A DNA stretch of 64,000 bases from Actinomycetota bacterium. Lineage in GTDB: Bacteria; Actinomycetota; Thermoleophilia; RBG-16-64-13. The position numbers and the translations under genes are program-made. Under the pieces are notes generated by a model, which worked only from the letters and a program-made list of their open reading frames with translations, ran no database searches and was not told the origin of the DNA. The stretch lies in contig JAHJSA010000052.1 of NCBI GenBank assembly GCA_018830645.1, positions 1 to 64,000 on the forward strand. The letters are read 5' to 3'. Shown in pieces: positions 1 through 64,000 of the stretch. How positions within the stretch are numbered: the stretch's first letter is position 1; each line of letters starts with the position of its first letter.

Positions 1-1277
1 GAGACATCGCGTTCTACGACGACAAGTACGGCGGCGTCCTCTCGGCCCTGATTAGGGGCTTGGGGCTGGACGACACGTTCCACACCTGGTGGTTCCGTGT
101 GCTCCTCGTGCTCGTCTTCACCCAGATCCTGCTCTGCTCGGTGGGGCGGTTCCGGACGGCGTGGGTGCAGGCGACGCGGCCGGGGGATTTCGTCCCCGAC
201 GCGACGCAGGAACGGGTGGAGGTGTCCGCTTCGCTCGAAGAGGTGACGGCCCGGGCTGTTCGTGTCGGCTATCGCCCGGCGCCGTCGTCACGGCCCGGGG
301 CGGCGCCCGGCACGTCGGCGACGAGCAGCGTGACGCTGGTCCGTGGGCGACTGCAGCCCCTTGGGTTCATCCTGCTGCACGTGAGTCTCCTGGCGCTTCT
401 CGCGGGAATGGCCTGGAACCTCTCGCTGGGTTTCAGTGAGGCTGTCTACCTCCCAGAAGGCCAGCGTGTGCTCGAACCGAACACGAATCGCCTCCTGGAG
501 CTGGTGGATCTGGAACCACGGTTCCAAAAGGTGCGTGATCGGGGCGACGATACCGACTACGAGCTGGCCGGGATGCGGGCCACCGTGGCCGTGTACGAGG
601 GGGGTCGCCGTCTGGAGGAAGGGTCCTTCGAATTGGGCGGCCGTCTCGGCTTCGATCGAGGAGACTTGGTGCTGCAGCCGTCACTCGGCGGTTCGCAAGT
701 GGTGTTCCGGGTCACGTCGCCCCAGGGGAATGCCGTCGTTGAACGCCTTTCTTTCGCCGTGCCAGTGGTCTCCCTGTCCGGAGGAGACGGTCTTCAGTTG
801 CGGGTGCTCGATTTTGCACGTGATGCCGAGAGTACGGTTGAGGGCTGGCGACGTCGCTCGCCGGAGATGCGCGACCCGCTCGCGGCCGTGGCCGTGGTGC
901 GCGAAGCAGGGGACGGTAGCCAGGAGGAGGTCGCGCGGAGTGACCTGCGCATCGGGGAAGAACTCACTGCTGAGGACTACACGGTGACGTTTCTGGAGGC
1001 GGTCTACATGCCCACTGCAGTGGTCTCGTCTCGAGCCGGCGGCGGACTCGTGCTCGGGGGCATCGTGGCGAACCTGCTCGGAGTCGTGCTGTCCCTCGGG
1101 TTCTCGTTCCGCCAGGTTCGTCTGACCCCGGTGGCAGGGGGTATTGAGGTGACGGGCTTTGCCCGCAGGCGCAATCAGCCGCTCGCGGAAGAGTTGGCCC
1201 GTCTGAAGAGCGCCGGCGCCTCCGCGGAACGGGAGGCTGACGGGTCGCCGGATGGCGCCGGAAGAGGCGGATCATGA
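1..1277 (+). CDS. resB: Cytochrome c biogenesis protein ResB, 5' end outside window
   Basis: The reading frame is open to the first base, so the true start lies upstream; about 424 codons are visible. ResB works with CcsA/ResC to carry heme across the membrane and ligate it to apocytochromes c (system II). The visible N-terminus has the family pattern FHTWWFR followed by a membrane helix. A second helix follows near LGFILLHVSLLALLAG, then a large extracytoplasmic domain, and a last helix lies near GGIVANLLGVVLSLGFSF. The stop overlaps the ATG of the next gene (ATGA), so the two are translationally coupled. The polar tail after the last helix is typical. Family assignment is firm; only the missing start is uncertain. 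Confidence 0.9.
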   Translation, partial: DIAFYDDKYGGVLSALIRGLGLDDTFHTWWFRVLLVLVFTQILLCSVGRFRTAWVQATRPGDFVPDATQERVEVSASLEEVTARAVRVGYRPAPSSRPGAAPGTSATSSVTLVRGRLQPLGFILLHVSLLALLAGMAWNLSLGFSEAVYLPEGQRVLEPNTNRLLELVDLEPRFQKVRDRGDDTDYELAGMRATVAVYEGGRRLEEGSFELGGRLGFDRGDLVLQPSLGGSQVVFRVTSPQGNAVVERLSFAVPVVSLSGGDGLQLRVLDFARDAESTVEGWRRRSPEMRDPLAAVAVVREAGDGSQEEVARSDLRIGEELTAEDYTVTFLEAVYMPTAVVSSRAGGGLVLGGIVANLLGVVLSLGFSFRQVRLTPVAGGIEVTGFARRRNQPLAEELARLKSAGASAEREADGSPDGAGRGGS

Positions 1278-2089
1278 TAGACCAGCAATGGGAGGTCGCG
1301 GCGTTCGCCGCCGGCTTGGTGGGTAGTGTGCTCGCCTGGATCGCGGCGATCGCCGGCGAGGTGTTCGAGTCGCGGAGCGACGGCCCCCGGCGGCGCGCCC
1401 GTCTGCGCACCGCGTACTGGAGCCTCATGGCGATCGCGCTGCTTGGGCAGTCCGTTCTACTCGTGGGCTTGAGCATCGCTCGTGGCACGATCGCCGTCTA
1501 CAACCAGGCGGAGTTCCTGCTGGCCTTCTCGTGGGGCATAGGCATGGTGACCGCGTACTTCCTCGCCCGGCGCGGTCCGTGGTGGGTCGCGATCCTGGCA
1601 CTTCCAGTGAGCTTCTTGATCCTCGGCTACATCCTCTTGATCCCGGGGGGCAGCGGCGAGGTGAGTTTGGCGTCACTGCGGAGCGTGTGGCTGCTGCTCC
1701 ACATCCTCACGTCGATCGTGGCCTATTCGGCGTTCACGGTGACCTTCGGCGCGGGGCTGCTGATCCTGCTGCGCCGGTATCTGGGTGTGGGTCGCCGGTA
1801 CGATCCTGCTGCGGTGAACCGCGTTGGCTACCGAGCGGCGGTGCTCGGCTTCCCCTTCATGACCATGGTTCTGTTCACCGGGGCGCTGTGGGCCAAGTAC
1901 ATCGGCGGCGTCTACTGGGCTTGGGATCCCATCGAGACGTGGGCGCTCGTGACGTGGCTCATCTACAGCGCCTACCTGCACGCTCAGTACACCCGAGGGT
2001 GGGAGAGTGTGCGGGCTGCCTGGCTCTCGGTGATCGGGTTCGCCTGCATCATCAGCACGTACCTGTTCTTCACACACTTCTGGTTCTGA
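1274..2089 (+). CDS. ccsA: Cytochrome c biogenesis protein CcsA/ResC (heme-handling WWD protein)
   Basis: This 271-residue polytopic membrane protein has about eight hydrophobic segments. The diagnostic tryptophan-rich WWD motif, GGVYWAWDPIETWALVTW, lies near residues 212-229; in the family it presents heme at the outer membrane face, with flanking histidines as axial ligands. It overlaps resB by four bases, the classic system II pair. Length matches compact CcsA/ResC proteins. A second ccsA copy lies at 34907-35728 next to the multiheme cytochrome, so this one may serve other cytochromes. Confidence 0.93.
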   Translation: MIDQQWEVAAFAAGLVGSVLAWIAAIAGEVFESRSDGPRRRARLRTAYWSLMAIALLGQSVLLVGLSIARGTIAVYNQAEFLLAFSWGIGMVTAYFLARRGPWWVAILALPVSFLILGYILLIPGGSGEVSLASLRSVWLLLHILTSIVAYSAFTVTFGAGLLILLRRYLGVGRRYDPAAVNRVGYRAAVLGFPFMTMVLFTGALWAKYIGGVYWAWDPIETWALVTWLIYSAYLHAQYTRGWESVRAAWLSVIGFACIISTYLFFTHFWF

Positions 2090-2099
2090 GGCGGGGCGC

Positions 2100-3185
2100 G
2101 TGGATCGACTCTGGCGCGTGTTCACCTGGTGGCCGGTGCCCTTGCTTTTCGCGGCCGTGGCAGTAGGAGCGGCGGTCGTGACGCTCTTGGTGCCTCAAGG
2201 AGGACTGGGGGCGGATGCTCAGCCGGCCGAGCTGCGAGCGCTCCTGCCGGGCATCCTTCCAACCGCCGACATGCTACACAGCGCGGTCTTCCTGGTTGCC
2301 TCACTGGGGCTCGGCGTGAGCATCGTACTCATCGCGGCCGATCGGCTGCTTGCCGAGCGCGTCGTGGGCGTGAGCTGGTTCTCCGAAGCCGCCGTGTGGC
2401 TGGGGGTTCTCGGACTTCTCGTCTTCAGCCTGCTCCACCAGTTCTCGTTTCGCGAGGTGACGGTTCCCGTGGCGCCGGGCGAGACCGTTCAGATCCCCGT
2501 GCTCGACATGACATTTCGCGGGTCGGTGACTGGGTGGACGCCTGAAGGCGGTTCTCTGGCGACGCTCGAGGTGGTCCCGCGCTTGGCCGGCGGCGATCTC
2601 GTCGGCCCCTTCGGCGAACAGGACCGGCCTGCCGATGCCCGGTTGGCCGCCGATTCCGTCGACGTGGAGTTAGGGATGGGGCAGTCTGTGGAGGTGGAGG
2701 GCACCCATCTCAGGCTACTGGAGCCGCCCCCTGCCTGGGCCACACGCGTGCAGGTCACCTGGCAGGGGCGAACGGAGACCAGCCCGTTCCTCCAGAGCGG
2801 CCAAGGGTGGATCGCGGGAGGCCTGTTCGCCGACTCGGCGCTCCAGGTAGCGATCGAACGGGTCATCCCGGACTTCCGGCAAGACGTGTCCATCGTCGCG
2901 CAGCCGCTGGGTGGGCCCGCGGTCATGCCCGCGGCCATCGTTACCCTGCTGCAGGAGAACGAGGTGGTAGGCTCCATGGCTCTGGCTCCGGGAGACAACG
3001 TCGTCATGGGTGAGTTCCCGGTGCTCCTGGAGGGCTTCGCTCCGGTGGTGGAGGTCGTCCTGTGGAAGGGCTCCTACATCCGCTGGATGCTCGTAGCTCT
3101 GGGAGTGGTGGCGGTTGGGGTGGTCGGTTGGGGGATCTCCTGGTTCGCCGGCGGACGCTCATCGAACGGGAAGGAGTCGTCGTGA
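2100..3185 (+). CDS. ResB-like membrane protein, short second copy
   Basis: A 361-residue protein from a GTG start 10 bases after ccsA. It has two N-terminal helices (near WPVPLLFAAVAVGAAVV and LHSAVFLVASLGLGVSIVLI), a third near VWLGVLGLLVFSLL, a beta-rich exported domain of about 200 residues, and a C-terminal helix. That is the ResB architecture, but sequence conservation is weaker than in the flanking ResB, and the ResB-typical helix-flanking residues are less clear. Position directly after resB-ccsA supports a role in cytochrome c assembly, perhaps as an alternative ResB partner. It could also be a lineage-specific membrane protein of the same fold. Confidence 0.6.
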   Translation: MDRLWRVFTWWPVPLLFAAVAVGAAVVTLLVPQGGLGADAQPAELRALLPGILPTADMLHSAVFLVASLGLGVSIVLIAADRLLAERVVGVSWFSEAAVWLGVLGLLVFSLLHQFSFREVTVPVAPGETVQIPVLDMTFRGSVTGWTPEGGSLATLEVVPRLAGGDLVGPFGEQDRPADARLAADSVDVELGMGQSVEVEGTHLRLLEPPPAWATRVQVTWQGRTETSPFLQSGQGWIAGGLFADSALQVAIERVIPDFRQDVSIVAQPLGGPAVMPAAIVTLLQENEVVGSMALAPGDNVVMGEFPVLLEGFAPVVEVVLWKGSYIRWMLVALGVVAVGVVGWGISWFAGGRSSNGKESS

Positions 3186-3568
3186 GTTCGGGTGCGGGTG
3201 GCGGCGCGCCGGCCGGGCGGGTCCTGATCCTCGTCAACAACCTCCTGCACGATCTGGCAACCGGTATCTGGTTGGGGTCGGTCGTGGTGAGCGCGGGGCT
3301 TGCGGTACGGGTCGGGCGTCTGGCGGGTGAGGCGGCCGCAGCGCTGGAGGACGTTCGGGGTGACCTGCGTTGGGTGATCGCCGGAGCGCTGGTCTGGGTG
3401 GTCGCCTCCGGCGTGGTGCGTCTGCTTCTCTACTCAGCAGAGGAGCGCCTGCTCTACCCCAGCGCGGGCTCCGCCTACATCCTGACGAAGCGCATGACGG
3501 TGTTCGTGAAGCATGGGATCATCGCGCTACTGCTGGCGGCGACCGCCTACGTGGTGTTCTGGATGTAA
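3182..3568 (+). CDS. Small three-helix membrane protein with LxNNxLHDLATG motif
   Basis: The GTG start overlaps the preceding stop (GTGA), giving 128 residues. Three hydrophobic segments are visible, near residues 12-40, 62-85 and 100-128. The first carries LVNNLLHDLATGIWLG and the third begins with VKHGI. A paralogue at 35741-36142 has LNNFLHDLATGTW and VKHML, and it also closes a ResB-CcsA operon. The two shared histidines at membrane segments would suit heme contact, but that is inference. I do not recognise a named family. An upstream in-frame start (near 3062) would overlap the previous gene heavily and is less likely. Confidence 0.75.
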   Translation: MSSGAGGGAPAGRVLILVNNLLHDLATGIWLGSVVVSAGLAVRVGRLAGEAAAALEDVRGDLRWVIAGALVWVVASGVVRLLLYSAEERLLYPSAGSAYILTKRMTVFVKHGIIALLLAATAYVVFWM

Positions 3569-3636
3569 GCGAACTCGGAGGCCCGCCGATGGTGGCGCCG
3601 CCGGGCACACCGCCGCCTGGTGGCGCCGGTGGAACC

Positions 3637-5100
3637 TTACCCCGCCAGCCGGTCGATCGCCTTCCGCACCGCCGCAGGCATCTTGAGGCCGCCCGGGATG
3701 TGTTTCGTGATGAACGAGTTCTGCATGATGAGCTTGGCCGAGCGCAGCATGTATGCGCGCTTGAACTTGTCCTTCTCGGCCGCCCAGAGGGGCAGGCGGC
3801 TCATGTAGAAGTCCATGTAGCAGCGGATGACCGCCGCCATCAGCTCGTCGCGGGTCATGGACTGCGTGCGCATGACCGGCTCCACCAGGTTGTAGAGGGC
3901 GTAGTCGCGCGTCTCCACGTAGGGCTCGAGTTCGGGGTACATGTCGGCGTAGGGCCACGGGGCGAGCAGCAGGAAGTGGGCCATGTCGGGGTCGTAGAAC
4001 TTGGCCATCTCCAAGGTGCGCTCCACGCTCTCCTTGGTCTCTTCGGGCACTCCCAGCACGAACGAGGTCTCGGTGAGGATGTTGTGCTCGGCGAGGAGTT
4101 TGATGGCCCGCTTGCCCGTCTGCACGTCGGCGTTCTTCTGGAAGCGGTCGAGCGTCTCCTGGCTGGTGGCTTCCACGCCCACGTAGATGTGGATGATGCC
4201 GGCCTTGCGGTACTTGGCAAGGATATCCTCGTCGCGGACGATGTCGTCAACGCGGGTCTCCATGAGCAGATACGAGGTGGAGCCGGCTTCGATGAGCAGG
4301 TCGAGGAGTCGCTCCCAGCGCTCGCGTTCGTAGGTTGGGAGTTCGTCTGAGATCAGGAAGACGTCGATGCCGTATTCGCGCTCCAGGTGGAAGATCTCGT
4401 TCGCGATGGCCTCGGGAGAGCGGCCCCGCCAGGTGCGTTGCCAGAACTTCTGCTGACTGCAGAAGGAGCAGGCCTGGCCGCAGCCTCGGGAGGTGTTGAT
4501 CGTGGCCATGCGGCTGCCGGGGATCACGTAGAAGGTATAGAGGTCCCATTCGACCAGGTCCCAGGCGGGGATGATGTCGTCGAGGTCGGGGATGAACGGG
4601 CGGGCTTCGGTGGCCACGAGGCCGCCGTCGCGGTGGAAGGCGAGGCCGGGCACGGTGGCGGGGTCGCCTCCGTCGCGGAGTACCGTGAACAGCTCCGCCG
4701 TGGTCAGCTCGCCCTCGCCACGGAAGCAGAAGTCGACGGCATCGGAGTCGCCATTGAGCACCTCGGCGTACATGAAGGTGGCATGCACGCCTCCAAGACC
4801 CGTGACCACCTCTCGGCCCTGCTCTGCAGCCACTTCTTTCGCGACGCGCAGCAGATCGATAGCGGCCGGGGTGCTGGCGGTGAAGCTGGTGGTGAGCACC
4901 GCGTCGGGCTGCTCCTCGCGGAGGCGCTCAGCGATGTTGGAAAGATCGTGGTCCGCGGACATGGCGTCGTAGATAAGAGGCTCGAAGCCCGCGGCGCGCA
5001 GGTGCCCCGCGATGTAGACGAAACCGAGATTGGGCCAGCGGCCCGCGCTTTCGAGCACGCCGCTGTGGTACGCCGGGGTTATCAGGAGGATCTTCTTCAT
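3637..5100 (-). CDS. Radical SAM protein with N-terminal B12-binding domain (BchE-like class)
   Basis: A 487-residue protein read from MKKILLITPAYHSG; 16 further in-frame residues lie upstream to 5148. Residues 1 to about 150 look like a Rossmann-type cobalamin-binding domain, with NLGFVYIAGHLRAAGFEPLIYDA in parts typical of this enzyme class. The radical SAM cluster motif CGQACSFC (CX3CX2C) lies near residue 215, and the TIM-barrel continues with TSFVLGVPEET. A long C-terminal helical region follows, resembling the BchE/P-methylase-like subfamily. It stands alone on the minus strand between cytochrome maturation and heme genes, so a role in tetrapyrrole or lipid modification is possible but unproven. 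The substrate cannot be read from sequence. Confidence 0.85.
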   Translation of the reverse strand: MKKILLITPAYHSGVLESAGRWPNLGFVYIAGHLRAAGFEPLIYDAMSADHDLSNIAERLREEQPDAVLTTSFTASTPAAIDLLRVAKEVAAEQGREVVTGLGGVHATFMYAEVLNGDSDAVDFCFRGEGELTTAELFTVLRDGGDPATVPGLAFHRDGGLVATEARPFIPDLDDIIPAWDLVEWDLYTFYVIPGSRMATINTSRGCGQACSFCSQQKFWQRTWRGRSPEAIANEIFHLEREYGIDVFLISDELPTYERERWERLLDLLIEAGSTSYLLMETRVDDIVRDEDILAKYRKAGIIHIYVGVEATSQETLDRFQKNADVQTGKRAIKLLAEHNILTETSFVLGVPEETKESVERTLEMAKFYDPDMAHFLLLAPWPYADMYPELEPYVETRDYALYNLVEPVMRTQSMTRDELMAAVIRCYMDFYMSRLPLWAAEKDKFKRAYMLRSAKLIMQNSFITKHIPGGLKMPAAVRKAIDRLAG

Positions 5101-5537
5101 GCCATCTCTTGTGTCGGCACCGGGAGTTTCGAGGTTGAACTTTAGCACCCCGAGCGCCGCGGGGTCCGGGAGGGCGTGCCGGGGCCGGCCCTCGCGGGGC
5201 CGGCGGCCGAGACTACGTGGTCACCGCGCGCGGTGGGAGGTCGGGTGGGCCGCGCGGGCCTGGCTCGAGGCATTCCGGTCATGTGCTGCGGCGGGGCCGC
5301 GGCGTGATGTGTTTCGGGCTTTGTGATGACCGCGGATGATGAAGTGGAGTGACTCGTTACTCCTGTCACACAGCGCACCGTGCGGGGGGCAGGTCTGCTC
5401 CTCCGGCGCATGCAGGGTGCCTGTCAGCGGTCGGGAAGGCGCCGCCGGGCGAGGCCGGGCGACCATGGTAGGCGGAGTGCGCAACACAGCCTCCCGGGAA
5501 GTGGTGGGCGTCTGCGACGCGCCGTCTCCGCGTCACT
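5101..5537. other. Divergent intergenic region between radical SAM gene and hemL
   Basis: About 440 bases with no convincing gene. It holds a large inverted repeat on the minus strand, with ccggtcat at about 5275-5282 facing atgaccgcgg at about 5323-5332, and an imperfect palindrome, GGAGTGACTCGTTACTCC, at 5346-5363. The length and structure suggest a long structured 5' leader for the minus-strand radical SAM gene. Confidence 0.5.
5239..5398 (-). promoter_or_regulatory. Possible degenerate cobalamin-riboswitch-like leader
   Basis: Reading the minus strand toward the B12-type radical SAM gene, three segments appear in the order of a cobalamin riboswitch. CTGCCCCCCGCACGGTG (about 5374-5390) resembles the CCCGCAACGGTG core, GAGTCACTCC lies at about 5346-5355, and CGAGCCAGG (about 5260-5268) resembles the start of the B12 box. 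The canonical upstream GGGAA...GGTG segment was not found and the B12 box is interrupted, so this is only a suggestion. Confidence 0.2.
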
Positions 5538-5570
5538 TTGCTTACGTTTTCACAAGCACTGTGGTAGATT
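5538..5570 (+). promoter_or_regulatory. hemL-rex promoter overlapped by Rex-operator-like site
   Basis: TTGCTTACGTTTTCACAA at 5538-5555 matches 13 of 18 positions of the actinobacterial Rex operator TTGTGAACGCGTTCACAA, with a perfect right half. It overlaps a sigma70-type promoter with -35 TTACGT (5542-5547), a 17-base spacer and -10 TAGATT (5565-5570). The operon downstream contains rex itself, and Rex autoregulation with heme genes is known in Streptomyces. Repression at low NADH would follow if the site is real. Confidence 0.5.
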
Positions 5571-5648
5571 GCGTGAGGCGGTGGCTGGGGGGCATCCGCG
5601 GATCGCCCCTACCGCCTTCGGATCTATCGAACCTACGGAGCGATACAC

Positions 5649-6935
5649 GTGATCGACACCACAAGCAGCAGACTGTTCGACGAGGCCCGCACGTATCTCC
5701 CCGGGGGCGTGAACAGCCCTGTCCGCGCCATGCGGGCCGTGGGTCGCCAGCCGCTCTTCATGGATCGCGGTCAGGGCGCCCGCATGTGGGATGTCGACGG
5801 CAACGAGTTCCTCGACTACGTAGGCTCCTGGGGGCCGATGATCCTCGGGCATCGTCATCCGGCGGTGGTGAGCGCGCTCGAGGCGGCGTTCGCCAAGGGC
5901 ACCAGCTTCGGCACGCCGTCGGCCCTGGAAGTCGAGATGGCGCGCCGGCTGGTCGAGGCGGTCCCATCGGTCGAGATGGTCCGCATGACCAACTCCGGCA
6001 CCGAGGCCACCATGAGCGCTCTGCGGGTGGCCCGCGGCTACACCGGGCGCGACCTCATCCTGAAGTTCGTCGGCTGCTACCACGGGCACGGCGATTCGTT
6101 GCTGGTGGCCGCAGGGTCCGGAGTGGCTACCTTCGGCCTGCCCGACAGCCCCGGTGTGACCAAGGGCACGGCCCGCGACACGCTCACCGTGGAGTTCAAC
6201 GATCTGACGGCGGTCGAAGACGTCTTCTCGCGTATCGGAGAGCAAGTCGCCGCGGTGATCGTGGAGCCGGTGGCCGGCAACATGGGGTGTGTGCCACCGG
6301 CGGCGGGGTTCCTCGAGGGCCTGCGTGCGGTCACCGCGCGCTACGGGGCTGTCCTGATCTTCGACGAGGTCATGAGTGGGTTCCGGGTGGCCTACGGAGG
6401 CGCCCAGGAGCGCTACAGTGTCACTCCCGATATGTCGACGCTCGGCAAGGTCATCGGCGGCGGCCTCCCAGTGGGGGCCTTCGGCGGCCGGGCCGACATC
6501 ATGGAGAAGGTGGCTCCCGCCGGCTCGATCTATCAGGCGGGTACGCTCTCGGGCAATCCCCTCGCCATGGCCGCCGGTGTCGCCACGCTCGATGTGCTGG
6601 CGGCAGGCAGCGCCTATGAGACCCTGGAGTCCCTGGGCGCTCGGCTCGAGGTGGGTCTCATCGCTGCGGCCGCGAAGGCGGCCATCCCCGCGCGCGTGCA
6701 GCGGGTGGGCGCGATGCTTACCACGTTCTTCACGGCGGAACCGGTGGTCGACTTCCCCTCCGCGAAGACCAGCGATACCGACCGTTATGGCCGCTTCTTC
6801 CGCGGCATGCTGGAGCGTGGGGTCTACCTCGCTCCAAGTCAGTTCGAAGTTGCGTTCCTTTCCACGGCTTTCACCGAGTCCGACATCGACCGCACGGTCG
6901 AGGCGGCGGCGGAAGTCTTGAGCGGACTCGAGTAA
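5649..6935 (+). CDS. hemL: Glutamate-1-semialdehyde 2,1-aminomutase
   Basis: A 428-residue class III PLP enzyme that converts glutamate-1-semialdehyde to 5-aminolevulinate in the C5 route to heme. Family marks include [11 protein letters not shown] near the N-terminus, [18 protein letters not shown] near residues 120-137, [10 protein letters not shown] (the PLP-ring aspartate) near 237, and the Schiff-base lysine in [12 protein letters not shown] near 263. Length is typical. The GTG start follows ACGGAG at a suitable distance. It is the first gene of an operon with rex and late quinone genes, which matches the redox-controlled heme supply known from other actinobacteria. Confidence 0.97.
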
Positions 6936-6950
6936 GGGAGAGGAGAGGGG

Positions 6951-7595
6951 ATGGGCGATCCGTTGGACAAGGCGAGAGTCCCGCAGGCCACCGTGCCTCG
7001 GTTGGCCCGCTATCTACGCGTGCTTCACCGGTTGGAGCGGGACGGCGTCGCCAAGGTGTCGTCGCAGGAGCTCGCCGAGAAGCTCGACGCGAACGCCGCC
7101 CAGATCCGCAAGGATTTCAGCTACTTCGGCGAGTTCGGCGTGCGGGGGGTGGGCTACGAGGTCAGCTTCCTCATCGCCGAGCTGTCCCGGTGCCTGGGCC
7201 TCGATCATCAGTGGAACGTCGTGATCTGTGGGGCCGGCAAGCTCGGCCAGGCGCTCGCCCGCTACCGTGGTTTCCGTGAGGAAGGCTACGAGCTGGTGGG
7301 CGTGTTCGACAGCTCGAGTCACGTGGTGGGCACACCCATCGACGAGCTCTCGGTGAGACCGGAGAAGGAACTGGCCCAGTTCATCCGCGAGAACAGCGTG
7401 CACATCGCCGTGATCACCGTTCCCGCGGAAGCGGCCCAGGGCGTCGCCGAGAAGGTTATCGAGGCCGGGGTACGCGGCATCCTGAACTTCGCACCGGTCA
7501 AATTGGCGCCCGTGGACGGAGTGTTCGTACGGCAGGTGGACCTGTCCACCGAACTCATGGTGGTATCGTTCTACCTAGCGCAGGACCGCGACTAG
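6951..7595 (+). CDS. rex: Redox-sensing transcriptional repressor Rex
   Basis: A 214-residue protein with an N-terminal winged helix (LARYLRVLHRLERDG ... AQIRKDFSYFGEFGVRGVGY) and an NAD(H)-binding Rossmann domain starting VVICGAGKLGQALARYRGF near residue 91. The C-terminal domain-swap helix, STELMVVSFYLAQ, is present. Rex senses the NADH/NAD+ ratio and represses respiratory and fermentative genes. A strong GGAGAGG sequence precedes the ATG. A Rex-like operator lies at the head of its own operon, so autoregulation is likely. Confidence 0.96.
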   Translation: MGDPLDKARVPQATVPRLARYLRVLHRLERDGVAKVSSQELAEKLDANAAQIRKDFSYFGEFGVRGVGYEVSFLIAELSRCLGLDHQWNVVICGAGKLGQALARYRGFREEGYELVGVFDSSSHVVGTPIDELSVRPEKELAQFIRENSVHIAVITVPAEAAQGVAEKVIEAGVRGILNFAPVKLAPVDGVFVRQVDLSTELMVVSFYLAQDRD

Positions 7596-7615
7596 AAGGG
7601 CGGGCCCCTCCCCAG

Positions 7616-9073
7616 ATGAAAGATCTTCGTGACTTCATCAGGTCGCTGCGTGAGCGCGGCGACCTCGCCGTCGTCGACCATCCGGTGGACCCGGTGCTCG
7701 AGATCGCAGAGATCGCCGACCGTGTCGTGAAGGCCGGCGGCCCCGCCTTACTCTTCCGTAACGTCACGGGTTCGACCATGCCCGTGCTCATCAACCAGTT
7801 CGGCGGTCACGAACGCACCCAGTTCGCGCTGCGCACTCCATCGTACGAAGCGCTGGGCAAGCGCATGCTCGATCTCTTCGACCTCGAGATGCCTGAGGGG
7901 ATGCTGGAGAAGGTGAAGGCACTCGGGCGGCTGAAGGACTTGGCGAACTTCGCTCCGAAGATGGTCAAGAAGGGCGCCTGCCAAGAAGTGGTCTTGCGCG
8001 GAGACGACGTGGATCTCGGCATCCTGCCCGTGCTGAAGTGCTGGCCCCTTGACGGAGGCCGCTTCATCACCCTTCCGCTGGTGTACACGCGGGACCCGCG
8101 CAGAGGCGTGCGCAACACCGGCATGTACCGCCTGCAGGTGTACGACCGGAACACCACCGGCATGCACTGGCATCTTCACAAGGACGCCGCCGAGCACTAC
8201 CGTGAGGCCGGGGGCCGCATGGAGGTGGCGGTGGCTATCGGCACCGACCCCGCGGTCACGTACGCGGCCACCGCCCCGCTGCCGGGCATGGTCGACGAGA
8301 TGATGTTCGCCGGTTTCCTGCGTGGCGAGCCGGTTGAGATGGTGAAGTGCGTCAGTGTGGACCTGGAGGTGCCGGCCCATTCCGAGATCGTGCTCGAGGG
8401 CTACGTCGACCCCGACGAGCGGCGCGTCGAGGGTCCCTTCGGCGACCACACCGGGTACTACTCGTTGGCCGACGAGTACCCCGTGTTCCACGTGACCGCC
8501 CTCACCCACCGCACCGACCCCATCTACTCCACGACCATCGTGGGGGCGCCGCCGATGGAAGACTGCTTCATCGCCAAGGCGACCGAGCAGCTCTTCTTGC
8601 CGCTCCTGCGACTCACTCTGCCAGAGGTGGTCGACATGGACCTGCCGATGGAGGGCGTGTTCCACAACTGCGCCATCCTCTCGCTGCGTAAGTCGTACCC
8701 CATGCACGCGCGCAAGATCATGCATGCCGTGTGGGGCACGGGACAACTGCAGTTCACGAAGTTCGTGATCGTGGTCGACGCCGACGTCAACGTGCACGAC
8801 TATGGGCAGGTCGCTTGGCGCGTGTTCAACAACGTGGACCCGAAGCGCGACATGGTGATAACCGAGGGCCCGCTGGACGCCCTCGATCACAGCTCGCCCA
8901 CCGCCTTCTGGGGCGGCAAGGTGGGCATCGACGCCACCCGGAAGACGGCGGCCGAGGGCCACACCCGCGAGTGGCCGCCCGACATCGCCATGAGCGCCAA
9001 CGTGGTGGCCAAGGTGGACGCCATGTGGGCCGAGCTCGGGCTCGGCGACCTGCCGGGCCGGGCCGGTCGCTAG
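7616..9073 (+). CDS. ubiD: UbiD family decarboxylase, probable menaquinone pathway (MqnL-type)
   Basis: A 485-residue UbiD-fold enzyme; such enzymes use prenylated FMN to decarboxylate aromatic or unsaturated acids. The catalytic region reads EGPFGDHTGYY, where the first carboxylate is Glu and the second is Asp rather than the more common Glu. The prFMN and substrate-arginine region is NTGMYRLQVYDRNTTGMHWH. It lies directly upstream of a UbiA-type prenyltransferase and a UbiE methyltransferase. The genome has the futalosine genes mqnE, mqnA and mqnC, so this is best read as the decarboxylase for the 6-naphthoate intermediate. No UbiX flavin prenyltransferase is visible in the window. Confidence 0.85.
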   Translation: MKDLRDFIRSLRERGDLAVVDHPVDPVLEIAEIADRVVKAGGPALLFRNVTGSTMPVLINQFGGHERTQFALRTPSYEALGKRMLDLFDLEMPEGMLEKVKALGRLKDLANFAPKMVKKGACQEVVLRGDDVDLGILPVLKCWPLDGGRFITLPLVYTRDPRRGVRNTGMYRLQVYDRNTTGMHWHLHKDAAEHYREAGGRMEVAVAIGTDPAVTYAATAPLPGMVDEMMFAGFLRGEPVEMVKCVSVDLEVPAHSEIVLEGYVDPDERRVEGPFGDHTGYYSLADEYPVFHVTALTHRTDPIYSTTIVGAPPMEDCFIAKATEQLFLPLLRLTLPEVVDMDLPMEGVFHNCAILSLRKSYPMHARKIMHAVWGTGQLQFTKFVIVVDADVNVHDYGQVAWRVFNNVDPKRDMVITEGPLDALDHSSPTAFWGGKVGIDATRKTAAEGHTREWPPDIAMSANVVAKVDAMWAELGLGDLPGRAGR

Positions 9074-9074
9074 C

Positions 9075-9983
9075 GTGACCGACACGGCGGCGCCGCCGGA
9101 GCCGCGCGGCGGGGGCCGCCTCGGCTCCGCGTTCGAGTACGTGCTCGTCTTCGGACGACTCGTGAAGTTCGAGCACACCATCTTCGCCCTTCCCTTCGCA
9201 TACTCGGCGGCCTTCCTGGCGGAGGTCCGTATCCCCGGATTCTGGGCCATGTTCTGGATCACCGTGGCCATGGTCTCGGCGCGGAGCCTGGCGATGGCTC
9301 TGAATCGGCTCCTCGATGCGCGGATCGACGCCCTGAACCCGCGCACCGCGATACGGGAGTTGCCCGCGGGTCGCATCTCACCCCTCGAAGCTTGGGTCTT
9401 CAGCGTGGTCTCGCTGGTTATGCTGGTCGTCGCGACGTTCAATCTGCCCGTTATCACGCGCTATCTGTGGCCGATCCCCGTGGCCATGTTCGTGGTGTAT
9501 CCGCTGGTGAAGCGGTGGTCGTGGCTCAGCCATCTGTTCCTCGGGGCCACGATCGGCATCGGGCCCGTGGGCGCGTGGGTTGCCGTGACGGGCCAGGTGA
9601 CCTGGCAGCCGTTCGTGCTCGGCGCCGCGGTGGCGACCTGGATCGCCGGTTTCGACGTGATCTACGCGTTCATGGACGTGGAGTTCGATCGGGAGCACGG
9701 GCTGCACTCGATCCCCGCCGACCTCGGACCGGAGGCTGGTCTGTGGGCGACCCGGGTGTTGCACGTGGTGGCGGTCGCTCTTCTGGCGGCGGCCGGATCG
9801 CTCTCGGGCCTGGGGCTCGTGTACTTCGCGGGCGTCGCCGTGTGTGCAGCGCTCCTGCTCTATGAGAACTGGGTCATGCGCGACGCCGACCTCGCCAGGG
9901 TGGGGTTGGCCTTCATGGGTATGAACAGCACCCTATCGGTGGCGTTCTTCGCGTTCGCGACGGTGGCGGTGGTGCTGGCGTGA
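9075..9983 (+). CDS. ubiA: UbiA-family prenyltransferase, probable menaquinone pathway (MqnP-type)
   Basis: A 302-residue integral membrane protein with about eight to nine helices, GTG start just after ubiD. It would attach a polyprenyl chain to the aromatic quinone precursor in the membrane. The first Mg-diphosphate motif is NRLLDARID near residue 77, with Arg in place of the second-position Asp of the NDXXDXXXD consensus. The second is DVIYAFMDVEFDREHG near residue 195. The neighbours UbiD and UbiE give the order decarboxylation, prenylation, methylation. Confidence 0.88.
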   Translation: MTDTAAPPEPRGGGRLGSAFEYVLVFGRLVKFEHTIFALPFAYSAAFLAEVRIPGFWAMFWITVAMVSARSLAMALNRLLDARIDALNPRTAIRELPAGRISPLEAWVFSVVSLVMLVVATFNLPVITRYLWPIPVAMFVVYPLVKRWSWLSHLFLGATIGIGPVGAWVAVTGQVTWQPFVLGAAVATWIAGFDVIYAFMDVEFDREHGLHSIPADLGPEAGLWATRVLHVVAVALLAAAGSLSGLGLVYFAGVAVCAALLLYENWVMRDADLARVGLAFMGMNSTLSVAFFAFATVAVVLA

Positions 9984-10115
9984 CCCGCCGCGACGGTTCA
10001 GGATGAGGGCGCCGCGACTGCCGGGCCGCCCGCGTCTTCTCGGCGGCGGCGGAGGCCGGCGGAGCCGCGTCGGCGGCAGTGGCCGGCGGAGCCGCTTTGG
10101 CGCCGCGACCGCGCG

Positions 10116-10826
10116 ATGACCCCGGTGGACGCCACCCCGGAACCGCGTCGCATCGAGGCGATGTTCGACTCGATCGCCGGGCGCTACGACCTGCTGAACT
10201 CTCTCATGACGGCGGGCCTCCATCATCGGTGGCGCGAGCTCGGGGTACTGCTGGCGGGGGTGGGCCCCGGCGACTCCGCTCTCGACGTGGCGTGCGGCAC
10301 CGGAGATTTCTCGTTCGCCCTGCGCCGTGCTGTGGGGCGGGAGGGCCGAGTCGTGGGTCTCGACTTCTCCGACGAGATGCTGGCCATCGCGCGCGGGAAG
10401 AGTGGGCGGAACCAACTCTGGGTGGACTTCGTGCGCGGCGACCTCCTCGACCTCCCCTACGCCGACGGTGAGTTCGACGCCTGCACCGTGGGGTTCGGCA
10501 TTCGCAACGTACCGGACATCGAGCGGGCGTTCTCGGAGATGGGACGCGTGTGCCGGCCGGGCGGACGTGTGGTGTGTCTCGAGATCACCCGGCCGCAGAT
10601 CATCGGGTTCCGCGAGTTCTTCGGCCTCTGGTTCGACCGTGTGGTCCCGCTGTTGGGGCGCGTCACCGCCGGCGACGATTTCGCCTACAGCTATCTGCCC
10701 GCTTCCGTGCGCCGCTTCCCCGACCCGGCCGCTTTGCGGGAGGTTATGCGCACCGCGGGGTTGGTGAACCCGAGATACGAGATCCTGGCCGGGGGCATCA
10801 TCGCCCTGCACCACGCTTCGGTGTAG
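10116..10826 (+). CDS. ubiE: Demethylmenaquinone methyltransferase (UbiE/MenG)
   Basis: A 236-residue class I SAM-dependent methyltransferase. SAM-binding motif I is ALDVACGTGDFSFAL near residue 55. The UbiE signatures FDSIAGRYDLLNSLMTAG near residue 10 and NVPDIERAFSEMGRVCRPGGRVVCLEI near residue 132 are both present in typical form (RNVPDIERAF). It performs the last methylation of menaquinone. The ATG lies 130 bases after ubiA, separated by GC-rich low-complexity sequence with a repeated GCCGGCGGAGCCG unit, so expression may be partly independent. Confidence 0.93.
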   Translation: MTPVDATPEPRRIEAMFDSIAGRYDLLNSLMTAGLHHRWRELGVLLAGVGPGDSALDVACGTGDFSFALRRAVGREGRVVGLDFSDEMLAIARGKSGRNQLWVDFVRGDLLDLPYADGEFDACTVGFGIRNVPDIERAFSEMGRVCRPGGRVVCLEITRPQIIGFREFFGLWFDRVVPLLGRVTAGDDFAYSYLPASVRRFPDPAALREVMRTAGLVNPRYEILAGGIIALHHASV

Positions 10827-10889
10827 TAGGGCCCGCGGGGGGACCCTTGGACGGGGCGCCTGGCGGACTGTCCGAGGAGGCGCCGCCGG

Positions 10890-11696
10890 ATGCGTCGACC
10901 GGCCGTGTCTCCCGCCAAGCTGTCTGAGTCAGCCGGACAGAGTCGCCGGCCGGCTCCGGCCAGACCGCGGTTCACTCTCGACCAGATCCTCTTCTCCGGT
11001 CTCTTTCCGCGCATACACGACCAGAGTCTTGAACCCGCGGCGCGGCTCGATGGATACCTGCGTACCTACGTGGAGCGGGACGTACGGAGTCTGGGCGGAG
11101 TCGGTGATCTTGACTCGTTCACCCGTTTCCTCGGGCTCTGCGCCGCCCGCTCTGGGCAGTTGGTCAATCTCTCTTCGCTGGGCTCGGAGGCCGGCGTCAC
11201 GCACACAACAGCCAAACGGTGGCTGTCGGTGCTGCGCGCGGGCTACGTCCTCGATCTGGTGCAGCCCCACCACGCCAACTTCTCGAAGCGCCTCGTGAAG
11301 ACCCCGAAGATGTTCTTTCTCGATCCGGGCCTCCTGTGCCATCTCCTTGGTGTGCGTGGACCAGGCGAGATACACCGACACCCGTTGCGTGGTGCGCTGG
11401 TTGAGACGTTGGTGTACAGCGAGCTGCGGAAGGTCTTCCTTCATCACGGAGAGCGCGCGCCCCTCTTCTTCTGGCGAGATAGCCATGGCCGTGAAGTCGA
11501 CTTCGTGGTGGATCTCGGGTTGCGCCGAGTAGTCATCGAAGTCGAGGCGGGGGAGACCATCGCACGCGACGCCTTCCGCGCGCTCGACTTCTACAGGGGC
11601 CTGTCGGGGGAAGCGGGAGGCATCCTTGTCTACGGTGGGGACGACTCGTATTCTCGCGGCGGTCACGCGGTGCGACCTTGGTGGGCCGTATCGTAG
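10890..11696 (+). pseudogene. 5'-truncated AAA/DUF4143 ATPase remnant
   Basis: The frame codes for a clear DUF4143-type C-terminal half: YVERDVRSLGGVGDL, then SGQLVNLSSLGSEAGVTHTTAKRWLSVL (a winged-helix segment), KMFFLDPGLLCHLLGV, and a nuclease-like ending FFWRDSHGREVDFVVD. Full-length relatives are about 400 residues and begin with a Walker-type ATPase domain of about 170 residues. Here no Walker A or B motif exists; homology starts near 10967 after about 25 unrelated residues. The promoter and ATPase domain are gone, so this is a decay product at the edge of the accessory region. Confidence 0.75.
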
Positions 11697-11712
11697 TCGG
11701 AGGCCCGGGGGT

Positions 11713-12120
11713 TCAGCCGATCACCACCAGGTCGAGCCCGGGGATGTCTCCGAAGTCCACCCTATCTCTGGTGAGCAGGCGGTAGCCGTGCTGGATCGCC
11801 TGGCTTGCCAGCCATATGTCTTGCACTCGATAGCGATGTTGACGCCCCGCCCGTCGGATCTCGGCAGCCAGTGTGCCGAACACCTCACCCGTGACCCCGT
11901 CGATCGGGACAAGGGGCCGGCTCTGGAGTCGGCGTAGGCCGGCCAGTCTTTGCTGTCGTATGCCGGGATCGGCAGCAGTCTCCGCGCCGAATCTTAGTTC
12001 TGCGATGGTCACGGGTGAGAGGAACACCGGTTCGTCACGGGTGAAGGCGGCGACATCGCCCGGAGCCAGGACTCCTCTCTCGACATCGATCCACACACAG
12101 GTATCGATCAGGAAGCCCAT
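11713..12120 (-). CDS. vapC: VapC-type PIN-domain toxin
   Basis: A 135-residue PIN-domain ribonuclease. Acidic catalytic positions are visible: Asp6 in LIDTCVWID, Glu in TIAELRFGAE near residue 42, Asp in VQDIWLASQA near residue 100, and Asp in LLTRDRVDF near residue 118. It overlaps the upstream antitoxin gene by 13 bases, the usual toxin-after-antitoxin arrangement. It converges on the DUF4143 remnant. Confidence 0.92.
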   Translation of the reverse strand: MGFLIDTCVWIDVERGVLAPGDVAAFTRDEPVFLSPVTIAELRFGAETAADPGIRQQRLAGLRRLQSRPLVPIDGVTGEVFGTLAAEIRRAGRQHRYRVQDIWLASQAIQHGYRLLTRDRVDFGDIPGLDLVVIG

Positions 12121-12380
12121 GGGTCACGCAGTTCGTCGTCGAGGGCTCCGGTTCCAGGGAGGTCCCGGCTGTCGGCGAGCCAACCTGCTCCCGCTTCCGC
12201 GGGCAGCGTACGGTAGAGGTCGGCCATCGCTTCGAGGGCGGTTTGGTGGCCCGGCCCGGGGAGGATCCGGGCCACTTGGCGATGGTTGCGTACCACGATG
12301 ATCTCTTCGCCCTCGATGGCAAGCCGATCGAGGACTTCCCGCAGGTTTCGAGCCAGCTCGGTGGCGGTGATGGTTCGCAT
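12108..12380 (-). CDS. Phd/YefM-like antitoxin of the VapC pair
   Basis: A 90-residue protein starting MRTITATELARNLREVLDRL; 16 further residues upstream are open but lack family character. The N-terminal half resembles the Phd/YefM DNA-binding fold (EEIIVVRNHRQVARILPG), and the acidic C-terminus ending DDELRDPWAS would neutralise VapC. Antitoxin and toxin genes overlap, which suggests translational coupling and autoregulation. Confidence 0.85.
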   Translation of the reverse strand: MRTITATELARNLREVLDRLAIEGEEIIVVRNHRQVARILPGPGHQTALEAMADLYRTLPAEAGAGWLADSRDLPGTGALDDELRDPWAS

Positions 12381-12417
12381 GTCCTGCCTCGGTATGCGGA
12401 AAATCTGCTGTGCTCTG

Positions 12418-12423
12418 ATTATA
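12418..12423 (-). promoter_or_regulatory. Consensus -10 box of the antitoxin-vapC operon
   Basis: On the minus strand a perfect TATAAT lies 38 bases before the antitoxin ATG. No good -35 is seen at 16-18 bases. The surrounding sequence is unusually A+T-rich for this window. Confidence 0.4.
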
Positions 12424-12474
12424 CACATAGGGCTTTGACAGGGTGGCTACCGGCGCCGCCGGCGGTCGCACAAG

Positions 12475-12502
12475 ACACGGGGCTCCTCGCGGAGCCCCGT
12501 GT
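12475..12502. terminator. Strong stem-loop at the end of the secreted-protein gene
   Basis: A perfect 12-bp inverted repeat (ACACGGGGCTCC at 12475-12486 and its complement at 12491-12502) with a 4-base loop, 26 bases past the stop of the minus-strand gene at 12529. There is no long T-run on either side, so termination may be Rho-assisted or the hairpin may only protect mRNA ends. Confidence 0.55.
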
Positions 12503-12528
12503 GGGTACGACTTCATGAAAGTGAAGGG

Positions 12529-13257
12529 CTAGCCTTCAAACCACATGCCCTTCATGTGACCTGAACTCTTGCTGTTGTAGAGGGCACCGTAGTCGAACGA
12601 CCCATCGAAGTAGACGGTGCCGTCGGTGCCGACAATAGAGCCGACTGCCGTGGCCTGCCTGTTCTGGTAGTTCGAGCGGTCGATGTAGAAGAAGCCGTCC
12701 GTGCGGGTCTTGGACATGAACGAGCTGCGGGACAGTGGTCCGAGTCCAGTCCAGTCGACGTTTACAGTGACCATGGTTTCGAACACTCTATCCGGCTCTG
12801 GAGAGACCCACTCATCGGGGGAGCCGGGAACCGGCTCGCCCTCCCAAGGCATCTCGTCGTACCAGACGGCGATCTGCGCTGGAGTCTGGAACGATAGACG
12901 CGCCGACATGAGCTTGTTGTCGGCGGTGAAGGTCGCGGGCGCCTCCTGCACCGTCATCAGCCGGTACGTCTCGCGCCGAGTAGCGGTCGCCGGGAGGTAC
13001 TTCTCCTTGTAGAAGAAGCCGAAGGTGCCCCTGACCCTCTCCGGCTTCGCGGTGGAGCCGACCGTCTTGCTGTTGAGCGTCCCGCCCCAGATCCAGAGGC
13101 CTTCATACCCGCCGTTGCGGAACTCGACCCAGGTGCCGGCATCGGCGTTCCTTCCCGAGAACGAGTACGTCGTGGTGTCGGCTGCGTGGGCGATCGCCGG
13201 CGCCATCAGCGCGAGCGCAAGCAGTGCAGCCACCAGTAGGGTGATCCGACGTGACAT
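12529..13257 (-). CDS. Secreted protein of unknown function
   Basis: A 242-residue protein with a clear Sec signal peptide (MSRRITLLVAALLALALM, cleavage probably after AHA near residue 25). The start is set by GAGGAGGGGCACC just before the ATG. The mature part is rich in aromatic residues and beta-type sequence (TYSFSGRNADAGTWVEFRNG, FFYKEKYLP, DGTVYFDGSFDYGALYN) and has no cysteines or enzymatic motif that I recognise. It may be an extracellular beta-sandwich protein. It is a single-gene unit, closed by the hairpin at 12475-12502. Confidence 0.8.
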   Translation of the reverse strand: MSRRITLLVAALLALALMAPAIAHAADTTTYSFSGRNADAGTWVEFRNGGYEGLWIWGGTLNSKTVGSTAKPERVRGTFGFFYKEKYLPATATRRETYRLMTVQEAPATFTADNKLMSARLSFQTPAQIAVWYDEMPWEGEPVPGSPDEWVSPEPDRVFETMVTVNVDWTGLGPLSRSSFMSKTRTDGFFYIDRSNYQNRQATAVGSIVGTDGTVYFDGSFDYGALYNSKSSGHMKGMWFEG

Positions 13258-13523
13258 GGTGCCCCTCCTCTCTCCTCCGAGATGCCTTCGGGCGAAGCGA
13301 TCGCCTCGCCAGATGAAGGCTTGGACGCAACGACGGAACGCGTTGTTCCCATCCTGGCTCCCCCGGCAAGCGGAGGTCGCCGGGGGATCGGGCACCCGCT
13401 CGAAGTCGGGCTCCCCACACCCCTGCCGCCACTCCTGGTGGTAGACTTCACCTCGGCCAGGACGCCACCTCACCACGCGACTCCATGGCCGCCCTCGAGG
13501 CCAAGAACGACAAGGAGGCACGG

Positions 13524-14576
13524 GTGAGCAATGCCAAGAAGGGCCGGAAGGGTGGGAAGGGCGGCGGTCGGCCGGGAGCGGCGGGACGACCTGAGTCGGG
13601 CCCAGGAAGCGCTCCACCGGCGGCCGGAGCATCTGCTCCAACCTTCAGCGTGATCTACTCCGACCCGTTGGAGCCGACCCCGGCAGAGCAGGTGCTGTTC
13701 GATCTGCATCAGATGAGGGGTGACCGGGAGTTCGAGAGCCTCGACGAAGTCAATGAGTTTCTTGCGGCCGCCACTCGGCCGGGACACCCGATTCCTCGGC
13801 CGGAGCCCACCACGCCCTTGGTCCGCGCTCAGCAGTTGGCCTATGATGCCTTCGCCGCCACCGGTCCGACCCGCCTCGAGCTTGCCCGCCGGGCGCTCGA
13901 TATCAGCCCCGACTGTGCCGACGCCCTCATCCTGCTCGCCCACGAGTCGGCGAGCGACTTCAAAGGCCAGATCGAACTCTTGGGCCAAGCCGTCGACGCC
14001 GGGGAGAGGGCGCTCGGCGGCCCCGACGCGGTGATGGATCTTGCCCCGGAGGCATGGGCTCACCTGGAGGCCCGGCCCTATCTGCGGGCGCTGTTCGGCT
14101 ACGCCCTCATGCAGTGGGAGCGCGGGGCCCGCCTGGCCGCCGTGCATCACCTTCTCCACATTCTCGACCTGAACGCGAACGACAATCAGGGTGTACGCTA
14201 CGATCTGCTGGCGTGGCTGCTCGATATGGGAGACATCGTCGTGGCCCGGAGTCTGTTGACGAGATACAAGAAGGACCGTGACCCGATCTGGCTATGGGGC
14301 GACGCCCTCCTCACCTTCAAGGAGCAGGGCGACGATCGTACGGCGCGTACCCGGTTGACGAAGGCGTTGAAGGCCAACCGCATCTTCGCCGAGTATCTCA
14401 CCGGCCGGCGCAAGCCCCCGGAGGACCTGGCTGAAATGGACGAGCCCGGCGAGATGGGCGAGGCCTTTGAGCTGGTGGGGATGATGGGCCGGGCGTGGAT
14501 GAACGACCCCCTGGCGGTCGACTGGCTCGACGGGCGCATGGACGCACCCATGGCGCGGAAGAGGCGCGTGGAGTGA
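13524..14576 (+). CDS. TPR-like cytoplasmic protein
   Basis: The GTG at 13524 is preceded by AAGGAGG at a good distance, which favours it over the ATG at 13485; the product is about 350 residues. The first 35 residues are a Lys/Gly/Pro-rich disordered tail. The rest is helical with tetratricopeptide-like pairs (RLELARRALDISPDCADALILLAHE, AAVHHLLHILDLNANDNQGVRY). The pattern resembles a widespread bacterial family described only as TPR or ST7-like. A scaffolding role is possible; no catalytic motif is seen. Confidence 0.72.
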   Translation: MSNAKKGRKGGKGGGRPGAAGRPESGPGSAPPAAGASAPTFSVIYSDPLEPTPAEQVLFDLHQMRGDREFESLDEVNEFLAAATRPGHPIPRPEPTTPLVRAQQLAYDAFAATGPTRLELARRALDISPDCADALILLAHESASDFKGQIELLGQAVDAGERALGGPDAVMDLAPEAWAHLEARPYLRALFGYALMQWERGARLAAVHHLLHILDLNANDNQGVRYDLLAWLLDMGDIVVARSLLTRYKKDRDPIWLWGDALLTFKEQGDDRTARTRLTKALKANRIFAEYLTGRRKPPEDLAEMDEPGEMGEAFELVGMMGRAWMNDPLAVDWLDGRMDAPMARKRRVE

Positions 14577-14687
14577 GGCGGCGCGTGGAGTGAGGCAGAG
14601 GAGCCGCCGCGGCCGTTACGCGGCGCGGGCGGGGTGGGCCAGGCCGTGTCGTAGCGGTCGTCCGCAGGCCGGTGTATGGTGAGTGCC

Positions 14688-17228
14688 ATGGCAGCCAAAG
14701 AAGCGACCGCGAGGATCAAGATCAACAAGCTGCTCGAGGCGGCCGGCTGGCGCTTCTTCCCGGAAGGCGGTGAGCCGGCGAACATCCGTCTCGAGCTCAC
14801 CGCCACGATCAAGTCATCAGACCTGGATGCGCTTGGCGAGAACTTCGAGACGAGCGCCACGGGTTTCGTAGACTTTCTCCTCCTGGACGCCAAGGGATTC
14901 CCTCTGATCGTCTTGGAGGCGAAATCGGAGGACAAGAACCCGCTGGTTGGCAAGGAACAGGCCCGAAAGTACGCGCGTTCGCAGAACTGCCGCTTCGTCA
15001 TTCTCTCCAACGGCAACCTGCACTACTTCTGGGATCTGGAGCGGGGGAACCCTCACATCGTCTCCTCCTTCCCGACTCCGGACTCGGTCATCGGCTACCA
15101 GAAGGTCGCTCCCAACCCCGATCGCCTCATCAACGAGCAGGTGGGCGACGACTACATCGTGCTGACTCAGCGCCCGAACTATCAGTCCGAAGCGGCCTGG
15201 CGGAATGAGGCGGAGCGCCCCGGCTACATCCACAGCAACAAGCTGCGCTTCCTGCGGCCGTATCAACTGAATGCCATCCACGCCTTGCAGCGGGCGGTGA
15301 AAGACGGGAAGGATCGCTTCCTGTTCGAGATGGCCACCGGCACCGGCAAGACCCTCACCGCTGCCGCCGTCATCAAGCTGTTTCTCCGTTCCGGCAATGC
15401 CCGGCGGGTGCTGTTCCTGGTTGACCGCCTCGAACTTGAGGACCAGGCGAAGAAAGCCTTCGTTGCACTCTTGTCCGCCGATTTCCACACCGTGATCTAC
15501 AAGGAGAACCGGGACGACTGGCGGCGCGCTGAGATCGTAGTCTCGACGGTGCAGTCGCTCCTGGTCGGCAACAAGTACCAGGGGCTCTTCTCGCCCACCG
15601 ACTTCGACCTGGTGATCTCCGACGAAGCCCACCGCTCCATCGGCGGCAACGCCCGCGCCGTGTTCGACTACTTCATCGGATACAAGCTGGGCCTCACGGC
15701 CACGCCTCGCGACTATTTGCGCAGGTTCGACAAGACGAGCCGCTCCACCCGTGATCCGCGCGAGCTCGAGCGGCGGCTCCTGCTGGACACCTACCGCACC
15801 TTCGGCTGCGAGAACAGCTGGCCCACGTTCCGGTACTCCCTGCTGGACGGCGTGAAAGAGGGCTACCTGATCAACCCGACGGTGGTGGACGCGCGCACCG
15901 GAATCACGACAGAGCTGCTGTCCGAGGAAGGTTTCGTCGTTTCGTTCACCGACGACGAGGGGGAAGAGCGCGAGGAGGCGTTCAAGCAGCGGCAGTTCGA
16001 GAAGCGGTTCTTCGCCGACTCCACGAACCTGCTCTTCTGCAAGACATTCTTCGAGCATGCGCTGCGTGATCCCGTGAGCGGCGAGTTCGGCAAGTCGATC
16101 ATCTTCGCGGTCAGTCAGAACCACGCCGCCAAGCTGGCCCAGATCCTCAACCAGATGGCCGACCGCGTGTTCCCCGGGAAGTACCAGTCGGACTTCGCGG
16201 TGCAGGTGACCTCTCAGATTCCCGACGCCCAGCAGTTCACCATCAACTTCTCCAACAACAACCTTCTTGGCTCGAGCGACTTCTTGCCCGGCTACAAGAC
16301 CAGCAAGGCGCGCGTCTGCGTGACGGTCGGCATGATGACGACGGGCTATGACTGCACCGACATCCTCAACCTGGGTCTGTTCCGCCCCATCTTCTCGCCC
16401 ACGGACTTCGTGCAGATCAAGGGGCGCGGCACCCGAACGCACGACTTTCTCGACCAACTCTTCGACGACGGCCTCAAGGACGGTGTGCTGCAGCCGCGGA
16501 AGGTCACCTACAAGCTTTTCGACTTCTTCGCCAACTGTGAGTACTTCGAGGAGGGCTACAACTACGACGAAGTGCTGAAGCTGCCCCGGCTAACGGGCAG
16601 GGGCGGTGACGATAGCCCAGACGATGGCCCGGATGACATTGACGGCGCCTACGAGCATCCCGGCGAGGACGTCCTCTCCACGCTGCATGAGGAGATAATC
16701 GGCTACGAAGGCATGAAGATCGACCGCATGTTCTTCGAGAAGTTCGAGGACGCCGTGCGCGAGAATGAGACCATCGCCGCCGCCGTCGAGGCCGGGCAGT
16801 GGGATCACGTGATCGACTATGTCAACCGCGAGGTCTTCGACAAGCCGGAGGAGTACTACACACTCGACAAGCTGCGCAAAGCGGCCACCGTCGACCGTCG
16901 TCTCACGCTGCGCGAGATCCTCGAGAAGGTCTTCGGTCTCATCCCCCGCTTCAAGTCCAGGGATGAACTGCTCGAGGAGGAGTTCGCCAAGTTCGTCGCC
17001 GACTACAAGCCCGAGGAGGCCGCAGCCATCCCGGCCATCAAGACCTACTTTAAGGCCTACATCACCAGTGACCAGGTGCGCCATATAATCGAGAGCAGGC
17101 AGTTCACCGACCTGGCCACCAATCCGCTGTTCTCCACGCGCGATTTCCGGGCGGTGCCGCCGAAATATCGCACCATCGTCCCGGAGTACGTCAAGGACTA
17201 CGTCTCCTTGAACCAGTTCGCCGCGTAG
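14688..17228 (+). CDS. hsdR: Type I restriction enzyme R subunit (HsdR)
   Basis: A protein of about 846 residues that couples ATP-driven DNA translocation to cleavage. The N-terminal nuclease domain contains DFLLLDAKGFPLIVLEAKSE with the PD-(D/E)XK-like E-A-K core near residue 80. Helicase motif I is ATGTGKT near residue 215 and motif II is DEAH near residue 310. A later motif includes GMMTTGYDCTDILNLGLFRP and QIKGRGTR, and the C-terminus resembles the EcoEI R_C domain. The GGTGAG before ATG 14688 decides the start. KilA-N and methylase genes follow in the same direction. Without an intact specificity gene, activity of the complex is doubtful. Confidence 0.93.
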   Translation: MAAKEATARIKINKLLEAAGWRFFPEGGEPANIRLELTATIKSSDLDALGENFETSATGFVDFLLLDAKGFPLIVLEAKSEDKNPLVGKEQARKYARSQNCRFVILSNGNLHYFWDLERGNPHIVSSFPTPDSVIGYQKVAPNPDRLINEQVGDDYIVLTQRPNYQSEAAWRNEAERPGYIHSNKLRFLRPYQLNAIHALQRAVKDGKDRFLFEMATGTGKTLTAAAVIKLFLRSGNARRVLFLVDRLELEDQAKKAFVALLSADFHTVIYKENRDDWRRAEIVVSTVQSLLVGNKYQGLFSPTDFDLVISDEAHRSIGGNARAVFDYFIGYKLGLTATPRDYLRRFDKTSRSTRDPRELERRLLLDTYRTFGCENSWPTFRYSLLDGVKEGYLINPTVVDARTGITTELLSEEGFVVSFTDDEGEEREEAFKQRQFEKRFFADSTNLLFCKTFFEHALRDPVSGEFGKSIIFAVSQNHAAKLAQILNQMADRVFPGKYQSDFAVQVTSQIPDAQQFTINFSNNNLLGSSDFLPGYKTSKARVCVTVGMMTTGYDCTDILNLGLFRPIFSPTDFVQIKGRGTRTHDFLDQLFDDGLKDGVLQPRKVTYKLFDFFANCEYFEEGYNYDEVLKLPRLTGRGGDDSPDDGPDDIDGAYEHPGEDVLSTLHEEIIGYEGMKIDRMFFEKFEDAVRENETIAAAVEAGQWDHVIDYVNREVFDKPEEYYTLDKLRKAATVDRRLTLREILEKVFGLIPRFKSRDELLEEEFAKFVADYKPEEAAAIPAIKTYFKAYITSDQVRHIIESRQFTDLATNPLFSTRDFRAVPPKYRTIVPEYVKDYVSLNQFAA

Positions 17229-17237
17229 GAGGAAGAT

Positions 17238-18062
17238 ATGAGTGCAGCAAAGAGAATAACCATGGACGTTCTGGGCACGACCATCACGGTCCTTTCTCAG
17301 GGGGATGAGGACTACATTTCTCTCACCGACATGCTCAGAGCCAAAGACGGCGAGTTCTTCATTTCGGACTGGTTGCGGAACCGCAACACCGTGGAGTTCC
17401 TCGGAATATGGGAGCGCGTCCACAACCCCCACTTCAATTACGGCGAATTCGCCATAATTAGAAGCCAAGCGGGCCTCAACAGCTACAAGGTCAGCGTCAA
17501 GGAGTGGGTCGCCAAGACCAATGCCGTCGGTCTCCGGGCTACTGCTGGAAGATACGGCGGCACCTTCGCACACAGGGACATCGCCTTTGAATTCGGCATG
17601 TGGATCAGCCCCGAGTTCAAAGTCTACTTGATCAAGGAGTTCCAGCGCCTCAAGGAGGATGAAAACCGCCGCCTGTCGCTCGCCTGGAACCTGAACCGCA
17701 CTCTGTCCAAGCTCAACTACCGCATCCACACCGACGCCATCAAGTCGCACCTGATCCCGGCCACGGTTACGCACGCGCAGGCCGCCGTCACCTACGCCAA
17801 CGAAGCTGACATGCTCAACGTTGCCCTCTTCGGCCAGACTGCCAAAGAATGGCGGGACGCCAATCCCGCCCTGGAAGGCAACATGCGCGACTACGCCACC
17901 ATCGAGCAGCTGCTGGTCCTGGCCAATATCGAGGGCATGAACGCCGAACTCATTCACATGGGGCTGTCGCAAGGGGACCGCCTCGAACGCCTGAACGAAA
18001 TCGCCATCCGCCAGATGCAGGTGCTCACCTCTACGTCGGCGATCAAACAACTCAAGGAATAG
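17238..18062 (+). CDS. KilA-N domain protein in the restriction operon
   Basis: A 274-residue protein with an N-terminal KilA-N DNA-binding domain: DYISLTDMLRAKDGEFFISDWLRNRN, NSYKVSVKEWVAKTNAVGL and HRDIAFEFGMWISPEFKVYLIKEFQRL. The C-terminal part (ALFGQTAKEWRDANPALEGNMRDYATIEQLLVLANIEGMNAELI) is the conserved tail seen in chromosomal KilA-N proteins, quoted here in pieces. It sits 9 bases after hsdR and 3 bases before hsdM. KilA-N genes are recurrent passengers of type I restriction operons; the role may be regulation or DNA sensing, which is inference. Confidence 0.85.
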   Translation: MSAAKRITMDVLGTTITVLSQGDEDYISLTDMLRAKDGEFFISDWLRNRNTVEFLGIWERVHNPHFNYGEFAIIRSQAGLNSYKVSVKEWVAKTNAVGLRATAGRYGGTFAHRDIAFEFGMWISPEFKVYLIKEFQRLKEDENRRLSLAWNLNRTLSKLNYRIHTDAIKSHLIPATVTHAQAAVTYANEADMLNVALFGQTAKEWRDANPALEGNMRDYATIEQLLVLANIEGMNAELIHMGLSQGDRLERLNEIAIRQMQVLTSTSAIKQLKE

Positions 18063-18065
18063 CCC

Positions 18066-20051
18066 GTGCTCGACACCGACACCAAGCGCCGCATCGACAC
18101 CGCACGCGACATCCTCGTGGGCAAGGTGCCCGACCCCAAGAGCCAGGTGGAGCAGATCACCATCGCCCTCATCTACAAGTTCATGGACGACATGGACGCG
18201 GAGGCGGAAGAGCTCGGCGGGAAGCGGAAGTTCTTCGCCGAGGAGTTCGCCCGCTACGGATGGGCCAAGCTGATGCGGTCCGGGCTCGGCGGGCACGAGA
18301 CCCTCAACCTTTATGCCGAGGCCATCGCCAAGATGCCGGAGAACCCCGGTATCCCGCCCCTGTTTCGCGACATCTTCAAGAATGCGTATCTCCCGTATCG
18401 CGACCCCGAGACCCTACGCGCCTTTCTCAAGATCATCGACGAGTTCTCGTATGACCACAGCGAGAAGCTCGGCGACGCGTTCGAGTATCTGCTCTCCGTG
18501 CTCGGCTCCCAGGGCGACGCCGGGCAGTTCCGCACCCCGCGACACATCATCGACTTCATGGTGGCCATCGTCGACCCGAAGAAGAGCGAGACCGTGCTCG
18601 ACCCGGCCTGCGGCACGGCGGGGTTTCTGATCTCGTCCTGGAAGCACATCCTCCAGGCCAACACCGACGCGGCCGGGAACAGCACGCTGACGCCGGACGA
18701 CAGGGGCCGCCTGGCGCAGAACTTCACGGGCTACGACATCTCGCCCGACATGGTGCGCCTTTCGCTCGTGAACATGTATCTGCACGGCTTCGCCGATCCG
18801 CACATCGCCGAGTACGACACGCTCACCTCGCAGGACAAGTGGAACGAACACGCCGACGTGATCCTCGCCAACCCGCCCTTCATGTCGCCAAAGGGGGGCA
18901 TCAAGCCGCACAATCGCTTCTCGGTGCAGTCGAAGCGCAGCGAAGTGCTGTTCGTGGACTACATGGCCGAGCACCTCACACCCAGTGGCCGCGCGGGCAT
19001 CATCGTGCCCGAGGGCATCATCTTCCAGAGCCAGAACGCCTACAAGCAACTGCGGAAGATGCTGGTGGAGGAGTACCTCGTTGCGGTTGTGTCGCTGCCG
19101 GCGGGGGTGTTCCAGCCCTACTCAGGCGTGAAGACTTCGGTCTTGATTCTCGAAAGGGCGCTGGCAAAGCGGGCCAGCACCATTGCCTTCTTCAAGGTCG
19201 AGAACGACGGGTACGGTCTTGGTGCCCAGCGGCGCGAGATCGGCAAGAACGACCTGCCGCAGGCGCGCGTCGAGATCGCCGAGTACCTGCTCCGCGTGCG
19301 GGCGGGGGAGTCGGTGGAGGATTTCGCGCCGACGCTCGGGCTGGTGGTGCCGAAGGAGAAGATCGCGGCGAATGGCGACTACAACCTGAGCGGGGAGCGG
19401 TATCGGGAGGGAGTGGTCTCAGCCACCGCCTACACGCTCGTGCCGGTCGGGCGATTCATGAAGCAAGGCGTGAAGACTATTGATCCACGGAACACGCCCG
19501 ACGAGGTCTTCGAGCTCTGGAGTATCCCCGCGCATGATGCGGGTAGCCCCGACGTGATCCGTGGTAGCGACATCGGATCTCAGAAGAAGACCGTCCTTCC
19601 TGGCGATGTCCTCTTGTCACGGATCATTCCCCACATTCGGCGCAGCTGCGTTGTTCGAGAGAGCGCGCCCAGGCGACGGCAGATCGCCTCCACCGAGTGG
19701 ATTGTGTTCTCGAGCGACGACGTTGTGCCCGCCTTTCTCAGCCACATGCTTGTTTCCGATCCATTTCATGCGTGCTTCATGCAGACGATCACCGGAGTTG
19801 GAGGCTCGCTCTCCCGCGCTAATCCGACGGCGGTCGGCGAAATCCAAATCCCTCTGCCGCCATTGGATGTGCAGAAGGAGATCGTGGCGGAGATCGAGGG
19901 CTACCAGAAAGTCATCGACGGCGCCCGCGCGGTTCTCGACAACTACCGCCCCCACATCCCTATTCACCCCGACTGGCCGATGGTGCTGACGTTCCGCACT
20001 TCTCGCAGTCGATATACGCCCCCGCTTCAGGGGGCGTTTGTCCCGGTGTAG
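18066..20051 (+). CDS. hsdM: Type I N6-adenine methylase fused to an S-like half, truncated by IS insertion
   Basis: Residues 1 to about 440 form HsdM: an N-terminal helical domain, SAM motif LDPACGTAGFL near residue 177, and catalytic NPPF near 270. Residues from about 450 carry an HsdS-like half with one target-recognition domain (TIDPRNTPDEVFELWSIPA ... IQIPLPPLDVQKEIVAEIE) and the start of a conserved helix. At codon 640 the frame enters the inverted repeat of an IS element and ends in 20 IS-encoded residues. The rest of the specificity part is not found beyond the IS. The methylase core is intact, but target recognition is probably lost or altered. Confidence 0.9.
   Translation: MLDTDTKRRIDTARDILVGKVPDPKSQVEQITIALIYKFMDDMDAEAEELGGKRKFFAEEFARYGWAKLMRSGLGGHETLNLYAEAIAKMPENPGIPPLFRDIFKNAYLPYRDPETLRAFLKIIDEFSYDHSEKLGDAFEYLLSVLGSQGDAGQFRTPRHIIDFMVAIVDPKKSETVLDPACGTAGFLISSWKHILQANTDAAGNSTLTPDDRGRLAQNFTGYDISPDMVRLSLVNMYLHGFADPHIAEYDTLTSQDKWNEHADVILANPPFMSPKGGIKPHNRFSVQSKRSEVLFVDYMAEHLTPSGRAGIIVPEGIIFQSQNAYKQLRKMLVEEYLVAVVSLPAGVFQPYSGVKTSVLILERALAKRASTIAFFKVENDGYGLGAQRREIGKNDLPQARVEIAEYLLRVRAGESVEDFAPTLGLVVPKEKIAANGDYNLSGERYREGVVSATAYTLVPVGRFMKQGVKTIDPRNTPDEVFELWSIPAHDAGSPDVIRGSDIGSQKKTVLPGDVLLSRIIPHIRRSCVVRESAPRRRQIASTEWIVFSSDDVVPAFLSHMLVSDPFHACFMQTITGVGGSLSRANPTAVGEIQIPLPPLDVQKEIVAEIEGYQKVIDGARAVLDNYRPHIPIHPDWPMVLTFRTSRSRYTPPLQGAFVPV
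19985..20023 (+). repeat. Left terminal inverted repeat of the IS element
   Basis: Begins GCTGACGTTCCGCACTTC and matches the right end perfectly over 22 bases (19985-20006), then imperfectly to the CCCCC near 20023. Confidence 0.85.
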
Positions 20052-21740
20052 ACGCTCGCCGGGACGTGCAGCAACTCGAGGACCTGCTGCTGTAGCGGCG
20101 TGAGCTGAGGCTCGAAGGTCTGCACGACCCGGCCCTCGCTTGTGAGCTGATGGCGCTGCACGTCGTGGAAGATCTCGAGGATGCGGGGGGCGCTGGGGCA
20201 GGGACAGTCACGTAGCTCGGGGTAGAGCGGGATGCCGCCGAGACCCGCGGCCTTCATGGAGGTGCGGATCTCACGTTCGATGAGCGCCTCGGCGAGCATC
20301 GCGAGGAAGTGGCAGAGCAGGAGCGCTTCGATGCGCTGCGGCGTCTGCAGGTAGACGGGCGCGACCTCCTGGGGGCCCTTGAGCATGTGGTGGCGACGTT
20401 CGAGGTTGGGCTGATAGCGGTAGGCGGCCAGCACCTCGGCGGGGGTCATGGCGGTGTCGTTGGTGATGAGCGGAAAGCAGCCATCGGTCGCGGCGTCGTA
20501 GGCCACGGCCTCTGCGTGGATGGCGGCGCTGACCGTGAAGACGGGCTTCTCGCTCTCGCCGGTAGCGGGTTTCGCTGCCCGGCCGGCCGCGGAGCTCCTG
20601 GCGGAACGCCACTTCCCTGGTTTCCGTGATGGTGAAGCCCACCCAGCGCGTGGCCCCGGCCGCGGTGAGGGCGGCCGCCGCGGCCTCCTCGGCGGCAACC
20701 CTGGTCCTCAGGCGCGTCTTGGGGCCGGCCAGGCGGGTCGCTACCGCATCGATTGCGGCGAGCCCCGCCTCGATGCGGGCCGCGCGGCTCGCGGCGTCCC
20801 GCGCCGCCTTGCCGCTGGAGTGCACCCAGATCACCCGGTAGCCGTCGAGCGAGGGCGCCGGGGCCTCGAAGGTGCGCCAGATGCGCTCGGGATCACCCAG
20901 GCGCGCGCCGGGGCACCGGTGCGCCTCCTGCCAGGCGGGAGCGTGGGTCTGCGCCCAGTCCCTAAACCAGGTGTCCTCGCGGCGCCCATGCGGCACGACG
21001 GTGACGAAGCGCCCCCCGTGGCCCGCGATGTGGCCCATGGCCTCTTTCGAGCAGAGCTTGCTGTCGGCGACGTAGAGGAAGCCCGCATCGCCGACAAGCG
21101 CCCGCAGCTCGTCCCAGGTGGGGACGTGGGTGACGTCGTCGGGGGTGTTGCCGTCGGCGACCCGGTAGGCGATTGGCACCGCCCCGTCGGCCGAGACGGT
21201 GAGGATGAAGAGCAGCTGCGCAAGATCGGGGCGGAAGTCCTTGTTGTGACCGCGGCGGATGGCCGGCGTCGCCTTGCCTCCCCGCGGGCGCCCGTCGGCG
21301 CCGGCGTAGGAGCCGCTCAGGGTGACGGTGGTCGAGTCGTTGTGCAGCTGCGCGAGCTCGACGCCGAACTCGCGGACCACCGCCAGCACGCACCCGGTGA
21401 TCAGGCTCGCCCGGTCTGCGTCGAAGAGCCGGTCGAGCGTGCGGCCCACGCGGTCGTCGTTCAGCGCGGCCTCGTCGCCGGGCGCAAGGCCGAGCAGCGC
21501 CTGGTCGCACGGCGCCGCCCACTCAGCGAGCGCGTAGACCGGGCGCCGGGCCACGACGATGCTGCGCACCACGACGCCGATCACCGCCGCCGGCGCCAGC
21601 CGCAGGCGGGCGTCGTCACGGGGCAGGTGGGTCTGCAGGCGCTCGGCGAGGCCCATGCGCGTGAGGAAGAAGTTGAGGAGGGGAAGCGCGCCCATGCTCT
21701 GGCTGCGCAGCGTGAACTGCTCTGGCGTCGCCTTTGTCAT
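20027..21740 (-). pseudogene. IS1634-family transposase with internal frameshift
   Basis: The N-terminal part (from 21740) has typical family sequence: QLHNDSTTVTLSGSY with the first catalytic Asp, RRGHNKDFRPDLAQLLFILT, PIAYRVADGNTPDDVTHVPTW and LYVADSKLCSKEAMGHI with the second Asp. Near 20590, after GRPGSETRYRRE, the homology moves to another frame: KPVFTVSAAIHAEAVAYDA ... DGCFPLITND ... YRYQPNLERRHHMLKG, ending at 20027. Joining them needs a +1 (or -2) shift, and no obvious slippery run is present, so this looks like a mutation, not programmed frameshifting. Joined length would be near 570 residues. Confidence 0.82.
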
Positions 21741-21918
21741 CGCGGTTCTCCTTGACGTGCGTCACGGTCATCTGTCACTTTCCCCACCTCGCACGGCCTC
21801 TTCCTGAGCGATTCCTGAAGGCGGCAGTCGGTCGGCTCCACCCGCGTCGCTCATGGCTCACGTCCCTTCTGCCGCCGCCGCGGGCGGCGCCTGACGGCCG
21901 CAGCCCTGGTCCTGCCTG

Positions 21919-22278
21919 CTATGCCCTCAAGTCTCCCTGCTCGTCGAGCCTGCCCCCCCGCATCAGCTCGAGGTTGATCCCCGTGATGCGGTCCGCTACC
22001 TGCAGCAGGCGGTGATACTGCTCTACGCCGCGTTGCACCGCGCTCACCTGGCTCCTTCGCACATAGTGCTGCCCCGGCCTGCCCGCGCTCCTCAGGGCCA
22101 CGTAGCCCCGCGGCCCGTGGCGCTTTCCCTCATGGCAGGCGCAGCCGCTGCGGCTGCAGGTCGAGTAACGCTCGAAGTAGGACCCGTGGATGAGCAGGGA
22201 GAGCCGCGACAGCTCCTCCAGCAGCCTGCGTCTTTCCGAGCGCAGGGACGCGGCTTCTGAATCGGATAGAGTTGACAT
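21919..22278 (-). CDS. DUF6788 family protein (IS accessory)
   Basis: A 119-residue protein starting MSTLSDSEAASLRSERRRLL. It contains the family pattern LLIHGSYFERYSTCSRSGCACHEGKRHGPRGYVAL with a Cys-rich CSRSGCAC segment, and a C-terminal helix RGVEQYHRLLQVADRITGINLELM. The family recurs beside IS transposases; its function is unknown. An 9-bp palindrome lies just upstream. Confidence 0.75.
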   Translation of the reverse strand: MSTLSDSEAASLRSERRRLLEELSRLSLLIHGSYFERYSTCSRSGCACHEGKRHGPRGYVALRSAGRPGQHYVRRSQVSAVQRGVEQYHRLLQVADRITGINLELMRGGRLDEQGDLRA

Positions 22279-22285
22279 CTGCTGA

Positions 22286-22312
22286 GTATAGCATATATTA
22301 CCCATGCTATAC
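22286..22312. promoter_or_regulatory. Perfect 9-bp palindrome upstream of DUF6788 gene
   Basis: GTATAGCAT (22286-22294) and ATGCTATAC (22304-22312) form a perfect inverted repeat with a 9-base A+T-rich centre, ending 8 bases before the DUF6788 start. It may be an operator overlapping the promoter. Confidence 0.4.
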
Positions 22313-22439
22313 AAGACGGCATCGAGAACAGCCCACCGAACAGTGCCAGGAGAAACCGGGTCGGCTCGACGTCGAACTGGTCAAGCTCAAGCGCGATGAA
22401 GGCAGGCCGGGGGAGATGCAGGCAAGACCGCCGTGAGGG

Positions 22440-22800
22440 GTGGGGAAGGTGCGCTGTCAGATGTCCGGGCAAGGACCACGGGCCACGAAGCGAGGCGTCG
22501 CGCCGACTCGACTGGAGCGCTACCAGCGCAGCTACCGCGCCCTGGCCGCCGCTGCCAGGGTGACCCGCCGCGGCGCCAGGGCCCCTACTACCAGTGGAGT
22601 CGCACCGTGGCCGGCAAGACGGTGAGCCGCCGGCTTACCGAAGGCGAGGCTGAACTCTACCGCTGCCGGATCACCGACAGGCGTCGCCTTGAGGAGATCG
22701 TCGGCCAGATGGAGCAGGTCTCAGCGGCGGCCGCTGAGCTGCTCCTGCGTCAGGCGCCCCCGCCGGGGCCGCCGCGGCCGGCGCTGCGCCGAGCAGCACA
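22440..22800 (+). pseudogene. Broken second DUF6788 gene
   Basis: RLERYQRSYRALAA in one frame matches the family N-terminus. The continuation, GRRCQGDPPRRQGPYYQWSR then KTVSRRLTEGEAELYRCRI and RRRLEEIVGQMEQVSAAAAELLL, lies in another frame. The central PGS...CGKPGC segment is missing, so both a frameshift and a small deletion are likely. The end runs into the right IS repeat. Confidence 0.65.
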
Positions 22801-22803
22801 GGT

Positions 22804-22842
22804 GGGGGGCTATATGGTCAGCGAGAAGTGCGGAACGTCAGC
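22804..22842 (-). repeat. Right terminal inverted repeat of the IS element
   Basis: GCGAGAAGTGCGGAACGT and neighbouring bases at 22821-22842 are the exact complement of the outer 22 bases of the left end; similarity continues inward to GGGGGCTATATGG. Confidence 0.85.
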
Positions 22843-22940
22843 TACAAGCGGAGATAGCGATCCACGGGTACGGTATGGCATTCCTCCGATGTATGCGCGG
22901 TTCGTTGGTCCGATTGCCCTGATTGCTGGACTCGATTGCC

Positions 22941-23062
22941 GCCGACCAAGCGCATCGACGCGGACAAACCGGCCGGTGGGGGTTGTGTCGGCTGGGGCGG
23001 CGCGGGGCCGGTCTGCCGGTCATGCGCATCGACGTTCGACGGATAGCAGACCGACGTTCGGC
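22941..23062. other. Possible degenerate attC site
   Basis: GCCGACC (22941) and GTTCGGC (23056-23062) are near complements in the positions of attC core boxes, and AAGCGCAT and ATGCGCAT form inner arms. The next gene starts 21 bases later, the usual spacing of an integron cassette. It is weaker than the later sites and is supported mainly by them. Confidence 0.3.
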
Positions 23063-23082
23063 TTCTTTGTGGAGGACCCGAG

Positions 23083-23451
23083 ATGGCTCCAAACTATAGG
23101 TATCGCCTTCTCCTTCTCTTGACAGTGACGATGATGTTGACATCGGGCTGCGGTGGCGAGTCGAGCACGAGTCCCAGCGTCTCGCAGGCGGGACCTTCCG
23201 TGATTGCGCTCTCCGACGGTGGGCGAACCTTCACGTATCACGTCACCGATCGGTTCTCGGTCTCGCTCGACCGCACGCGCTATCCGGTGACGACGCTGAC
23301 GTTGACGCCAACGGGCATTGTCGGATACATCTCGAACGGCTCCATCAATGGGCCGGAAGACTACCCGGTCATGTTCGAAGCAGTCCAGCCTGGTGAGTTC
23401 CTTCTCGAGGCCCGCGACTTTCGCGTGCGGATCGTTGTGGAGCCGCAGTAG
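23083..23451 (+). CDS. Small lipoprotein of unknown function
   Basis: A 122-residue protein with a basic, hydrophobic leader and lipobox LTSGC near residue 23, then a Ser/Gly linker and a beta-rich domain (TFTYHVTDRFSVSLDRTRYP ... FLLEARDFRVRIVVEP in pieces). It is predicted to be membrane-anchored outside the cell. I recognise no family. Its position between two attC-like sites suggests a cassette gene. Confidence 0.65.
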   Translation: MAPNYRYRLLLLLTVTMMLTSGCGGESSTSPSVSQAGPSVIALSDGGRTFTYHVTDRFSVSLDRTRYPVTTLTLTPTGIVGYISNGSINGPEDYPVMFEAVQPGEFLLEARDFRVRIVVEPQ

Positions 23452-23488
23452 TGGTTGAGACAGCGGCGGTGTTGCGAAGACGGCCACC

Positions 23489-23545
23489 GTCGAACAAGCG
23501 CATCCAGCGGTTGGTCCCCGCTCTTGCCCCGCTGAGCGGTATGAC
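23489..23545. other. Possible attC site
   Basis: GTCGAAC AAGCGCATCCAGCGG on the left and CCGCTGAGCGG followed by GTATGAC on the right. CAGCGG (23505-23510) and CCGCTG (23529-23534) pair exactly. The outer boxes match only partly. The antitoxin gene starts 27 bases later. Confidence 0.35.
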
Positions 23546-23572
23546 GTATTCTCATACCAGGAGGTGTATCTC

Positions 23573-23815
23573 ATGGGTCGCTCAAAGATCGCCATAACGT
23601 TGAATGAGGAAACACTGACCCAGGTCGACCGCTTGGTGTCGGAGCACCGCTTCCCCAGTCGCAGTCAGGCGATCCAGGAAGCGGTACACGAGAAGCTGAT
23701 CAGACTATCGCGTAGTCGCCTCGCCCAAGAGTGCGCCAAACTCGATCCCGACTATGAGCGAGCACTGGCTGAGGAGGGCATGGGCGGGGAGTTGGCCGAG
23801 TGGCCCGAATACTGA
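23573..23815 (+). CDS. Ribbon-helix-helix antitoxin
   Basis: An 80-residue protein starting MGRSKIAITLNEETLTQVDRL, a typical RHH DNA-binding strand and helices (RFPSRSQAIQEAVHEKL). AGGAGG lies 8 bases before the ATG and decides it over an upstream GTG. The acidic tail ALAEEGMGGELAEWPEY fits MazF-family neutralisation. It overlaps the toxin gene by 16 bases. Confidence 0.9.
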   Translation: MGRSKIAITLNEETLTQVDRLVSEHRFPSRSQAIQEAVHEKLIRLSRSRLAQECAKLDPDYERALAEEGMGGELAEWPEY

Positions 23816-24138
23816 GGGGCGAGATCCGGTGGGCCGATCTTGACCCGACCCGAGGAAACGAGCAGTCCGGGAGGCGTCCGGTCCTGATTCTGAGCGCCGA
23901 CGTCTTCAACGAGCGTTCGGGCACCGTTATCGCCGTGGCACTCACCAGCCAGCCCCCACGGGCCGGGTTCCCTTTGACCCTTGAGCTGGATTCCACCAAG
24001 CTGCCCAAGGCGTCATGGGTCAAGATCAGCCAGGTACGGACGCTGTCGACCGACCGCATTGGTGGCAAGATCGCGAGCGCCTCTCCCGAAGAGGTGGCTC
24101 ACGTGATCGAGGGGCTGAATGAGATCCTGGGGGCCTAA
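23800..24138 (+). CDS. mazF: MazF/PemK-type mRNA-cleaving toxin
   Basis: A 112-residue protein with the family marks RGEIRWADLDPTRGNEQSGRRPVLILS, VIAVALTS and KASWVKISQVRTLSTDRI. MazF toxins are sequence-specific ribonucleases blocked by the upstream RHH protein. Its TAA stop lies inside the GCCTAAC box of an attC site, which is characteristic of integron cassettes. Confidence 0.93.
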   Translation: MARILRGEIRWADLDPTRGNEQSGRRPVLILSADVFNERSGTVIAVALTSQPPRAGFPLTLELDSTKLPKASWVKISQVRTLSTDRIGGKIASASPEEVAHVIEGLNEILGA

Positions 24139-24195
24139 CAAGCCGCTGCAGACCGAGTCCGCTCCGCGGCGCGACTGAGCGGCTGGCCGTTCGGC
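24133..24195. other. attC recombination site of an integron cassette
   Basis: Starts with a perfect RYYYAAC box, GCCTAAC (24133-24139), and ends with GTTCGGC (24189-24195), one base from GTTRRRY. Inner arms AGCCGCT (24141-24147) and AGCGGCT (24178-24184) are exact complements, and the centre is itself foldable (CCGCTCCGCGG). Length is 63 bp. The preceding stop codon is embedded in the left box, and the next gene starts 29 bases after the right box. Confidence 0.7.
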
Positions 24196-24223
24196 GGAGG
24201 AACGTCACCGCGGAGAAGGGCAT

Positions 24224-25081
24224 ATGGACAGTCCTGAGCACGAACGGAGACACGTCCGCGAGTACTTGGAAGGTCAGACGCGTGACGAACACGTGGTTCA
24301 CCTCGAGAAGGTGAGCTCCGAGCACGTGCTTGGTCAACACTACGACGTCTGGGACGTGCACACGGATAGAGCGCGCTGGTGGGTCGTCACACCCATGATG
24401 AATCTGTACGGCCAGGACGAGTTCAAGAGCATGGACTACGTGCTCTCCTTCCATATTGGCCTGATGGAACGGCTGCACGCTCGGCAGGAGAAGCACATTG
24501 CGCCAGAAGATGCTCCTGACGAGTTGGACCAGTGCTGGAGGCGGTACGCACAGGCAACCGACGCTCTCGATCAAGCGCATGAGGCAGAGGACTTCCAGGC
24601 GGTCGGAATGCGCCTGCGCGAGTGCCTTATCTCGTTCGTCCGTGAGATGTCGACGATTGTTGACCTGCCAGAAGGTTGCGAAACTCCTCAGGCTGCGAAC
24701 TTCCCGGAGTGGGCGGGCCTTCTCGCCAACACCATGGCCGCAGGGAAGCGCAACCAGGGAATCCGCAAGTACCTTCGCGAGTTGGCCGTGCCTACATGGC
24801 AGCTGGTCCAGCAACTGACACACAGTTCAACTGCAGACTTCATGGAGGCTGAGATTGCACGGGCGGCCGTGGCGCACCTGATGGAGATGTACACTCTCGC
24901 GCGGATACGTCTCAAGCGTGGAGAGCCGACTCGATGCCCTGAATGCGGCTCCTACAAGATCGCCTCTGACTATCGGTCTGATGAACAGGCGAGCTATGCG
25001 CTCTGCAGTTCTTGCGGATGGGAAGAGCTGGAATGCATCTACAGCGATGAGCATGAGCAGCCCGATGCAGACCCCGCCTAA
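24224..25081 (+). CDS. Cassette protein with C-terminal zinc ribbon
   Basis: A 285-residue mostly helical cytoplasmic protein. The C-terminus has a zinc ribbon, CPECGSYKI ... ALCSSCGWEELEC (two CXXC pairs), near residues 238-270. The N-terminal half contains DVWDVHTDRARWWVVTPMMNLYG, which I cannot place in a family. Its TAA stop is part of the attC box GCCTAAC. It is likely a cassette-borne gene of unknown role. Confidence 0.7.
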   Translation: MDSPEHERRHVREYLEGQTRDEHVVHLEKVSSEHVLGQHYDVWDVHTDRARWWVVTPMMNLYGQDEFKSMDYVLSFHIGLMERLHARQEKHIAPEDAPDELDQCWRRYAQATDALDQAHEAEDFQAVGMRLRECLISFVREMSTIVDLPEGCETPQAANFPEWAGLLANTMAAGKRNQGIRKYLRELAVPTWQLVQQLTHSSTADFMEAEIARAAVAHLMEMYTLARIRLKRGEPTRCPECGSYKIASDYRSDEQASYALCSSCGWEELECIYSDEHEQPDADPA

Positions 25082-25136
25082 CAAGCGCAGCAGTAGCCGA
25101 CTCGCCTCGCTCGCGCACATCCGCAAACCGTCAGGC
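25076..25136. other. attC-like recombination site
   Basis: A perfect left box, GCCTAAC (25076-25082), contains the stop codon of the preceding gene; the right box GTCAGGC (25130-25136) is one base from GTTAGGC and complementary to the left at 6 of 7. The central stem is weak. The next gene starts 14 bases later. Confidence 0.55.
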
Positions 25137-25149
25137 CGGGAGTAACCAC

Positions 25150-25863
25150 TTGAAGAACCAGTATTTCGGCGACGTAAACGACTACCGCAAGTACGGTTTG
25201 CTGCGTGCTCTCCAGGCGCCGGCCTGTCTCAGCCTTTCGGTCGGCTGGATGCTCACCCCGGATGACGGCAGTATCGATGGCAGGTTCCGCCGCTACCTGC
25301 GGGAGCCCGGTAATTGGCGGCACCACGACCCGCTGCTGTTCGATCATCTGTCTTCCGTTCTGACCGCTGGAGATGCGCCCTGCGTCGCCATGGTCGAGCA
25401 AGCGGCCGTCCTTCCGGAAACTCACTTCTTTTCAGACATCGTTCCTGACGATCGGCTCGGACGGGAGCGCTGGAGCGAGCGACTCGTTGACTCCAGCGAT
25501 GGGGCAGACCTGGTCTTCCTCGACCCGGACAACGGCTTTGAGGTCCCGTCGAAGCCGGTCGGCCGCAAGGGTTCCAACAAGTACGTATTGTGGTCTGCGG
25601 TCGAGCGGCTCTGGGAGGCGGGGTCGTCGGTGCTCGTCTACCAGCACTACTGTCGCGAGCCGCGTCGTCCCTTCGCTACTCGGCTTGCCGGCGAGATGCG
25701 TCGGCGCACCGGCGCAGGTTTCGTCGAGGGCTTCAGCACTTCGCACGTCTTCTTCCTCCTTACCGCACAACCGCGGCACGTGGAGTTGCTGCGCGAAGCG
25801 ATACTGAAGGAGCTTCCGCGTTGGCATGGACAGATAACGACCGTTGGGTTGTCGGCTGACTAA
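25150..25863 (+). CDS. Conserved hypothetical protein, YFGDVNDYRKYGLLR family
   Basis: A 237-residue protein opening with MKNQYFGDVNDYRKYGLLR, a conserved start I recall from proteins found near mobile DNA. A second conserved patch is DLVFLDPDNGFEVPS near residue 120, reminiscent of the LDP motifs of methyltransferase-fold proteins, though no SAM glycine motif is visible. A late conserved patch is SSVLVYQHY. The TAA stop lies in the left box of the next attC-like site, so it is probably a cassette gene. Function is unknown. Confidence 0.75.
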   Translation: MKNQYFGDVNDYRKYGLLRALQAPACLSLSVGWMLTPDDGSIDGRFRRYLREPGNWRHHDPLLFDHLSSVLTAGDAPCVAMVEQAAVLPETHFFSDIVPDDRLGRERWSERLVDSSDGADLVFLDPDNGFEVPSKPVGRKGSNKYVLWSAVERLWEAGSSVLVYQHYCREPRRPFATRLAGEMRRRTGAGFVEGFSTSHVFFLLTAQPRHVELLREAILKELPRWHGQITTVGLSAD

Positions 25864-25929
25864 CGAACGCGTCAATCTGACGCGCATGAGGTTGTCGTAC
25901 TCTGAAGGCGCATGGCGCGCAGGTTAAGC
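25858..25929. other. attC-like recombination site
   Basis: GACTAAC (25858-25864) contains the stop codon of the preceding gene, and a perfect GTTRRRY box, GTTAAGC, lies at 25923-25929. Inside is a perfect CGCGTCA-ATC-TGACGCG hairpin and a GCGC-rich right arm. The left box deviates at one position. Confidence 0.45.
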
Positions 25930-25971
25930 CAAACACGACTGGGTGTGTTCCCTGACCAAGCCTCGGTAGTA

Positions 25972-25989
25972 GGTGCTATAATCAGCACC
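25972..25989 (+). promoter_or_regulatory. Promoter and palindromic operator of a toxin-antitoxin pair
   Basis: A perfect -10 TATAAT (25977-25982) is framed by GGTGCT (25972-25977) and AGCACC (25984-25989), an exact inverted repeat. This placement is typical for antitoxin autorepression. The antitoxin ATG is 28 bases downstream. Confidence 0.55.
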
Positions 25990-26017
25990 GGTCTTATGGT
26001 CTGATTTGGAGGTCGTC

Positions 26018-26293
26018 ATGGGCACCGTTACCAAGTTCTCGGAGGATGTCGTCCCCCTCGGTGACCTGAAGGTGAACCCCGGTAAGGTCGTCCGCCACGC
26101 CCACGAAGCCGGTCGCCCCGTTCTCCTGACAAGCCACGGTCGCGGCGTCGCGGTTGTCCAGAGCCTGGCGGAGTTCGAATCAGCTCAGGAGGAACGCGAG
26201 TTCATGCGCGCAGTCGTCGCAGGTCTCACGGATCTCGAGGATGGGCGCGTACTCTCACTCGCGGACGTGAGGCGCCGGCTGGGTCTCGGCTGA
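26018..26293 (+). CDS. Phd/YefM-family antitoxin
   Basis: A 91-residue protein from ATG 26018, preceded by TTGGAGG. The fold is recognisable from VVPLGDLKVNPGKVVRHAHEA and PVLLTSHGRGVAVVQSLAEFE, as in Phd/YefM DNA-binding antitoxins. The C-terminal helix DLEDGRVLSLADVRRRLGLG would bind the toxin. Its stop overlaps the toxin ATG by one base. Confidence 0.88.
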   Translation: MGTVTKFSEDVVPLGDLKVNPGKVVRHAHEAGRPVLLTSHGRGVAVVQSLAEFESAQEEREFMRAVVAGLTDLEDGRVLSLADVRRRLGLG

Positions 26294-26607
26294 TGGCACG
26301 ACGACGCTCCGTCTCGTTCGCGGAGTCGGCGGTCCGTGACCTCGAAGACGTCCGTGATCGGCATGCTTTGCAGCAGATCCCGGAGGTTGGCGAACGCCTT
26401 GTCCGCGAGGTAGTCGAGCGGGTCGAGCAGCTTGCGGAGTTCCCCGACAAAGGCCGGATCGTGCCGGAGTTCGACCCGCCGTGGCTGCGGGAGCTCGTGC
26501 ATCCGCCGTTTCGCATCGTCTATCGCCTGGATGCCGACAGGGCGCGTGTGGTCCGTGTCTGGCGCAGCGAGCGTCTGATGAACGAATCGCTCGGGGGAAA
26601 CGCCTAG
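26293..26607 (+). CDS. RelE/ParE-family toxin
   Basis: A 104-residue protein with ParE-like pattern: FAESAVRDLEDVRD near the start, then PEVGERLVREVVERVEQLAEFPDKGRIVPEF and HPPFRIVYRLDADRARVVRVWRSERLM in pieces. Such toxins bind ribosome or gyrase. It is coupled to the upstream antitoxin (TGATG overlap). Confidence 0.9.
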   Translation: MARRRSVSFAESAVRDLEDVRDRHALQQIPEVGERLVREVVERVEQLAEFPDKGRIVPEFDPPWLRELVHPPFRIVYRLDADRARVVRVWRSERLMNESLGGNA

Positions 26608-26674
26608 TGTGTCACCAGTGTGCCAGCCGCAAGAGTATGATTGGAAGTAATCGGACGAAGAGAGGTGAACTGCT

Positions 26675-26899
26675 GTGACCATCGACGAACTCAAGCGTGA
26701 AGCGCTTCAGCTGGATGCCTCGACGCGGGCGAGTCTCGCGCGCGATCTCCTCGTGAGTCTCGATGATCTCTCGGAAACGGAGATTGAGCGATTGTGGCTC
26801 GACGAGGCTGTCCGCCGCGATGAGGAGATGGCGTCGGGCAAGGTGAAGCCCATCCCGATGGACGAGCTCTTCGCGGAACTGCGAGCCACTCGAGCGTGA
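26675..26899 (+). CDS. Addiction-module antitoxin (RelB-like, about 75 residues)
   Basis: A 74-residue protein of the short addiction-module component type: LKREALQLDASTRASLARDLL, then LSETEIERLWLDEAVRRDEEM and the tail KVKPIPMDELFAELRA. The GTG start follows AGAGGTGA. Its partner toxin directly downstream (26896-27068) is broken, so this antitoxin is now an orphan. Confidence 0.85.
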   Translation: MTIDELKREALQLDASTRASLARDLLVSLDDLSETEIERLWLDEAVRRDEEMASGKVKPIPMDELFAELRATRA

Positions 26900-27068
26900 C
26901 CGCGGAAGTAGGGTTCCACCCGGGCGCCCGAGTCGAGATGCGTGAGGCGGCTGCACGCTGATCCGGTTCCCCTACTCGGTTGTCTACTCGGCCTGCGGTG
27001 GCGGGATCCATGTCTCCGCCGTCGCGCACAACAGCCGCCGCCCGTTCTACTGGCAAGACCGCATCTGA
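26896..27068 (+). pseudogene. ParE/RelE toxin remnant with internal deletion
   Basis: Starts with a GTG overlapping the antitoxin stop (GTGA) and encodes [16 protein letters not shown] then stops. An adjacent frame immediately resumes with [13 protein letters not shown] and [18 protein letters not shown], the usual ParE C-terminus. About 35-40 central codons are missing, with a frame change at the junction near 26959. Confidence 0.75.
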
Positions 27069-27124
27069 CCCTCCGGACGTGTGGTTCGAACCAGCGCAAT
27101 GGCAGAGCGACGGGTGGGTGGTCG

Positions 27125-27319
27125 GGTGTCGTTGTCGAAGACTATCCTGGCTATCCGAAGGGCCCATGCGTCCTGGTTCTCCAGGAGGACGGCCAAGAGA
27201 ACCCCATCCATGTGCTGTGGGGTATCCCAAAAGGCACCTTGGCCCCCGCTGTTCTCATCACCGTGTACAGACCCGATCCGACACGGTGGGAGACTGGTTT
27301 TCTGCGGAGGAAGGAATGA
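27125..27319 (+). pseudogene. 5'-truncated DUF4258 protein
   Basis: Encodes [19 protein letters not shown], then [31 protein letters not shown], matching the C-terminal two thirds of DUF4258 proteins (quoted in pieces). The usual N-terminal SxHxxxRxxER segment and any start codon are absent. Its stop overlaps the ATG of the next gene, so the original pair was coupled. Confidence 0.6.
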
Positions 27320-27531
27320 CCGTCAAGCACTACACCACGATGGTTCACGAAGGTGAATACGTGGCCGAGGTGGAGGTCGAGTTGCCCTACACCCACGAAG
27401 GGTGGTCTCCGTACCTGCCGTTGGAGGACGCGTACAAACTCGATGATGTTCGTGAAGCTCTGCGGGAGGGAGACATCAAGTCGGCGGTGAGACACGCGAA
27501 GGTCTTTACGCTGACGCCGGTGTCGTTCTGA
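27316..27531 (+). CDS. Small partner protein of the DUF4258 pair
   Basis: A 71-residue protein starting [19 protein letters not shown] and ending [22 protein letters not shown] recall this sequence type next to DUF4258 genes, in an arrangement that resembles a toxin-antitoxin pair. AAGGA precedes the ATG. Its putative partner is truncated, so it may be non-functional. Confidence 0.6.
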
Positions 27532-27641
27532 AGTGGCGGACTGCGAACGAGGGGTGAGCCACCACCATTGCGGCTTGACGTGTGGGGAACACCGCACGTC
27601 TCCTTCCCCCGCCACGCCTGGTGGTAGACTCTGCCCCTGCC

Positions 27642-28829
27642 ATGACGCCACCCTCATCATTCCACCGAGCAACCGCCTCCGAGGCTGACGTGGAAACCGC
27701 CGCCGCCGCACTCGAGTGCTCCGAGGTCGCCGCGGAAACCGCCGCCGCCGCGACTCTGACCGCCATCGAGGCCAAGATCGAGGCCGGCGAGCGCCTCTCC
27801 GCCGCCGACGGCTTGACCCTCCTCACGACCCCGGATCTTCTCCGGGTGGGCCGCTTGGCCGACGAGGTCCGGCGGCGCAAGGTCGGCGATGACGTCTTCT
27901 TCATCAACAACCGGCATATCAACCACACCAACGTGTGCAAGAACAGGTGCGACTTCTGCGCGTTCTCTCGCGACGACGGCGAAGAGGGCGCCTACACCAT
28001 GAGCCTGGCGGAGGTGCTCGGCCGGGCCCGCGAGTCGCTCGCCGAGGGCATCACCGAGCTGCACATCGTGGGGGGCGAACACCCCGATCTGCCGTACCCC
28101 TCCATCCGCGAGATGATCGCCCGCCTCCACGAGCTGGCGCCCGACGTGCACCTCACCGCCTTCACCGCCTCCGAGATCGTGCACTTCGCCGGGCAGAGCG
28201 GCATGAGCGAGGAAGAGGTGCTGCTCGACCTGAAGTCGGTGGGGTTGGGCAGCCTCCCGGGCGGGGGCGCCGAGGTGTTCGCCCGCCGGGTGCGCGACCA
28301 GGTGTGCGCCAAGAAGATCTCCGGCGAGAAGTGGCTGGAAGTGCACAAGCTCGCCCACCGGTGCGGCCTCCGCACCAACGCCACCATGCTCTACGGTCAC
28401 GTCGAGACGTACGAAGAGCGCATCGACCACCTCATACGGCTGCGTGACGCGCAGGACGAGACCGGCGGGTTCCAGGCGTTCATCCCCCTAGCCTTCCACC
28501 CGCGCAACACCAAGCTCTCGGACCTGGCCCCCACCACCGGGGTCGACGATCTCAAAATGCTGGCGGTGGCCCGCCTCATGCTCGACAATTTCGACCACAT
28601 CAAGGCCTACTGGGTGATGGTCGGACTCAAGCTTGCCCAGATCAGTCTCTACTTCGGCGTGGACGACGTCGACGGCACCATAGTGGAGGAGACGATCACC
28701 AGGGCGGCGGGTTCGGAGGCGGGGCAGGCGGTTTCGCGGAACGAGTTGGTGCGCATCATCCGGGACACGGGGCGCGCCGCCGTCGAGCGCGACACGCTCT
28801 ACGAAGTCGTGAGACGGTACGACACGTGA
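27642..28829 (+). CDS. mqnE: Aminofutalosine synthase
   Basis: A 395-residue radical SAM enzyme of the futalosine menaquinone pathway; it joins the chorismate-derived enolpyruvyl product to SAM's adenosyl part. The cluster motif CKNRCDFC follows FFINNRHINHTNV near residue 93. Downstream marks are LHIVGGEHPDLPY, SLPGGGAEVFARRVRDQVC and FIPLAFHPRNTKL, as in MqnE. ATG 27642 was chosen because the residues before the first helix are unconserved. A short Ala-rich N-terminal extension is unusual. Its stop overlaps the GTG of mqnA. Confidence 0.95.
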   Translation: MTPPSSFHRATASEADVETAAAALECSEVAAETAAAATLTAIEAKIEAGERLSAADGLTLLTTPDLLRVGRLADEVRRRKVGDDVFFINNRHINHTNVCKNRCDFCAFSRDDGEEGAYTMSLAEVLGRARESLAEGITELHIVGGEHPDLPYPSIREMIARLHELAPDVHLTAFTASEIVHFAGQSGMSEEEVLLDLKSVGLGSLPGGGAEVFARRVRDQVCAKKISGEKWLEVHKLAHRCGLRTNATMLYGHVETYEERIDHLIRLRDAQDETGGFQAFIPLAFHPRNTKLSDLAPTTGVDDLKMLAVARLMLDNFDHIKAYWVMVGLKLAQISLYFGVDDVDGTIVEETITRAAGSEAGQAVSRNELVRIIRDTGRAAVERDTLYEVVRRYDT

Positions 28830-29719
28830 CCGTCCGAGTGGGTCACATCGAGTTTCTGAACTGCTTCCCCCTCTACCACGGGTTGGAGCGGCGCGCCGCC
28901 GCGGGCCTGTCGAGCCCCACCGAGTTCGAGTTGGTGCCCGGCGTGCCCACCGACCTCAACCGCATGCTGGTGTCGGGTACCATCGACTTCGGGCCGATCA
29001 GCTCCATCGCCTACGCACGAGACCACGGCCAACTTCTTCTCAGCCGCAGGCTCTCCATCTCCTCGCGGGGGGCGGTGGACAGCATCCAACTTGTGGCCCG
29101 CAAGCCGCTCGAGGAGTTGAACCGGGTGGCGCTGACGCCCAAGAGCGCGACCTCGGTGGCCCTTCTGAAGACCATGCTGAAGCTGAGGTACGGCGTGGAG
29201 CCGCTCTATGAGGAGTTGACCACCACCCCCGAGCAGGCGTTGATCGAGAGCGACGCGGTGCTTCTCATCGGCGACGACGGGCTGCAGGCTCTCTACTTTC
29301 CCGTCGAGGGCGCGACATGTCACGACCTCGGTCGCTTGTGGCGGGAGTGGACCGGCCTTCCCATGGTGTTCGCCGTGTGGGCGACGCGCAGGGATTTCTT
29401 GGCGAAGCACGAGGCGGAGTTGGTCGCGGTCGAGGGAGAGTTGGTGGCGTCCATCGAGGCGAGCCGCGGCGCGAAGGGCGAGGTAGTCGAGTCAGCACTG
29501 GGGCTGTGGCGGTTCGACAAGCCCTGCCTCGACCGCTACTTCGAGGTGTTGAAGTACGGGTTCGACGAGGAGTATCGCCGCGGGCTCGAGCGTTTCTATG
29601 AATTGGCCCTCGAGGCCGGCGAGTTGGTGGAGGCGCCGGAACTCGCGTTCTTCGGCGCTGACGAGGTGTCCACGGAGGGTGCGCCCGCTGGGGGCGCCAC
29701 CGCCGAGGATCGCGCATGA
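28826..29719 (+). CDS. mqnA: Chorismate dehydratase
   Basis: A 297-residue periplasmic-binding-protein-fold enzyme that converts chorismate to 3-[(1-carboxyvinyl)oxy]benzoate, the first futalosine-pathway step. Typical segments are VGHIEFLNCFPLYHGLE, VPTDLNRMLVSGTIDFGPISSI, RRLSISSRGAVDSIQLV and LLIGDDGLQAL. There is no signal peptide, so it is cytoplasmic. It overlaps mqnE and mqnC by four bases each, giving a tight operon. Confidence 0.95.
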   Translation: MTVRVGHIEFLNCFPLYHGLERRAAAGLSSPTEFELVPGVPTDLNRMLVSGTIDFGPISSIAYARDHGQLLLSRRLSISSRGAVDSIQLVARKPLEELNRVALTPKSATSVALLKTMLKLRYGVEPLYEELTTTPEQALIESDAVLLIGDDGLQALYFPVEGATCHDLGRLWREWTGLPMVFAVWATRRDFLAKHEAELVAVEGELVASIEASRGAKGEVVESALGLWRFDKPCLDRYFEVLKYGFDEEYRRGLERFYELALEAGELVEAPELAFFGADEVSTEGAPAGGATAEDRA

Positions 29720-30804
29720 TTCGCGGCGGGGCCATCGGCCCGGCGCTGGCGCGTAGGCTCGAGGCCGGCGAACGTCTGGACGACACCGACGCGGTCGCCC
29801 TTCTGCGCTCCCGCGACCTCCTGACCTTGGGTCGGCTCGCCGGCCAGCGTCGGCGGACACAGGTGCCGGGGGATCGCGTCACCTTCATCATCGATCGGAA
29901 TATCAACTACAGCAACGTGTGCGTCACGGGCTGCGACTTCTGCGCGTTCTACCGCTCACCCGACACCGAGGGTGCCTACGTCCTGAGTAAGGATGAGATC
30001 TTCGCCAAAGTGCAGGAGACCCTCGACTTGGGCGGCACTGCCGTCATGATGCAGGGCGGTCACCACCCGGAGCTGGACATCGCCTACTACGAAGACCTCT
30101 TCTCGTCGATCAAAGAGCGCTTCGAGATCACGATCCACTCGCTGTCGCCGCCGGAGGTACTGCACATCGCTTCCTTGAGCGGGCTGACCGTGCGTGACAC
30201 CCTGCAGCGACTCCGCGTCGCCGGACTCGACTCGCTACCGGGGGGCGGGGCCGAGATCCTCGTGGATAGAGTGCGCCTTCAGTTGGCGCCGAAGAAGGCG
30301 CGCACCGAGCCGTGGCTCGGCGTGATGCGCGAGGCCCACCTGCTCGGCATGAGCACCACCGCCACCATGATGTTCGGCAACGTGGAGACGCTCGAGGAGC
30401 GGGTGGAGCATCTGCGTCGCATCCGCGACCTCCAGGACGAGACCGGTGGCTTCCGGGCGTTCATCCCCTGGACGTTCCAGGGGGGCAACACGGCGCTCGA
30501 AGGTACCGTGGAGCCCGCGACCGCGGTCGACTACTTGACGACCCTGGCCGTCTCTCGCCTCTACCTGGACAACGTCGCCAATATCCAGGCGTCGTGGGTC
30601 ACCCAAGGGTTGAAGGTGGGGCAGACCGCCCTGTTGTTCGGCGCGAACGACCTGGGCAGCACCATGATCGAGGAGAACGTGGTGGCGGCGGCCGGCGTGT
30701 CGTTCAGCGTTGGTGCCGACGATCTCGTGCGGGCCATCCGCGCTGCCGGTTTCGTGCCCGCGCAGCGGCGCACGGACTACTCGATCGTACGGATTTTCCG
30801 CTAG
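29716..30804 (+). CDS. mqnC: Cyclic dehypoxanthinylfutalosine synthase
   Basis: A 362-residue radical SAM enzyme that cyclises dehypoxanthinylfutalosine. The cluster motif CVTGCDFC follows FIIDRNINYSNV near residue 60. MqnC marks are VMMQGGHHPELDIAYYEDL, SLPGGGAEILVDRVR, FIPWTFQGGNTAL and GSTMIEENVVAAAG. Last gene of mqnE-A-C. MqnB and MqnD are not in the window. Confidence 0.96.
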   Translation: MIRGGAIGPALARRLEAGERLDDTDAVALLRSRDLLTLGRLAGQRRRTQVPGDRVTFIIDRNINYSNVCVTGCDFCAFYRSPDTEGAYVLSKDEIFAKVQETLDLGGTAVMMQGGHHPELDIAYYEDLFSSIKERFEITIHSLSPPEVLHIASLSGLTVRDTLQRLRVAGLDSLPGGGAEILVDRVRLQLAPKKARTEPWLGVMREAHLLGMSTTATMMFGNVETLEERVEHLRRIRDLQDETGGFRAFIPWTFQGGNTALEGTVEPATAVDYLTTLAVSRLYLDNVANIQASWVTQGLKVGQTALLFGANDLGSTMIEENVVAAAGVSFSVGADDLVRAIRAAGFVPAQRRTDYSIVRIFR

Positions 30805-30835
30805 AGCGCCGGGCCACTTATGCCGATAGATACCG

Positions 30836-30888
30836 ATAGCGGCTCGGCGGAGCGCAAGCTATGCTTGCAGGCGTAGAGAGCGGGTTCC
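30836..30888 (+). promoter_or_regulatory. Structured leader before the multiheme cytochrome
   Basis: ATAGC (30836-30840) pairs with GCTAT (30858-30862), enclosing a GCTC-GGCG-GAGC hairpin and an unpaired GCAA. A GTAGAGAGCGGGTTCC segment follows. The layout loosely recalls a c-di-GMP-I riboswitch, but the canonical GCAAA and ACGCAAAG strings are incomplete, so only a structured leader is claimed. Confidence 0.3.
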
Positions 30889-30945
30889 TGAAGTGGGGAA
30901 TCTCCGCCATCTTCGTGAACGACAGTGACGAGGTGGCGGCTTGCT

Positions 30946-30977
30946 GACGAGTGAGAGGCATGACGAGTGAGAGGCAG
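30946..30977 (+). repeat. 16-bp tandem duplication at the cytochrome start
   Basis: TGACGAGTGAGAGGCA occurs twice in direct succession, spanning the likely start codon and duplicating the possible ribosome binding sequence GAGAGG. Confidence 0.8.
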
Positions 30978-33695
30978 GGTGGCGGCGCACTTGTGACTGA
31001 GAACACAACCAGAGCGAGGCGCCTGTTTCTGATTGCGGGTGCCGCGCTGGTGGTGGTTGCAGGATTCGTAGCCGCGGCCTCCGCGGCCGACGTCACTCCG
31101 CCCACCCTCACGAGCACGACCCCCGCGAACGGCGCCACGGGCGTGCCCGTGAACGGCTTCGTGACGATCGTGTTCAGCGAGTCCATGAATCCGAGCACCC
31201 TCACGAACGACCTGGTGCAGCTGCGCATCGGGGCCGTCCCTGTGTCGGCCGAGACGGTGGTGCTGCACGCCGACCGTTCGCGGGTCTACGTCTACCCCGA
31301 TCAGATGATGGAAGTGAACACCGTCTACACCATCTGGATCTCGGGTACGGTCACCGACCTTGCGGGCAACCCGCTCGGGGCAGCCGTCTCACGTACCTTC
31401 ACCACCGCTCTCACGGGGATCACGCCGCACGGCGGATACTCGAACGCGAGCAACCTGTGTCGCAACTGCCACTCGCCACACGGGGCGGCCGCGGCGGGCA
31501 CCTACGGCGGCAAGATATTCCCGCAGTCGCAGGAGACGGACGTCTGCTACATGTGCCACGACGGCACCGGCGCGGCCACCAATGTGAAGGCGGTCTTCCT
31601 GCTCGCCGGCACCGGCCACGAGGTGAACGACTCCACGACCGTCCCCGGCCCCGGCCTAACGAGCAGGTGCTCGTCGTGCCACGGCGCTCACTATCCGGCT
31701 TCGGGCGCCGGAGGCAAGCCCAAGCTCTACAAGCCCACCATCAATGCGACCGCGGTCACGGGCAACAACTACACGTGGTGCGAAGCCTGCCACGACGACA
31801 CCTACAGCTGGGTGGTGCCGCCGTACCCCTACCCCTCAGGCGGCATCAACGCGACGCGGCCCCTGCGGGCGGCCAACGGCTACCCAACCCTGGGCACGTA
31901 CCCCGGCCGCACCACCTACAACAACACCACGTACAACCCGCACAACCCAACCACGTCCACAAACGTGATCTGGCCTTCGTCGGGCCGGACCTCGGGCGAC
32001 TGCCGCAACTGCCACGCCTCGCACCGGAACACGGCCACCTACGACGCGCTCGTGGCGACCTACCGGCCGACACCCGACGCAGCCACCGCCCAGTCCGACC
32101 GGCAGAACGGCACCTACGCCCTCCTGTGCTTCACCTGCCACGACGGCAGCCCCTCGACGAGGAACATCCTGCAGTACGTCTCGTACGACTACAACCTCAC
32201 CGGCCCCGACTACACGGGTGGCCATCGCATCTTCACGGCCGGCGGCACGCTTTCGGTGGGAGCCCCCCTGCCCTGCTACTACTGCCACAACGCGCACGGT
32301 TCCAAGGGCAACAACGGGACCCAGGCCAATCGCAAGCTCATCTCCGACGAGCAGTGGTCGAACATCGACACCACCACCATCGCGGGTGTCGTGAACTTCT
32401 GCTTCAAGTGCCACCTGCCCTGGCAGCGGGTGGCGGGGAGCGGAGACGCCCTGGCCAATACCATCCCCGCGGGCGAGCTCACGACGATCGTGGGCCTCGA
32501 CCGGCGCACGGCCGCCAACAAGCTCTCGCTCATCTCGGGGATCACGGCCCACGGCGAGACCAACCGGGTCACCCCGACGGCGAGCTGCTACGACTGCCAC
32601 GGCAACAGCTACGCTGCGCCCAGCGCCACCACCGGCTACAACGTGCATCGCCCGAACCGGGGCGGGAGCTGCGTGAGCTGTCACGGCGTGGCACAGGACG
32701 CGGGCGACGGCGCCCCCACCCGCCGCGCGATCGTGGGTGAGTTCTCGCTCACCGGCCGCCACGTGATGGGCGGGGCTGTCACCGACAAGGACTGCGGCGT
32801 TTGCCACATGGAGGGCGACTCAGCCACGGGCAACATCATCTCGGCCAACCACAAGAACAATGCCATCAACTTCCGCGACCCCGACACCGGCGCCGCCGCC
32901 GCGACCGCCGTCACCACTTTCACCCGCAACACCGCCTCGAACTCCCTCGAAGCCTGGGTCACCAACGTGCAGAACAACCTCTGTTTCAAGTGTCACGACG
33001 CGGACGGCGCCGCGAGCACAGCCGCCCGGGTGTCTCCAGGTGGCACGGCCCTGCGGCCGTTCAGCAGCAACACGCGCGACGTGCCGAACATCTTCAGCGC
33101 TTTCGCCACCACGAACAACTTCCACCACGCAGTCCGCGGTGCGGGCACCAACCCCTACGCCACCCCCACCGCCACGAACGGCAACGTCATCACTATGGTG
33201 GCGCCGTGGAACCAGACGGCGAACTCCCACAACGTGATCTCCTGCTTCGACTGCCACATCGCGGCGGGCTCCGGTCACGGCGGCACGAACCGCTACATGT
33301 TGCGCGTGAACGTGGGCACTATCGCTTCGCCGAACTACACGGGTCAGCGCGACCTGTGCATCCGCTGCCACAAGCAGAGTGTCTACGAGACAAACGACGC
33401 GGGTTCGCGCTTCCGTGACCACGACATCGGGCAGCACAAGCTGAGCACCAACGCGTACGGCTGCCGGGGCTGCCACGCCGGCCTGGTGGAACGCGACGGT
33501 GCGACCGTGTGGAACGGCAGCCCGGGCAACATCCACGGGGGCAACTGGACGTGGCCTTCGGGCACCGGCGCCCAAACCCCGGGTATCACCACGAAGGCCT
33601 TCCTTTATGGGGGATGGCTCGGAGGACTCGATCCCACCACCGCGGCCTGCTACGGGGGCGACTGCAGCCACAAGACCAGCCCGAGATCCTACTAA
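30960..33695 (+). CDS. Secreted multiheme c-type cytochrome with N-terminal Ig-like domain (15 CXXCH)
   Basis: About 911 residues from ATG 30960 (GTG 30951 and GTG 30993 are alternatives). A basic N-terminus is followed by a signal helix (LFLIAGAALVVVAGFVAAA), then an SbsA/Big_5-type Ig-like domain: PPTLTSTTPANGATGVPVNG ... VFSESMNPSTL. Fifteen CXXCH heme sites are spread over residues about 160-850: CRNCH, CYMCH, CSSCH, CEACH, CRNCH, CFTCH, CYYCH, CFKCH, CYDCH, CVSCH, CGVCH, CFKCH, CFDCH, CIRCH and CRGCH. No C-terminal anchor is visible. It is followed by its own ResB, CcsA and small membrane protein. A role in extracellular electron transfer is plausible, with the Ig-like domain binding the wall or surface layer; the substrate is unknown. 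Confidence 0.93.
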   Translation: MTSERQGGGALVTENTTRARRLFLIAGAALVVVAGFVAAASAADVTPPTLTSTTPANGATGVPVNGFVTIVFSESMNPSTLTNDLVQLRIGAVPVSAETVVLHADRSRVYVYPDQMMEVNTVYTIWISGTVTDLAGNPLGAAVSRTFTTALTGITPHGGYSNASNLCRNCHSPHGAAAAGTYGGKIFPQSQETDVCYMCHDGTGAATNVKAVFLLAGTGHEVNDSTTVPGPGLTSRCSSCHGAHYPASGAGGKPKLYKPTINATAVTGNNYTWCEACHDDTYSWVVPPYPYPSGGINATRPLRAANGYPTLGTYPGRTTYNNTTYNPHNPTTSTNVIWPSSGRTSGDCRNCHASHRNTATYDALVATYRPTPDAATAQSDRQNGTYALLCFTCHDGSPSTRNILQYVSYDYNLTGPDYTGGHRIFTAGGTLSVGAPLPCYYCHNAHGSKGNNGTQANRKLISDEQWSNIDTTTIAGVVNFCFKCHLPWQRVAGSGDALANTIPAGELTTIVGLDRRTAANKLSLISGITAHGETNRVTPTASCYDCHGNSYAAPSATTGYNVHRPNRGGSCVSCHGVAQDAGDGAPTRRAIVGEFSLTGRHVMGGAVTDKDCGVCHMEGDSATGNIISANHKNNAINFRDPDTGAAAATAVTTFTRNTASNSLEAWVTNVQNNLCFKCHDADGAASTAARVSPGGTALRPFSSNTRDVPNIFSAFATTNNFHHAVRGAGTNPYATPTATNGNVITMVAPWNQTANSHNVISCFDCHIAAGSGHGGTNRYMLRVNVGTIASPNYTGQRDLCIRCHKQSVYETNDAGSRFRDHDIGQHKLSTNAYGCRGCHAGLVERDGATVWNGSPGNIHGGNWTWPSGTGAQTPGITTKAFLYGGWLGGLDPTTAACYGGDCSHKTSPRSY

Positions 33696-33737
33696 CCCAC
33701 GAGCGGACCCGAGCGGGCTTCGACCGCCGGCGGGCCG

Positions 33738-34910
33738 ATGGAGCCGTCACCTAACATCATGCGCCTGTTCGCCCCGTTAGTGCGGGCCCTCTATTCCACG
33801 TGGAGCACCGTGGCGGTCGTCGCGGCCTTTACCTTGCTGTGCGTCGCGGGCGCCATGCTCCCGCAGGTGGGCGCCGTCAGCGATTCCGCTCTCGACCTGT
33901 GGAAGAGCGATCACCCGGTCGTGACGGCCGTGGCCGAGCCGCTCGGCCTCTACGAGGCGTTCTCGTCCATCCCGTTCATGGTGCTGTTGGCTGCCCTGGC
34001 CGTGAACATGGTGGCGTGCACCACCCGACGGGCGATCCTGTCGCGGAAGGCGCGGGGTGGTGCGGCGGTGGCGTTGGGCGGCTCGCTCGTCCTGCACGTC
34101 GGGCTGCTGGCGCTGCTGGCGGGTGGGGCGGTCACGGCGGGGTCGAGCATCGATGGGCGAATCGTGGCGACCGAGGGCCAGGTGATCGATCTCTCCCGGG
34201 AAGACCAGTACCTGGACCTGAGGCGTGGCGTGTGGGCGGACGGTGCACTCCCGGGATATGCGCTGGGTGTCGAATCATCGCGTCCGGTGAGTGATGGCGG
34301 CGTCTCCACCGCCGTGGAGAGCGTGCTGGCGGTGGCGGAACCTGGAGCAGAGACCGTCTCACGGCCTCTCGGAGTCAATCGCCCCGTGCGACTCGAGGGC
34401 GTGGTGCTGACGCACGCCGACTGGGGCTTCTCCCCGCTGCTGACAGTGGTCTCTCCTGCAGGCGAGGTGTTGGTTGACGCGTACGTGGCGCTCTTGTCCG
34501 TGCACGGAGGGGGCGCAGGTGCATACGAGGACGTCGTGGAGGCTCCGGGGTTGCCCGGCACGGTGCGGCTGCGACTGCTGCCGGACGTCCGTATACAGGA
34601 CGGGACGGCCGTCTCCGTATCACCCGAGCCCCGCAATCCCGCGCTCGAGATCTCGGTGCTCGCTGAGGACGGCACGGTTGTGGAGTCGGGGCTCGCGTTC
34701 CTGGGTTCCGAGGCGGAGGTGCAGGGATTCAACTTCGCCTTCGGTGACCTTCGGCGGTGGACCGCGGTGCGGGTGAGGGCTGATTCAGGCCGGTTCGTCG
34801 TGTACGCTGGGTTCGCAATCGGGCTGTTCGGATTGCTCGTGCGCTACGCGCCTGCGATCTGGGCGGCAGCGCGCAGTCGGCGGTCCACTGGCAATGAGGT
34901 GAGCGCGTGA
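33738..34910 (+). CDS. resB: Cytochrome c biogenesis protein ResB (second operon)
   Basis: A 390-residue protein with the ResB plan: two N-terminal helices (TVAVVAAFTLLCVAGAMLPQ and a segment ending AALAVNMVACTTRR), a third (GGSLVLHVGLLALLAGG), a large exported domain and a final helix (FVVYAGFAIGLFGLLVRY). ATG 33759 is an alternative start. It lies 42 bases after the cytochrome gene and overlaps ccsA, so it is likely dedicated to heme loading of that cytochrome. Confidence 0.88.
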   Translation: MEPSPNIMRLFAPLVRALYSTWSTVAVVAAFTLLCVAGAMLPQVGAVSDSALDLWKSDHPVVTAVAEPLGLYEAFSSIPFMVLLAALAVNMVACTTRRAILSRKARGGAAVALGGSLVLHVGLLALLAGGAVTAGSSIDGRIVATEGQVIDLSREDQYLDLRRGVWADGALPGYALGVESSRPVSDGGVSTAVESVLAVAEPGAETVSRPLGVNRPVRLEGVVLTHADWGFSPLLTVVSPAGEVLVDAYVALLSVHGGGAGAYEDVVEAPGLPGTVRLRLLPDVRIQDGTAVSVSPEPRNPALEISVLAEDGTVVESGLAFLGSEAEVQGFNFAFGDLRRWTAVRVRADSGRFVVYAGFAIGLFGLLVRYAPAIWAAARSRRSTGNEVSA

Positions 34911-35728
34911 GACCCATCGAAGCTTGGCTGTTCTGGATCACCACGGGATTGTACGTGGTCGCGTTCGTGGCGACTCTGCTGGGCATGGTGTTCCAGCGCC
35001 CGGTGTGGCGCACGACGGGCCTTGTCGCGGTGCTCGCGGGCCTGGTGGCCAACACGGGGGCCGCGGCCGCCCGGTGGGTGCTGGCCGGACACATGCCGGT
35101 GGGGGACCGGTACGAACTCAACGTAAGCGGCTCGTGGGTCGCCATGGTCGTGGTAGTGGGTGTGGTGCTCGCGGCGCCGCGGCTCCGGCCGCTGCTCGTC
35201 GGCGCTCTGCCGCCTGTGATCCTCGCGCTCGGCATCGGCATCACGTCGCCCACCGCCATCGGACCGCTTTCAGCCGCTTATGACAGCGGCTGGCTCGCCG
35301 TGCACGTGGTGTTTGCCTTCTTGGCCTTCGGGTGTTTCGTACTGGCCTTCAGCGCCGCGGCCATCTATCTGGCCGAAGGCTGGGGAGCCACCGTGCGGGT
35401 GCGCGCCGGTCTGCCGGAGGGTGAGGCGCTCGAGGACCTCTCGTACCGCATGGTGGTCGCGGGCTTCATCTTCGAGGCGGTCATGATCGCCTCGGGGGCC
35501 GTCTGGGCGAACGACCTGTGGGGCACCTACTGGAGCTGGGACCCGGTGGAGGTGTGGTCGCTCATCTCGTTCCTGGTGTACGCCCTCTACCTGCACCTGC
35601 GCACGTTCGCGGGCTGGCGGGGACGGCGGTCGGCAGTCGTTGCGGTTCTCGGCTTGGTGTTCGTGTTCCTCTCGTTCTGGGGGGTACAGTGGTTGGTGCC
35701 GACCGTTCACGATTTCAACCAGTTCTAG
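34907..35728 (+). CDS. ccsA: Cytochrome c biogenesis protein CcsA (second operon)
   Basis: A 273-residue polytopic membrane protein with the WWD motif WGTYWSWDPVEVWSLISF near residue 203 and a conserved His in LAVHVVFAFLAFG. The GTG start overlaps the ResB stop. It is a paralogue of 1274-2089; the pair with ResB suggests two parallel cytochrome c assembly systems in this genome. Confidence 0.93.
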   Translation: MRPIEAWLFWITTGLYVVAFVATLLGMVFQRPVWRTTGLVAVLAGLVANTGAAAARWVLAGHMPVGDRYELNVSGSWVAMVVVVGVVLAAPRLRPLLVGALPPVILALGIGITSPTAIGPLSAAYDSGWLAVHVVFAFLAFGCFVLAFSAAAIYLAEGWGATVRVRAGLPEGEALEDLSYRMVVAGFIFEAVMIASGAVWANDLWGTYWSWDPVEVWSLISFLVYALYLHLRTFAGWRGRRSAVVAVLGLVFVFLSFWGVQWLVPTVHDFNQF

Positions 35729-35740
35729 GAGGAGCGGACG

Positions 35741-36142
35741 GTGGCGCGTAAATCGACAACCACGCGGGGGATACTCGTAGTCCTCAACAACTTTCTTCAC
35801 GATCTTGCCACGGGGACGTGGGTGGCGGCCAACGCGTTCCAGTGGGGCGTACTGCGCTGGAGACATGGGGGGCACGGGCCGGTAGACCCGGAGACAGCGG
35901 CCGGGCTTCGTGCGGTGCGCACGGCGGGCCGCGTCTCCTTGCTGTGGATCGTCGGGGGTGGAGTGGTGCGCGCTCTCACCTTCCGCCGGTATGAGTGGTC
36001 GGACGCGGCGGGGCGTGGGCAGCTCGGCCTTCTCGGAGTGAAGCACATGCTGCTCTTCGGGGCGGTCGCGGCCGGGCGGCGTCTCGAGCGGCAGGTGGCG
36101 GCGGCCCAGGAGCCGGAGCGGGGCACAGAGTCCCGGGGGTAG
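35741..36142 (+). CDS. Small membrane protein with LNNFLHDLATG motif (second copy)
   Basis: A 133-residue protein preceded by AGGAGCG. It shares LNNFLHDLATGTW, a GVVRAL segment and VKHML with the protein at 3182-3568. Three hydrophobic segments are shorter and more polar than in the first copy. Association with ResB-CcsA in both operons suggests a conserved accessory to cytochrome c maturation or to the cytochrome itself. Confidence 0.75.
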   Translation: MARKSTTTRGILVVLNNFLHDLATGTWVAANAFQWGVLRWRHGGHGPVDPETAAGLRAVRTAGRVSLLWIVGGGVVRALTFRRYEWSDAAGRGQLGLLGVKHMLLFGAVAAGRRLERQVAAAQEPERGTESRG

Positions 36143-36273
36143 GCGCCGGGGGTAGGCGCCCGCTTCTCGGCGTGTGGGACCACGGCATTCTCCAGCTACA
36201 CCATCGAGCGGGTCCGGGGTTTAGCCGTGGCTTGGGTATCCGCCTTCTGGAGCCTCTCGACCGAGTGTTCAGT

Positions 36274-36323
36274 TTGACACGACCACTCGTCTGTTATACA
36301 TATATCAGTGTTAGTACAAGTGG
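36274..36323 (+). promoter_or_regulatory. Promoter with bipartite operator for the aminotransferase operon
   Basis: TTGACA (36274-36279) and a TATACA/TACATA -10 region (36295-36302) form a promoter. Around the -10, ACTCGT (36285-36290) and ACAAGT (36316-36321) form an inverted repeat with a 25-base spacer; the flanks extend it to CCACTCGT and ACAAGTGG. The same arrangement, with the same spacing and TTAGTACAAGT, occurs at 46506-46542. The regulator is likely the GntR protein at 45666. Confidence 0.65.
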
Positions 36324-36346
36324 GGCACCGGGGGTCACGTTTCACG

Positions 36347-36392
36347 GGGGTCGACGTCGCTTGCGCGCTGGGGTCGACGTCGCTTGCGCGCT
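36347..36392 (+). repeat. 23-bp perfect tandem repeat in the 5' leader
   Basis: Two exact adjacent copies beginning GGGGTCGACGTCGCTTGC, followed by two partial units beginning GAGTCGCT. It lies between the promoter and the aminotransferase gene. The stretch 36143-36484 has no gene. Confidence 0.85.
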
Positions 36393-36484
36393 GAGTCGCT
36401 TCCGCGCTGAGTCGCTCCCGGTTCGAGTGGGCCGGTCTTCAGATGGGAGAGAGTCACAAACCGACTGCACGAGGGGGTCGAACC

Positions 36485-37645
36485 ATGGCCAGGAAACCCG
36501 ACTTCATCATGACCGCCGGACCGGTCCAAGCGTCCGATCGGGTCCGCGCCGCCCTGGGCGGCCAGATCATCTTTGACTACTCGGAACCCTTCTTCGAGCT
36601 GTACAGAGACACCGAACGCAGGCTCAAGACCTTGTTCAAGACCGAGAACGACATCGTGATGATGCAGGGCGAAGCGCTCCTTGGGCTGGAAGCGGTTTCG
36701 GTGTGCGGTCTGGACGAGGGCGACGTGGTAATCAACATCGAGAGCGGCCACTACGGGGAGGGCAACCGGTATTTCATCGAAAAGTACGGCGGAAAGGCCG
36801 TCCCGGTGGAGACCGAGTGGAACACGGTGGTGCAGCCGGAGCAGCTGGAGGCGGTGCTGAAGGCGAATCCCGAGGCGAAGATCCTCTGGATCGTCCACTG
36901 CGAGACGCCGTGCGGAACCATCAGCGATCTCGAGACCCTGGTGAAGCTCGGCAAGCGGCACGGGTGCCTCGTGTTCGTGGACGCGGTGTCATCGCTCGGG
37001 AGCCGCGATATCCGCACCGACGAGTGGGGCATCGACGTCATGTCGGTGGGGTCCCAGAAGGTGCTCGGCGCCCCTCCGGGATTGAGCGCTATGAGCGTCT
37101 CCGAGGCCGCGTGGGAGAAGTTCCGGTCGGTGAGGAATCCCAACCGGCACTCCTACTTCTCCATCCTCGATTGGAAGGAGAAGTGGATTGAGGGCGGTTT
37201 CTGGCCCTACACACCCTCGACCACAGACGTCGCCGGGCTCAACGCCGCCGTGAGCGAGTACCTGGAGGTGGGGCACGAGGAGCACTTCCGCCGGTACGCC
37301 GAGGTCGCCCGCGCCGCGCGTGCGGGCGTGCGGGCCATGGGTCTCGAGATCTGGCCCGACAAGGATGAGAACGCCTGCGAGGTGGTCACCGCGGTCACGG
37401 TTCCCGCGGGCATCGACGACAAGGAGCTGCGCGGGCGCATGCTGGAGCGATTCGGCGTGCTCATCTCGGGAAGCCTGATCAACACCCCCATCTTCGGCAA
37501 GCTGGTGCGCATCGGGCACATGGGCGGCTGCTGCGATCCGAGCTATGCGGTCCTCGCTCTCGCGGCCATGGAACATAGCCTGAAGGAGATGGGCCATCCG
37601 GTGACCCTGGGCAGTGGTGTGGCGGGAGCGCTCGCCGCGTTGTGA
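36485..37645 (+). CDS. Class V aminotransferase (alanine-glyoxylate/PhnW type)
   Basis: A 386-residue PLP enzyme. TAGPVQASDRVRAAL is the usual start, SGHYGEGN and HCETPCGTISD contact PLP, the cofactor Asp lies in VFVDAVSSLG, and the Schiff-base Lys lies in VGSQKVLGAPPG near residue 197. The family moves amino groups between small amines or amino acids and pyruvate or glyoxylate. It heads the operon with an amidohydrolase and importer, while alanine dehydrogenase occurs at 58691. Pyruvate-dependent deamination of an imported compound with alanine recycling is a reasonable inference. ATG 36485 fits the family; 14 upstream residues are unconserved. Confidence 0.88.
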   Translation: MARKPDFIMTAGPVQASDRVRAALGGQIIFDYSEPFFELYRDTERRLKTLFKTENDIVMMQGEALLGLEAVSVCGLDEGDVVINIESGHYGEGNRYFIEKYGGKAVPVETEWNTVVQPEQLEAVLKANPEAKILWIVHCETPCGTISDLETLVKLGKRHGCLVFVDAVSSLGSRDIRTDEWGIDVMSVGSQKVLGAPPGLSAMSVSEAAWEKFRSVRNPNRHSYFSILDWKEKWIEGGFWPYTPSTTDVAGLNAAVSEYLEVGHEEHFRRYAEVARAARAGVRAMGLEIWPDKDENACEVVTAVTVPAGIDDKELRGRMLERFGVLISGSLINTPIFGKLVRIGHMGGCCDPSYAVLALAAMEHSLKEMGHPVTLGSGVAGALAAL

Positions 37646-38364
37646 TCTTCGACGCGCACATGCACGTGGGCGACTTCCCCGGGTTCGGAGTGTCGCTCGA
37701 CCAGGCGGGTCTGACTGCCTTGATGGCGGAGTGCGGTCTCGACCGGGCCGTGGTGTTCCATCCGGACAACGCCTACGTGGCCGAGGTGGTGGCGGCCGTG
37801 CCCGAAGCGTACGGTCTGGTGTGGTCGAACCCGCGTATGCCGGGCTATGTGGAGGAGGCGGAGCGCTGTCTCGACGAGCACGGGTTCCGCGGCATCAAGC
37901 TGCACCCCTTGCTCGACGGCTACCATCCGAACGACCCCGCCGTCCACCCGCTCATGCGCCTGGCCGAGGAGCGGCGCGTGCCGGTGCTTGTGCATACCGG
38001 CCATCCCATCTTCACGCTTCCGTGGAGCGTGGAGGAGCTGGCCGCGCAGTTCCCCGGTGTCGACGTTATCTTTGGGCATATGGGACACGGCAACATCGTC
38101 TACATCAATGCCTCCATCGATATCGCCGTCCGGCGGCCGAACGTGTACTTGGAGACTTCCGGGATGCCTATGCACACGAAGATCCGAGAGGCGGTGGAGC
38201 GCGTGGGACCCGACCGTGTGCTGTACGGCTCAGACGCCCCGTTCCACCACCCCAAGGTGGAGATGTTGAAGGTGGAGCTCAGCGGTCTCACGTCGGATCT
38301 TCAAGAGCGGGTGCTGGGGTCGAACGCGCAACGCCTGTACCTTCAGGAAGGGAGCCGGGAGTAG
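37642..38364 (+). CDS. Metal-dependent amidohydrolase-family protein
   Basis: A 240-residue TIM-barrel hydrolase. DAHMHVGDF provides the first metal histidines, KLHPLLDGY and VLVHTGHP later ones, and YGSDAPFHHP the catalytic Asp. This is the pattern of the amidohydrolase_2 (ACMSD-like) group, which performs hydrolysis or nonoxidative decarboxylation of ring compounds and amides. The GTG start overlaps the aminotransferase stop. The real substrate is unknown. Confidence 0.85.
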   Translation: MIFDAHMHVGDFPGFGVSLDQAGLTALMAECGLDRAVVFHPDNAYVAEVVAAVPEAYGLVWSNPRMPGYVEEAERCLDEHGFRGIKLHPLLDGYHPNDPAVHPLMRLAEERRVPVLVHTGHPIFTLPWSVEELAAQFPGVDVIFGHMGHGNIVYINASIDIAVRRPNVYLETSGMPMHTKIREAVERVGPDRVLYGSDAPFHHPKVEMLKVELSGLTSDLQERVLGSNAQRLYLQEGSRE

Positions 38365-38394
38365 CCTATGGCGTGTTCTGTGCGGAGGGGGTAA

Positions 38395-38416
38395 GAGCTC
38401 GTTCTGGAACGGGCTC
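38395..38416 (+). promoter_or_regulatory. Intergenic stem-loop between amidohydrolase and BMP genes
   Basis: GAGCTCGTTC-TG-GAACGGGCTC forms a 10-bp stem (one G-U). It is nested in a wider inverted repeat, CTATGGC (38366-38372) with GCCATAG (38425-38431). No T-run follows. It may protect the downstream transporter mRNA or set different expression levels. Confidence 0.45.
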
Positions 38417-38488
38417 CAAGGGCGGCCATAGCGTCGGTCGCGCGAGGCAGTAAGTCAGGACACACGAGGAGGAGGAGGATCGAAGATC

Positions 38489-39622
38489 ATGGGTGAGCGC
38501 ATTTCGAAGACCGGACCGATCTGGGCGTTCGTCGCCCTCATCGTTCTGGGCCTGGGCCTTCTGGCCGTCGGGTGCGGCGACGGAGAGACCACCACTACAG
38601 CGGCCCCGGACACCACGACCACCGCGGCCCCGGATACGACGACGACCACGGCCGCCGCCCCGGAAAAGGAGGTCACCAAGATCGGCGTCGTGGTCCCCGA
38701 AGAAGGCAGTGACTACGGGTGGAACCAAGAGGGGGTCGAATCGGCCCAGGCCCTGGCCGACGAGCTGGGCGTGGGTATCGAGGTCGCCGACGGTGCCGGC
38801 TACGAGGATCCGGGCCCGGTGCTCCGTCAGCTGGTCGACAACGGTGCCGACTTCCTCTTCGCGCACGCGAGTGGCTATGCTACCCAAGCCATGCAGGTGG
38901 CTGAAGAGACCAAAGTGCCGGTCGTCGTCATCGGCGCCTTCGAAGGCGGGCTTGTCCCCGGTCTGAGCCAGGACCTCGAGACCCATGCCGAGGAGGGCTC
39001 CTACCTGGCGGGCTATCTCGCCGCCAAGATGACCAAGACCAAGACCTTGGGCATCGTCATCTCGGCAGATGACGAGAACTGGACCAAGATGGCCGGCGGC
39101 TTCGTGGCCGGCGCCCGTTCCGCCATGCCGGACGCGAAGGTGATCATGGCTCAGATAGGGCAGGCCGGCTACGCCGACGCCGCGGGCGGCAAGCGCGTGA
39201 CCGAGGCCGTCATCGCCGGGGGGGCCGACGTGGTCTACGGTATGGGCGACGGTTCCAGCTTCGGCATGATCCAGGCCGCCGAGACCGCCAAACCGCCTGC
39301 CGGGGCCGATAAGGTGTGGTTCATCGACGTGATCGGCGACAAGACCTCGCTCGACAAGAAAGGGGTCTACCTGACCTCCGTGTGGTGGGATTACCTGCCC
39401 CTCTTCAAGCAGGCCGTTCAGGCCTACAAGGATGGGACCTTCGGTACCGAGGTCTTCTACATGAGTGTGGCCAACGATTCCATCAAGCTCATCAAGACCG
39501 ACCACATCCCCGACGAGGTGTGGGCCGAGCTCGAGAAGATCAAAGCCGACATCATAAGCGGTGCGGTGGAAGTGCCGGTGTTGACCGACAAGGCCGCGGT
39601 CGAAGCTCTGATCAAGCAGTAG
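38489..39622 (+). CDS. BMP-family substrate-binding lipoprotein
   Basis: A 377-residue lipoprotein with lipobox LAVGC near residue 29, followed by a Thr/Ala/Pro repeat linker (TTTTAAPDTTTTAAPD), then a Med/BMP-type binding domain: KIGVVVPEEGSDYGWNQEG, LVDNGADFLFAHASGY, EEGSYLAGYLAAKMTKT and VYGMGDGSSFGMIQAAE. Known members bind nucleosides or related small molecules. AGGAGGAGGAGGAT precedes the ATG. It delivers substrate to the adjacent ABC importer. Confidence 0.92.
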   Translation: MGERISKTGPIWAFVALIVLGLGLLAVGCGDGETTTTAAPDTTTTAAPDTTTTTAAAPEKEVTKIGVVVPEEGSDYGWNQEGVESAQALADELGVGIEVADGAGYEDPGPVLRQLVDNGADFLFAHASGYATQAMQVAEETKVPVVVIGAFEGGLVPGLSQDLETHAEEGSYLAGYLAAKMTKTKTLGIVISADDENWTKMAGGFVAGARSAMPDAKVIMAQIGQAGYADAAGGKRVTEAVIAGGADVVYGMGDGSSFGMIQAAETAKPPAGADKVWFIDVIGDKTSLDKKGVYLTSVWWDYLPLFKQAVQAYKDGTFGTEVFYMSVANDSIKLIKTDHIPDEVWAELEKIKADIISGAVEVPVLTDKAAVEALIKQ

Positions 39623-39628
39623 GCCGAG

Positions 39629-41287
39629 GTGACGAACGGGACGCCGACGCATATCGAGACGATGACGAGTGATCTGCTCCAGGCGGACGGCGTCCGCGCC
39701 GGAGCGACGGCGGGGCCTATCGGCCCCGCCGTCGAGGTCCGGGAGGTCAGCAAGGCCTTCCCGGGTGTGGTGGCGAACGACCGGGTGTCGCTCGCCTTCC
39801 ACCACGGCGAAGTGCACTGCGTGCTCGGCGAGAACGGCGCCGGGAAATCCACGCTCATGAACATCCTGTCGGGCATGTACAAGCCCGACTCCGGCGCGGT
39901 GATGGTGGAAGGGCGGGAAGTGACCATCGACTCGCCCCGCCGCGCCATCGAACTCGGGATAGGCACCGTGTACCAGCACCCCACGCTCATTCCGGTGTTC
40001 ACTGTGCTCGAGAACCTGATGCTGGGCGAGGGCGTCGGCGTTCGCCTTGATGTTGAAGGCGGGCTGCGGGCCCTCGACCGGTTCGCCAAGACCTTGGGGC
40101 TGGAGGTGGATCCCCACGCGCCGGCTTCAAGGCTGGCCCTGGGCCAGCAGCAGCAGATCGAGATCATCAAAGCCCTCTGGTCGGGCTCGAAAGTCCTGAT
40201 CCTCGACGAGCCCACTTCGATGCTCACGCCCCAGGGCATCGAAGAGCTGGAGAAGGTCATCTCCCAGCTGCGCGACGAGGGGCTGGCCGTCATCTTTATC
40301 ACTCACAAGCTGCACGAGGCGTTGGATCTGGGCGACACAGTGTCGATCCTACGCGGAGGCCGTGTGGTCGGCTCGTGGGGGCCCGACGTGGTCAAGACCA
40401 AGAGCCGGAGCGAGATGCAGGCCCTCATCGTGGGCGCCATGTTCGGGGAAGGAGCCGGTTCGCTGGAAGATGTAGCGGAGGTGCGCGACGGAGTCACCGG
40501 GCGGGCGCGGCGGAGGGGGTTGCCAAACGAGCCGGTGCTGGAACTGGTCAAGGTGTCGGTGGAGGCCCTCCGCGGAGAGGTTGGCGTGCACGAGGTGGAC
40601 CTCACGCTCCGGCGGGGCGAGATCCTCGGCGTGGCCGGCGTCGACGGCAACGGGCAGCGCGAGCTTGCCGAGGTCATAGCCGGCCAGCGGAGCATGGTCG
40701 GTGGTGACATCCGCCTGTGTGGCGAGTCGATCGCCAGGGCCGGCGTTGGCAGGCGGCAGAGCCTGGGTCTGCGCTACGTTACCGACGACCGCATCGGTGA
40801 GGGGACGGTGGGGACTCTGAGTGTGGGCCTCAACCTCGTACTCAAGCGTATCGGCGAAGAGCCGTTCTGGCGAGGCGGGCGTATCCGCGAGGAGGCCATC
40901 GACCAAGCGGCGTGCGACCTCGTCGAAGGCTTCGATATCCGCACGCCGGGCACGGAGACCCGCTGCGGCACGCTCTCTGGCGGCAATCTGCAGAAGGTGG
41001 TCCTGGCACGTGAGCTTTCATTCGACCCGAAGGTGGTGGTGTACAACAAGCCGACGTACGGGCTGGACCTCAAGACCACCCTCGCTGTTCGTGATCGGAT
41101 CAGGGACCTGGCCGAAAGCGCCGGCGTGGCGGCGCTGCTCATCTCTACGGACCTCGAGGAGATCCTCGACCTGTCGGACCGCATAGCCGTCCTGTTCAGG
41201 GGCCGGATCACGGGGATCGTAGACAATGCCCCAGGGGTGGAGCGACACGTGGGAGAACTGATGCTTGGTGGCGACCGTGGTGACTGA
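39629..41287 (+). CDS. ABC transporter ATP-binding protein, double nucleotide-binding domain (BMP system)
   Basis: A 552-residue protein with two ABC domains. The first has Walker A GENGAGKST near residue 67, the signature region LALGQQQQIEI and Walker B VLILDEPTSML. The second has a degenerate Walker A (GVDGNGQREL), signature LSGGNLQKV and VVYNKPTYGLD in place of a standard Walker B. This asymmetric pattern is usual for nucleoside and sugar importers of this type. The GTG start lies just after the binding-protein gene. Confidence 0.94.
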   Translation: MTNGTPTHIETMTSDLLQADGVRAGATAGPIGPAVEVREVSKAFPGVVANDRVSLAFHHGEVHCVLGENGAGKSTLMNILSGMYKPDSGAVMVEGREVTIDSPRRAIELGIGTVYQHPTLIPVFTVLENLMLGEGVGVRLDVEGGLRALDRFAKTLGLEVDPHAPASRLALGQQQQIEIIKALWSGSKVLILDEPTSMLTPQGIEELEKVISQLRDEGLAVIFITHKLHEALDLGDTVSILRGGRVVGSWGPDVVKTKSRSEMQALIVGAMFGEGAGSLEDVAEVRDGVTGRARRRGLPNEPVLELVKVSVEALRGEVGVHEVDLTLRRGEILGVAGVDGNGQRELAEVIAGQRSMVGGDIRLCGESIARAGVGRRQSLGLRYVTDDRIGEGTVGTLSVGLNLVLKRIGEEPFWRGGRIREEAIDQAACDLVEGFDIRTPGTETRCGTLSGGNLQKVVLARELSFDPKVVVYNKPTYGLDLKTTLAVRDRIRDLAESAGVAALLISTDLEEILDLSDRIAVLFRGRITGIVDNAPGVERHVGELMLGGDRGD

Positions 41288-42428
41288 CGTGGTATCGACC
41301 TCGAGAGCGGTTGTGCGTGGCGCTTCCGCCGCGAAGGCCGGGACGAGCGCTCGGTGGGCGTGGTTGTGGAGTCTGGGTCAGGCGATCGGGCCGATCCTGC
41401 TTGCTCTGTTGGTGAGCGCGGCGCTCCTGCTGGCGCTCGGAAAGAACCCCCTCACCTTCTATCGCGACATCGTGAGCCAAGGCCTGTTCAACAAGGGCGG
41501 CATCCAAGACACCGCGATCCGCATGGCGCCCCTGTTGCTCATGGCTTCCGGACTGATCGTGGCATTCCGGGCGAACATCTGGAACATCGGCGGTGACGGC
41601 CAGTTCCTGTTGGCGGCGGCGTTGGTGGCCGGTGCGGGCCCTCCCCTCATCGGAGCGCTGCCGAACGCCCTCGCCTTCGTGATCCTGTGCGTAACGGCCG
41701 TGGTGGTGGGGGGCGGATGGACCGTCGTCCCGGCCTACTTGAAGGCCCGCTACGGGCTTAACGAGATCATCACTTCGCTGATGATGACCTTCGTTGGCGT
41801 GAACTTCGCGAACCTGCTGATCAAGGGTCCGTTTCGCAGCACCACGACACAGGTGCCGCAAACCGACGTGATCCCGTTCAAGGAACTGCTTCCGCGGATC
41901 CCGGGCACCCGCATCCACGTGGGGCTCGTGTTGGCCCTGATTGCCGTGTTCGCGGTGCACTACGTGATGACGAGGACCGCCTTTGGGTTGAAGTTGCGCG
42001 TCCTTGGGGCGAATCCGCGGGCCGCCGCCCACGCCGGGCTGAGCATACCTCGCCTCACCATAGTCGGCTTCATGCTGAGTGGGGCGTTCATGGGTCTCGC
42101 CGCCGCTGTGGAGGTGTTGGGTGTGTGGGGCTATGTCCGCGCCGACTGGAACCCCAATTTCGGGCTGCCGCTGTTCGCTCTGGTGTTTTTGGCGCGGCTC
42201 AACGCGCTCGCGGTGATACCGCTGGTGGGGTTCTACGCCGTCATCTCCATGGGAGGCCATTTCGCCGCCCGCCAGGCGGCCCTCCCCGACGATTTCATGC
42301 TCATGATCGTAGGGTTGATATTGCTCTTCATGACGCTCACCGAATACCTCGCGGGGCGGAGCGAACGTGGCGGGTATCTTTCCGCCGGCCTGAAGAAAGC
42401 GCTCGGGAAGGGGGGCGGGGATGAGTGA
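41265..42428 (+). CDS. ABC transporter permease (BMP system, first)
   Basis: A 387-residue permease with about eight to ten helices. The family core GLIVAFRANIWNIGGDGQFLL lies near residue 96, and the coupling region YGLNEIITSLMMTFVGVNF near 164. The start is a GTG overlapping the ATPase gene by 23 bases; GTG 41277 is an alternative. It forms the channel with the next permease. Confidence 0.92.
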   Translation: MVATVVTDVVSTSRAVVRGASAAKAGTSARWAWLWSLGQAIGPILLALLVSAALLLALGKNPLTFYRDIVSQGLFNKGGIQDTAIRMAPLLLMASGLIVAFRANIWNIGGDGQFLLAAALVAGAGPPLIGALPNALAFVILCVTAVVVGGGWTVVPAYLKARYGLNEIITSLMMTFVGVNFANLLIKGPFRSTTTQVPQTDVIPFKELLPRIPGTRIHVGLVLALIAVFAVHYVMTRTAFGLKLRVLGANPRAAAHAGLSIPRLTIVGFMLSGAFMGLAAAVEVLGVWGYVRADWNPNFGLPLFALVFLARLNALAVIPLVGFYAVISMGGHFAARQAALPDDFMLMIVGLILLFMTLTEYLAGRSERGGYLSAGLKKALGKGGGDE

Positions 42429-43356
42429 CATGCTCACTGCCGCCTTCCTGTCGGCGCTCATTTCCGGTGGGATCTTGGCCGGGATGCCGCTCCTGTTCGC
42501 CAGTCTGGGCGAGACCATCTCCGAACGTGGCGGAGTCCTCAACATCGGCCTCGAGGGCATGATGCTCATGGGGGGCTACACCGGGTTCGTCGTCACGCTG
42601 TACTCGCAGTCTCATTGGCTGGGATTGCTGGCCGGCGCCGGCGCCGGGCTCATAACCGCGCTGCTGATGGTCGTGTTCTGTGTGCGACTCGGTCTCGACC
42701 AGATCGTCGTGGGCATTGCCATCCTCATTGCGGCCGGGGGCTTCACAAGCGTGCTACAGCGCGCCCAGTTCGGCACCACCTATCCGCGGTTGGACGCCAT
42801 GTCTGCCGTTGAGATCCCTTTGTTCGCGAAGATCCCGGTGATCGGGCCGAGCCTGTTCGCTCAGCCCGCCATCGTCTACGTGGGCTTCGCGCTCGTGGCG
42901 GTGCTGCACTGGGTGCTACGGTCCACGAACATGGGACTGAACCTTCGGGCGGCGGGCGAGAAGCCGGAAGCGCTGGACGCCGCCGGAGTCAGCGTGACCG
43001 CGGTCCGGTCGATCGCCGCCCTGTCCGCCGGCGCCTTCGCCGGCCTGGGCGGAGCCTACATGTCGATCGTGGGCGCGGGCATCTTCGTGCCGTTCATGAC
43101 TCACGGGGCCGGGTTCATCGGCATCGTGATCGCCATGCTGGGCCGCGGTCGCGCGCTGTGGGTGGTCATCGGATCGTTGTTGTTCGGCATGTCGGTGTCG
43201 CTCACCACGGCGCTCCAGCTGGTGGGCATCACGGTGCCGATCGACGTGGTGAACATGCTGCCGTTCGTGGCCGTGCTGGTGGTGCTGGTGATCTTTGCGC
43301 GGCAGGCCTACCTACCCGCCGCGCTCGGGTTGCCCTACAAGCGGGGGATCCGGTGA
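42421..43356 (+). CDS. ABC transporter permease (BMP system, second)
   Basis: A 311-residue permease with the typical start SALISGGILAGMPLLFASLGE, the core GGVLNIGLEGMMLMGGY near residue 37 and a conserved RAAGEKPEALDAAGVSV cytoplasmic loop. The ATG overlaps the upstream gene by eight bases. Together with 38489, 39629 and 41265 it completes an importer of nucleoside-like size solutes. Confidence 0.93.
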   Translation: MSDMLTAAFLSALISGGILAGMPLLFASLGETISERGGVLNIGLEGMMLMGGYTGFVVTLYSQSHWLGLLAGAGAGLITALLMVVFCVRLGLDQIVVGIAILIAAGGFTSVLQRAQFGTTYPRLDAMSAVEIPLFAKIPVIGPSLFAQPAIVYVGFALVAVLHWVLRSTNMGLNLRAAGEKPEALDAAGVSVTAVRSIAALSAGAFAGLGGAYMSIVGAGIFVPFMTHGAGFIGIVIAMLGRGRALWVVIGSLLFGMSVSLTTALQLVGITVPIDVVNMLPFVAVLVVLVIFARQAYLPAALGLPYKRGIR

Positions 43357-43432
43357 CTCGGCCGGTCGACAGGCACCGGATGGATGTAGGTCATCAGACG
43401 GACCTCGGTCCGACGAAGGGAGGGAGGATCAC

Positions 43433-43843
43433 TTGACATACGTGACGTTCCACAAAGAGAAGTGCATAGCGTGCGATCTCTGTTCGGAGGTCTGCTCGCT
43501 GAGCAAGCTGGGTCGGATCCAGCCCGCAGCCGCGGCCATCCGCATCACGCGCGATCCCGCGGTGTACTTCGGAGAGATGCGCTGTGCCGTGTGCGACATG
43601 GCGCACGACCGCGCCTGTGTGGAGAGCTGCCCCGTCGACGCGCTCACGTTCGAAGAATCGTCCGGCGTGGTGCGGTTCGACGCGGAGCTGTGCACCGATT
43701 GTGGCGCCTGCCTCGACTCCTGCCCTAACGTGGCGCAGGACGCGATTTCCAGACGCATCATGATCTGCGACCTCTGCGACGGCGACCCCATGTGCGTGCA
43801 GTGGTGCCCGGAAGCGGCTCTTACTTGGGAGGCGGAAGCATGA
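43433..43843 (+). CDS. Polyferredoxin subunit paired with AOR-1
   Basis: A 136-residue protein with four cysteine clusters: CIACDLCSEVC, CAVCDMAHDRACVESCP, CTDCGACLDSCP and CDLCDGDPMCVQWCP, the HycB/CooF-like pattern for four [4Fe-4S] centres. A TTG start is favoured because GGGAGGGAGGA precedes it and upstream residues are unlike the family. Its stop overlaps the AOR ATG, indicating a stable enzyme pair in which it takes electrons from AOR. Confidence 0.88.
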   Translation: MTYVTFHKEKCIACDLCSEVCSLSKLGRIQPAAAAIRITRDPAVYFGEMRCAVCDMAHDRACVESCPVDALTFEESSGVVRFDAELCTDCGACLDSCPNVAQDAISRRIMICDLCDGDPMCVQWCPEAALTWEAEA

Positions 43844-45669
43844 AGTACGGCGGATACACGGGCAAGATCCTCACCGTGGACCTTGCGTCGGGTTCGTTCG
43901 GCGAGATGCCGGTCACCGAAGAGCTCGCCGAGGGGTACCTGGGCGGCCGGGGGTTTGCGGCCAAGATCCTCTACGACGAACTCGCGCCGGGAATCGACCC
44001 TCTCGGCCCGGAGAACAAGATCCTGTTCGTCACCGGACCCGCGACGGGCACTTTGGTGCCCACCGCGAGCCGCATCGGCATCGGCTGCAAGAGCCCACTC
44101 ACCGGCGCTCAGTCCGTGAGTTACATGGGCGGGCACTTCGGGGCCCAGCTCAAGTACGCCGGTTGGGACGGCATCCTCGTGAGCGGCGTCTCGGCCTCGC
44201 CGGTGACTTTAGTGATCGACGACGGTCGCGTGCGTCTGGACGACGCCACGGCGCTGTGGGGCAAAGACACCTACCAGTCCCAGAGGGAGCTCGCCGCCTT
44301 TCTCGGGCGCGACTTCCAATTGGGCGCTATCGGCCCCGCCGGCGAGAACCTCGTGAGCTACGCCAACTTCATGCACGTGCAGCACGCGGCGGGACGCGGC
44401 GGGATAGGCGCTGTCTTCGGCTCGAAGAAGCTCAAGGCCGTGGCGGTGCGCGGCACGGGCGGGATCACCGTGGGCACCTCCACCGCCGAGTACATCACGC
44501 AGTGCCGTGAGCTCCACCAGATCATCATGGAGAACCCGGTACGCGACGGCTTCCGCTGGTTCGGCACCACCGGCATGCTTCCCTACATGAACGAAGTAGT
44601 AGGGCTGCCCTACCGAAACCACCAGGACGATCGGGCTCCCGACGTCTCGGACATCCACAACGAAGAGATCGCCAAGTACGTCAAGCGGTATGAGGCGTGC
44701 GGCGGGTGCAACGTGATCTGCGGCTCGGTCGTTGAGTTCGAACGGCAGGGGCGGAGCTATCGCACCGAGCGTATCGAGCACGAGTCGGTGTGGGCGCTCG
44801 GACCCCTGTGCGGCATCACCGACCTCCCGGCCATCATGGAGGCGGGCCACGTGTGCGACCTCCTGGGGATGGACACGATGAGCGCGGGAGCCGCCCTCTC
44901 CTGGGCGATGGAGGCACGAGAGAAGGGGCTTCTCTCGGCGGCCGACGTGGACGGTTTAGATCTCAGCTTCGGCAACGCCGACGTGCTCTACGATACGCTC
45001 CACCGCATCGCGGCCCGCGACGGTTTCGGCGATGTTCTCGCCCGCGGCTCGCGCGGCGCCGCCGAAGCGGTGGGTAAGGGCGCGGAGCTGGCCATGCAGG
45101 TGAAAGGGCTCGACATCGCGGCCTACGCGCCGCGCGGCTTCAGCGGGATGGCCTTGAACTACGCCACCGCCGCCCGCGGCGCCGACCACAACAAGGCCTT
45201 CACCGTGGCGGCGGAGTTCCTCGGAGTCCTCGGCGACTACGATCGATACGACACGACCGGCAAGCCCCGCCTCGTGAAGACCATGCAGGACAGCACCGCG
45301 GTCATCGATTCGTTGATCATGTGCATGTTCACCGTGGATCTGGGCATCAGCGTCGAGCTGTACGCGCGCTGTGGGAGCCTCCCCACGGGCATGGACCTCA
45401 CCGCCGACGACGTCTATACGATCGGCGAACGCATCAATACCGTGGAGCGTTTGTTCAACGTGAGGGAAGGCTTCACCCGGGCTGACGACCGCCTTCCCGG
45501 CCGGTTCGCGGCCGAGGCCGCGCCGTCGGACCCGGGAGCGCACACGGTAGACGTCGCCTCGTTGATGGACGAGTACTACGTGGAGCGTAGCTGGGACACG
45601 CAAGGGGTTCCTACCGGAACGATGCTCGCCCGGCTGGGGCTCACGGACATGGCCGCCGCTGTGAGATGA
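43840..45669 (+). CDS. Tungsten-type aldehyde:ferredoxin oxidoreductase 1
   Basis: A 609-residue AOR-family enzyme, which holds a bis-pterin tungsten cofactor and one [4Fe-4S] cluster. Marks are KILTVDLASGSF and YLGGRGFAAKILYDEL at the N-terminus, GPATGTLVPTASR, AIGPAGENLVSYANFMHV, GRGGIGAVFGSKKLKAVAVRG, the cluster motif CGGCNVIC (CX2CX3C) near residue 289 and a late Cys in IMCMF. AORs oxidise aldehydes to acids, or run in reverse with reduced ferredoxin. It is coupled with a polyferredoxin and followed by the GntR regulator. The substrate cannot be told. Confidence 0.92.
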   Translation: MKYGGYTGKILTVDLASGSFGEMPVTEELAEGYLGGRGFAAKILYDELAPGIDPLGPENKILFVTGPATGTLVPTASRIGIGCKSPLTGAQSVSYMGGHFGAQLKYAGWDGILVSGVSASPVTLVIDDGRVRLDDATALWGKDTYQSQRELAAFLGRDFQLGAIGPAGENLVSYANFMHVQHAAGRGGIGAVFGSKKLKAVAVRGTGGITVGTSTAEYITQCRELHQIIMENPVRDGFRWFGTTGMLPYMNEVVGLPYRNHQDDRAPDVSDIHNEEIAKYVKRYEACGGCNVICGSVVEFERQGRSYRTERIEHESVWALGPLCGITDLPAIMEAGHVCDLLGMDTMSAGAALSWAMEAREKGLLSAADVDGLDLSFGNADVLYDTLHRIAARDGFGDVLARGSRGAAEAVGKGAELAMQVKGLDIAAYAPRGFSGMALNYATAARGADHNKAFTVAAEFLGVLGDYDRYDTTGKPRLVKTMQDSTAVIDSLIMCMFTVDLGISVELYARCGSLPTGMDLTADDVYTIGERINTVERLFNVREGFTRADDRLPGRFAAEAAPSDPGAHTVDVASLMDEYYVERSWDTQGVPTGTMLARLGLTDMAAAVR

Positions 45670-46478
45670 CGGGGAGTCTTGATCCTGTGAAGAAGGGCCG
45701 CAAAAAGGGCATACCGCTGTACTTCCAGGTGAAGCGGTCCCTCAGTGACCAGATCCTGTCTGGAAGGCTGCCCGCAGGGGAGCAGATCCCCTCAGAGTCG
45801 GAGCTCACGACATCATTCGGCGTGAGCCGCGTCGTGGTGCGGCAGGCGCTCCAGATTCTCGAGGATGAGGGTCTTATCTACCGGGTGAAGGGGAAGGGCA
45901 CGTTCGTCACCGACGACGTGGACAAAGACAGGACCCCTCGCCTCTCCGGTTACCTTGAAGATCTCATAAACATCGGTCTCGCCATGGAGGTGAAAGTCCT
46001 CGAGTTCGGCCTCCGGAAGGCCACCGCCGACCTGGTGCCGATTCTTGATGTCGACGACGGTTCCGACGTGTTCTTCGTGAAACGACTACGGCTTGTCGAC
46101 GGGCGGCCGTTCTCGGTGATCCACAATTTCGTTCCATACGACATCGGGAAGCAGATACCGCTCGAAGCTCTGGAGAGCGAACCCCTCATGCAGTTGATCG
46201 AGACCCGCACCGGCGAGTCCATCGACTGGGCCTCAGAGGTGTTCCAGGCCGTGTCGGCCGACTCCGAGCTCGCTGGGCTCCTCGAGGTCGACATCGTGGC
46301 TCCTATCCTGAAGATGATCCTCACCGCGTACTCGCCCAGCGGGCGGGTGGTGAACCTGGCCCACGTGTTCTACCGCTCCGACCGCTACAACTACCGCGGC
46401 CATCTCAAGCGGCGGCGCACGGACGAGTTCATAGGCTGGGTACCCATCGAGATCGCCCAAGGGGGAGCGAGGCGGTAG
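45666..46478 (+). CDS. GntR-family regulator with UTRA domain
   Basis: A 270-residue regulator. The N-terminal winged helix reads PLYFQVKRSLSDQILSGRLPAGEQIPSE and VSRVVVRQALQILEDEGLIYRVKGKGTFV (in pieces), and the C-terminal UTRA effector domain runs from about residue 90, with LRLVDGRPFSVIHNFVP typical. It overlaps the AOR-1 stop. A matched bipartite operator occurs at the head of its own operon (36285) and just downstream of it before the next unit (46506), so it is the probable regulator of both. The effector is likely the imported compound or a product of it. Confidence 0.92.
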   Translation: MTGSLDPVKKGRKKGIPLYFQVKRSLSDQILSGRLPAGEQIPSESELTTSFGVSRVVVRQALQILEDEGLIYRVKGKGTFVTDDVDKDRTPRLSGYLEDLINIGLAMEVKVLEFGLRKATADLVPILDVDDGSDVFFVKRLRLVDGRPFSVIHNFVPYDIGKQIPLEALESEPLMQLIETRTGESIDWASEVFQAVSADSELAGLLEVDIVAPILKMILTAYSPSGRVVNLAHVFYRSDRYNYRGHLKRRRTDEFIGWVPIEIAQGGARR

Positions 46479-46505
46479 AGGCGGGCGTGCGACGCGTGCT
46501 GGCAA

Positions 46506-46542
46506 ACTTGTGTGGTATAAACATATTAAGATTAGTACAAGT
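46506..46542 (+). promoter_or_regulatory. Promoter and bipartite operator of the Fe-ADH/AOR operon
   Basis: ACTTGT (46506-46511) and ACAAGT (46537-46542) form a perfect 6-bp inverted repeat with a 25-base spacer containing -10 TATAAA (46516-46521). Over 37 bases it agrees with the site at 36285-36321 at 28 positions, including TTAGTACAAGT. A small hairpin, CCTCGG-AGAG-CCGAGG, follows at 46559-46574. Confidence 0.65.
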
Positions 46543-46634
46543 TGCGCGCCGCGCGGAACCTCGGAGAGCCGAGGTGTGCCGTTTGGCGGAGCGGGGAAGC
46601 GCCCTTTGAAAAATACCGGAACGGAGGTGCTCGG

Positions 46635-47789
46635 ATGGACAGGCAGCCGTTGACGTTCTTCATCCCCACGCGTGTGGTGCACGGGCTGGGATCGGTGGCA
46701 GGTGTGCCGGCGCTCGTGGGGAGCTCCGGCGGCACTCGGGTGTTCCTCTGTGCTGATGAAGGCCTCACCCGCGCCGGCGTGACCGGCCGGGTCTCCGGAT
46801 TGCTGGAGGCGGCGGGCATCCCCTTCGTCGTGTTCGATTCGGTGGAGGAAGACCCCGGTACGCGTACGGTGCATTCCGGCGTAGAGTTGTTCAAAGCGGA
46901 GGGCTGCGACCTCGTCGTCGCTCTGGGCGGCGGGAGCCCGCTGTGCGCGGGCAAGGGCATCGCCCTGGTGGCCGCCAACGGCGGCGCGCTCACCGACTAC
47001 GAAGGCTTCAACAAGGCTTCCGTCGGCCCGTATCCGGTCATCGCCATCCCAACGACCGCCGGTTCGGGCACGGAGGTGTCCAAGGTCACCATCCTCACCG
47101 ACGAGGCCCGGGGCTTCAAGATGTCGATCCTTGATGAGCGCACCTTCCCGCGGGTGGCCGTACTCGATGGGGAGCTCATGGCCACGCTGCCCGCCCGGCC
47201 GGCGCTGGTGGCCGGTATGGACGCCCTCGCCCACGCCCTGGACGCTCTCTGGTCGGTGGGAGCCACTTCCTTCTCCGACGCTCTGGCCGTGACCTCGGCC
47301 GCCACGATCTTCGAGATGCTGCCTCGGGCCGCCCTCACGGGCGACCTGGCGGCGAAGCAGGCCATGTTGGAAGCCAGCTCGGCGGCCAACATCGCCACGG
47401 GCACCGCGCTCCCCGGGTTGGCGCACGTGTTGTCTCAGCCCCTCGGCCGATACCACATGTCGCACGGCCTGGCCACGGGGATCATGCTGCCTCATACCTT
47501 CGAGTTCAATCTGCCGGTGGCCGCTCACACCGTCGCTCCCATTGCCAGGCTGCTCGGGGCCGACGGCTCCGAGAAGGAGCTCGCCCGGTGGTTGCTCGAT
47601 CGCTTGTGGGAGTTGATGGAAGAGGTGGGCTTCCCCACGTCCCTCGATCCCTCGCTGGTGCCCCTTGCCGACCTGCCGATTCTGGTGGAGCAGTGCACTA
47701 AAGTGGTCAATTACCGGCTCAACCTGCGTCAGGCTTCCCCGGCCGATCTCACCGAGCTGTACATGGCGGCGTTGGAGGAGGAGTCATGA
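46635..47789 (+). CDS. Iron-containing alcohol dehydrogenase
   Basis: A 384-residue group III alcohol dehydrogenase; it interconverts an alcohol and an aldehyde with NAD(P). Nucleotide-binding GGGSPLCAGKG lies near residue 98, followed by IPTTAGSGTEVSKVTILTD. Metal ligands are expected in GMDALAHALDA and in LAHVLSQPLGRYHMSHGLATG. GGAGG lies seven bases before the ATG. First gene of a long operon; it overlaps AOR-2. It may reduce or supply the aldehyde handled by the AORs. Confidence 0.92.
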   Translation: MDRQPLTFFIPTRVVHGLGSVAGVPALVGSSGGTRVFLCADEGLTRAGVTGRVSGLLEAAGIPFVVFDSVEEDPGTRTVHSGVELFKAEGCDLVVALGGGSPLCAGKGIALVAANGGALTDYEGFNKASVGPYPVIAIPTTAGSGTEVSKVTILTDEARGFKMSILDERTFPRVAVLDGELMATLPARPALVAGMDALAHALDALWSVGATSFSDALAVTSAATIFEMLPRAALTGDLAAKQAMLEASSAANIATGTALPGLAHVLSQPLGRYHMSHGLATGIMLPHTFEFNLPVAAHTVAPIARLLGADGSEKELARWLLDRLWELMEEVGFPTSLDPSLVPLADLPILVEQCTKVVNYRLNLRQASPADLTELYMAALEEES

Positions 47790-49663
47790 GCCGTGACGAT
47801 GCTGTGACGGGGGGCTCCCGTGTGCTGGTGGTGGATGTCGGCACCGGCGAGACGAGTGAGGAGACGCTCTCCCCGCAGGTGACCCGCGATTTCGTGGGCG
47901 CCCGCGGGCTGGGGGCCTACTACCTCTTCAAGAACCTGGAACCCGGCATCGATGCGCTGGACCCCAGGAACCCGCTGATCTTCGGTGCGGGCCCCTTGGC
48001 GGGAACCACCGCCCCCGGGGGAGCCCGAGCGTCGCTGGTGACGAAGTCGCCTCAGACCGGCATCTACCTGTTCAGTATCACCAGTGGCCGGCTGGGTCCG
48101 GCCCTCAAACGGTCCGGGTACGACCTCGTCGTGCTCACCGGCCGCGCCGAGCGGCCGGTGTACGTGGAGATGGACGGGGGTCGCGTCCGAGTGCGTGACG
48201 CCGAGCACCTGTGGGGCCTCGACACGCAGGCCACTCAGGAGGTGCTGCGGATCGAGCTTCGCGACGACAAGGCGGCCATCACGTGCATCGGGCCGGCCGG
48301 GGAGCGTCTCGTGCCGAGTGCGAACCTCATCAACGAGCGGCGCGCTCTCGGCAGAGGTGGAGCCGGCGCCGTGATGGGTTCGAAGAACGTGAAGGCCCTC
48401 GTGATCCGCTGGGGTGATGAGGCGCCGTCTCTAGCCGATCCCGCCGGCTTTCGCGCCGCGGCCCGCGCCGCGGTCCGCGAGCTAAGAGCCCACCCGTTCA
48501 CCTCGGGCCCACTGAAGGCCTTCGGCTCCGTGAGCACGGTGGCCGTGGCCGCGCACGCGGGGATCCTGCCCGCGGACAACTGGCGGCGCACCGCGTCGCC
48601 GGAGGAAGCGGAGCGGCTGATGGGTGACGAGCTGCGCGATCGGTACCTGGTGAAAGACGTGGCGTGCGGCGATCCCTGTCCGTCGCGGTGCTCGAAGATC
48701 ACGGTGGTGCGTGAAGGGCCCTACGCCGGTTCCATGACCGAGGGGCCGGAGTACGAGACCGTGTACTCGCTCGGCACCGCCTGCGGCGTCTTCGATCTGG
48801 CGACCATCATCCACGCGGATAGCCTCTGCGATCTCTACGGGATCGACTCGATCTCGGTGGGAGTCACGATCGCGTTCGCAATGGAGTGCGCCGAGCGGGG
48901 ACTCCTTTCCGAGGAGGACACCGGCGGGCCGTTGCGCTTCGGCGACGGGGAAGCGGTGGTGCGTCTCGTGCGCGACACCGCTTTCCGGGAGGGTCTCGGC
49001 GCGCGGCTCGCCGCCGGCACCCGGGCTCTGGCCGCCGAGATCGGCGGTGGCGCCGAAGGCTTCGCCATGCACGCGAAGGGCATGGAGCTTGGAGGCTACG
49101 ACCCGCGGGGAGCGAAGGGTATGGCCCTGGTGTACGCGTGCGGCCCCCGGGGCGGGTGTCACCATGCCGGTGGCTACACTGTGGCCGTGGAGCTGAGCAA
49201 CCCCGACATCGACAGGTTCGCCGACACGGGCAAGGCCCGGTTGACCTTGGGCACGCGCGATCGGCGCGCCGGCTTCGCCGACGCGGCCGGTACCTGCGCG
49301 TTCCTGATCGTGGGGCTCCAAGACGGCACAGTGGCCGACTTGGTGTCGGCGTCCTCCGGATTCGATTACTCCCCTGCCGATCTATACCTGGCGGGAGCGC
49401 GCATCAACGCCCTCGAGCGGGTGATCAATGTGCGGGAGGGTGTGCGTCCGGAGGACGATTCCCTGCCTGCGCGGCTCACGGCCGAGACCCTGCCCGATGG
49501 CCCGGCGGCCGGACAGAGGGTGGACCTCGCGCTCATGCGTTCGGAATTCTACCGCGAGAGCGGTCTGGATCCTCGCACCGGGCTGCCCACGAGCGAGACA
49601 TTGGAGCGATTGAGCCTGGCGTGGGTGCTTGACGATCCCGCCGTAGCGGCGCTGACGGGATAG
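47786..49663 (+). CDS. Aldehyde:ferredoxin oxidoreductase 2, variant cluster spacing
   Basis: A 625-residue AOR-family protein: VGARGLGAYYLFKNLEPGID, ITCIGPAGERLVPSANLINE and GRGGAGAVMGSKNVKALVI are standard. The iron-sulfur region reads CGDPCPSRC near residue 295, a CX3CX3C spacing in place of the usual CX2CX3C seen in AOR-1 and AOR-3 here. A late Cys is present in AAGTCAFLI. Its stop and start overlaps place it firmly in the operon. It may have a different redox partner or substrate from the other two. Confidence 0.88.
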   Translation: MSRDDAVTGGSRVLVVDVGTGETSEETLSPQVTRDFVGARGLGAYYLFKNLEPGIDALDPRNPLIFGAGPLAGTTAPGGARASLVTKSPQTGIYLFSITSGRLGPALKRSGYDLVVLTGRAERPVYVEMDGGRVRVRDAEHLWGLDTQATQEVLRIELRDDKAAITCIGPAGERLVPSANLINERRALGRGGAGAVMGSKNVKALVIRWGDEAPSLADPAGFRAAARAAVRELRAHPFTSGPLKAFGSVSTVAVAAHAGILPADNWRRTASPEEAERLMGDELRDRYLVKDVACGDPCPSRCSKITVVREGPYAGSMTEGPEYETVYSLGTACGVFDLATIIHADSLCDLYGIDSISVGVTIAFAMECAERGLLSEEDTGGPLRFGDGEAVVRLVRDTAFREGLGARLAAGTRALAAEIGGGAEGFAMHAKGMELGGYDPRGAKGMALVYACGPRGGCHHAGGYTVAVELSNPDIDRFADTGKARLTLGTRDRRAGFADAAGTCAFLIVGLQDGTVADLVSASSGFDYSPADLYLAGARINALERVINVREGVRPEDDSLPARLTAETLPDGPAAGQRVDLALMRSEFYRESGLDPRTGLPTSETLERLSLAWVLDDPAVAALTG

Positions 49664-49671
49664 GAGGAACA

Positions 49672-51288
49672 TTGGGCTACTACGCCGATCTCAGGGAGTA
49701 CATCTCGGAGTTGGAGGCACGCGGCCTCGTCCGCCGTGTGTCCTCCAGGATCTGCAAGGACACGGAACTGATGCCGCTGGTGCGCCTCCAGTTTCGAGGG
49801 TTGCCGGCCGAGCAGCGGACCGCCTTCGTCTTCGACGACGTGACCGACGTGGCCGGCCGGCGGTATCGCGGGAGCCTCGCGGTGGGCGTGCTCGGAGCAA
49901 GCCGGGGCGTGTATGCCGCGGCCTTGGGATGCCGGCCGGAGGAGATCCGCGAAAGGTGGGCTGCGGTGCATCGTGGCTACGTGGAGCCCAGGATGGTGAC
50001 CGATGGGCCGGTGAAGGAAGAGATCCACGTGGGTGAGGGGTTGCTCGAGCACGACGGTCTGCTGGAATTCCCGCACCCGATATCCACACCCGGCTTCGAC
50101 CCCGCTCCCTTCCTCACGTCGCCGTACTGGATCACCAAGGACCCCGAGACCGGCGTGCGCAATGTGGGCACCTACCGGGGCATGATCAAAGGGCCGGGGC
50201 GCACCGGGGTCATGGTCCATCAGTCGCAACACATCGGCCTGCACTTCCAGAAGGCGAAAGCACGGGGGCAGAACTTGGAAGCGGCCGTGGTGGTGGGATG
50301 CGTTCCCGCGGTGGGCCTCTGCAGCGTTGCCAAGATCCCGTTTGGCATCGATGAGTACACCGTGGCCGGTGGCATAGCCGGCGGTCCGCTCGATCTGGTG
50401 AAATGCGAGACGGTGGATTTGGAGGTGCCGGCCGCGGCCGAGATCGTGATCGAGGGCTACATCGACACCTCATACCGTGAGGCCGAGGCGCCCTTTGGGG
50501 AGTACACGGGCTACATGGGCACGCGCGCGATGAACCCCGTGTTCACCGTCACCGCGATCACCCACCGGAAAGAGCCCATGTATCAGGCCTTCCTGAGCCA
50601 GTTTCCGCCGTCGGAGAGCAGCCTCATTCGCAAGCTCGCGTACGACGGCGTGTATCTGAACTTCCTCAAGAACGACTGCAATATCCCGGGCGTGCTCGAC
50701 GTGCAGCTGCACGAGTCCACGGGGAGCTACGGCCTCATGGTGATCCAGCTGCGCAAGTCGCACCACGCTCAGCCCTGGCAGGCCTTGAACGCGGCCGTGG
50801 CGCTCGACCCGACCATCGGCAAGACGATAGTGGCCGTGGACGAAGACATCGACCCCGCCGACGCCGACGCGGTGAACTGGGCCATGGCGTACCGGATGAG
50901 ACCGCACCTGGACGTGCGCATCACCACCGGAAAGATGTCGATCCTGGACCCGTCTTCGGCGCCGCCCGACGCTCCGGTAGACGAACAGCGTTTCCCGCCG
51001 CCGGTGGGGACCTCGGCGATGCTCATCGACGCCACCATCAAATGGGACTACCCACCCACTTCGCTGCCGCGCCGCCCTTTCATGGAGAAGGCGATAGAGC
51101 GCTGGAAGGCGGAGGGGTTGCCCGAGCTCTCGCTTCGAAATCCGTGGCACGGCTACGAGCTGGGCTACTGGACGGACGAGGCGCGCAGGGAGGCCGAAGC
51201 CGCCACCGAGGGGCGCTACCTGGAGACCGGCGACCGGCTGTTGTCGTCGAGGGAAGATCTGCCGCGCGAACGCGGCGGGGAAGGGTAG
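49672..51288 (+). CDS. UbiD-family (de)carboxylase of the AOR operon
   Basis: A 538-residue protein, longer than UbiD at 7616. The prFMN-enzyme carboxylate motif EAPFGEYTGY has both Glu residues (E-X4-E) near residue 268, and the arginine region is NVGTYRGMIKGPGRTG near 160. A TTG start follows GGAGGAAC at a good distance. Its place between AORs suggests decarboxylation or carboxylation of an aromatic, heteroaromatic or alpha,beta-unsaturated acid. It is too distant from the quinone-type copy to share its substrate. Confidence 0.9.
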   Translation: MGYYADLREYISELEARGLVRRVSSRICKDTELMPLVRLQFRGLPAEQRTAFVFDDVTDVAGRRYRGSLAVGVLGASRGVYAAALGCRPEEIRERWAAVHRGYVEPRMVTDGPVKEEIHVGEGLLEHDGLLEFPHPISTPGFDPAPFLTSPYWITKDPETGVRNVGTYRGMIKGPGRTGVMVHQSQHIGLHFQKAKARGQNLEAAVVVGCVPAVGLCSVAKIPFGIDEYTVAGGIAGGPLDLVKCETVDLEVPAAAEIVIEGYIDTSYREAEAPFGEYTGYMGTRAMNPVFTVTAITHRKEPMYQAFLSQFPPSESSLIRKLAYDGVYLNFLKNDCNIPGVLDVQLHESTGSYGLMVIQLRKSHHAQPWQALNAAVALDPTIGKTIVAVDEDIDPADADAVNWAMAYRMRPHLDVRITTGKMSILDPSSAPPDAPVDEQRFPPPVGTSAMLIDATIKWDYPPTSLPRRPFMEKAIERWKAEGLPELSLRNPWHGYELGYWTDEARREAEAATEGRYLETGDRLLSSREDLPRERGGEG

Positions 51289-51292
51289 ATAG

Positions 51293-52483
51293 ATGGTCGA
51301 CATCGCCGTAGACTTCGCGGGGCTCCGGCTCAAGAACCCCTTCATCATCGCTTCGTCGGAGCTCACCAACACCCTGGACAAGGTCAAGACCGCCGAGGAG
51401 CGCGGCGCCTCGGCGGTGAGCACCAAGCTCGCCTTCCTGCACGTGCCCTTCCCGGCCCGCCCCTACCACATCGTCGAGCGGCACGGCGGCTTCTACTCCC
51501 CTTCCGGTGAGCGTCTGGACGTGGAGCGGGCGCAGCGGCTCATCCAGGAGTCGAAGGAGCAGACCGAGTTGGCGGTGATCGCCAACATGATGGGCCCCGG
51601 CGAGGATCTCGAGGGCTGGGCCACCTTGGGCCGCATGCTCGAGGAAGCGGGCGCCGACATGCTCGAACTGAACATGTCGTGCCCGAACGTGGGCCTGATG
51701 GCCAAGCAGCTCGGGGTGGAAGCTCCGCCGGAACTGGGCGCGTTCTTGGGCCAGAACCCGCAGCTGGCGGGTGAGGTTGCCCGCGCAGTGTCTGCCGCGG
51801 TCTCGATCCCTGTCATGGCCAAGATGACGCCCGAAGCCAACACGCGCCTCGTGGCCGCCGCCTGCGCGGCCGGCGGCGCGGCGGCCGTCGCGGCCATCAA
51901 CTGCCCGCAGTCGCTTCCGGGCCTGGATATCTACAACGGCGGCCGCCCCCTCTATCCCACGGTGCGCAACCAGTCGTTCGCGGGGTTGTGCGGCCCCTGG
52001 ATCAGGCCGCTCGCCTACCGCCACGTGGCCCAGATCCGTCAGGCTCTGCCCGACTTCCCCATCGCCGGCGGAGGCGGCCTCATGAACTGGCGCCACGTGG
52101 TGGAGATGATCATGTACGGGGCCACCTCGGTGACCTTCTGCTCGCTGCTGTACCTCAAGGGCTACACGTCGTTCAGCAAGATTGAAGGGGGCCTCCGGAA
52201 GTTCATGGAGGAGGCCGGCTACGAGTCGCTCGCCGACTTCCGCGGCCTCGCCCTCCCGTACATCGTCACCCCCGACCAGGTGGACTATGTCACCAAGCTG
52301 CCGGCGTTCGATCTCGAGAAGTGCAATGGCTGTGGGATGTGCGCGGCCCCCGGCCACTGTGAGTGCATCGAGATGATCGACGCTGTGCCGGTGCTGGTGA
52401 AGCCCGAAGAATGCTATTCCTGCGCGGTCTGCTACTTCCTATGCCCGCGCGACGCCATAGCGATGGAGGAGGTCACGGCATGA
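51293..52483 (+). CDS. PreA-like dihydroorotate/dihydropyrimidine dehydrogenase with two Fe-S clusters
   Basis: A 396-residue FMN TIM-barrel protein (LKNPFIIASSELTNTLDKV, ANMMGPGEDLEGWATLGRML, MLELNMSCPNVG, AGGGGLMNWRHVVEMIMYGAT) fused to a C-terminal ferredoxin domain with CNGCGMCAAPGHC and CYSCAVCYFLCP. PreA reduces the pyrimidine ring in dihydropyrimidine dehydrogenase; no PreT partner is seen. The role here could be ring or double-bond reduction using electrons from the AORs. It overlaps AOR-3 by four bases. Confidence 0.88.
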   Translation: MVDIAVDFAGLRLKNPFIIASSELTNTLDKVKTAEERGASAVSTKLAFLHVPFPARPYHIVERHGGFYSPSGERLDVERAQRLIQESKEQTELAVIANMMGPGEDLEGWATLGRMLEEAGADMLELNMSCPNVGLMAKQLGVEAPPELGAFLGQNPQLAGEVARAVSAAVSIPVMAKMTPEANTRLVAAACAAGGAAAVAAINCPQSLPGLDIYNGGRPLYPTVRNQSFAGLCGPWIRPLAYRHVAQIRQALPDFPIAGGGGLMNWRHVVEMIMYGATSVTFCSLLYLKGYTSFSKIEGGLRKFMEEAGYESLADFRGLALPYIVTPDQVDYVTKLPAFDLEKCNGCGMCAAPGHCECIEMIDAVPVLVKPEECYSCAVCYFLCPRDAIAMEEVTA

Positions 52484-54441
52484 ACGGCTGGGCGGGACGC
52501 ATCATCCGCGTAAACCTGACCGCCGGAACGATCGCGGTAGAGGATCTCGACCCGAAGTTCGCCCGGGAGTTCATCGGAGGGCGGGGGTTCAACGCGAAGA
52601 TCATCTACGACGAGTACGACCCGGCCAACCGAGACCCCTTCAGCCCGGACAACATCTTCTGCGTGAGCACAGGGCTCCTGGGTGGCACCCTCGCCCCCGC
52701 CGCCGGGCGCACCACCTGCTCCGTCGCCATCAACCCCATCACCGGGGTCTTCGGCGACGGCAACGCGGGGGGCCATTTCGGCGCGGAACTCAAGCAGGCT
52801 GGATACGACACCATCGTGGTGAAAGGGGCCTCCGAGACCCCCGTGTACCTTTCCATCTACGACGACGAGGTCGAGCTCCTCGACGCCACACCCATCTGGG
52901 GCAAGGTAGTCACCGAGTCGGACGAGTGGCTGCGCGCCCGCATCGGCGACGCTCAGGCCCAGGTGTACACCATCGGTCCCGCCGGCGAGAACCTGGTCAG
53001 CATCGCCATCCCTCTCTGCAACCTCACGCGGGCGCCGGGTGGGGGCGGCACCGGCGGGGTGCTGGGCTCGAAGAAGCTGAAGGGGATCGTGGTGCGCGGC
53101 ACCCGCGGCGTCGGGATCGCCCGGCCCGAGGAGTTCAAGGCGGCGTGCGAGGAGTCCTTCGACCATCTCACAAATCACCCGCTCTACGCGTCGTGGGCCA
53201 AGTATGGCACTCCGGTGCTCCTCGGTGTGTATAACGCGGGCGGTGCGCTGCCTGTGAAGAACTGGCAGACGGGCACGTTCGAGGGGTGGGAAGGGCTCGA
53301 CGGTGCCGCCTTCGTGGAGAAGTATTCCAAGAAGTCCAAGGGGTGTTTCACGTGCCCCATGCACTGCAGCCACTTCTGGGAGATCACCGACGGGCCGTAC
53401 GCCGGCACGAAGCAGGAGGGTGTTGAGTACGAGGCCACCGACGGCTTCGGGGCGCGTAGCGGCAACGCGAACCTGGCCTCCACCCTCTACCTCAACAAGC
53501 GCTGCAACGAACTCGGAGTCTGCGTGGTGCAGACGGCGAACGTCTATGCCACCGCCAAGCACCTGTGGCAGGACGGGATCATCGACGCCACCGACACGGG
53601 CGGGCTCGATCTGTCCTGGGAGAACTGGGAGGACATGCCCGCGGTGGTGGAGCAGCTTGCGCGGCGGGAAGGCTTCGGGGGCCTCTGGTCGGAGGGCGTC
53701 TACCAGGGCTGCCAGAAGATAGCTGAACTCAAGGGTCTACCCGAGGAGCAGGTGACCAGGTACGCGATCCAGTCGAAGAAGATGACCCTCTCCTCGTACG
53801 ACCCGCGCCCCCTCAAAGGCGGGGCCCTCGAGGTGGGCACCTCCACCCGGGGCGCCGATCACCTGCGGGGCCTGCCGACGCTGGAGGTCTTCGGGCACTG
53901 GTACCGCGACAAGCAGGAGGACGTGGTCAACGACCTCGACGTGCCGGCGGAGGTGGTCGCCCGGTGGTTCGAGCTGGACCTCCTCAAGAAGGAGAAGTAC
54001 GAGGGCAAGGAGGAGATGGTCAAGTACTACCAGGACCACTGCGCCATGGCCGACGCCCTCGAGATCTGCAAGTTCATCACCTCCTGGCGGTTCGGCATCG
54101 GAGCACCCCGCATGGCCCGGCTGATGAGCGCGGCCACGGGCGTCGACTACACGTGGCAGGACGTCCAGGAAGCAGGCGATCGACTCTACACCCTGGAGTA
54201 CGCCCTGCAGCGGCGCTACGGGTTGGGTCGGGCTGAGGACATGCTGCCCGACCGTTTCTACGAGGAGGCGCTCCCCAGCGGGGCCGTCATCGACCGCGAG
54301 AAGTACGAGGAGATGCTCACCGCGTACTACGTCCTCAGGGGATACGACAAGGACACCGGTACGCCCACCGAGGAGAAGCTCCGTTCGCTCGGCCTCGACG
54401 ACGTTGCCGACGATCTGAAGAGCCGCGGAATCATCCCATGA
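52480..54441 (+). CDS. Aldehyde:ferredoxin oxidoreductase 3
   Basis: A 653-residue AOR-family protein starting MNGWAGRIIRVNLTAGTI, with GGAGGAGG just upstream. Marks include FIGGRGFNAKIIYDEYDP, TIGPAGENLVSIAIPLCN, GGTGGVLGSKKLKGIVVRG and the cluster motif CFTCPMHC near residue 290. It is the third AOR of the region and is also somewhat longer than the other two. Three AOR paralogues in one regulon suggest several aldehyde or acyl steps, or specialised partners. Confidence 0.92.
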   Translation: MNGWAGRIIRVNLTAGTIAVEDLDPKFAREFIGGRGFNAKIIYDEYDPANRDPFSPDNIFCVSTGLLGGTLAPAAGRTTCSVAINPITGVFGDGNAGGHFGAELKQAGYDTIVVKGASETPVYLSIYDDEVELLDATPIWGKVVTESDEWLRARIGDAQAQVYTIGPAGENLVSIAIPLCNLTRAPGGGGTGGVLGSKKLKGIVVRGTRGVGIARPEEFKAACEESFDHLTNHPLYASWAKYGTPVLLGVYNAGGALPVKNWQTGTFEGWEGLDGAAFVEKYSKKSKGCFTCPMHCSHFWEITDGPYAGTKQEGVEYEATDGFGARSGNANLASTLYLNKRCNELGVCVVQTANVYATAKHLWQDGIIDATDTGGLDLSWENWEDMPAVVEQLARREGFGGLWSEGVYQGCQKIAELKGLPEEQVTRYAIQSKKMTLSSYDPRPLKGGALEVGTSTRGADHLRGLPTLEVFGHWYRDKQEDVVNDLDVPAEVVARWFELDLLKKEKYEGKEEMVKYYQDHCAMADALEICKFITSWRFGIGAPRMARLMSAATGVDYTWQDVQEAGDRLYTLEYALQRRYGLGRAEDMLPDRFYEEALPSGAVIDREKYEEMLTAYYVLRGYDKDTGTPTEEKLRSLGLDDVADDLKSRGIIP

Positions 54442-54491
54442 CCGTAGGGTCGTGGTGAGAGAGAGCGCCTACGTTTCAGAGGGCGGCTGAC

Positions 54492-56705
54492 GTGCGGCTT
54501 GTGTTGCTCGAGCCCTCGGGGTCTCGGAAACGGGGGGTCGCGACTCACCCCCTGTTGCGACTCGCGCCCGATTCCGCCGGCGGTGTCGAGGCTCGGGACG
54601 CCGGCCTCGAGGTCGATCGCGTTCGCCTGCGGGGCCTGCGGGCCGCGGTGGAGGGCGCTCCCCTCGTTGCCGCCCGCCGGCTGGCGGACACCCTGCGAGG
54701 GCAGGGCGTGGCGGTGGTCGAAGCCGAAGACGCCGCGGCCGCCGCGGCCGCCATTGCCGAGTTCGCGCGCGGCGCCTCTCCGGAAGCTCGTGCAGTCGGG
54801 AACAATTCGTCGGTGCTCAAAGAGTTGGGAGCGGAGCTGGAGGCGACGGGAGTACGGCTGACCCCCGGCTATCCGGGCCGCGCCGCACCCGAGCCCGAGC
54901 GCGTTGTCACGCGAGGCTGGCAGCTTCCATCCGACCCCGCTTCTGTGGGAGAGAACACGTTCGTGGAGCGTCTTCCGCGTCCGCGCCTCGAGGCGTGCCT
55001 GCACGTCGGCGAAGGCTCTGGTCGCGACGGCGACGTCACGGACGTCGGGCCGGCCCACCACTGCCGCAGAGGGCGGCGTGACGTGACGGCGATCCTGGGG
55101 GTGAGCGCCGCGGGGGCGGACGGCTCCTTCGCATGGGTGCAGCACTTCGAGAACATCTCGGTCGCCCTTTCCGAGGCGGGCCGCGTGGTCCTCGTGGTGA
55201 CCGTGGACAAGGTGCTGCCCGATGAGGAAGCCGCGCGTCTCCAGGCCGGCCTCGCCGCTTCGTTCGGATGGGCGGCCCGCATCCTCGACGGGGCCGACGC
55301 GGGCGCGGGCGCGCTCGGCCAACGGCTGTGGGAGGAGGCCGGCCCCGCTTCCTCCGGTTCTCCCGAAGTCTTGGTGGTGCTGCTCGACAACGGCCGTTCC
55401 GCCCTCGCCGCTTCCCCCTATGCTCCGCTCCTGCGCTGCATCTCGTGCCGTGCTTGTCGAAAAGACTGCCCCACGCAGGCCTGGTTCGGCGGCGACCTGA
55501 AGATGAGCCCGGTGGAGTACGTGCGCTTCTTCCTCCTCGGCCTGCACGACGACCTCGGTCTCTGCGTGGGCTGCGGGAAGTGCGGGCAGTCGTGCCCCGT
55601 CGACATAGACATTCCATTGCTGATCGCCCGGGCGCGCGACGAACGCGGCCTGGCCCGCTACGCGCGCGATTTCGCCCTGATGAATCCCGAGTTCCTGGGC
55701 CGGGTCGGTTCATTCGTGCTGGGCGGGAGCAGGGGCGGCCGTAGAGCTGGGGTGCTCGCCGAGAAAGGGGCGGGTGTCCACCGGGACTTCCGGATGCCCC
55801 CTTTTGCCCGCAGGGACTTCTACCGGGTGATGGAGGAACGTGGCTCTACTCCCTTCCGCTACGCCGGCTCAGCCGCGGGTGTCGCCCGGACGGGGAGGCG
55901 AGTGGCGGAGAGAGCGGGCGCCGGCCCCCGGGTGGTCTTGTTCTCCGGATGCTTCGTCAATTATCACGATGTGGAGCAGGGCGTGGCCACCGTCAGCCTG
56001 CTCGAGAAAGCCGGATTCGCGGTGGACGTGCCGCGTCACCACTGCTGCGACATCCCGAAGCTCCAGGGTGGTTCGTGGCGGCACGCCCGGCGCCGGGCGT
56101 CGGAGAACGTCCGCATGCTGAAGGAGGCCGTCTGCGGCGCCGAGGCGGTGGTCACGGGGTGCCCGAGCTGTGCCCGCGCCCTCGTAGACTTCTATCCCGA
56201 ACTGCTGGGCGCGGAAGCGTCATGGTTGACGACGGCGGTGAAGGAGCTCTTCTTGTTCCTGCGCGAGAGTGGGTTGGATCCCCGGCCGGGGCGATCCGGG
56301 GCGGCGGCTTCCGCCGGCACCGGGTCGGCGGCGGTGGTGGACTCCGGGTTGGCGTCGCCGCCGCCGGGGGCTAAGTCCGAGGGTGACCTGCTCTACCATG
56401 TGCCCTGCCACTATCCCGCGGTCGATCCCGAGCTCTCCCTCCTCGGGTTCTTCGACACCCTGGGGGCGTCCGTCACGGAAGTGGGCCGTGGGTGCTGTGG
56501 GATGTCGGGCTCTTTCGGGATGAAGACCCGTTCCTACGCGCTGTCGCGCGAGATCGCTGCCGATGCGTTCAGGCGCGTTCGGGAGTTCGAAGGGACCACG
56601 GTCATGACCAACTGCGGAGCCTGCAGACTCCAGTTCGAGCAGGGGACCGGCCGGGATGTGTTGCACCCCGCGGTCGTCCTGGACACGCTGACATCGAGGA
56701 GGTAG
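54492..56705 (+). CDS. LUD / 2x[4Fe-4S] / double CCG-domain fusion protein (LutB-LutA/HdrD-like)
   Basis: A 737-residue protein from a GTG start. Residues 1 to about 300 resemble a LUD domain, with AVGNNSSVLKELGAELEATG near 97. Two [4Fe-4S] motifs follow, CISCRACRKDCP near 316 and CVGCGKCGQSCP near 359. Then come two CCG domains: GCFVNY ... HHCCDIPK ... GCPSCAR near 487-560, and HVPCHY ... GCCGMSGSFG ... NCGACR near 640-720. CCG domains carry noncubane clusters in HdrB/D. In lactate utilisation these parts are separate proteins, so the fusion is notable. It may connect AOR-derived electrons to another acceptor, or oxidise a 2-hydroxy acid. Confidence 0.85.
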   Translation: MRLVLLEPSGSRKRGVATHPLLRLAPDSAGGVEARDAGLEVDRVRLRGLRAAVEGAPLVAARRLADTLRGQGVAVVEAEDAAAAAAAIAEFARGASPEARAVGNNSSVLKELGAELEATGVRLTPGYPGRAAPEPERVVTRGWQLPSDPASVGENTFVERLPRPRLEACLHVGEGSGRDGDVTDVGPAHHCRRGRRDVTAILGVSAAGADGSFAWVQHFENISVALSEAGRVVLVVTVDKVLPDEEAARLQAGLAASFGWAARILDGADAGAGALGQRLWEEAGPASSGSPEVLVVLLDNGRSALAASPYAPLLRCISCRACRKDCPTQAWFGGDLKMSPVEYVRFFLLGLHDDLGLCVGCGKCGQSCPVDIDIPLLIARARDERGLARYARDFALMNPEFLGRVGSFVLGGSRGGRRAGVLAEKGAGVHRDFRMPPFARRDFYRVMEERGSTPFRYAGSAAGVARTGRRVAERAGAGPRVVLFSGCFVNYHDVEQGVATVSLLEKAGFAVDVPRHHCCDIPKLQGGSWRHARRRASENVRMLKEAVCGAEAVVTGCPSCARALVDFYPELLGAEASWLTTAVKELFLFLRESGLDPRPGRSGAAASAGTGSAAVVDSGLASPPPGAKSEGDLLYHVPCHYPAVDPELSLLGFFDTLGASVTEVGRGCCGMSGSFGMKTRSYALSREIAADAFRRVREFEGTTVMTNCGACRLQFEQGTGRDVLHPAVVLDTLTSRR

Positions 56706-56709
56706 AAGG

Positions 56710-57711
56710 ATGAAGTCGTACAGCACTCTGATCAAGGGTGCCCGCCTCGTGGTGGAGCGTTGCTTCTCCGTGAAAGCCGGGGACAGCGTGCTCATCATCT
56801 GCGACGATGATCACCAGCGCGAGGCACAGGCCCTGGCCGGGGTTGCCTACAGTCTGGGCGCCTATCCGGTGATGGCAGACGTGTCCCACCACGTGAGCTC
56901 CGCGTTGGCCTCGATGGCGGTGCCCATGGAGCCCTCGAAGACGCTGGCCGCGGCGATGAAGGCGAGTGATGTGATCATCATCACCACGAATCTCGAGTGG
57001 GCCAACCGCTTCGCCCACGTGAACCCGGTGGCCGAGAGCGTGGCGCTCGGAGCCAAGATCGGGTCCGTGGAGGAAGGTATGGCCGACTGGGACCTGAGTG
57101 CCGAGGACATCGACCTGATCGTGGGTCGCGCCGAGCGCATCATGGAAGCCATGGAGGGGTGCGAATGGGCGCGCGTCACCAACCCGGCCGGCACCGACGT
57201 GCGCGTGTACCTGAAGGACCGTCTACCCTTGAAGGTGGTGCCCATCAAAGGCGCGGGCGAGATGATGGGGCCCGTTCCCCTCTGGGGTGAGGTGGCCTAC
57301 GCGGCCGTCGAGGATCGCACCGAAGGCGTGATCGTGGTGGACGGGATCATGCTCGGCGTCGGGGTGTACGGGTCACTCAAGAACACCATCCGCTGGGAGA
57401 TCGAGAAGGGTCGAGCCGTGAGCATCACGGGCGAGTACGAAGCCGGCCGGCTCCGGGCCGTGGTTGAAGGCTCCGACGAGAACTCGAATGTGGTAGCCGA
57501 GTTCGCCATCGGCACGAGCCACAAAGAGGTGCTCGGATCGCCGTCCGAGAAGGGCATGCTCGGTACCGTGCACTTTGCCCTGGGCGACAACTCGCATTGC
57601 TATCCGGGGGGTCAGAGCTGCAGCAGGCTCCACCTGGACGGGTCGATCCGCGACGTGACCGTGGAGGTCGACGGTCGGGCCATCATCAAGGACGGGATCC
57701 TCCTCGTTTGA
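56710..57711 (+). CDS. M29-aminopeptidase / NicX-like protein
   Basis: A 333-residue protein of the fold shared by M29 aminopeptidases and 2,5-dihydroxypyridine dioxygenase NicX: GARLVVERCFSVKAGDSVLI at the start, NPAGTDVRVYLKDR mid-protein and MLGTVHFALGDNSHCYPGG near the metal site at the C-terminus. GGAGG lies close before the ATG. Context with UbiD and PreA-like enzymes makes a ring-handling enzyme as likely as a peptidase. The metal-ligand set could not be resolved by eye. Confidence 0.7.
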   Translation: MKSYSTLIKGARLVVERCFSVKAGDSVLIICDDDHQREAQALAGVAYSLGAYPVMADVSHHVSSALASMAVPMEPSKTLAAAMKASDVIIITTNLEWANRFAHVNPVAESVALGAKIGSVEEGMADWDLSAEDIDLIVGRAERIMEAMEGCEWARVTNPAGTDVRVYLKDRLPLKVVPIKGAGEMMGPVPLWGEVAYAAVEDRTEGVIVVDGIMLGVGVYGSLKNTIRWEIEKGRAVSITGEYEAGRLRAVVEGSDENSNVVAEFAIGTSHKEVLGSPSEKGMLGTVHFALGDNSHCYPGGQSCSRLHLDGSIRDVTVEVDGRAIIKDGILLV

Positions 57712-57776
57712 GGAAACCCCACCACGAGCAACCGGCGTCCGACCTGGGCGTGGGGACGGCGGATCTTGGAGGTCGT

Positions 57777-58181
57777 ATGAGTGAACGGGTGAAGGTCATA
57801 GACATGTCGGAGGGCAGGCGCACCGACCTTCCCGGCGGCAATTTCGTGTGCGAGTTGATCTCGGGCCCGCGGGTAGGGTCCAAGGACGTGTGCTTGGGGT
57901 TCTCCACCTGGAAGCCGGGAGCCTCGACCAAGCAGATGGTGCACGACGTGGAGGAACTGGCCTTTATCGTCGAGGGCGAAGGCAAACTGTCCATCGGCGA
58001 CGAGCACGTGTCCTATCGGGCGGGACAGGGAGTGCTTATCCCCGCGGGCGTGCCCCACGGAGTGGTGAACGACTCGGAGGCTGACATGAGCATGGTCTAC
58101 GTCTTCGCTCATCCCGAGTATCCCCCTACGAGGGAGGCCACCCCGGACGAGCTACACCGAACCAGCGACCAGCAAGGGTGA
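57777..58181 (+). CDS. Cupin-domain protein
   Basis: A 134-residue small beta-barrel protein: FSTWKPGASTKQMVHDVEELAFIVEGEGKLSIGDE (in pieces) is cupin motif 1-like, and GVLIPAGVPHGVVNDSE is motif 2-like. A metal site with His and Glu is probable. CTTGGAGGTC precedes the ATG. It could be a small isomerase, dioxygenase or sensor protein of the pathway. Confidence 0.85.
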   Translation: MSERVKVIDMSEGRRTDLPGGNFVCELISGPRVGSKDVCLGFSTWKPGASTKQMVHDVEELAFIVEGEGKLSIGDEHVSYRAGQGVLIPAGVPHGVVNDSEADMSMVYVFAHPEYPPTREATPDELHRTSDQQG

Positions 58182-58188
58182 GTTCCCG

Positions 58189-58671
58189 ATGAAGAAGATA
58201 CTGTTCGTGGACCACGAGAAATGCGTGGGGTGCCGGTCATGCGAGACCGCCTGCTCTCTCTACCACGAAGACATGTGCCGCAATTCGGCCTCACGGATTC
58301 AGGTGCTCAAGTGGGAGAAGGAGGGGATCGATCTCCCCACGGTCTGTCAGCAATGCGAGAAGCCCATGTGCCGCGAGGTGTGCCCGGTAGGTGCCCCCTA
58401 CCGCGACGAGGCCACCGGCGCCATGCTGGTGGACTACGAGATCTGCCTGGGTTGTAGGATGTGCATGGCCGGCTGTCCGTTCGGAGCGATCATGTGGGAC
58501 GACGCGGAGCACAAGGTCCAGAAATGCGATCTCTGCGGGGGCGAGCCGAAGTGCGTGCGCTTCTGTGAGCCGAAAGCCGTGGACTACGTGCGGCACACCG
58601 CGGCGGTGTTGGCCAAGAAGCGTGCGATCGGCGCCCGCTACTCGGAACTGCTGAGCAAGTACGGGGAGTAG
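58189..58671 (+). CDS. HycB/CooF-type polyferredoxin
   Basis: A 160-residue protein with four cysteine groups: CVGCRSCETACSLYHEDMC, CQQCEKPMCREVCP, CLGCRMCMAGCP and CDLCGGEPKCVRFC. This suits four [4Fe-4S] clusters and an electron-wire role. It is the second such ferredoxin of the regulon and probably serves AOR-2 or AOR-3. It stands in the same operon, eight bases after the cupin. Confidence 0.92.
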   Translation: MKKILFVDHEKCVGCRSCETACSLYHEDMCRNSASRIQVLKWEKEGIDLPTVCQQCEKPMCREVCPVGAPYRDEATGAMLVDYEICLGCRMCMAGCPFGAIMWDDAEHKVQKCDLCGGEPKCVRFCEPKAVDYVRHTAAVLAKKRAIGARYSELLSKYGE

Positions 58672-58690
58672 CTCGTAAGGAGGATGAAAG

Positions 58691-59803
58691 GTGTTCATAG
58701 GTGTTCCCAAGGAGATCAAGAACAACGAGTACCGGGTTGGGGTGACCCCATCTGGTGTCTGGGCGTTCTGCCAACACGGGCATCAGGTGCTGGTGGAGCG
58801 GGGGGCCGGTCTGGGCAGCGGGTTCACGGACGAGGCCTACTCAGCGCGAGGCGCGGAGTTGGTGCACCAGGCCTCCGATGTCTGGCGGCGGGCAGACATG
58901 GTGATCAAGGTCAAGGAGCCTTTACCCAGCGAGTACTCGTTGCTGCAGGAAGGCAAAGTGCTGTTCACGTACCTCCATCTCGCCGCGGACCGCACGCTTA
59001 CAGAGGCGCTCCTCGAGAGCGGCATCATCGGGATCGCCTACGAGACTGTCGAAGTGGGCGGCTCGCTCCCGCTTCTCACGCCCATGAGTGAGGTGGCGGG
59101 TCGTATGGCTCCTCTGGTGGGGGCGTGCGCTCTCCTCTATCCGAACGGTGGATTGGGTCGTCTCGTGAGCGGGGTGCCGGGGGTGGCTCCCGCCGACGTG
59201 CTTATCCTGGGAGGGGGCATCGTCGGCCTGAATGCCGCCAAGGTGGCGGCCGGAACCGGCGCCCGCGTCACCCTGCTTGAGATCTCGCCCAAGCGCCTCG
59301 CCTATCTCGACGATGTGCTGCCGGCCAACTGCTCGGCCGTGTACTCCGACCGGGGTAACCTCGAGCACTACCTCCCGATGGCCGACCTGGTGATCGGGGG
59401 AGTGCTCCTGCACGGCGCCCGAGCACCCCATCTCATCACCCGTGACATGCTGTGTGACATGAAGCCGCGGGCCGTGATCGTCGACGTGTCCGTGGATCAG
59501 GGCGGTTGTGTGGAGACCACCCGGCCGACCACCCACGAGTCGCCCACGTACTATGAAGAGGGCATCCTGCACTACTGCGTGGCCAACATGCCCGGAGCCG
59601 TGCCTCAGACCTCCACAGCCGCTCTCACCAGCGTGACCCTTCCATACGCCCTTCGGCTCGCCGACAAGGGCCTCGAAGCCGCACTGCGCGATGATCCCGG
59701 TCTGGCCTTGGGTGTGAACGTGTGGCGTGGCAGGCTCACCTGCAACGGGGTAGCGGAATCGTTCGGGATGGCCTGCTCGACCCTGGAGGCTGCGGTTGCC
59801 TAG
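58691..59803 (+). CDS. ald: Alanine dehydrogenase
   Basis: A 370-residue enzyme: GVPKEIKNNEYRVGVTPSGV at the start, KVKEPLPSEY with the substrate Lys near 75, the NAD-binding VLILGGGIVGLNAAKVAAG near 171, and VDVSVDQGGCVETTRPTTH near 265. It converts alanine to pyruvate, ammonia and NADH. A GTG start follows AAGGAGGATG. In an operon co-regulated with a pyruvate-type aminotransferase it would regenerate pyruvate and export nitrogen as ammonium. Confidence 0.96.
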   Translation: MFIGVPKEIKNNEYRVGVTPSGVWAFCQHGHQVLVERGAGLGSGFTDEAYSARGAELVHQASDVWRRADMVIKVKEPLPSEYSLLQEGKVLFTYLHLAADRTLTEALLESGIIGIAYETVEVGGSLPLLTPMSEVAGRMAPLVGACALLYPNGGLGRLVSGVPGVAPADVLILGGGIVGLNAAKVAAGTGARVTLLEISPKRLAYLDDVLPANCSAVYSDRGNLEHYLPMADLVIGGVLLHGARAPHLITRDMLCDMKPRAVIVDVSVDQGGCVETTRPTTHESPTYYEEGILHYCVANMPGAVPQTSTAALTSVTLPYALRLADKGLEAALRDDPGLALGVNVWRGRLTCNGVAESFGMACSTLEAAVA

Positions 59804-59821
59804 CCGGGACCGGACACAGCT

Positions 59822-60103
59822 GTGAGCGCCGTGGCCGGGCGTTCGGGACCGGCGTCCGGCGGCGTGCGCGTCAGGGTCGTCCTCCTGGGGACCTTCGCGG
59901 ACTACGTTCCTCGTGGCGAGAAGGGCTCCAGGATGGTTCTGGACCTGCCGGGGCCCGAACCGCTGCGCGCGGTGCGGGCTCGGCTCGGCATCCCGGACGA
60001 CGCACCACGGATAGTGTACCGGCGCGGAGATGCCATCGACGACGACCAGATCCTGCTCGACGGGGACGAGGTGTCGTTCGTGTCGCCCATCGCCGGCGGG
60101 TAG
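59822..60103 (+). CDS. MoaD/ThiS-family small sulfur carrier
   Basis: A 93-residue ubiquitin-fold protein ending in SPIAGG, whose terminal Gly-Gly is the thiocarboxylation site. LGTFADYVPRGEKGSRMVLDL and LLDGDEVSFVSPIAGG are typical of MoaD-like proteins that accompany AORs. It would supply sulfur for the pterin dithiolene ligand of the tungsten cofactor. Last gene of the operon; a GTG start is used. Confidence 0.88.
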   Translation: MSAVAGRSGPASGGVRVRVVLLGTFADYVPRGEKGSRMVLDLPGPEPLRAVRARLGIPDDAPRIVYRRGDAIDDDQILLDGDEVSFVSPIAGG

Positions 60104-60110
60104 GCGATCG

Positions 60111-61631
60111 CTACCGATCTACGCAGAGGCGCCGGATCATGCCCTCGTAGACGTCGACGGCGCGGGTGAGATGCTCCACCGGGACGCACTCGTTCGGTCG
60201 GTGGATGTTTCCGGCGGCCTGGCCCGGGCCGAAGATCACGGTATCCATGCCCGCGGCCTGGTACACCGAAGCCTCGGTCGTCCCGCTCTTCAGCTCGGGA
60301 TCGCGCTCCCACCCGCGGGAAGCGAGCTCGTCGGCCAGGCTGTACAGAAGGAGCGAACCCTCGCCGGTCGCGAAGGGCGGCGAGTCGAGTTCCGTACGGG
60401 CGCTCGCACTCAACCCATCGGCAACGGCTCGTTCGGCCAGGGCGAGCAGGCGGGCGACGTGCTCCTCGAGAACGGCGGCGTCCTGATCTCCCGGAGTACG
60501 GCGAACGTCGGCCACGTAGTGGACGTGGGCGCCTGTGAGGGAGAGCAGGCCGTTGTTCACCGTGGTGTGCGGCGGATCGAACCCCGGGTGTGTGAGTGCT
60601 CCGGTTGCCCGTCGCAACGAGTCCAGAATGGCCTTTGTCTGCTCGAGGAGCCACGGGAGGCGGTCTGAGTAGAGGGTATCGGGGCCGCCCGCGCTGGCGG
60701 AAGCGTCCATCCGTTCCACCGCGGCGGCCCCTGGTACGGACGGACGTTGATCGTAGGCCACCCACATGCGACAGGTCGCCGCCACCTTGTTCACCACATC
60801 GCCGCCGTCTATGCGGATCACCGCCGCGCCGGGGGCGGTCTTCCGGAGGTGGCCGAGCGCATCCACGCACGCGTCGTTCGCGGAGGTCCCGAGATGAGTC
60901 TGAGACGAGTGGGCGGCCGTGCCCTCGAACCGCACCTCCCAGAGAGGGAGGTCGGGGCGGCGGACCGCGCCCGGGTCGTCGGACTCCACGTGAAGTTCGA
61001 TGTAGCCCTTGTGCGCCGTCACCGGGGCAAGATCGGACGGCTCGCCCACCAGAGCGAGGGCGGGCAGGGGGCGCAGCTGGTGAACGAGCAACTTCGCGCC
61101 GTAGCGGCCTGTCTCCTCGCCGTACGTGCCGGCCAGCACCACCCCTCGGCGCAGGCGCTCGCTGGCGACTCGCTCGAGAGCGGCGAGTTTGCACAGGAAG
61201 TCGAGCTTCACGTCGGCCGTGCCGAGTCCGTACAAGTATCCGTCTCGCTCCGTAGGGGCAAAGGGGTTGCCCCCGGTGGCCGTCCAGAGACCCGGGTCGC
61301 CTGGAGGTACGGTGTCGAGGTGAGTGGCGAGCATGAGTGCGTCCCCGGTCGCGCGGTCACGAGTGGCGATCAGGTTGTACTGTGGGACTCCTTCCCGGTA
61401 CTCTCGCTGCGTGCGCACCTCGAGCCCAGCCTGAATGCACAAGGGCGCGAGCGCGTCGACGACGACGCGGTTCGATACGCTCGAACGGCTGTCCAGCGCG
61501 ATGATCTGTCTGGCTGTGGCGAGGAGATCCAAGGTGACCGGAACGAAGACTAGACCGAAGGCGGCGAGGACGCAAGCGCGGGGCGGCCCTTTCGAAGCGC
61601 TCCCGAGTATCGACTGCGTGCTCTCGGCCAT
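60111..61631 (-). CDS. M20-family metallopeptidase (ArgE/DapE type)
   Basis: A protein of up to 506 residues. LLATARQIIALDSRSS opens the catalytic domain; MLATHLDTVPPGD gives the HXD metal site, GTADVKLD the bridging Asp, TYGEETGR the catalytic and metal Glu pair, and VGEPSDLAP the next Glu region. The C-terminal GPGQAAGNIHRPNECVPVE contains the last His ligand. The family cuts N-acyl or peptide bonds. The start is uncertain: ATG 61631 overlaps the ATG of the divergent lipoprotein, and a later TTG near 61535 is possible. Confidence 0.88.
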   Translation of the reverse strand: MAESTQSILGSASKGPPRACVLAAFGLVFVPVTLDLLATARQIIALDSRSSVSNRVVVDALAPLCIQAGLEVRTQREYREGVPQYNLIATRDRATGDALMLATHLDTVPPGDPGLWTATGGNPFAPTERDGYLYGLGTADVKLDFLCKLAALERVASERLRRGVVLAGTYGEETGRYGAKLLVHQLRPLPALALVGEPSDLAPVTAHKGYIELHVESDDPGAVRRPDLPLWEVRFEGTAAHSSQTHLGTSANDACVDALGHLRKTAPGAAVIRIDGGDVVNKVAATCRMWVAYDQRPSVPGAAAVERMDASASAGGPDTLYSDRLPWLLEQTKAILDSLRRATGALTHPGFDPPHTTVNNGLLSLTGAHVHYVADVRRTPGDQDAAVLEEHVARLLALAERAVADGLSASARTELDSPPFATGEGSLLLYSLADELASRGWERDPELKSGTTEASVYQAAGMDTVIFGPGQAAGNIHRPNECVPVEHLTRAVDVYEGMIRRLCVDR

Positions 61632-62211
61632 GGTCCTGATCGCATCTCTGTTCGTTCTGCTGGGTTGTCTTGCCTTCGCCGGATGCGGAGCAAGGGCGAC
61701 GCCCTCGTCTACATCGTTCGAGAGCGCCTTCGCGCGAGAGTACGAGCGCCTGCATGGTGCCACCGATGCTGGGACGCTCTCCCCGGAGCCGAAGAGCGAG
61801 AATGAGATCGTTGCCGGCCTACGCGCCGGCTACACGGGTACGCTGCTTCTCCCCTCGACTCTCCCGCCCGGATTCGAGCTCGCGGCGCCCTTCCGTGGAA
61901 CAGGGTCGGGAGCACCGCTTCCAAATCCCCATGCCTGGGGCGCCGGGTATGCGATCACGTACACCGACGGCCGTGGACGCCTGACCGTCATGATGAACCC
62001 CGACGAGCTGGTGGAAGGGGGAGGATGGGAGAGTACGGAGCAGACTCTCGGGAAACGCGTTCTCCTCGTGCAGGAGCGTGGGGGTCTCGTGCTGGTGACT
62101 ACAGATGCTCGCGAGCCCGCTCGAGATCTCTTCGTGGTGATCGGCGAGAGATTGCCCCGGGCCGAGGTCCTGCGGGTCGCGGCCGGCCTCAGGGAGCCGG
62201 ATTCGCGGTAG
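61630..62211 (+). CDS. Lipoprotein of unknown function
   Basis: A 193-residue protein with a hydrophobic leader and lipobox LAFAGC near residue 16. The mature part has TLPPGFELAAPFRG, GAGYAITYTDGRGRLTVMMNP and a C-terminal RAEVLRVAAGLREP helix, a pattern seen in actinobacterial surface lipoproteins of unknown role. The start ATG is on the opposite strand to, and overlaps, that of the M20 gene; no clear ribosome site was seen, so the start carries doubt. Confidence 0.7.
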   Translation: MVLIASLFVLLGCLAFAGCGARATPSSTSFESAFAREYERLHGATDAGTLSPEPKSENEIVAGLRAGYTGTLLLPSTLPPGFELAAPFRGTGSGAPLPNPHAWGAGYAITYTDGRGRLTVMMNPDELVEGGGWESTEQTLGKRVLLVQERGGLVLVTTDAREPARDLFVVIGERLPRAEVLRVAAGLREPDSR

Positions 62212-62235
62212 CGACACCAAGGAGCGGGAGGATAC

Positions 62236-62526
62236 GTGGGTATCACCGAAGAGGTCCTGGGGAAGCGCGCGGACATCCTCCGGATCGCCGCGGGGCATCA
62301 TGCCACGGACGTACGGCTGATCGGTTCCGTCGCCCGAGGTGAAGCCGGTCCGGACAGCGACGTCGATCTGGTCGTCCGTTTCCTTCCCGCCGCCACGGCA
62401 CAGGACCACACGGCGCTGGTCGATGAGCTCGAGATTCTGCTGGGGCGAAAGGTGGATGTCATATCCGAAGCCGCCCTCCGCGAGAGCACCCGTGCCCGTC
62501 TGCCGCATGAGGCTGTGACCTTGTAG
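62236..62526 (+). CDS. MNT-type nucleotidyltransferase (MntA-like)
   Basis: A 96-residue minimal nucleotidyltransferase: LIGSVARGEAGPDSDVDLVV contains the GSX10-DXD motif. Such proteins usually pair with a HEPN toxin, which they inactivate by AMPylation. No HEPN gene (RX4-6H) is found on either side, so it is an orphan here. A GTG start follows AGGAGCGGGAGG. Confidence 0.87.
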   Translation: MGITEEVLGKRADILRIAAGHHATDVRLIGSVARGEAGPDSDVDLVVRFLPAATAQDHTALVDELEILLGRKVDVISEAALRESTRARLPHEAVTL

Positions 62527-62527
62527 G

Positions 62528-62553
62528 AAGGTGCACTCAGAAGGTGCACTCAG
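62528..62553 (+). repeat. 13-bp perfect tandem repeat
   Basis: AAGGTGCACTCAG occurs twice in direct succession just past the nucleotidyltransferase stop and before the promoter at 62572. Confidence 0.85.
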
Positions 62554-62571
62554 TCGGGAACTCTCGACCGC

Positions 62572-62601
62572 TTGACAATCGCCCCTCAGTTCGCATATGG
62601 T
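62572..62601 (+). promoter_or_regulatory. Promoter of the DUF2180 leader RNA
   Basis: TTGACA at 62572-62577 with an 18-base spacer and TATGGT at 62596-62601. Initiation near 62608 would place the structured RNA at the 5' end of the transcript, as expected for a riboswitch. Confidence 0.6.
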
Positions 62602-62618
62602 TTGCAGACGACCGTCAC

Positions 62619-62714
62619 GGGCTACCCTGCGGAAGGGACGGCAAGGCTGTTTGGGTTTTCCGCCTACGCACAGCCGAGCTGCCAGGAGTTTCTGGCAGCT
62701 CGGCTGTTTGTTTT
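62619..62714 (+). ncRNA. Candidate riboswitch, copy 1 (upstream of DUF2180 gene)
   Basis: GGGCTA is followed by a CCCT-GCGGA-AGGG hairpin (62625-62637), then ACGGCAA and GGCTGT (62645-62650), which can pair with ACAGCC (62670-62675). The same ACAGCC begins a 16-bp terminator stem, so the two pairings exclude each other. Copy 2 at 63254 repeats the layout. The ligand and class are not recognised. Confidence 0.65.
62670..62714 (+). terminator. Intrinsic terminator of leader copy 1
   Basis: A perfect 16-bp stem (ACAGCCGAGCTGCCAG at 62670-62685, complement at 62692-62707) with a 6-base loop and TTTGTTTT at 62707-62714. No complete gene lies between the promoter and this hairpin, so it acts as an attenuator of the gene at 62885. 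Confidence 0.88.
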
Positions 62715-62884
62715 CCCGGGTTCAGGTCGTGGCGAGGTGACGAAGGGAGGAGGTGAGGAGATATCGCGGCCGTGCCTGCGACTTGAAGAGCGCCCGGAGC
62801 CCGCAGCAGGAGGCGCAGCCGGAGTGGCGGCGGTGTAGGAATCGCGTGTAGTGCACGTGGAACGCAGGGAGGAAGGGGGTAGGT

Positions 62885-63088
62885 ATGCAGTGTTATGTGT
62901 GTGCTCAGTCGGGCAAGGAGACCGAAGCTCTTGGCATTTGTATCGTCTGTGGCATGGGTCTTTGCAAAGACCATGCGATCAGGGAAGACGTCGATCTGTG
63001 GGAAGGCGGCTACCCGTTCCCCAGCAAGAAAGCCAAGAAGAAGCTTCCGAGGATCCTGTGCGCGGAATGCGCTGAGGTGCTGACGTAG
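62885..63088 (+). CDS. Small zinc-ribbon protein, DUF2180 type
   Basis: A 67-residue protein with CYVCAQSG, CIVCGMGLCKDH and CAECAEVL, enough for two zinc sites, and a conserved WEGGYPFPSKK. I recall this family mainly from methanogenic archaea. Its gene sits 170 bases after an intrinsic terminator and candidate riboswitch. GGAAGGGGG lies upstream of the ATG. Function is unknown; control by the same RNA as DUF2193 implies a shared role. Confidence 0.8.
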   Translation: MQCYVCAQSGKETEALGICIVCGMGLCKDHAIREDVDLWEGGYPFPSKKAKKKLPRILCAECAEVLT

Positions 63089-63253
63089 GCGAACGAAGAA
63101 GGGACGCAGCGGGCGGAAACGCTCCTGGCGGGTGATTGAGGAGGTGGTGCCGACTCAAAGATACGCGCAAGTAGATGTGCCGGAATGGCCATCGCAGGTT
63201 TCGAACGGTTTCAGCAGGTTTCACTAGACGAGTGGCATTGTAGTAGAAGCACA

Positions 63254-63345
63254 GGCTACCCTGCGGAAGGGACTGCCAGGCTGTAGGTGTTCCGCTTGAA
63301 CACGGCCGAGCTGCCAAGAGGAGACTCTTTGTGGGTCGGTTTTTT
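63254..63345 (+). ncRNA. Candidate riboswitch, copy 2 (upstream of DUF2193 gene)
   Basis: Starts GGCTACCCTGCGGAAGGGAC, identical to copy 1 over the first hairpin. GGCTGT (63279-63284) can pair with ACGGCC (63302-63307), where one pair is G-U compared with copy 1. A GTGTTC-CGCTT-GAACAC hairpin lies between. The shared GCCGAGCTGCCA leads into the terminator. The upstream gap 63089-63253 has no gene. Confidence 0.65.
63304..63345 (+). terminator. Intrinsic terminator of leader copy 2
   Basis: Outer CCGA (63306-63309) pairs with TCGG (63336-63339), and an inner AAGAG-GAGA-CTCTT hairpin is perfect. A T6 run follows at 63340-63345. The stem uses the same GCC that would pair in the alternative upstream helix. 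Confidence 0.75.
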
Positions 63346-63487
63346 GCTCTCATCCCTGAGCCTGAGCACCGGGCGCCGGGGCTCGAGAGCACGACCCGGC
63401 CACTCGATGGGGAGAGCGAGCAGACGAATGTGTGGTTCCGCTTCTCCCGGAGACAGAAGTGGGTCGAAATAGGATTGGGAGGGAACA

Positions 63488-64000
63488 ATGTCGCTGTATG
63501 AGAAGATGATCAATGAGGCAGTCGGGGCAACGAGAGCTGTTTTTGGCGTGAACAAGGCGAATCGGGGCGGAACGTTCAAAGTTGCAGACGCCAAGCCCTA
63601 CGTCGACGCTGTGAACAAGATGAAGGCGGCCGACGGGCAGTCCAAGGAGGTCATCGCCCTCCACGTGGACTCGGTGAATGCCCACTTCGACATCATGACG
63701 AGTCTGTGCGAGACGGTGCGCCCCGAAGACGATCCGTTTGTGGAGCACTACCAGACTCCGCCCATCCTCGAGATTCTGTACGAGGAAGATTCGGCCTTCA
63801 AGGACTCGATGTGGAAGTTCATCGATGCCATCGGAGCCAACAAGGCTTTGGTTGGACGGGAAGCGGTGCGGCGCTACGGGGGCATGTACGGTCCGACGTG
63901 CGTGGTGGACTTCGCCATGTCCGTAGGCTCCGTGCCGAACCTGGTCAACCAGATCCTCATCGGCTTGGACATCCCGGCAGACCACAAGAAGACGATTCTG
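63488..64000 (+). CDS. DUF2193-type protein, 3' end outside window
   Basis: 171 residues are visible from ATG 63488, preceded by GGGAGGGAAC. Conserved stretches are MSLYEKMINEAV, KVADAKPYVDAVNKMKAADG, EDDPFVEHYQTPPILEILYE and RRYGGMYGPTCVVDFAM. I recall the family from methanogenic archaea, where it is about 490 residues and uncharacterised. It is soluble, without signal peptide. Its expression is probably set by the leader RNA at 63254. Confidence 0.8.
   Translation, partial: MSLYEKMINEAVGATRAVFGVNKANRGGTFKVADAKPYVDAVNKMKAADGQSKEVIALHVDSVNAHFDIMTSLCETVRPEDDPFVEHYQTPPILEILYEEDSAFKDSMWKFIDAIGANKALVGREAVRRYGGMYGPTCVVDFAMSVGSVPNLVNQILIGLDIPADHKKTIL

Follow-up and report, generated by a model that had tools for sequence, protein, structure and literature searches.

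The 15-heme cytochrome described here is considered to be an exported electron-transfer protein of a monoderm actinobacterium, with bis-His ligation of all its hemes and its own maturation genes, a reading to which we give a probability of roughly 60%. It is encoded in a stretch of 64,000 nucleotides, referred to as the window, on contig C47 of a 3.87 Mb genome that is 99.84% complete. That a cytochrome of the wall or surface may come with genes for its own maturation is a known idea; the variant found here is new. Electron passage through the Gram-positive wall is poorly known, and the loading of tens of hemes onto a single chain has been little studied. If the reading is right, a giant wall cytochrome tied to its own two-gene synthase, and occurring in long-stalk, short-stalk and stalkless versions, makes both questions testable.

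Table 1 Features of the window that are discussed in the text
Feature	Position	Strand	Basis
Second ResB-CcsA pair, tail of a second giant Ig-cytochrome operon continuing on contig C66	3..2089	+	
MqnE, futalosine menaquinone pathway	27582-28829	+	NCBIfam over cut-off
MqnA-like, futalosine pathway	28826-29719	+	PF02621
MqnC, futalosine pathway, directly upstream of the cytochrome	29716-30804	+	NCBIfam over cut-off
Window-unique 298 bp, holding the present signal peptide	30783..31080	+	LH_M24 alignment
15-heme exported cytochrome, 914 aa	30951..33695	+	ORF, motif count; start uncertain
Big_5 (SbsA-type Ig-like) domain	31089..31406	+	Pfam
Heme head: 15 CXXCH and 20 free His, 19 of them conserved	31416..33692	+	Motif count, ortholog alignment
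CYGGDCSH at the C-terminus (residues 900-907), probably a disulfide with a His ligand	33648..33671	+	
ResB (CcsB-type cytochrome c synthase subunit)	33738..34910	+	PF05140, 82.6 bits
CcsA-type heme lyase subunit, WSWDPVE motif	34907..35728	+	PF01578, 120 bits

The reading frame of the cytochrome is intact and its product is exported. The start codon is uncertain (30951, ATG 30960 or GTG 30993), and a signal peptide, TTRARRLFLIAGAALVVVAGFVAAASA followed by AD, can be read by eye. All 15 matches to the CXXCH codon pattern on the two strands of the window fall within this gene, at 31458-33476, as against a mean of 3.3 and a largest value of 9 in 100 dinucleotide shuffles; 30 of the 32 cysteines of the protein lie within these motifs. 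The preliminary description of this DNA had proposed 15 CXXCH sites on one exported chain with an SbsA-type Ig-like domain at the N-terminus, and both statements are borne out, the latter by a Big_5 match at residues 47-152 (73 bits, Pfam cut-off 23.6). The Pfam models Cytochrome_C7, Paired_CXXCH_1 (PF09699, 64 bits against a cut-off of 20.6) and MtrC/MtrF II-IV (PF22113, domains II/IV, at residues 160-283) also pass their cut-offs, and the paired-CXXCH domain is the only NCBIfam model to do so. With several CXXCH motifs, a paired-CXXCH match and export, the protein has the predicted character of a multiheme c-type cytochrome. Two copies of a 16-bp direct tandem repeat (window 30945-30976) span the alternative start codons, within the segment that is unique to the window.

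The two genes behind the cytochrome probably attach its hemes. ResB starts 42 bp after the cytochrome stop codon and overlaps CcsA by 4 bp. The pair has the sequence features of a System II synthase, PF05140 and PF01578 both being over cut-off and the WSWDPVE motif being of the WWD type; TIGR03144 of NCBIfam gives 167 bits, under its cut-off of 187.6. Three of the 18 genomes of the family contain ResB, namely the window's own (G000), LH_M24 (G001, a sister species in the same genus) and G012. All five ResB loci of the family lie within giant-cytochrome operons, although for one locus the assignment has to bridge a gap between contigs. Two stand behind the present cytochrome (window 33738 and LH_M24 C6:235.9k), and their ResB has close orthologs in these two genomes only (2/18); that of G012 lies directly behind a related giant cytochrome. 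At LH_M24 C6:261.5k the order is TPR, 12-heme Ig cytochrome, TPR, ResB and then a CcsA-like frame. The left end of the window together with contig C66 has the same TPR/cytochrome/TPR/ResB order, interrupted by the contig break and assigned by alignment to LH_M24. The order cytochrome-ResB-CcsA is found in G000, G001 and G012, and at the three loci examined in f51, another family of the phylum (G519, G568 and G549, with 19, 19 and 61 CXXCH respectively), where CcsA was recognised by its motif in G568 and G519 and by Pfam in G549, in which the motif is degenerate. The G549 cytochrome (L068:5624-19711, minus strand) is a single frame of 4695 residues, with no CXXCH among the first 1622; ResB and CcsA come after it.

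It is somewhat unlikely that ResB-CcsA is the general System II synthase of the cell and stands beside these cytochromes by chance. Such a role would fit the lack of co-divergence: distance matrices of the heads and of ResB or CcsA in eight operons have no significant correlation (rho 0.29 and 0.17, values reached in 468 and 682 of 5000 permutations), and in G012 the head resembles the C66 type (55%) yet CcsA is nearest to the window type (41%). It would also fit G005, which makes the cytochrome without ResB: neither this genome (91% complete) nor G013 (64% complete), both of which carry the cytochrome, has a detectable ResB, and the cytochrome-ResB-CcsA order is absent in G005. A chance neighbourhood is, however, hard to reconcile with the two pairs in G000 and the two in G001, each of them in a giant-cytochrome operon, or with the lack of ResB in 15 of the 18 family genomes, although several of these, such as G005, carry many multiheme proteins. 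That the synthase is dedicated is thus a proposal based on gene order and distribution, and not on co-evolution or experiment.

The heme head is lineage-restricted. Relatives of the whole head occur in 4 of 399 genomes of the class and 4 of 18 of the order, counting the window's own: G000, G001 (88% identity to the window head), G005 (56%) and G013 (75%). In G013 the contig ends within the gene, and the alignment row stops after heme 12. Across the phylum, a head profile at 1e-15 matches 12 of 396 genomes, again including the window's own, and the loci of 4 of the other 11 were examined (the three f51 genomes and G621). Wherever sequence exists, all 15 CXXCH motifs are conserved in the orthologs, as are 19 of the 20 free histidines (12 in all four rows and 7 in the three full rows), the exception being His725. 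When distant relatives are added, nine CXXCH and six free histidines are invariant in all 11 rows. Relative to LH_M24, dN/dS is 0.05 around hemes 1-2 and 0.13 in the remaining head, compared with 0.28 in Big_5; on this measure the 15-CXXCH head is under purifying selection. The 19 conserved free histidines are enough for bis-His ligation of all 15 hemes. That Big_5 had recently been converted by the C66 paralog was considered, its protein being closer to the paralog (77% identity) than to the ortholog (72%); the idea was dropped because synonymous divergence disagrees (dS 0.88 and 0.67 respectively).

The survey of homologues for the same domain order, proposed in the preliminary description, shows that the head is kept in relatives while the stalk changes. 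The window and LH_M24 align at 87% over 27751-30782 and at 84% over 31081-36099; between these, LH_M24 has 3417 bp in place of the 298 bp of the window, comprising a TPR gene and the beginning of the cytochrome gene. The LH_M24 cytochrome frame is 1696 residues long and has a signal peptide of its own. An anchor-V domain, in which there is a CX4CH site, and several Ig domains (three Big_5 stretches) belong to this N-terminal part, and the stalk exceeds that of the window by about 780 residues. The G005 ortholog (1228 residues) has two Big_5 stretches, and the distant relatives G568 and G519 have no Ig domain by Pfam. Among the relatives compared, the window cytochrome is the shortest form that bears an Ig domain. 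The G013 ortholog (L052:1134-5282, at least 1383 residues) has a hydrophobic N-terminal segment and a TPR region fused before the stalk, the TPR protein being a separate gene immediately upstream of the cytochrome in LH_M24. The ortholog stalks contain no CXXCH, as whole-protein counts equal head counts, so that heme hopping through the stalk is impossible and the stalk is best regarded as a spacer.

The earlier suggestion of an Ig-like domain with no membrane anchor has to be corrected. The translated window gene shows no hydrophobic anchor at the C-terminus; the Ig region, however, is a variable spacer, and G013 has the hydrophobic segment at its N-terminus. By Pfam the cytochrome has no S-layer domain, and no wall-anchoring domain was found in it, and the head with its single Ig domain may simply be released.

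Could the secreted protein, with its many probable bis-His hemes, polymerise as an extracellular wire in the manner of OmcS, OmcE or OmcZ? The spare histidines (19 for 15 hemes) could ligate a heme of a neighbouring subunit, and the C-terminal histidine is conserved. We consider polymerisation rather improbable, since none of the solved cytochrome filaments is matched by sequence, and the stalk present on most orthologs is better suited to tethering. More improbable still is that the short form is a decayed remnant, left non-functional by a deletion that took the TPR gene and the greater part of the stalk. The replacement of the 3417 bp of LH_M24, with TPR gene, anchor-V domain and Ig stalk, by 298 bp would be explained in this way, but the junction is at an Ig domain boundary and keeps the reading frame of a good signal peptide, none of the 15 heme motifs has been lost, dN/dS is low (though it averages over the time before the deletion as well), and G568 and G519 have no Ig domain at all.

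Periplasmic homologues of the nitrite or sulfite reductase type had been named in advance as the finding that would speak against a role at the wall. In a PDB search with the 11-row core profile, the best matches are NrfA 3ubr (E 9.5e-7) and the octaheme nitrite reductase 8rv0 (E 9.6e-7), at 31 bits and across three generic CXXCH sites; the NCBIfam hits to NrfB are below cut-off. CXXCK is absent from the cytochrome, and an active site of the nitrite-reductase kind was not found in it. The Tyr after the CAQCH site of NrfA and the His of AQH, which we take to be active-site residues of the nitrite reductase, are at positions not kept in the profile alignment. The single sequence matches no PDB chain up to E 10, and alignment A1 none up to E 0.01. 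OcwA, which may be absent from the PDB copy searched, is not named among the profile hits. AlphaFold models fail on the heme part, with a mean pLDDT of 29.7 for Big_5 plus the head (4 rows) and 31.0 for the common core (11 rows). The profile match is read as reflecting the shared architecture of multiheme proteins, and with generic sites, no CXXCK, the two residues missing and an empty single-sequence search, a reductase of the NrfA or octaheme type between membrane and wall is very improbable, the profile and sub-threshold NrfB matches notwithstanding.

The cysteines outside CXXCH form the C-terminal CYGGDCSH, which had been described as not a standard heme site; this holds, and the spacing varies among relatives. 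The other full-length orthologs have CYGGDCAH (LH_M24) and CYGGQCHH (G005). Of the 9 proteins whose C-terminus can be read, 7 have a Cys pair near the end (window, LH_M24, G005, G568, G519, G549 and G012), spaced as CX4C in three, CX5C in one, CX7C in one and CX11C in two, while both C66-type paralogs have one Cys at that place. Except in G012, the pair is followed by a His no more than 5 residues further on. Because the spacing varies, a disulfide that positions a His ligand is more likely than a non-standard 16th heme site. The Ser after the second Cys in the window protein also counts against a 16th heme. In its favour, the G005 sequence contains CX4CH and, together with the CX4CH of the LH_M24 anchor-V domain, suggests that CX4CH heme sites may exist in the lineage. 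Contig C66 also encodes (L038:10142-14464) an exported protein of 1440 residues with 35 CXXCH and 12 CX4CH, giving 47 distinct CH sites; the sister-species counterpart has 1169 residues and 42 sites.

The host is probably monoderm, as the preliminary description had supposed in speaking of a Gram-positive lineage. Omp85 is absent from the nearly complete genome, making an outer membrane unlikely, and the same search was positive in 7 of 14 control genomes. The PF22113 match is a likeness to MtrC/MtrF; MtrC, however, is a lipoprotein of the outer membrane and occurs with MtrAB, whereas the host genome has no outer membrane marker. The CXXCH pattern is matched 418 times genome-wide, compared with 200 in a reversed control, and 21 frames with at least four CXXCH, including the window gene, were counted in the stretches examined. 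The succession of genes in the window is ResB-CcsA, HemL, Rex, UbiD-family menaquinone decarboxylase, UbiA, UbiE, MqnE, MqnA-like, MqnC, cytochrome, ResB and CcsA, which looks like a respiration island and fits quinol-linked electron export without proving it. In G005 the ortholog is downstream of five multiheme genes (7, 12, 11, 20 and 10 CXXCH), with TPR and NHL genes between them.

Electron transfer across or on the wall, as first proposed, remains the best-supported role of the cytochrome, judging from the lack of an enzyme signature, the sufficient histidines, the multiheme neighbours in G005 and the cultured monoderm Anaerosomatales described below, whose kinship is a guess; it is the reading of the stalk that needs correction. 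The head would sit in or on the wall, its hemes loaded by the adjacent ResB-CcsA pair, and would hand on electrons that come from the menaquinone pool, by way of the cell's other multiheme proteins, towards Fe(III) or some other acceptor outside the cell. The Ig stalk, which carries no heme, would set the distance from the membrane, as a spacer and not as a wire. A broader and doubtful proposal is that some monoderm Actinomycetota share a self-contained type of operon that builds giant wall cytochromes, consisting of a TPR chaperone, a freely exchanged heme-free stalk on a related head (12 to 61 CXXCH) and a private ResB-CcsA; this synthase would recognise the Cys pair and His at the C-terminus as a tag or an unconventional heme site.

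No domain combination or operon of this kind was found in the literature searched, which was limited to open-licence papers. In the available portion of PMC9012536, ANME MHC-B always adjoins a special CcmF2. The likeness is that of a very large multiheme protein with electron transfer through a wall layer, no outer membrane and a divergent heme-attachment gene alongside; MHC-B is, however, archaeal and served by a System I CcmF, whereas the present protein has ResB-CcsA and an Ig-like domain, and no S-layer domain was found (PMC9012536, in part). If our reading is true, the MHC-B/CcmF2 pairing would have its bacterial equivalent, based on System II, in the present operon. OcwA, OmhA and SmhB/SmhC, according to extracts of PMC7829351, are likewise secreted multiheme proteins of monoderm Fe(III) reducers with a proposed role in terminal or wall electron transfer, but have 6-11 hemes as against 15 here, and the present protein by itself matches no PDB chain. 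NrfI, CcsA1, NrfEFG and SirEFG resemble the present arrangement in that heme-attachment genes lie beside the cytochrome served, with TPR chaperones in some; they differ in serving CXXCK, CX15CH and CX12NKGCH, whereas 15 of 15 motifs here are standard, and NrfI and CcsA1 are described as dedicated lyases for unusual motifs (passages of PMC6976685). NHL and TPR proteins accompany extracellular-electron-transfer cytochromes in Dethiobacter (PMC10376724, in excerpt). Cultured Anaerosomatales, from what an extract of PMC9686372 gives, are monoderm with 17-18 multiheme proteins, and one respires Fe(III); that the host is their kin and belongs to Coriobacteriia/Anaerosomatales is a guess.

Some minor observations may be added. 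Multiheme genes recur near a membrane NHL propeller and a TPR protein at L039 and L041 of the host genome and at L049 of G005, with a Wzy_C-TPR protein additionally in L039 and L041. The window has no Rfam matches and no tRNA, and a promoter and terminator scan was uninformative. A PIN-type toxin and Phd-type antitoxin pair can be recognised by eye on the minus strand (window 11713-12428), and is also present in LH_M24. HsdR-like, KilA-N-like and HsdM-like frames follow one another at window 14676-20051, again by eye, and are perhaps a type I restriction system.

Follow-up and report, generated by a model that had tools for sequence, protein, structure and literature searches.

Near the end of the analyzed window (the whole 64,000-nt stretch of DNA), genes encoding proteins of the DUF2180 and DUF2193 families each follow a leader containing the same sequence element. 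The locus raises the question of what this element is and to what it responds. It almost certainly belongs to an RNA family with a loop-loop (kissing) helix; action by transcriptional attenuation is very probable, and the function of a riboswitch binding a small molecule is probable. On the whole, we favour with reasonable confidence a new class of cis-regulatory RNA, a riboswitch acting on transcription termination ahead of tetrahydromethanopterin (H4MPT)-linked C1 gene clusters headed by DUF2180/DUF2193. The family, the predicted kissing helix, the strand shared by aptamer and terminator, the putative terminators and the gene association can all be read from the sequences.

Two copies of the element in the window

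The first-pass annotation had described two copies of a riboswitch-like RNA, and the duplication is real: the 20-mer GGCTACCCTGCGGAAGGGAC has exact matches at 62620-62639 and 63254-63273 (0.01 expected, from shuffled windows), and these are its only sites in the whole genome, even with up to two mismatches allowed. GCCGAGCTGCCA is likewise common to both leaders.

The aptamer of copy 1 (62620-62683, plus strand) was delimited by sequence and covariation. It is predicted to begin with the 5′ strand of helix P0 (GGCU, 62620-62623), whose 3′ strand (AGCU, 62677-62680) is followed by GCC (62681-62683). Helix P1 (CCC/GGG) pairs 62625-62627 with 62635-62637 around the loop-1 arm GCGGAA (62629-62634), and segment J1/2 (ACGGCAA, 62638-62644) leads into helix P2 (62645-62650 with 62670-62675), which encloses the loop-2 arm UUCCGC (62658-62663). 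Compensatory changes in the 16 distinct copies of the family support pairing of the two loop arms on this strand (62629-62634 with 62658-62663). A predicted intrinsic terminator (62670-62715, plus strand; 17-bp stem, 62670-62707, with a U-rich tail) follows, its 5′ arm being the P2 3′ arm plus AGCUGCC. The promoter proposed for this copy was found again as a sigma-70-type sequence, TTGACA-18-TATGGT (62572-62601, plus strand), matching 10 of 12 consensus positions (0.2 promoter-like sites expected in shuffles) and predicting an RNA start just upstream of copy 1. The same promoter layout precedes copies C1, D1, K1, L1 and M1 in other genomes. Downstream lies the DUF2180 gene (62885-63088, plus strand; 67 aa, Cys-rich; PF09947, E 1.5e-36).

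Copy 2 (63254-63315, plus strand), supported by the same kinds of evidence, has P0 at 63254-63257 with 63309-63312, P1 at 63259-63261 with 63269-63271 and P2 at 63279-63284 with 63302-63307; its kissing helix would join the loop-1 arm 63263-63268 to the loop-2 arm 63290-63295. It continues as a GU-rich stem with GGUUUUUU at its end, the predicted intrinsic terminator 2 (63304-63345, plus strand), in which a diverged 3′ arm still pairs, via G-U, with the 5′ arm GGCCGAGCUGCCAAGAG ahead of a U-run. No obvious promoter of its own was found in the copy 2 leader. The gene that follows encodes a 510-aa DUF2193 protein (63488-64000, plus strand, running past the window to contig position 65020; PF09959, E 4.4e-79), so both gene identifications of the first-pass annotation stand. 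So do its observations on the second helix: GGCUGU/ACAGCC in copy 1 corresponds to GGCUGU/ACGGCC in copy 2 (U-A to U-G), and in both copies the 3′ arm of this helix (with GAGCUGCC) doubles as the terminator's 5′ arm. Upstream of both copies, three aldehyde:ferredoxin oxidoreductase genes and a UbiD-family decarboxylase gene form one stretch (43792-54441).

Distribution of the RNA

Genome scans and covariance-model searches yielded 17 copies of the RNA, 16 of them distinct (the B2 aptamer is identical to A2), in 14 genomes of Actinomycetota and Chloroflexota. The 20-mer precedes the same genes in other genomes of the same order, with two copies in LH_M24, two in FR_37 and one in Soudan_30, where it precedes DUF2180-DUF2193. 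The Thermoleophilia genome FR_37 has lost DUF2180, and its two RNA copies stand in tandem with the intervening gene gone (L060:13775-14311). A pattern scan of 85,000 species, in which the P1 letters were left free, returned the known genomes and one new well-folding match, on the Guaymas Chloroflexi contig L036. Covariance models R1-R3 added the Chloroflexota genomes G415, G817, G870, G904 and G1052, and four genomes from a second family in the class of the window (G1114, G1116, G1125 and G1147). Most new copies were detected by scanning whole genomes without regard to neighbouring genes.

Across two phyla, 14 genomes carry the motif ahead of DUF2180 or DUF2193 homologues or of an associated gene. 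This excludes a merely local duplication, which the first-pass annotation had named as an outcome that would count against it. That the copies are locally duplicated terminators or attenuators, or leader-peptide attenuators, with no aptamer at all, is hardly credible. The 20-nt identity within the window's genome alone would fit a recent duplication, but the RNA spans two phyla and its loops have diverged in a compensated manner. A leader-peptide attenuator was rejected on aptamer lengths alone: these are 62, 63, 64, 65, 66, 70, 72, 74 and 75 nt, and since the differences are not multiples of 3, no conserved reading frame passes through the aptamer.

Several further matches were attributed to chance. 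These comprise the 3-mismatch pattern-scan matches L011, L014, L015 and L016; all pattern-scan matches without P1 complementarity, that is, all except L022, L033, L036 and L044; and the covariance-model matches L053-L058, L066, L074/L081, L076 and L130 (about 25-31 bits), none of which combines a kissing helix with a fitting context. A scan of viral contigs gave chance matches only.

In a sample of 346 genomes of one Chloroflexota class, the RNA is present in four of the 12 that bear DUF2193, and in the other eight it was not found even with filters off; DUF2193 can therefore be controlled otherwise. The RNA-less DUF2193 leaders L097-L101 and L103-L105 gave no match to R2, none to R3 run without filters, and none to Rfam up to E 1. 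Placed on the DUF2193 tree, presence of the RNA needs three changes, which implies more than one loss, replacement or relocation. The RNA-less genes L097-L100 and L103-L105 likewise lie behind long leaders; several of these contain a promoter and hairpins resembling terminators, none matches an Rfam family, and they are possibly other regulatory RNAs.

Predicted fold and covariation

P1 is CCC/GGG throughout, or CCCA/UGGG in Chloroflexota copies with a CGCAA-type loop, while P2 (GCUGU/ACAGC) occurs in the compensated variants GUCGU/GCGGC, GUUGA/UCAAC and GCUGC/GCAGC. The strongest evidence, absent from the first-pass annotation, is the complementarity of loops 1 and 2 (GCGGAA/UUCCGC in the window). 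It is kept through the variants GCGGAU/AUCCGC, GCGGAG/CUCCGC, ACGGAU/AUCCGU, CGCAAC/GUUGCG, UGCAA/UUGCG and GCAAC/GUUGU, and, in a shifted register, UGCGG/CCGCA and CGCGG/CCGCG. What is conserved in the loops is thus complementarity and not letters; the conserved letters lie at the junction.

In the 16 distinct copies, 89 of the 96 pair cells of the kissing helix are paired and 21 are doubly changed. Re-dealing the partners in 20,000 shuffles left 62.7 cells paired on average and 85 at most. A tree-based null model, which starts from the paired state and keeps the per-column change counts, reached at most 85 paired and 16 doubly changed cells in 5,000 simulations (p = 0.0002). By corrected mutual information, the column pair that ranks first also belongs to this helix. 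The structural alignment of the 16 copies was made by hand with the kissing helix in mind, which biases it in the helix's favour; this bias is insufficient to explain the signal, given the effect size and several perfect six-base swaps. Row N1 of the alignment has a loop-2 spacer one base short in the re-dealing test and a trimmed junction in the tree-based test, and the columns counted for the kissing helix are unaffected in both. For P2, the count of paired cells gives support (90 of 96, p = 0.01), and the double changes by themselves do not (p = 0.1). In P0 (GGCU/RGCY) all variable letters are compatible with pairing and the changes are one-sided only; it is plausible that this helix would close a three-way junction. 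The invariant elements GGCUACCC, GGGA and RGCYGCC fit a conserved core. The covariation called for in the first-pass annotation is therefore strong, and all computational tests proposed there came out in its favour.

Comparison with known RNA classes

The first-pass annotation did not recognize the aptamer as a known class, and the searches agree with this. Against Rfam 15, which includes the purine, THF and Moco riboswitches, no covariance model matched the window at its gathering threshold, and relaxed thresholds gave chance-level matches only. The same search of L083, L084, L085, L036, L007 and L060 returned RF01055 alone, elsewhere than the new RNA. The purine riboswitch (RF00167) resembles the new RNA in the proposed three-way junction, in two hairpins with pairing loops and in an aptamer 3′ strand shared with the terminator. 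The two differ in that the new RNA lacks an Rfam match, has a loop helix of up to six continuous Watson-Crick pairs and a P1 of only 3-4 bp, stands in a C1 rather than purine gene context, and shows no resemblance to the letters conserved in purine riboswitches. The THF riboswitch (RF01831) combines a junction and a pseudoknot in an aptamer for a pterin cofactor. The clusters of the new RNA use H4MPT, an analogue of THF, and the link to this ligand is an analogy only; architecture and conserved letters differ, and again there is no Rfam match.

Terminators and proposed switching mechanism

In the RNA described here, a terminator hairpin can form in all 16 distinct copies, with the P2 3′ arm plus RGCYGCC as its 5′ arm. 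The 3′ arms diverge yet remain paired, largely through G-U pairs, which indicates that the conserved 5′ arm serves the aptamer as well. The U-tracts of three copies of the f76 family (H1, I1 and J1) are weak, so termination is less certain in these. Predicted nested aptamer folds (kissing helix not included) range from -14 to -22 kcal/mol, and terminator stretches, in which the minimum-energy stretch sometimes takes in bases past the terminator, from -20 to -50 kcal/mol. The aptamer is thus generally the weaker fold, which suits a switch that is OFF by default.

Termination by default with signal-dependent read-through is the simplest reading, and an ON logic is likely. In the proposed mechanism, the two hairpins would meet at the junction and their loops would pair with each other. 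Without the signal the terminator would win and transcription would stop. The signal, which is most likely a small molecule from C1/pterin metabolism, would stabilize the kissing-loop fold, which would hold back the shared 3′ strand and let RNA polymerase read through. Copy 1 would gate the whole operon, and copy 2 would gate DUF2193 and the later genes once more. The retention in FR_37 of two serial copies with no gene between them fits such double gating, of which tandem switches in one operon would be a natural case.

Switches of biosynthetic genes are mostly of the OFF type, and several genes of the clusters are biosynthetic (e.g. that for beta-RFAP synthase). We nevertheless consider it quite unlikely that the ligand acts by promoting the terminator or blocking an antiterminator: the shared, conserved 3′ strand makes aptamer and terminator mutually exclusive, and an alternative antiterminator was not observed.

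The fold could also be stabilized by a protein or another RNA in place of a metabolite. ANTAR/RAT-type antitermination employs two hairpins, the second overlapping the terminator, and the geometry of the new RNA is the same; in either system, stabilizing the second hairpin would give read-through. An RNA-binding protein acting in the ANTAR or LicT manner, with no direct binding of a small molecule, would find a candidate in DUF2180, which is small, Cys-rich and adjacent to the RNA in most Actinomycetota copies. This protein is, however, encoded in only seven of the 14 RNA-bearing genomes and is missing, for example, from FR_37, which has both RNA copies. DUF2180 therefore cannot be a universal protein effector, and no candidate protein common to all 14 genomes was found. 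Moreover, the loops of ANTAR targets are conserved in their letters, unlike those of the new RNA, in which the letters are conserved at the junction, as in ligand-binding aptamers. We regard a protein antiterminator as unlikely. Three features expected of a riboswitch were found: a position in the 5′ leader of metabolic genes on the same strand, a conserved structured core with covariation, and an expression platform that excludes the aptamer in every distinct copy.

Gene context and candidate ligands

Every copy of the RNA belongs, on the same strand, to the leader of a DUF2180 or DUF2193 gene or, in L036, of the gene for a family-less 596-aa protein (p596). The DUF2193 call in G415 is based on resemblance to G838 and on the first 26 residues, which lie at a contig end and are too few to give a Pfam match. 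Clusters on sufficiently long contigs extend into genes for an aquaporin-family channel, an FMN reductase, beta-RFAP synthase, DUF447, methylene-H4MPT dehydrogenase and subunits of formylmethanofuran dehydrogenase, and thus encode a C1 pathway of archaeal type, linked to tetrahydromethanopterin and formylmethanofuran. This gene company favours an H4MPT/methanofuran-linked C1 molecule (cofactor, C1-loaded cofactor or C1 substrate). A tentative proposal is that the RNA responds to tetrahydromethanopterin or methanofuran, or to a C1 intermediate bound to either of these; metals and products of DUF2193 are possible alternatives. Judging by titles and the opening parts of abstracts, none of the literature joining riboswitches and methanopterin appears to describe this RNA. 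If the proposal is true, a cofactor of archaeal-type C1 metabolism would have its first RNA sensor, and the functions of DUF2180, DUF2193 and p596 would become easier to approach. In uncultured Actinomycetota and Chloroflexota, the RNA would tie the archaeal-type C1 pathway to a specific signal. As a reporter on the substrate or cofactor of DUF2193/DUF2180, it could make their function testable by ligand screening even though the hosts are uncultured.

The first-pass annotation had also considered a cofactor- or metal-related ligand conceivable in view of nearby tungsten enzymes, an idea that gained no support. Aldehyde:ferredoxin oxidoreductases and formylmethanofuran dehydrogenase in the vicinity would suit a second Moco-type switch sensing the Mo/W cofactor or metals. 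In G817 and G870, however, a separate Moco/Tuco riboswitch (RF01055), different in size and sequence, is present in the same clusters, downstream of DUF2193 and ahead of the SDR-ThiS-AOR genes, whereas the new RNA precedes DUF2193 and itself has no RF01055 match. The new RNA thus probably senses something other than Moco/Tuco, and we give the Mo/W reading little credence. The RF01055 copies lie at L083:10498-10618 and L084:4732-4852 (both minus strand; 57 and 56 bits), so that two different RNA switches occur in one cluster in these two Chloroflexota genomes.

The L036 genome has the RNA and lacks DUF2193. At L036:412-2861, p596 stands beside a LarC2-type nickel-insertion protein (LarC1 is lacking) and heads an H4MPT/Fwd operon. 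The p596 protein, which matches no Pfam or NCBIfam family, is 75-93% identical across two phyla. It is encoded in six of the 14 RNA-bearing genomes, and the five RNA-less DUF2193 genomes tested all lack it. Predicted structures of DUF2193 and p596 are of low confidence (pLDDT 40 and 42), no sequence relative of either was found in the PDB, and the two proteins are unrelated. The plasmids searched for DUF2193 contained none.

No mention of DUF2180 was found in the literature, and DUF2193 is named in a single paper (PMC9431491), which reports it to be well conserved in methanogens and up in Methanococcus voltae grown on pyrite; this makes a link to iron or sulfur possible. A AAGGAGGTGA-like sequence, complementary to the 16S 3′ end, is found at a long distance ahead of the start codon in leaders of DUF2193, both RNA-bearing and RNA-less (L116-L119 and L121-L123), and also in L036 and L052; no conserved short ORF was recognized there. 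Finally, the 3.2-kb contig L003 (G116:C43), from an Actinomycetota bin, carries an archaeal-looking promoter sequence and an archaeal-type DUF2193 gene beside an aquaporin gene. It is probably a contamination, and it shows the DUF2193-aquaporin neighbourhood outside these bacteria.
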